Part shown: positions 1 to 12,888 of the stretch, piece after piece
Layout: each line of letters begins with the position of its first letter
Numbering within the stretch: position 1 is the stretch's first letter
Assembly (NCBI GenBank): GCA_002728035.1
Contig: PBUZ01000070.1
Span: 1 to 12,888, forward strand
Length of the DNA: 12,888 nucleotides
Source: Methanobacteriota archaeon
GTDB taxonomy: Archaea; Thermoplasmatota; Poseidoniia; Poseidoniales; Poseidoniaceae
Direction of reading: 5' to 3'
Notes under the pieces: model-generated
The model's input: the letters and a program-made list of their open reading frames with translations, nothing else
Databases searched by the model: none
Told to the model about the DNA's origin: nothing
Program-made: the position numbers and the translations under genes

Positions 1-435
1 AACGAACGAATTGTTCCATACTCCGTCGTAGTACGTGTATTCGTCGGTCACGCTGTCATAAGTTTCGTAGGGGAGTCCCGGGTCGGTGTAGGTGATGGTG
101 GTCACGGACAACATGTTCCCTGAACCCAAGTCAATGGAGCCTGACCCTCCGACTGTGGAAGCGTATGAACTGTCGCAATCATAACCCCCTCCCGTGTTGC
201 AGATTTCCCAATCAAGGGTGTACTCGGTGTTGGGATCGAGGTTCTTCGCTGTGACCGTGAAGGTGATGTCTCCTCCGCGGTCGTAGTATTTGCTCGACAA
301 CGGCTGGAAGGATACTTCTTCGGCTCCGGTTGCACGGCCGGCCTCGTCTTCAGCAGCCACAGGGAACGCTGGAGCAAGTGAGACGAGCAGAAGAGAGGCG
401 AGAACAAGGGCGAGGCTTCGAGGCGAGGTGCGCAT
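1..435 (-). CDS. Exported protein, N-terminal part (runs off the left edge)
   Basis: The frame is open from the ATG at 433-435 to base 1 with no stop, giving 145 visible residues. The first 27 or so form a clear Sec signal peptide: a basic start (MRTSPRS), a leucine/valine-rich core, then a small-residue cleavage region ending near PVAA, followed by an acidic mature start (EDEAG). The mature part is rich in Thr, Ser, Tyr and Asp and reads as beta-strand segments (for example DITFTVTA), as in Ig-like or CARDB-like domains of archaeal surface proteins. Two Cys (in EICNT and DCDSS) could form a disulfide. In-frame ATGs also exist at 468 and 504 and would add 11 or 23 residues before the signal peptide. 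I prefer 435 because a TATA-like box sits about 27 bases upstream, fitting a leaderless transcript. The specific function is unknown. Confidence 0.72.
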   Translation of the reverse strand, partial: MRTSPRSLALVLASLLLVSLAPAFPVAAEDEAGRATGAEEVSFQPLSSKYYDRGGDITFTVTAKNLDPNTEYTLDWEICNTGGGYDCDSSYASTVGGSGSIDLGSGNMLSVTTITYTDPGLPYETYDSVTDEYTYYDGVWNNSFV

Positions 436-458
436 GGCTACCTGACGGAACCAGTCGG

Positions 459-465
459 ATTTAAT
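459..465 (-). promoter_or_regulatory. TATA-like box for the exported protein
   Basis: On the minus strand this reads ATTAAAT and is centred about 27 bases before the ATG at 435. That is the spacing expected between an archaeal TATA box and a transcription start that coincides with the start codon. It is a sequence match only, and if translation starts at 468 or 504 this box would be coding. Confidence 0.35.
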
Positions 466-555
466 CATACCCTCTTGGAGAAAATGCTTGGGATTTTCTT
501 CCATGGCTGCGATACGTTGGCCTTGCTAAATGGAGCCCATCTCTGTCAAGGGCCG

Positions 556-574
556 ATGCGGGGGGGCAGGATTC
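556..574. repeat. Partial copy of the tRNA-Leu 3' end
   Basis: This 19-base stretch matches 624-641, the 3' end of the tRNA-Leu gene (acceptor strand, T-stem 3' strand, part of the T-loop and the discriminator base). The only difference is one extra G in the G run (seven against six). It lies about 50 bases beyond the tRNA 3' end in the same orientation. The neighbouring bases do not continue the tRNA, so it is a fragment and not a second gene. Such 3'-end copies are left by integration of tRNA-targeting elements, but no element or integrase is present here. Confidence 0.6.
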
Positions 575-605
575 TCACTCACCCGGCTTAGCAGCCGTGC
601 AGTTC

Positions 606-620
606 AAATCCTTTAGATTT
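606..620. repeat. Small inverted repeat after the tRNA
   Basis: Five-base arms AAATC and GATTT flank a five-base loop, just beyond the 3' end of tRNA-Leu in its direction of transcription. It could form a weak trailer hairpin. No T-run follows on the tRNA strand, so a terminator role is only a possibility. Confidence 0.25.
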
Positions 621-624
621 GTAA

Positions 625-708
625 TGCGGGGGGCAGGATTCGAACCTGCGAACCAATAAGGAATGGGACCTAAACCCACCGCCGTTGACCAAGCTGGGCG
701 ACCCCCGC
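625..708 (-). tRNA. tRNA-Leu, anticodon UAG
   Basis: The minus strand folds as a class II tRNA. The acceptor GCGGGGG (708-702) pairs with CCCCCGC (632-626). The D-arm contains GCCC/GGC with the AGCTTGG loop. The anticodon stem GTGGG/CCCAT holds the loop TTTAGGT, giving anticodon TAG, which reads CUA and possibly other CUN leucine codons. A long variable arm follows, as expected for leucine. The T-arm is GCAGG, TTCGAAT, CCTGC. Base 625 supplies an A discriminator, the usual identity base for tRNA-Leu, and the CCA end is not encoded. There is no intron. It lies 40 bases after the copper chaperone gene on the same strand; a weak TATA-like TTCAAAA near 734-740 could be its own promoter. Confidence 0.93.
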
Positions 709-748
709 GCAAACCGTGGGTGCGGCGATGCCGTTTTGAATCCGCCGC

Positions 749-961
749 TCAAGCGGTTACGCCAAATCCCGTGCTGGACACGATGGCCACGACATCATCG
801 GTCGTCAAGGCCTCCGTGGTGACGATGACGCCCGAATCCGTTTCGTGTGAAATCTTGGCAGAAACGACGCCAGGTGTTGATTCAAGCACGCGCAGAACGC
901 GACCAGAACACCCGCCGCAGGTCATGCCGGTGATGTTCAGTTCGTGGGTGACTTCGCCCAT
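749..961 (-). CDS. copZ: CopZ-like copper chaperone (HMA domain)
   Basis: This 70-residue protein is essentially one heavy-metal-associated domain. The metal-binding loop GMTCGGC supplies Cys15 and Cys18, followed by the expected helix (RVLRVLESTPGV), the strand SAKIS, and a C-terminal strand-helix-strand ending GFGVTA. Proteins of this family carry Cu(I) in the cytoplasm and hand it to the N-terminal domain or entry site of a copper ATPase. It lies 25 bases downstream of the ATPase gene on the same strand, which supports that partnership and co-transcription. The ATG at 961 was chosen because the fold begins directly after it and a purine-rich stretch (GGAAGAGAAG) lies upstream; starts at 1003 or 994 would overlap the ATPase gene and add a basic leader with no match to the fold. 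Copper specificity is inferred from the neighbour. Confidence 0.88.
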   Translation of the reverse strand: MGEVTHELNITGMTCGGCSGRVLRVLESTPGVVSAKISHETDSGVIVTTEALTTDDVVAIVSSTGFGVTA

Positions 962-986
962 GGGCTGTCTTCTCTTCCGATGCCTA

Positions 987-3269
987 TCAAACATCCCCTG
1001 CACGCAGTTTCGCTGAGGGTTGCCACCATCGCAGAACCAAGGAATTGCTGACCACGCTCACCGAAGACAAGGACATCGCTGCGGCGGCGAACGCAGGAGG
1101 CAGCAGCCAACCGGTCCACGGGAAGAGCAACCCCATGGCCAAGGGCAGACCGATGATGTTGTAGACAAACGCCCATGCGAGGTTGGTGCGGATACGGGTC
1201 ATCGTCGCTCGCCCCAGTTCGAGCGCCGCTACAGCGTCGGCCAAGTCGTTGCGCACCAGAACGATGTCAGCACTCTCCAGCGCGATTTCACTCCCAGCGC
1301 CCATGGCGATGCCGACGTTGGCGACGCTGAGTGCGGCAGCGTCGTTGATGCCGTCGCCGATCATCGCCACGACGCCGTTCTCCTGTAGGCGTTGGATGTG
1401 TTCTGCCTTTTCGTCGGGTTTAACGCCGGCGACAATGTTCGTGATACCGACTGCATCGCCAACGGATTGAGCGACTTCCTCCCTGTCTCCGGTGAGCATC
1501 ACCACATCGATGCCGGCCTGTTTGAGCCGTTTCACGGCGGCTTGGGACGTTTCCCGGATGCGGTCGCTGACCTCCAACCATCCAAGCAGGCGTTGACCTT
1601 GCACCACCAGCACCACGGTCACACCACGACGTGCGCGTTTGGCGACCTGTTCATCGAGGTCGTCGGGAAGGTCGGTGAGCAATTCATTCACGAGGTCGAG
1701 GTTGCCGACAGCCACGGCTTCGCCATCCATTGTTCCAACAAGACCCAAACCGGGGAAGGTGCGAACGTCGTCAACTGCAGGTCGGCCATAACCCATGTTC
1801 TCCCAAGCCGTGTGCACTGCACTCGCTATCGGGTGGGTTGATTCGGCCTCAAGAGAGGAGGCGAGGCACACGAGTTCCTGAACATCGCCTTCCATGAGTT
1901 CAATGTGGCTGACCCTCGGTGAACCCGCGGTGATGGTGCCCGTCTTGTCGAGCACGATGGTCGAGGTGGCATGGGCTTGTTCCAACGCTTCGATGCCTTT
2001 GATGAGCAGGCCGTACCGAGCACCGCGACCGGTTCCCACAACGAGAGCGGTTGGCGTCGCCAGACCAAGCGCACACGGACAGGCGATGACGAGGGTACTC
2101 ACCAACACCATCACGGCCATTTCGCTGGACGACATCGCGCTGTTGGGGGCGAGCGAGTCTGCCCAAAACAACCATGCGGCAGCGGCGATGAGCGCAGCCA
2201 CAACCACGACGGGGACGAACACGCCAGCGATGCGGTCGACCAAACGTTGAATCGGAGCTTTGCCCATTTGAGCCTCGTCCACCAGACGAATCACGTTCGC
2301 CAGCATGGTATCGTTCACCAGCGCCGTGGTACGGACCATCAGCGTAGCATCCATGACCACCGTTCCCGCACTTACGCTGTCGCCCTCGTGTTTTCGAACG
2401 GGAAACGACTCGCCCGTCATCATGGACTCGTCCATCAGCGCTGTGCTGTCTTCCACCAGGCCGTCCAGCGGAACCGTTTCTCCAGCCCTGACTTTGAGCA
2501 GTGTTCCTCGGGGGATTTGCTCCACGGGGGTGGCGACCGTTCCTTCTTCAACAACCACCCATGCTTCCTTTGGTTGCAGGCGCATCAAGCCGTGAACAGC
2601 GTCCGTTGCCTTGAGTTTGGCCTTGGCTTCGAGGTAATTGCCGAGCAAGACGAAGGCGATGATGAAGGCAGCACCGTCGAAAAAGACATGCTCGGCCTGG
2701 CCAACAAACGCAGGAAGAAACTCGAGTACAGGCGAGAGGGTGACGAGGGAGGACCAGGCCATCGCCACGGTGGTCCCGAGATGAACGAGCACGTCCATGT
2801 TCGCCGTTCCTTGCCGCATGGAAGTCCACGCGTGGCGATGAAATGCTGCACCGCAATAGGCGTAAACGGGCAAGGCGGTGAGCATGGCGAGGGTGAGGCG
2901 AAGGTCGAGTGAACCCAACCGCCCGAGATCATCCACCATCATCGAGAGAACAAAGACAGGAATGGCGAGGGTGAAGGCGAGGACGACTTGACGGCGTTGA
3001 GCAGCGACCTTTTCCTCGTTGTTTCGGCGAGTTTCAAGTGCGGGAACGAGTTCACCCGCTCCAAAACCAACGCCTTGAACGGCTGCAATGCACCGAGCAC
3101 GGTCGTCGTCGCCAATCGCTTCATCAAGCGTGATCACGGCTTTTTCCAGAGGCAAATTAACGCTCACGTTGGTGACGCCGCTCAGTTCCCCCAAGACCTT
3201 CTCAACCGATGCTACACAGGCCGCGCATGTCATGCCCGTGACGCTCAGCGAGAGTTGGTGTTCCTTCAC
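987..3269 (-). CDS. copA: Copper-transporting P1B-type ATPase (CopA-like)
   Basis: The 760-residue product has every hallmark of a Cu(I)-exporting ATPase. Counting from the GTG at 3269, it has an N-terminal HMA domain with GMTCAAC (Cys15, Cys18), membrane helices between about residues 95 and 225, and the actuator motif TGES near 285. A CPC membrane site (Cys397, Cys399) follows, then the phosphorylated Asp441 in DKTGT, the SxxHP histidine near 479, the GDGIND hinge near 638, and a final helix pair. CPC with an N-terminal HMA indicates monovalent copper (or silver) and export from the cytoplasm driven by ATP. An open frame extends upstream to about 3380, but that part overlaps the cysteine-rich gene in another frame and lacks domain character. 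A GAGGTGA ribosome site at 3281-3275 sits five bases before the GTG at 3269, and this decided the start. It is preceded by the Cys-rich gene and followed by copZ. Confidence 0.94.
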   Translation of the reverse strand: MKEHQLSLSVTGMTCAACVASVEKVLGELSGVTNVSVNLPLEKAVITLDEAIGDDDRARCIAAVQGVGFGAGELVPALETRRNNEEKVAAQRRQVVLAFTLAIPVFVLSMMVDDLGRLGSLDLRLTLAMLTALPVYAYCGAAFHRHAWTSMRQGTANMDVLVHLGTTVAMAWSSLVTLSPVLEFLPAFVGQAEHVFFDGAAFIIAFVLLGNYLEAKAKLKATDAVHGLMRLQPKEAWVVVEEGTVATPVEQIPRGTLLKVRAGETVPLDGLVEDSTALMDESMMTGESFPVRKHEGDSVSAGTVVMDATLMVRTTALVNDTMLANVIRLVDEAQMGKAPIQRLVDRIAGVFVPVVVVAALIAAAAWLFWADSLAPNSAMSSSEMAVMVLVSTLVIACPCALGLATPTALVVGTGRGARYGLLIKGIEALEQAHATSTIVLDKTGTITAGSPRVSHIELMEGDVQELVCLASSLEAESTHPIASAVHTAWENMGYGRPAVDDVRTFPGLGLVGTMDGEAVAVGNLDLVNELLTDLPDDLDEQVAKRARRGVTVVLVVQGQRLLGWLEVSDRIRETSQAAVKRLKQAGIDVVMLTGDREEVAQSVGDAVGITNIVAGVKPDEKAEHIQRLQENGVVAMIGDGINDAAALSVANVGIAMGAGSEIALESADIVLVRNDLADAVAALELGRATMTRIRTNLAWAFVYNIIGLPLAMGLLFPWTGWLLPPAFAAAAMSLSSVSVVSNSLVLRWWQPSAKLRAGDV

Positions 3270-3274
3270 GGCAT

Positions 3275-3281
3275 TCACCTC
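3275..3281 (-). promoter_or_regulatory. Ribosome binding site that sets the copA start
   Basis: GAGGTGA on the minus strand overlaps the TGA stop of the upstream Cys-rich gene (3282-3280) and lies five bases before the GTG at 3269. It suggests tightly coupled translation of the two genes and argues against the longer upstream frame for the ATPase. A second in-frame GTG (3278-3276) falls inside this motif and is less likely to be the start. Confidence 0.6.
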
Positions 3282-3450
3282 AGTTGGTGCAGCATTCCCC
3301 TTCTTGCCACTGCTCGTCCATGGTGACGCAACCGCAACCGCAGGTGCACAACCAACCCACGCTATCCCATCCTTTGCCACCTTCAGCGCGGGTGTAGAGG
3401 CGTTTCATCTTGCAACCGCAGGTGCACTTCTCAGCGACGATTCGGGCCAT
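3280..3450 (-). CDS. Small cysteine-rich metal-binding protein (56 aa)
   Basis: The ATG at 3450 opens a 56-residue frame ending in TGA at 3282-3280, two bases or fewer from the ATPase gene. It has nine Cys: a CTCGC cluster at residues 9-13, a second CTCGCGC cluster at 35-41, and a CC pair at 53-54. The two clusters are about 21 residues apart and are encoded by an identical 15-base repeat (3412-3426 and 3334-3348). Aromatic and Gly residues between them (RLYTR, GGKGWDSVGW) resemble the spacing of a zinc-ribbon or rubredoxin-like fold. A TATA-like box about 26 bases before the ATG fits a leaderless mRNA starting at this gene. As first gene of a copper-efflux operon it may be a copper buffer, sensor or donor. 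I do not recognise a named family, and a zinc-ribbon role unrelated to copper remains possible. Confidence 0.75.
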   Translation of the reverse strand: MARIVAEKCTCGCKMKRLYTRAEGGKGWDSVGWLCTCGCGCVTMDEQWQEGECCTN

Positions 3451-3464
3451 GATTGTGCGAATTA

Positions 3465-3497
3465 TGTAGTCAATATAAATGCGCCGTTTTGACTACA
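3465..3497. promoter_or_regulatory. Candidate operator: perfect 9-bp inverted repeat
   Basis: The arms TGTAGTCAA (3465-3473) and TTGACTACA (3489-3497) are exact inverted copies separated by 15 bases. The left arm overlaps the TATA-like box of the copper operon, and the right arm lies about 20 bases upstream of the TATA-like box of the divergent membrane protein gene. Arm centres are 24 bases apart, a little over two helical turns. This is the arrangement of a dimeric repressor or activator site that could control both directions. It does not match the bacterial cop box (TACAnnTGTA). Copper responsiveness is inferred from the genes it faces. Confidence 0.6.
3471..3480 (-). promoter_or_regulatory. 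TATA box of the copper operon
   Basis: The minus strand reads ATTTATATTG, centred about 26 bases before the ATG at 3450. This matches an archaeal TATA box driving a leaderless transcript. It overlaps the left arm of the inverted repeat, so a protein bound there would block TBP. Confidence 0.6.
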
Positions 3498-3515
3498 ATA
3501 AATCCAGCACAACTG

Positions 3516-3522
3516 TTTTATC
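3516..3522 (+). promoter_or_regulatory. TATA-like box of the divergent membrane protein gene
   Basis: TTTTATC is centred about 25 bases before the ATG at 3544, again fitting a leaderless archaeal transcript. No Shine-Dalgarno motif precedes that ATG, which agrees with this reading. Confidence 0.4.
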
Positions 3523-3543
3523 AAGCCGAATCTCTCTCAGAAC

Positions 3544-4845
3544 ATGGACTCCGACACGTTTCTCCAGCGACTGGACGGGCACAGGCAGGCGGGACGTCTC
3601 GACGAGGAGAGTTTCAACCGAATTGCTGCGCACGAAGCCATGGATTCGCCACCCCAACCCATCCTCATCTCACAGACGAAGGACACATCAACCCCGACGG
3701 AAGGCTTTGCATCGCGCTACAAGGAGGGCAGCATCCGCTTCGGACTGGGGGTCGTCGCTGCCATCGCCGCCACCCTTGTCCTGTTGGGCGTCGGTCTCTT
3801 CGCCTCGCTGATCGACGACTCAAGCGGCGTTGACCTTGTCTTACCGCTGTTCGTCATCGTGGCCGCTGCAGCGTATTTTGCTCCGCTCAACGACCTCAAT
3901 GGTCGCGCTGGCGTGTTTGTGGGTGAAGCAAGGTCGTTGCTGTTCGGCTTTGGTTTGCTCGTGGCCGTTTTGTGGTATGCGAGCGAAATTCTCGATCTAT
4001 CTTACGACGAGGTTGCAGGGCCGTTCAACCTGTTCATGTGGGGGCCGATGCTGGCTGTGGCCGTTGCATCGGCTTGGTTTGCCCGTCGCATGGACGCCTG
4101 GATCACCTATTGTTTTGGATGGATTCTTTGGCTTCAACCGGTGCTCGCAGCGTCCGATCAAGTCTCCGAATACCATGCATTCTTGTCGCTGTTGATCGTG
4201 ATGTGTGTCCTCATCATGCAACTGGTGCGGGAATGGCAGGACGAAACGCGCAGCGGGTCTTCCGTCGTTCAAGCAAACTTCACCGCCATGGTTTGGGGCA
4301 TCGGGGCGTGGATCAGCATCGACCTGTTTGACGATGCCTTTCAGGGGCATATCCTTTGGTGCCTTGTGCTCATCGCCGCCTGGTTTTTGACCGTCGAGGC
4401 GCTCTTGAAAACCCAGTCCGCTCGCCGTTATCCCAACGGCCAGCACAAGGGTTGGATTCCCATGCTGGGGGTGTTGGTGTTCTACACCGGTGTCCCGCTG
4501 TACGCCGGGTTTGAATTCGCACGCAATGTTGGGCCCCGTGAACTCGGAATTGCAGATTTTGACCTTCATCTTGGATGGGTGTACGGATTGGGCATCCACG
4601 TATTGATGGGGCTGCAGATGTATCGATGGGACACCGCTGAGGTGGTGTTGAAGCCGTCCCTTACGGAACCCCGTGTTTTCGCAGGGGGTGTGTTCTTTGT
4701 GATGGCCTCGGTGTGGTTCATCTTTGGAACATTTGATTTCCTTGAGGACCTCGCAGCTTACCTTTTCCTCCCGCTTGGTTTGTTGATGTTGTTCTTTGGA
4801 ACGCGCCGTTTGATTCGGAGCTCCTCGGCCTCTCAAAACGGTTGA
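3544..4845 (+). CDS. Polytopic membrane protein, about 12 TM helices, unknown function
   Basis: The 433-residue product has a soluble N-terminal tail of about 60 residues and then about twelve hydrophobic helices, the first near residues 64-90 and the last near 405-425, with very short loops. The tail begins with a charged helical segment (DTFLQRLDGHRQAG) that resembles the short leader seen in DUF2157-type and similar integral membrane proteins, but I cannot place it in a family. Residues 36-42 (PPQPILI) recur in another membrane protein of this window. No transporter signature or catalytic motif is evident. It is transcribed divergently from the copper operon and shares its intergenic region and inverted repeat, so a link to metal stress or envelope homeostasis is possible but unproven. 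The ATG at 3544 is supported by a TATA-like box at the leaderless distance. Confidence 0.82.
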   Translation: MDSDTFLQRLDGHRQAGRLDEESFNRIAAHEAMDSPPQPILISQTKDTSTPTEGFASRYKEGSIRFGLGVVAAIAATLVLLGVGLFASLIDDSSGVDLVLPLFVIVAAAAYFAPLNDLNGRAGVFVGEARSLLFGFGLLVAVLWYASEILDLSYDEVAGPFNLFMWGPMLAVAVASAWFARRMDAWITYCFGWILWLQPVLAASDQVSEYHAFLSLLIVMCVLIMQLVREWQDETRSGSSVVQANFTAMVWGIGAWISIDLFDDAFQGHILWCLVLIAAWFLTVEALLKTQSARRYPNGQHKGWIPMLGVLVFYTGVPLYAGFEFARNVGPRELGIADFDLHLGWVYGLGIHVLMGLQMYRWDTAEVVLKPSLTEPRVFAGGVFFVMASVWFIFGTFDFLEDLAAYLFLPLGLLMLFFGTRRLIRSSSASQNG

Positions 4846-4852
4846 ACACCGT
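4838..4852. terminator. Hairpin spanning two convergent stop codons
   Basis: ACGGT (4838-4842) and ACCGT (4848-4852) form a five-pair stem with a five-base loop. It covers the TGA of the membrane protein gene and touches the TGA of the exoribonuclease gene, which end only six bases apart. It is symmetrical and could act in both directions, but there is no T-run, so its role in termination is uncertain. Confidence 0.3.
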
Positions 4853-7230
4853 CAAAGCGGTGCGAGGTCGAGACTGCCCGACCAAATGTCAAGGCCACGC
4901 AGCCTGCACGGGAATCGCTGACCGAGCGTGAGGACGGTGCGATGTTCACCGTTGTGGTCGGGCTCGGCCGTGACGACCTTCAATCCGTGTTCGTCAACGA
5001 CCAAGCGTTCTTTTCCACCCAATTGGCGCAGATGCATACGGCCTGAAACGGCTCCGTCATCGGCCAAGTCGAGGAAAACCCATGGGCCGCGCAGACCCAC
5101 CACTCGGGCGTTGTAGGTGATGGACGGGTCCACGTTCCCGTCGCTTGACGTCGAATCAACGGTGCTCGCCTCTTGACCCAATCGCCCGCCACGCATCAGG
5201 TGGACATGGTAGGCGTTGGCGACCAGTTCCCATTCCATCCGTTTGGCCGTCAAACTTTGTTCGCTGCAATGTTCGGCCAACCGTGCCGTTTCATCGGCGT
5301 CGTGAACCCATTCACGGCCGTGGATGAAGGCCTTCAGTTGACGATGGACCATCAGGTCGGGATAGCGGCGGATGGGTGATGTGAAGTGAACATAGGCATC
5401 CAAATTGAGGCCAAAGTGGCCACCGTTTTCTTCGCTGTAGCGAGCGCGTTGCATTAGTTGGAAGAGGCCTTGGTCAACGATGCGGCGTGTCGTTTCCGTC
5501 AGATCACTGGCAGCCGTCTGCGCCGCCTGCAGCGAGGTCAAAATCCCGTTTCGAGCATCGGGGTCGATGACGCTTGCCAAGTAGGCAGGGACATCGTCCT
5601 CGGACGTCTCTTCCGCAAGTCCAGAAAGGTCAACGCCGCCTTGACCGAGGTTGGCCCAATCGCCGAGCAAATTGGAGAGTTCCTCTGTTTCGCTTTCACC
5701 GTGCTTTCGCAGGCTTGGCATGGGCAACTGAATCAAGATGTCCATCGCCGCCATCTTGGCGTTCAATTCCTCCACTTCGGGCCGGTCTGGCGGGGCGTGA
5801 CAGCGCCAAGGAAGTGGGGCGTCTTGTGCTCCCAGAAGGTGACCGACAGCAGCATTGGTGGCGACCATGAACGACTCGATCATTCGCGTGGCCTCGTTGG
5901 GCCATTTGACCTCCACACGCAGTTCATCGTCACCGTGGAGGCGAGGGCGCAATTCCGGATTGTTGAGATTCAACCGAATCTCCCTCTCCTGCCAGGCGGC
6001 AGCAAGGGCCAACATCTCGTCGTAGTCGTTGGTGTTCAACACCGCTCCGTAGGCGATGTTGGCTTTGACATGAATCACCGCTTCGTAGGCCGAGGTGTTC
6101 ACGATGGTGTTCTCGTCGTCAAGTTCCATCGCCACGACCATTGCCAAGCGGTCCACATCAGCGCGCAGCGAACACAGGTCATCTGCGAGTTTTGGTGGAA
6201 GCATCGGCAACACGGTGTGGGGCAAGTAGACAGAAGTGGCACGAGCAGCGGCAGCACGGTCCAGCGCGGTGTCGGCTTGGACATAATGCGCCACATCGGC
6301 GATGGCAACCCAAAGGGTTCGTACGCCGCCTTCCTCCACCAAGCAGACCGCATCGTCGAAATCCTTGGCGTCGGGTGGGTCGATGGTCACAAAAGGAAGG
6401 TGACGCAAATCGGTTCGTCCTTTCGCGACTTCTTCATCCCCCTCCACTTCTCCAAGGCGGTCGGCGTACGTCACCATCGAGGCATCGTAATGACGAGGGA
6501 AGGGGTTCTTTCCTTCCCGCTTTCGAGCATCCAAACGTGCGTCAAGCAATTCGCGCAGGTTCCATTGCTGGCCGGTCATCAAGAGCAAGGCCATCGCTGG
6601 GTCGTCGGAAGGGAAGCGAAGCCCAGAACGGCGGGCGGCACAGATGCGGGCCTCTCGAATCAAGTCAAAGCGCTGAAGGGAGGTTGTTCCCCCGTCGTCC
6701 AGCGCATACGATGCCGGCAAGGCCCCGCCACAAAGGAGGGCTGCCCAGACGCGTTCGAGCAGGACGTACTTCTCCACATCCGCTTCACTGGCATTGTCCG
6801 TTGTGAGTTTTGGTCGGCCCAGCAACGGTGTATCGTCTTTCCCGCCGTGGCGACTGAAGAAATCCTTCCATAATGCTGCTGCCCCTTCCAGTCGCTCAAG
6901 GGATTCTTTGGAGCGAAATTGAATCATCTTGTCCTCTATTGGGAGGATGTAGGTGCCTTCGTTGCGTCCGTGAGCGAGGCTCTCGTTGATGGTGCTGAGC
7001 AGGGCGCGCTCGGCTTTTGGGTCGCTGCTGAATTGCTGTGCTAAACCCTCTTTTTCACCGAGCCAAGCGACGATGGATGGCCCGTCCCAAAGGCGTTGCC
7101 AATCCTCGTCGTTGAAGTGTTGTGTCACACGACGCCAGAGTCGCTCATCAGGTGGGGACTGCGGGCCTTTCTTCTGTTTCCGTTGCCGATTGGAACCACC
7201 CCCTCGACCTCGGTGCTTACGGCCCGCCAT
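4852..7230 (-). CDS. RNB-family 3'-5' exoribonuclease (RNase II/R type)
   Basis: The 792-residue protein has the RNB catalytic domain of RNase II, RNase R and Dis3. The motif IDPPDAKDFDDAV gives Asp284, Asp290, Asp292 and Asp293, with the spacing of the four metal-binding Asp of RNase II. The second hallmark, SPIRRYPDLMVHR, lies at about 618-630. The last 100 residues look like an S1-type OB domain. Such enzymes degrade RNA hydrolytically from the 3' end, releasing nucleoside monophosphates. The N-terminal 270 residues start with a basic, Gly/Arg/Lys-rich tail and then a mostly helical region; I do not see the paired cold-shock domains usual for RNase II/R. The family is common in bacteria and eukaryotes and patchy in archaea. 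It follows a DnaJ gene by 38 bases on the same strand. Whether it is RNase R-like in activity on structured RNA cannot be told. Confidence 0.9.
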   Translation of the reverse strand: MAGRKHRGRGGGSNRQRKQKKGPQSPPDERLWRRVTQHFNDEDWQRLWDGPSIVAWLGEKEGLAQQFSSDPKAERALLSTINESLAHGRNEGTYILPIEDKMIQFRSKESLERLEGAAALWKDFFSRHGGKDDTPLLGRPKLTTDNASEADVEKYVLLERVWAALLCGGALPASYALDDGGTTSLQRFDLIREARICAARRSGLRFPSDDPAMALLLMTGQQWNLRELLDARLDARKREGKNPFPRHYDASMVTYADRLGEVEGDEEVAKGRTDLRHLPFVTIDPPDAKDFDDAVCLVEEGGVRTLWVAIADVAHYVQADTALDRAAAARATSVYLPHTVLPMLPPKLADDLCSLRADVDRLAMVVAMELDDENTIVNTSAYEAVIHVKANIAYGAVLNTNDYDEMLALAAAWQEREIRLNLNNPELRPRLHGDDELRVEVKWPNEATRMIESFMVATNAAVGHLLGAQDAPLPWRCHAPPDRPEVEELNAKMAAMDILIQLPMPSLRKHGESETEELSNLLGDWANLGQGGVDLSGLAEETSEDDVPAYLASVIDPDARNGILTSLQAAQTAASDLTETTRRIVDQGLFQLMQRARYSEENGGHFGLNLDAYVHFTSPIRRYPDLMVHRQLKAFIHGREWVHDADETARLAEHCSEQSLTAKRMEWELVANAYHVHLMRGGRLGQEASTVDSTSSDGNVDPSITYNARVVGLRGPWVFLDLADDGAVSGRMHLRQLGGKERLVVDEHGLKVVTAEPDHNGEHRTVLTLGQRFPCRLRGLDIWSGSLDLAPL

Positions 7231-7268
7231 GATGCAGGGTTCGGTTGAGGTGTCAAGAAGTCAGCGAT

Positions 7269-8177
7269 TCACAAACCACTCTCACGCAGGGCTTCGAGCG
7301 CTGCCTTTTGCTCGTCGCTCAGCGTTTCTTGCTCCGCAAGGGTGAACTCAAGGGTCAAGTCTCCGCCGTTGTAGCCAGCCTTGGCCATGCGACGGCGGTC
7401 GCCGACGAGGGTGTTGGCGGCCACGGACAACTTGCCGACCTTTCCCGAGGGCAGGCGCACCTCGACTTTTCCGCCCAACATCAACACCGAATAGGGAACG
7501 GGCACCTCCTGGATAAGTTGGTCATCCTCCCAGCGATAGGCCTCTCCAGCATCGATGCGTACGGTGACGATCACGTCGCCGCGCTCTCCTTCGGGATGGT
7601 CGTGACCTTGGCCTTTGAGCGTCTTCGTCGTGCCGTGGTGAACGCCTGCATCGAGTCGAAGTTTCATCGTCGTGCGTTTGGTTTCCATGCTCGTCCCTTG
7701 TTTCTTGAACCGCTTGAAGGAGAATTCGAACTGACCACCGGTCGTCGCTTGTTCCATCGTGATGTCGAGGCCGACGTTGATGGCCGCTGCCTTCGGTTGT
7801 TGAGCAGGCGCTTGGCGGCGTGGTTGACGAGGCATGCCGCCCATGCCGCCGCCGAACATTTGACCGAGGATATCGTCAAGACCGCCACCGCCCATGCCGC
7901 CGAAGTTCATCGATGGCCCGCCACGTCCACGACCTCCCATGCCGCCACCGAACATGTTGCGCATTTGCTCCTGCTGGTCGTGCTCACGGCGTGCTTCGGG
8001 TGTGCCAATGGCGTCGTAGGCAGCCTGAACATCCTTGAATTTGGCCTCAGCACCCGCATCGCCTTTGTTGCGGTCTGGATGGTACTGGCGCGCCAATTTG
8101 CGAAAGGCTCGTTTGATTTCACCGTCGCTGGCGTTGCGGTTTACACCCAAGACCTCGTAGGGGTTACGGTCTGCCAT
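7269..8177 (-). CDS. Class B DnaJ/Hsp40 co-chaperone (CbpA-like)
   Basis: This 302-residue protein begins with a full J domain (residues about 4-70) containing the HPD motif at 33-35, which stimulates the ATPase of DnaK/Hsp70. A Gly-rich region follows (about 75-125), with Met and Phe in GGGMGG-type repeats in place of the usual Gly/Phe region. There is no Cys-rich zinc-finger domain. Two beta-rich client-binding domains occupy the C-terminal half (for example TTKTLKGQG and [10 protein letters not shown]), as in CbpA-type class B J proteins. The partner Hsp70 is not in this window. The ATG at 8177 was chosen because the J domain begins directly after it; an upstream in-frame GTG at 8204 would add nine residues without obvious purpose. 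It lies between a membrane protein gene (57 bases upstream) and the exoribonuclease gene (38 bases downstream), all on one strand. Confidence 0.9.
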
Positions 8178-8209
8178 CGGCTTGCCGACAGTCGCCCGTC
8201 CCACATCAA

Positions 8210-8225
8210 CCCTCCCCTTGGAGGG
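8210..8225 (-). terminator. GC-rich hairpin between two same-strand genes
   Basis: CCCTCC and GGAGGG form a perfect six-pair stem with a four-base loop, ten bases after the stop of the membrane protein gene and 33 bases before the DnaJ start. No T-run follows. It could stabilise the upstream mRNA end, attenuate reading into dnaJ, or act as a 5' leader structure. Confidence 0.35.
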
Positions 8226-8234
8226 TGAAGCAAA

Positions 8235-9062
8235 TCAAACAGGAGGCCAAGGCGGTGTTCCGTTGTTCTGCGGTTGTGGTGCAGGTGGTGCCGCAGGGGG
8301 ATGCGTGGGCGCAGGAGCCGCAGGCGCAGGTGCAGGAGCCGCAGGTATGGGAGCCGCAGGTGCAGGAGCAGGAACCATTGGTGCAGGAGCAGGGGCAACC
8401 GCAACCATTGGTGCGGACGGGCGTTGAGCCACCGGTGCTGCGGGCTGAGTGGAAGCAAGCATAGTTGCTTGACGACCTCCAAGAACTTGCGTTTGTGCTT
8501 GCTCAACAAAAGTTTCCCCGAGTGAAGCGCTGCTGATCAACGAATTGACATACGCAATGGTGCTTTCGACCCGCTTGATGTCAACGCCCACGCCTTCGAG
8601 GACGGAGGCCTTGAAGGCGAAACCGTAGGTGCCTCCACCGCTCGTTTCAAATCCCATGAACATGGTTTTCTGAAGATAGTAGTAGAGCAAGCCACAGATG
8701 GACAAAAACGCAAAGAATCCAAAGAAAACCCCTCCATCTTCCATGAAGGCGAGCGAAAGACCAACAAAAAACATCAAACCAGCGAAGACAAGCGCCCAAA
8801 ACGGCTTTTTGTAACCGCCCACAAATGCACCGATGTTGGCCAGCGGCGTCGAGACTTGATTCATGCCGAACACCGATGAATTTTGGAAAGAGATCGACCC
8901 ACGCGTGACCCTCAACGAGCTGTTTGGATCCAAGCCGACCAGCGTGAGAAGGAAACTGATGATACCTGGTTGTCGCGCTTCAATCCAAACATTGGCTCCT
9001 GAAGTGCCGGTTTCATCGATTTGAAATCTTCGTAAGACAAGTGCACTACCGGAAATGTTCAT
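8235..9062 (-). CDS. Two-TM membrane protein with PH-like N-terminus and Pro/Ala-rich tail
   Basis: The product is 275 residues from the ATG at 9062. The N-terminal 90 residues (LVGLDPNSSLRVTRGSI and onwards to GYKKP) read as alternating beta strands, like membrane-anchored PH-type domains of small prokaryotic membrane proteins. Two helices follow (PFWALVFAGLMFFVGLSLAF and the segment from GVFFGFFAF to LLYYYL). A soluble part of about 70 residues (FETSGGGTYGFAFKASVLEG) comes next, and the last 65 residues are almost only Pro, Ala and Gln with PAPAP runs. The tail is probably unstructured and may span or protrude from the envelope, or bind partners. No enzyme motif is visible. An in-frame ATG at 9095 exists; 9062 is preferred because the fold starts there, but the choice is not firm. 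Confidence 0.72.
   Translation of the reverse strand: MNISGSALVLRRFQIDETGTSGANVWIEARQPGIISFLLTLVGLDPNSSLRVTRGSISFQNSSVFGMNQVSTPLANIGAFVGGYKKPFWALVFAGLMFFVGLSLAFMEDGGVFFGFFAFLSICGLLYYYLQKTMFMGFETSGGGTYGFAFKASVLEGVGVDIKRVESTIAYVNSLISSASLGETFVEQAQTQVLGGRQATMLASTQPAAPVAQRPSAPMVAVAPAPAPMVPAPAPAAPIPAAPAPAPAAPAPTHPPAAPPAPQPQNNGTPPWPPV
8308..8420. repeat. Low-complexity repeat coding for Pro/Ala runs
   Basis: Short units of the type GCAGGAGCC and GCAGGTGCA recur imperfectly in this stretch. On the minus strand they encode the APAPAAP and APMVPAP runs of the membrane protein tail. The length is likely to vary between strains by slippage. Confidence 0.6.
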
Positions 9063-9113
9063 GTTTGACTTTGAAATATGGAGACAAATGAACATTGCGT
9101 ATCTGCGGAGTCG

Positions 9114-9120
9114 TTATAAT
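9114..9120 (+). promoter_or_regulatory. TATA box upstream of secE
   Basis: TTATAAT lies about 40 bases before the secE ATG. With an archaeal spacing of about 26 bases the transcript would start near 9143 and carry a short leader containing the GAGGT ribosome site. The motif is nearly symmetrical and lies in a divergent intergenic region, so it might also serve the minus-strand membrane protein gene. Confidence 0.5.
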
Positions 9121-9145
9121 GAGGGGGTTGGTGGCTCGGTAGGCT

Positions 9146-9150
9146 GAGGT
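9146..9150 (+). promoter_or_regulatory. Ribosome binding site of secE
   Basis: GAGGT lies six bases before the ATG at 9157 and is complementary to the 3' end of archaeal 16S rRNA. It supports this ATG and a leadered transcript, unlike the leaderless layout suggested for several neighbours. Confidence 0.55.
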
Positions 9151-9156
9151 TAGACC

Positions 9157-9429
9157 ATGTCTGACGAAAAGAACGCCACCAAGACCTTCGAGATGAAGGT
9201 TCAGGAGCAACAGGACAAGATTGAGGCACAGTTCCGCAAGATTACCCGTGGCTCGTGGGCCCGAATCATTCGCATGGCGCGCAAGCCGTCCAAGCAGGAA
9301 TTTCGTCAAACGGCGATTATCTGTGGCATTGGTCTCTTTGTGCTGGGTGCCATTGGGTTCGCCATCCTGGTGGTCATGGACAACTTCCTGCCCTGGTTGA
9401 TTCACGATGTCTTTGGCATCGGTAACTGA
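9157..9429 (+). CDS. secE: Preprotein translocase subunit SecE/Sec61-gamma
   Basis: The 90-residue protein has the shape of archaeal Sec61-gamma. A long charged amphipathic helix (about residues 10-50, with EQQDKIEAQF and SWARIIRMARKPSKQEF) is followed by one membrane helix (about 54-80, AIICGIGLFVLGAIGF onwards). The RMARKPSKQEF segment just before the membrane helix matches the conserved hinge of the family. The protein clamps the SecY/Sec61-alpha channel in the membrane. It is directly followed by spt5, the order found in many archaea, and that neighbour supports the call. The N-terminal 20 residues are somewhat longer than usual for archaeal versions. A TATA box and a GAGGT site precede it. 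Confidence 0.92.
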   Translation: MSDEKNATKTFEMKVQEQQDKIEAQFRKITRGSWARIIRMARKPSKQEFRQTAIICGIGLFVLGAIGFAILVVMDNFLPWLIHDVFGIGN

Positions 9430-9433
9430 GATT

Positions 9434-9437
9434 GGAG
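9434..9437 (+). promoter_or_regulatory. Ribosome binding site and start choice for spt5
   Basis: GGAG is followed by GTG and three consecutive ATG codons (9439, 9442, 9445, 9448), all in frame. Spacing from GGAG is four bases to the ATG at 9442 and seven to 9445. Any of them gives nearly the same protein; the exact initiator cannot be decided from sequence. Confidence 0.45.
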
Positions 9438-9441
9438 TGTG

Positions 9442-10365
9442 ATGATGATGACGGAAGCATTCGTAGCCTTTGTTCGCCATGAAGAGAAACTGCTGTTGCT
9501 CAAGCGCAACGGTTCCGCCGAACATTTTTCCGACCTTTGGGACGGCGTTTGGGGTGTTGGAAACACGCCTGAGGAAGTCTTGGAGCGCGTCGCCCAGTCC
9601 ACCGGTATCCCCATCGATGACCTTCACTACCATGGATCAGGACCTGAGCGCGGGATCGACATGGGTCGTGACCTCGTCGATGTGATTCCCGTTCTTGTGG
9701 TGAGCAGCAGCGACGAGATTTCTCCGTCCGGCATCTACACCATCGGTGAATGGGTTGACCCCGGTAGCATCAAGGATTACAACTGCATCTTCTCCAACCT
9801 CGACATGGAAAACGCCGACGGATTGTTCCGTGAAATGTACGGCAGCGTTGGCTCTTTCCTTTACATCATCAAGACCGCCATCAACTCCGAACAGCGCGTC
9901 GCTGACGAAATGTACGCTCGCCTTCACGGCAGCGGTTCGATGGTGTCCCTGCAGGAAGAGATCATGTCCATCCTTCACCCACCGGCCATGCGCGGCTACG
10001 TGTTTGTGGAGTCCAGCGCTCAACACCACGTTGAGAAGCTCATCGGGCGCTCAGGTGGCCGAGACCCATCGGCTCGTCGTGGTATCAACCAGTCCCCTCT
10101 CAGGAACGCCAAGAGCGTGCTTCCTGGTGAAGCCCCGCTTGAGGACATTCTTCCCTACTTGGAGCCCAAGGCCGTCACCAGCGGTATCGAGGTCGGCTGC
10201 ATCGTCGAAATCGTCACGGGCGCCTTCAAGGGCGAGAAGGCTCGTATCACCAGCGTGTCCGAATCCAAGGAAGAGGTCAGCATGGAATTGTACGAGCAAA
10301 TCATCCCAATGACGCTCAACATGCGCGGTGACCACGTCCGTGTCATCGAGCGCGTTGGCGAGTGA
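9442..10365 (+). CDS. spt5: Transcription elongation factor Spt5 with an N-terminal Nudix-like domain
   Basis: The 307-residue product is about twice the length of a normal archaeal Spt5 (near 150). Residues about 139-245 form the NGN domain, with the opening FLYIIKTA, the core RGYVFVES, and the linker PGEAPLEDILPYLEPK. Residues 247-307 form the KOW domain with VEIVTGAFKGEKARI. Spt5 binds the RNA polymerase clamp with Spt4 and promotes processive elongation. The first 135 residues look like a Nudix fold: opening strand AFVAFVRHEEKLLLLKR, then GVWGVGNTPEEVLERVAQSTGI in the position of the Nudix box, and a late strand GEWVDPGSIKDY. The box is degenerate: the catalytic R-E pair reads E48-R49 and the E-E pair reads Q52-S53, so hydrolysis is unlikely. 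It lies 12 bases after secE and is probably co-transcribed. Confidence 0.9.
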   Translation: MMMTEAFVAFVRHEEKLLLLKRNGSAEHFSDLWDGVWGVGNTPEEVLERVAQSTGIPIDDLHYHGSGPERGIDMGRDLVDVIPVLVVSSSDEISPSGIYTIGEWVDPGSIKDYNCIFSNLDMENADGLFREMYGSVGSFLYIIKTAINSEQRVADEMYARLHGSGSMVSLQEEIMSILHPPAMRGYVFVESSAQHHVEKLIGRSGGRDPSARRGINQSPLRNAKSVLPGEAPLEDILPYLEPKAVTSGIEVGCIVEIVTGAFKGEKARITSVSESKEEVSMELYEQIIPMTLNMRGDHVRVIERVGE

Positions 10366-10386
10366 TGCTTCGCTCTGGTTGAACGG

Positions 10387-11184
10387 TCACGCGTAGGCGA
10401 TGATCATCAACAAGCAAAGTGCGATCAAACCGATCACCAACAGAGCATCCAATCCTTGCTTGTGAACGTCGGCTACCGACGATTTTGTTTTTTGATCGCC
10501 AAACAGGAATAAGATAAACAGTTCAGGGAGGCAACAGATTGCCACCGCACCACATGCCTCCAAGCCTCCGATCATGATACAAAGCAACGCAACAGGAAGG
10601 AAGCAAATCAAGTACAGGACGTGCCAATCATTGGTGCCTGATGAAACTGGAATCTCCTTTTTGGTTTCCATTGCGGCAGCAGCCACGGGCTCGGGCTGCT
10701 CCTCCAGCATGCTCGCCCAGAATGAATAGGTCTCTTCCCCATCGTCAATCCAGGGATTGTCTGATCTTGCCTCCAAGGCTGCTGAAGATGATTTTGCTTT
10801 CATCTCCTCAATGGGTTGATTGGCGATGACGACTGTTTTTGGTAGGGATTTCCTTGGTTGGCCTTTGCTTGCACCCACAACGAGGAAGAACATCCCAAAC
10901 ACGAGTGAGAAGGCGGCGAACAGGCCAACTGCTTCCCGGTCAGTCTCGGGGACCAAATCGAGGAAGAGAAACAAGAGCATGAACGCGGCCAAAAGGCTCA
11001 CACCAATGCGCACTTGAAGATGGCCGCCTGCTGGTGTATGTGGGGCCTCTACTCGCGTGACGGCTTTGACCGGTGGAGGTAGGCCTTCATCGTCAAGAAC
11101 GACTTCCTCCTCAGCCTCTTCGAGTTCAGGACCCCGAATGATGATGGCTTCGGGGCGCAATGCATCCGATGACCCTTCGGTCAT
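10387..11184 (-). CDS. Multi-TM membrane protein of unknown function
   Basis: The product is 265 residues from the ATG at 11184. It has an N-terminal soluble tail of about 60 residues with an acidic run (ELEEAEEEVVLDDEG), two helices (VSLLAAFMLLFLFLDLV and VGLFAAFSLVFGMFFLVVGA), an acidic soluble loop of about 85 residues, then three more helices, the last ending at the C-terminus (LLVIGLIALCLLMIIAYA). Helix 4 contains a C-x5-CC pattern. No family is recognised. Residues 11-18 (PEAIIIRG) resemble the PQPILIQG motif of the next gene upstream. The ATG is chosen because a TATA box lies about 26 bases upstream and no ribosome site is seen; an in-frame TTG at 11205 is unlikely. It converges on spt5 with 21 bases between the stops. 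Confidence 0.75.
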   Translation of the reverse strand: MTEGSSDALRPEAIIIRGPELEEAEEEVVLDDEGLPPPVKAVTRVEAPHTPAGGHLQVRIGVSLLAAFMLLFLFLDLVPETDREAVGLFAAFSLVFGMFFLVVGASKGQPRKSLPKTVVIANQPIEEMKAKSSSAALEARSDNPWIDDGEETYSFWASMLEEQPEPVAAAAMETKKEIPVSSGTNDWHVLYLICFLPVALLCIMIGGLEACGAVAICCLPELFILFLFGDQKTKSSVADVHKQGLDALLVIGLIALCLLMIIAYA

Positions 11185-11203
11185 GAACCGAATTTGACTG
11201 TCC

Positions 11204-11214
11204 AAAAATATAGG
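11204..11214 (-). promoter_or_regulatory. TATA box for the gene at 11184
   Basis: The minus strand reads CCTATATTTTT, centred about 25 bases before the ATG at 11184, the archaeal distance for a leaderless transcript. It gives this gene its own promoter even though a gene lies close upstream on the same strand. Confidence 0.55.
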
Positions 11215-11240
11215 ATTTTTTCCGATACAGAGAACTTGTG

Positions 11241-11260
11241 ACGAGGTTATTCTTCCTCGT
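11241..11260 (-). terminator. Hairpin across a stop codon
   Basis: ACGAGG (11241-11246) and CCTCGT (11255-11260) pair perfectly around an eight-base loop that contains the TAA stop of the upstream membrane protein gene (11249-11247). A T-rich stretch (TATATTTTT) occurs 30 bases further on in the minus direction. It may mark the mRNA end between the two genes. Confidence 0.3.
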
Positions 11261-11894
11261 TTCGAACTTCATTGAGCCGTTGTTCAAGTTGAACCATGCA
11301 CTCTTTCATTTGCGATTTGTGGTTAGAGGATGTTACAAACCCGATAAACAAGGAAACGAATGCCAGCCCGAAGAGAAAGTCTGTGGCACCAAAAAGATAC
11401 CCAAATTCAACGCTCGAAAAGAAGAGAACCAGGGCAGCAACCTTCCAAATCTGGGATCGATTCTTTGGAGGAAGGATGTTGGCTTGTTCAAGCGCATCGC
11501 ATTGTGCCGCCAATAGTGAACGATGCCAAGTGTAATCTCGATACGAGATGATGAAGGCCATCAAGAGGCCGAGAAGAACGGAGCCACAGCAGAGGACCTC
11601 CTCCTCTTCGAACAAGACATCGCCATCGGTGATGATGAGAATGAAAAGAGGAATTCCGAACGTGAACAAAAGGGCAAGACCACCCAATCTGATGTTGGAA
11701 GTTTTTGTCCCTGAAATGAAGTTCACGCGACTCAATGCCTTTCGTAGTTCTCCAGAGGTGTCGTTCTTAGAATCGTTGAAAGAAGATGGCGGATTGAGCG
11801 CTGTGGGCCTTGAATCTGCACTCAACTCAAGGCTCGCGTCTCCCTGAATGAGAATGGGCTGAGGCGGCGCGTTGACCTGCCCGTCGCCGTCCAT
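11247..11894 (-). CDS. Four-TM membrane protein of unknown function
   Basis: This 215-residue protein has a Ser/Asp/Pro-rich soluble tail (1-65), two helices (LGGLALLFTFGIPLFILIIT and VLCCGSVLLGLLMAFIISY), a short soluble hairpin with NILPPKN, two more helices (WKVAALVLFFSSVEFGYLF and DFLFGLAFVSLFIGFV), and a charged C-terminal helix (QLEQRLNEVRNEEE) likely to form a coiled coil. The paired helices with a charged tail suggest an oligomeric membrane scaffold, but I recognise no family. Residues 10-16 (PPQPILI) are identical to residues 36-42 of the 12-TM protein at 3544. The start ATG at 11894 has a weak TATA-like CTAAAC about 27 bases upstream. It lies upstream of the gene at 11184 on the same strand with a promoter between them. 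Confidence 0.75.
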   Translation of the reverse strand: MDGDGQVNAPPQPILIQGDASLELSADSRPTALNPPSSFNDSKNDTSGELRKALSRVNFISGTKTSNIRLGGLALLFTFGIPLFILIITDGDVLFEEEEVLCCGSVLLGLLMAFIISYRDYTWHRSLLAAQCDALEQANILPPKNRSQIWKVAALVLFFSSVEFGYLFGATDFLFGLAFVSLFIGFVTSSNHKSQMKECMVQLEQRLNEVRNEEE

Positions 11895-11896
11895 AC

Positions 11897-11912
11897 GAGC
11901 GTTTCACCGCTC
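11897..11912. repeat. Small inverted repeat before the start codon
   Basis: GAGCG (11897-11901) and CGCTC (11908-11912) are separated by six bases, between the weak TATA-like element and the ATG at 11894. It could be a regulatory site or a chance palindrome. Confidence 0.2.
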
Positions 11913-11930
11913 TCTCGTTTAGGTGTTTTT

Positions 11931-11951
11931 CGTCTGCAAAGCGGTCAGACG
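11931..11951. repeat. Intergenic inverted repeat
   Basis: CGTCTG (11931-11936) and CAGACG (11946-11951) pair perfectly around nine bases, 14 bases after the stop of the repeat-rich surface protein. The flanking run is A-rich on the minus strand and not T-rich, so it does not look like a standard terminator for that gene. It may be an mRNA-end hairpin. Confidence 0.3.
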
Positions 11952-11964
11952 CTCAGTTTGAGCA

Positions 11965-12888
11965 TCAAACTTTCTGCCAGTCCGTACCGTTCCACCAGCG
12001 GTTCGTACCGTCGCTCATCAGGCGCCAGGTGTGGCCGTTTTCATCCGTCCACTGGTTCTCAACGGTCGGTTCAGCAGGTGCTGGAGTCGCTTGCGGCTCT
12101 TCGAGGGCAACCAATGCGCTTTGGTCAACAGGTGCAGTCACAGCGGGTTGTGCTGCGACGGCCTCGTAGGATTGAACGGGTTGAGGCTGGTAACCAGTCG
12201 TTTCCATCGGATCCTGAGCAACGGCTGCAGGTTGCGCTTCCAAATCCGGCATGGAGAAATCCTTGGTGACCTCTGCTTCGGCTGCGATACGTCGGCGCAG
12301 GAAGAACACCACGGCAGCCGTGATGACCAGCATGGCAATGCCGCCGCCCACCAACATCTGTTGCTGTGCTGCAGCTGCCTCTTCTGCTTCCTTGGCTTCC
12401 TTTGCCTCGAGGACGGCCTGCTCGTTGTCGCCCATGCCGTCGCCATCGGAATCCATCGTTTCGTTGGCGTCGTTGGGGAAGGCGTCAGCGTTGTCGCCGA
12501 CACCGTCAGCGTCGCTGTCAGCCCATTCGGTGGAATCGTTGGGGAAGACGTCGGCGTTGGTACCGTTCGGGTTGTCGCCGTAGCCGTCGTTGTCTGCGTC
12601 AAGCCACTGGGTGGCATCGGATGGGAAGGCGTCAGCGTCGTTGCCCTGCGGGCTGTCTCCGTAGCCGTCACCGTCGCTGTCGATGCTCTGTGTACTGTCC
12701 TCAGGGAAAGCATCGGCGTTGTCGCCCACGCCGTCGTCATCGGTGTCAAGCGTTTCCGAGGCGTCGTTGGGGAAGGCGTCAGCGTTGTCGCCGACACCGT
12801 CATCGTCGCTGTCAAGCGTTTCTGTGCCGTCGTTGGGGAAGGCGTCGGCGTTGTCGCCGACACCGTCATCGTCGCTGTCGGCCGTTTC
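11965..12888 (-). CDS. Surface protein with Asp-rich Ca-binding-type repeats, C-terminal part
   Basis: The frame is open to the right edge, and 307 residues are visible. The first 155 are seven tandem repeats of the type DSDDDGVGDNADAFPND, in which the DxDxDGxGD core matches the calcium-binding loops of thrombospondin type 3 repeats. Four repeats are 22 residues; two carry a five-residue insertion (SPQGN, NPNGT). An Ala/Glu-rich helix (EAKEAKEAEEAAAA) leads into one membrane helix (about 178-197, LVGGGIAMLVITAAVVFFL), closed by RRR, so the repeats lie outside and the tail inside. The tail is Pro/Gln/Ala-rich and ends in a Trp-rich segment (GHTWRLMSDGTNRWWNGTDW) like the DUF2510 motif. It is probably a large calcium-stabilised envelope or adhesion protein; the N-terminal part with any binding domain is outside the window. 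Confidence 0.85.
   Translation of the reverse strand, partial: ETADSDDDGVGDNADAFPNDGTETLDSDDDGVGDNADAFPNDASETLDTDDDGVGDNADAFPEDSTQSIDSDGDGYGDSPQGNDADAFPSDATQWLDADNDGYGDNPNGTNADVFPNDSTEWADSDADGVGDNADAFPNDANETMDSDGDGMGDNEQAVLEAKEAKEAEEAAAAQQQMLVGGGIAMLVITAAVVFFLRRRIAAEAEVTKDFSMPDLEAQPAAVAQDPMETTGYQPQPVQSYEAVAAQPAVTAPVDQSALVALEEPQATPAPAEPTVENQWTDENGHTWRLMSDGTNRWWNGTDWQKV
12424..12888. repeat. Tandem coding repeats, 66 and 81 bases
   Basis: Units of about 66 bases follow each other from the right edge inward; the first two complete copies are nearly identical in DNA as well as protein. Inner copies are more diverged and two are 81 bases because of a 15-base insertion. The gradient suggests recent duplication toward the edge and makes copy number likely to vary and to be mis-assembled. 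Confidence 0.8.

Follow-up and report, generated by a model that had tools for sequence, protein, structure and literature searches.

The Spt5 protein of Poseidoniales, as profile comparison establishes, consists of a normal Spt5 and a predicted Nudix domain that directly precedes the NGN domain and is homologous to a stand-alone archaeal MutT-like family; that this fused Nudix domain is non-catalytic can be taken as almost certain. No elongation factor other than Spt5/NusG is reported to occur in every domain of life (PMC13289920), and archaeal Spt5 is described as NGN plus one KOW (PMC7289017). That a disabled Nudix enzyme has been fused to Spt5 throughout the order and kept under selection shows that this factor can acquire a module with a possible role in sensing or docking, and Arg22, Asp34, and Arg49 emerge as concrete residues that can be tested. 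The window—the whole stretch of 12,888 nucleotides that was analyzed—very probably comes from a Marine Group IIa archaeon since its closest named relatives are Poseidonia and Poseidoniaceae records.

The coordinates and frame originally assigned to the gene (Table 1) are correct, the translation being free of stops. The same frame is open from a GTG at position 9439 as well, and the third ATG appears to be the likeliest start because relatives mostly open with MTEAF, MSEAF, or similar. The product exceeds the curated cut-off of the archaeal Spt5 model TIGR00405 (96.7 versus 69.95 bits), contains an NGN domain (E 2.1e-10, 40.8 bits against a cut-off of 22.4) followed by a KOW motif (E 4.7e-5, 23.5 bits against a cut-off of 22.3), and is the sole TIGR00405 match in the window's assembly, which is 80.5% complete. 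A SecE-like frame adjoins Spt5 on the same strand in 79 of 80 Poseidoniaceae loci and in 22 of 23 further Poseidoniales loci—in the window, 12 bases separate the end of secE from the first Spt5 ATG—and a gene for the partner Spt4 lies elsewhere in the window's genome (PF06093 above cut-off at contig C7:1204-1380). Given the NGN and KOW domains, the sole, above-threshold TIGR00405 match, the adjoining secE, and the Spt4 gene elsewhere, this gene encodes the Spt5 of the cell, with everything up to approximately residue 136 being additional. In the features just named it resembles archaeal Spt5 as modelled by TIGR00405, from which it differs by the N-terminal Nudix residues and by a basic insertion between NGN and KOW; positions 1-142 of the model are stretched across residues 141-304. 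The insertion is well conserved in the Poseidoniaceae Spt5 alignment and shorter in the Spt5 frames read from the Thalassarchaeaceae family. Public records that carry names call such proteins "transcription elongation factor Spt5" or NusG.

Table 1. Features of the window, with residue numbers referring to the 307 aa translation
Feature	Position	Strand	Details
tRNA-Leu	625-708	-	ARAGORN
secE (SecE/Sec61-gamma), directly upstream of Spt5	9157..9429	+	Pfam SecE 3e-5; TIGR00327 8e-12
Spt5 with N-terminal Nudix-like domain	9442..10365	+	307 aa; likeliest start ATG 9448
Nudix-like domain	9448..9849	+	residues 3-136; confidently modelled core stops near residue 118
Degenerate Nudix box and preceding WDG motif	9538..9609	+	residues 33-56, WDGVWGVGNTPEEVLERVAQSTGI
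Asp34 of WDG, new and invariant in Spt5 domains	9541..9543	+	
Arg49 replacing Glu of the box RE pair	9586..9588	+	
NGN domain	9859..10044	+	residues 140-201; Pfam PF03439
Basic insertion	10051..10113	+	residues 204-224, between the Pfam NGN and KOW matches
KOW motif	10201..10284	+	residues 254-281; Pfam PF00467

That the N-terminal part is joined to Spt5 in one continuous frame, as the original prediction held, is borne out by its conservation and by dN/dS values well under 1. A protein search returned 290 relatives at E ≤ 1e-3, and in all 120 that were listed the match spans 81% or more of the query; genome contigs yielded 222 confirmed matching stretches, 80 of which were kept for analysis. 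For the extra part, dN/dS was computable in 10 of 16 window pairs, at 0.07-0.21 (the other 6 being saturated), and for NGN-KOW in 11 of 16, at 0.022-0.157; in the five pairs least diverged at synonymous sites, two of them including the window, the ranges are 0.014-0.132 and 0.007-0.045, respectively, all these values being subject to synonymous sites close to saturation in many pairs. The extra part is a selected protein under looser constraint than NGN-KOW and evolves faster, with a dN that is two- to fivefold higher; the N-domains in an alignment of 18 Poseidoniales sequences (A2) are 36-63% identical to that of the window. An artefact of gene calling, with the real start near residue 135 and the upstream frame open by chance, has a vanishingly small probability and, as coding noise, is refuted. 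An in-frame Met at residue 132 could act as an internal start, but all 120 proteins listed among the 290 conserve the upstream part as an open frame, its dN/dS is low, it gives a coherent predicted fold and is homologous to Nudix proteins, and in four of the 80 genome-contig loci (L031, L038, L040, and L042) the domain's Met directly follows a stop; a chance open frame or late start was rejected on these grounds.

Structure prediction returned the Nudix fold that had been read from motifs. In the AlphaFold model of the domain block, pLDDT is 71-96 over the first 110 residues of the domain, and it is 57-96 over the same residues in the full-length model, where almost every residue from 118 to 247 scores below 50; because the NGN-KOW part is modelled so poorly, the placement of the Nudix domain relative to NGN is unreadable from the full-length model. 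Foldseek and VIA both match the predicted domain to Nudix structures, among them the Nudix domain of NrtR (3gz8), and by fold it belongs to the Nudix homology clan. MUTYH chains are also found among the Foldseek matches (ranks 15, 24, 30, and 34). The C-terminal domain of MutY is a non-hydrolysing Nudix fold in a DNA-bound protein, although it differs from the Spt5 domain in being C-terminal in a glycosylase. In a similar manner, the Spt5 domain might touch upstream DNA or the non-template strand by NGN and either steady the bubble or sense damaged bases. DNA contact of this kind is improbable, for the MutY chains rank below MutT-type chains in Foldseek and none occurs in the best 50 VIA rows, which does not exclude MutY matches.

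Homology to the Nudix clan is also evident from sequence profiles: A2, built from the 18 Poseidoniales Spt5 N-domains, aligns with A4, a profile of nine aligned stand-alone Nudix relatives, over 115 columns (hhalign 99.1%, E 1.8e-18 as a single-comparison value). One A4 member scores E 6.3e-16 with Pfam NUDIX, which matches 10 of the 18 A2 members at E ≤ 1 (best 4.8e-4). At E ≤ 1, neither Pfam nor NCBIfam recognizes the domain of the window itself, and a Pfam NUDIX search of its genome returned eight other places without the Spt5 N-domain; the A2 profile recovers the domain from the same genome at contig 70:9448-9849. Searches of PDB sequences gave unrelated matches only when phmmer was used with the window's domain (all E ≥ 0.23) and, with A2, Nudix chains together with SspE (all at E ≥ 0.08). 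Among proteins of approximately 75-240 aa, the best 120 of 121 A2 matches yielded no outside relative; the named or annotated ones are mostly Spt5 pieces of Poseidoniales, and two have a precomputed PF00293.

The LLLLKR and W anchors are common to the Spt5 N-domains and the stand-alone relatives, whose nine A4 members share five invariant glutamates, four of them in the box and one later. Read against this family with its intact box, the decay of the Nudix box postulated for the window is legible and is fixed across the order, and the residues originally quoted (E48-R49, Q52-S53, and WVDPGSIKDY) are present as described. Residues were counted in 344 domains obtained by hmmsearch at E 1e-8 with no motif filter, of which 302 are distinct (218 proteins and 84 loci); proteins and loci overlap in origin and are mostly from Poseidoniaceae, so the counts do not represent independent events. 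The glutamate of the RE pair, present in all nine stand-alone relatives, is replaced by Arg in 286 of 290 domains (K in two, C in one, and L in one, with 12 of the 302 gapped). The first glutamate of the EE pair is kept in 221 of 291 relatives and is Gln (Q52) in the window, the second is present in 0 of 290, and the later glutamate is kept in 0 of 262, with Arg in 139. None of the 302 distinct sequences retains all three box glutamates together. The earlier box glutamate is mostly Asp (162 of 204, with Glu in 7) in a gappy column of an earlier, motif-filtered set; this set (249 passing, 204 distinct) had been selected for W.G, for MYG, and for part of the start motif, R12 included, and the conservation of these elements within it is therefore not evidence. 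At position 34, where the stand-alone relatives have A (8 of 9) or S (1 of 9), Asp is found in all 287 Spt5 domains that are not gapped at this position (15 of the 302 are). Arg22, the usual Nudix arginine following the LLLL strand (Arg23 of MutT), is retained in 287 of 287.

The Nudix hydrolase box GX5EX7REUXEEXGU with its metal-binding glutamates is thus absent, and the alignments demonstrate that the predicted metal site has been dismantled through loss of the RE glutamate, the last EE glutamate, and the later glutamate, by MutT numbering three of the four metal ligands. Because of these losses, and judging from what is known of the family, hydrolysis by the usual metal-dependent mechanism is very unlikely anywhere in the order, and an ordinary active Nudix hydrolase was rejected as a candidate since both box and later glutamates are lost. 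The domain might still be an enzyme that hydrolyses or isomerises a substrate at a metal site of unusual make-up, as a type 1 IPP isomerase does, for instance. IPP isomerase models provide the best NCBIfam matches among the relatives (TIGR02150 in 10 of 18, best 1.6e-4; PRK03759 in 6 of 18, best 1.3e-4), and one source names match P0180 isopentenyldiphosphate isomerase. An enzymatic role of this sort is nonetheless highly improbable: the isomerase matches are weak—the best E is 1.3e-4, and the curated cut-off of PRK03759 is 127 bits—and are absent for the window's own domain, which thus falls short of the cut-off for a type 1 IPP isomerase, no sequence combines the three box glutamates, and the later glutamate is lost in 262 of 262.

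A homologue search finds the same Nudix-NGN-KOW architecture throughout the order. The profile survey, with A2 for Nudix and TIGR00405 for Spt5, covered 389 Thermoplasmatota genomes, including 72 of the window's family and 55 of the other family of the same order, which is Thalassarchaeaceae going by the name of one match (P0148). Spt5 was found in 63 and 54 of these, respectively, and the Nudix profile matches 115 of the 117 Spt5-bearing Poseidoniales genomes, a count that rests on profile matches, 20 full-length fusion frames having been read individually. Both exceptions are fragments, one (G133) matching from base 5 of its contig with residues 170-305 only and the other (G200) showing just the final 48 residues, where its locus ends. 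Two further genomes have the Nudix part without a TIGR00405 match, owing to a contig-end cut in G121 and to a split into two pieces in G139, and eight genomes of the order match neither profile. The A2-matched open frames of the order are at least 288 aa long except in G197:C252 (162), G121 (157), G326 (239), and G139 (112 and 74). Except for G139, where one gene is in two pieces, and G197, where the domain occurs on two contigs, each matched Poseidoniales genome has a single A2 match; no second, stand-alone A2 match was detected in the Poseidoniales genomes surveyed, and the eight Nudix genes of the window's genome give no A2 match at E < 1.

Outside Poseidoniales, A2 matches occur in 110 genomes (E 1.5e-17 to 9.8e-4). 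The 15 such places that were read all hold Nudix frames, which from stop to stop measure 133-140 aa in seven cases and 165-379 aa in eight, and none is fused to Spt5. This stand-alone MutT-like family of other Thermoplasmatota (approximately 133-140 aa, WAGVSGYxE) is, despite its homology, unlike the Spt5 domain both in its intact box, as seen in the nine aligned members, and in being unfused in the 15 places read. In a tree of 39 rows—19 sampled Spt5 domains, 15 stand-alone ones, and five of the eight other Nudix genes of the window's genome—all 19 Spt5 domains lie on one side of a branch that has a support of 100/100, their stem measuring 2.86 changes per column, although the bootstrap had not settled and long branches meet in the tree. 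The tree can be read as one origin followed by fast change, and together with the distribution it suggests a single capture of the domain, no later than the common ancestor of the two families. In four longer frames (L154, L158, L159, and L163), relatives of the stand-alone family are placed behind other sequence, which in the two that were scanned, L159 and L163, is Pfam AcnX_swivel_put (5.5e-25 and 4.8e-29), a hint of a connection with the archaeal mevalonate pathway.

Spt5 proteins elsewhere in the phylum look different. In the other family of the class that was sampled, Spt5 is present in seven of seven genomes; the five sequences read have a short acidic start without a Nudix domain, and no A2 match was obtained in the remaining two genomes (G095 and G170). 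Two genomes of this family (G003 and G332) possess a stand-alone Nudix on a separate contig. A further 32 Spt5 frames were read outside the class, namely the 30 best-scoring ones, which are not a random sample, and two more; a Nudix domain is found in 0 of the 37 frames read outside the order. The assertion that archaeal Spt5 normally has nothing beyond NGN and KOW needs restriction, as it fails for part of this phylum: by eye, a different N-terminal domain of approximately 130 aa is carried by 13 of the 32 (L088, L089, L091, L092, L093, L095, L096, L097, L100, L107, L110, L117, and L118). The Pfam matches of the nine that were scanned are weak, several of them Ig-like, with FixG_C at 4.2e-4 in three and NPCBM_assoc at 1.8e-3 in two. 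It therefore seems that, within the phylum, Spt5 acquired an N-terminal domain on two or more occasions, the domains being unrelated, and the two cases together suggest that the Spt5 N-terminus is a site of repeated domain gain in Thermoplasmatota.

MYGSV is invariant in the 23 Poseidoniaceae rows of alignment A1, and MYG(S/D)V or a close variant in the Poseidoniales frames read leads straight into NGN. Since this conserved stretch runs directly into NGN, the Nudix domain probably sits close to it. Its preferred function, at a little under an even chance, is that of a non-hydrolysing module binding a phosphate-bearing ligand. Held near NGN on the RNA polymerase clamp, the domain could bind a nucleotide, an RNA 5′ end, or a nucleic acid backbone, and the fixed Arg49, at a former metal-holding position, could hold phosphate without metal together with the retained Arg22. 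Such a module would be analogous to the inactive Nudix domains used by CFIm25 and DBC1. Inactive Nudix domains elsewhere are reported to bind small molecules, RNA, or proteins (PMC5389931; PMC3695940), and non-catalytic ones typically occur in multidomain proteins, where they bind small molecules or other domains (PMC5389931). As described in PMC3695940, human CFIm25 lacks two glutamates and hydrolase activity and still binds nucleotides, while an Entamoeba protein of this type has Lys at three of the glutamates. CFIm25/NUDT21, which functions in mRNA 3′ end processing, shares with the Spt5 domain a Nudix fold without catalytic glutamates, action on transcripts, and, in the Entamoeba protein, the exchange of Glu for a basic residue (PMC3695940); unlike the Spt5 domain, it is a subunit of its own, eukaryotic, and a binder of UGUA-type motifs. 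DBC1 and NrtR similarly feature non-catalytic or regulatory Nudix domains within larger proteins (PMC5389931), but neither is an elongation factor, NrtR being a DNA-binding regulator of NAD metabolism.

Alternatively, the domain may be a pure docking scaffold, the Nudix surface of which would contact Spt4, the polymerase clamp, or a partner such as the ribosome or a processing factor, with a ligand-free pocket closed by Asp34 and Arg49. This is a substantial possibility, albeit clearly short of an even chance. It accommodates the uniform loss of the metal ligands, the direct junction of Nudix and NGN through MYGSV or MYG(S/D)V, suggestive of rigid packing, and the fixation of both Asp34 and Arg49, which may simply form a buried salt bridge plugging the old site; a docking surface would also be expected to evolve faster than NGN-KOW. 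Protein-protein contacts are, moreover, served by non-catalytic Nudix domains (PMC5389931). The invariance of Arg22 speaks against pure docking, though this residue may be structural, and ligand binding is preferred because Arg49 occupies a former metal-binding Glu position. Counting against the binding reading, the site is not wholly rebuilt, as the first EE glutamate is mostly kept. It is unlikely that Spt5 acts here as a ligand-sensing elongation factor, in which the metal-free pocket would bind a nucleotide signal or the nascent RNA 5′ end and thereby alter the clamping of the polymerase by Spt4/5. If true, elongation would follow cell state, and a whole order of abundant marine archaea would harbor a transcription sensor in its only universal elongation factor.

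Spt5 domains, including those of about 40 archaeal proteomes, were surveyed in PMC13289920, the main text of which does not contain the word "nudix". No description of a fusion of Spt5/NusG and Nudix was found in CC-licensed PMC literature, mostly judged by title and the opening of the abstract. While Nudix and Spt5 are known kinds, their combination, its order-wide spread, and the near-uniform exchange of Glu for Arg appear undescribed in that literature.

Several other genes of the window, all on the minus strand, can be recognized by their motifs. At 987-3380, a large P-type ATPase that contains DKTGT and, near its N-terminus, the metal-binding motif GMTCAAC adjoins a separate small protein with GMTCGGC (749-1003), and the pair (749-3380) reads as copper transport and chaperone. 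A frame of 792 aa (4852-7230) reads as an exoribonuclease of the RNase II/R type. At the far end, a frame with DSDGDGVGDNADAFPND-type repeats and a C-terminal membrane stretch (11965-12888), which continues past the window edge, has the look of a calcium-binding surface protein.
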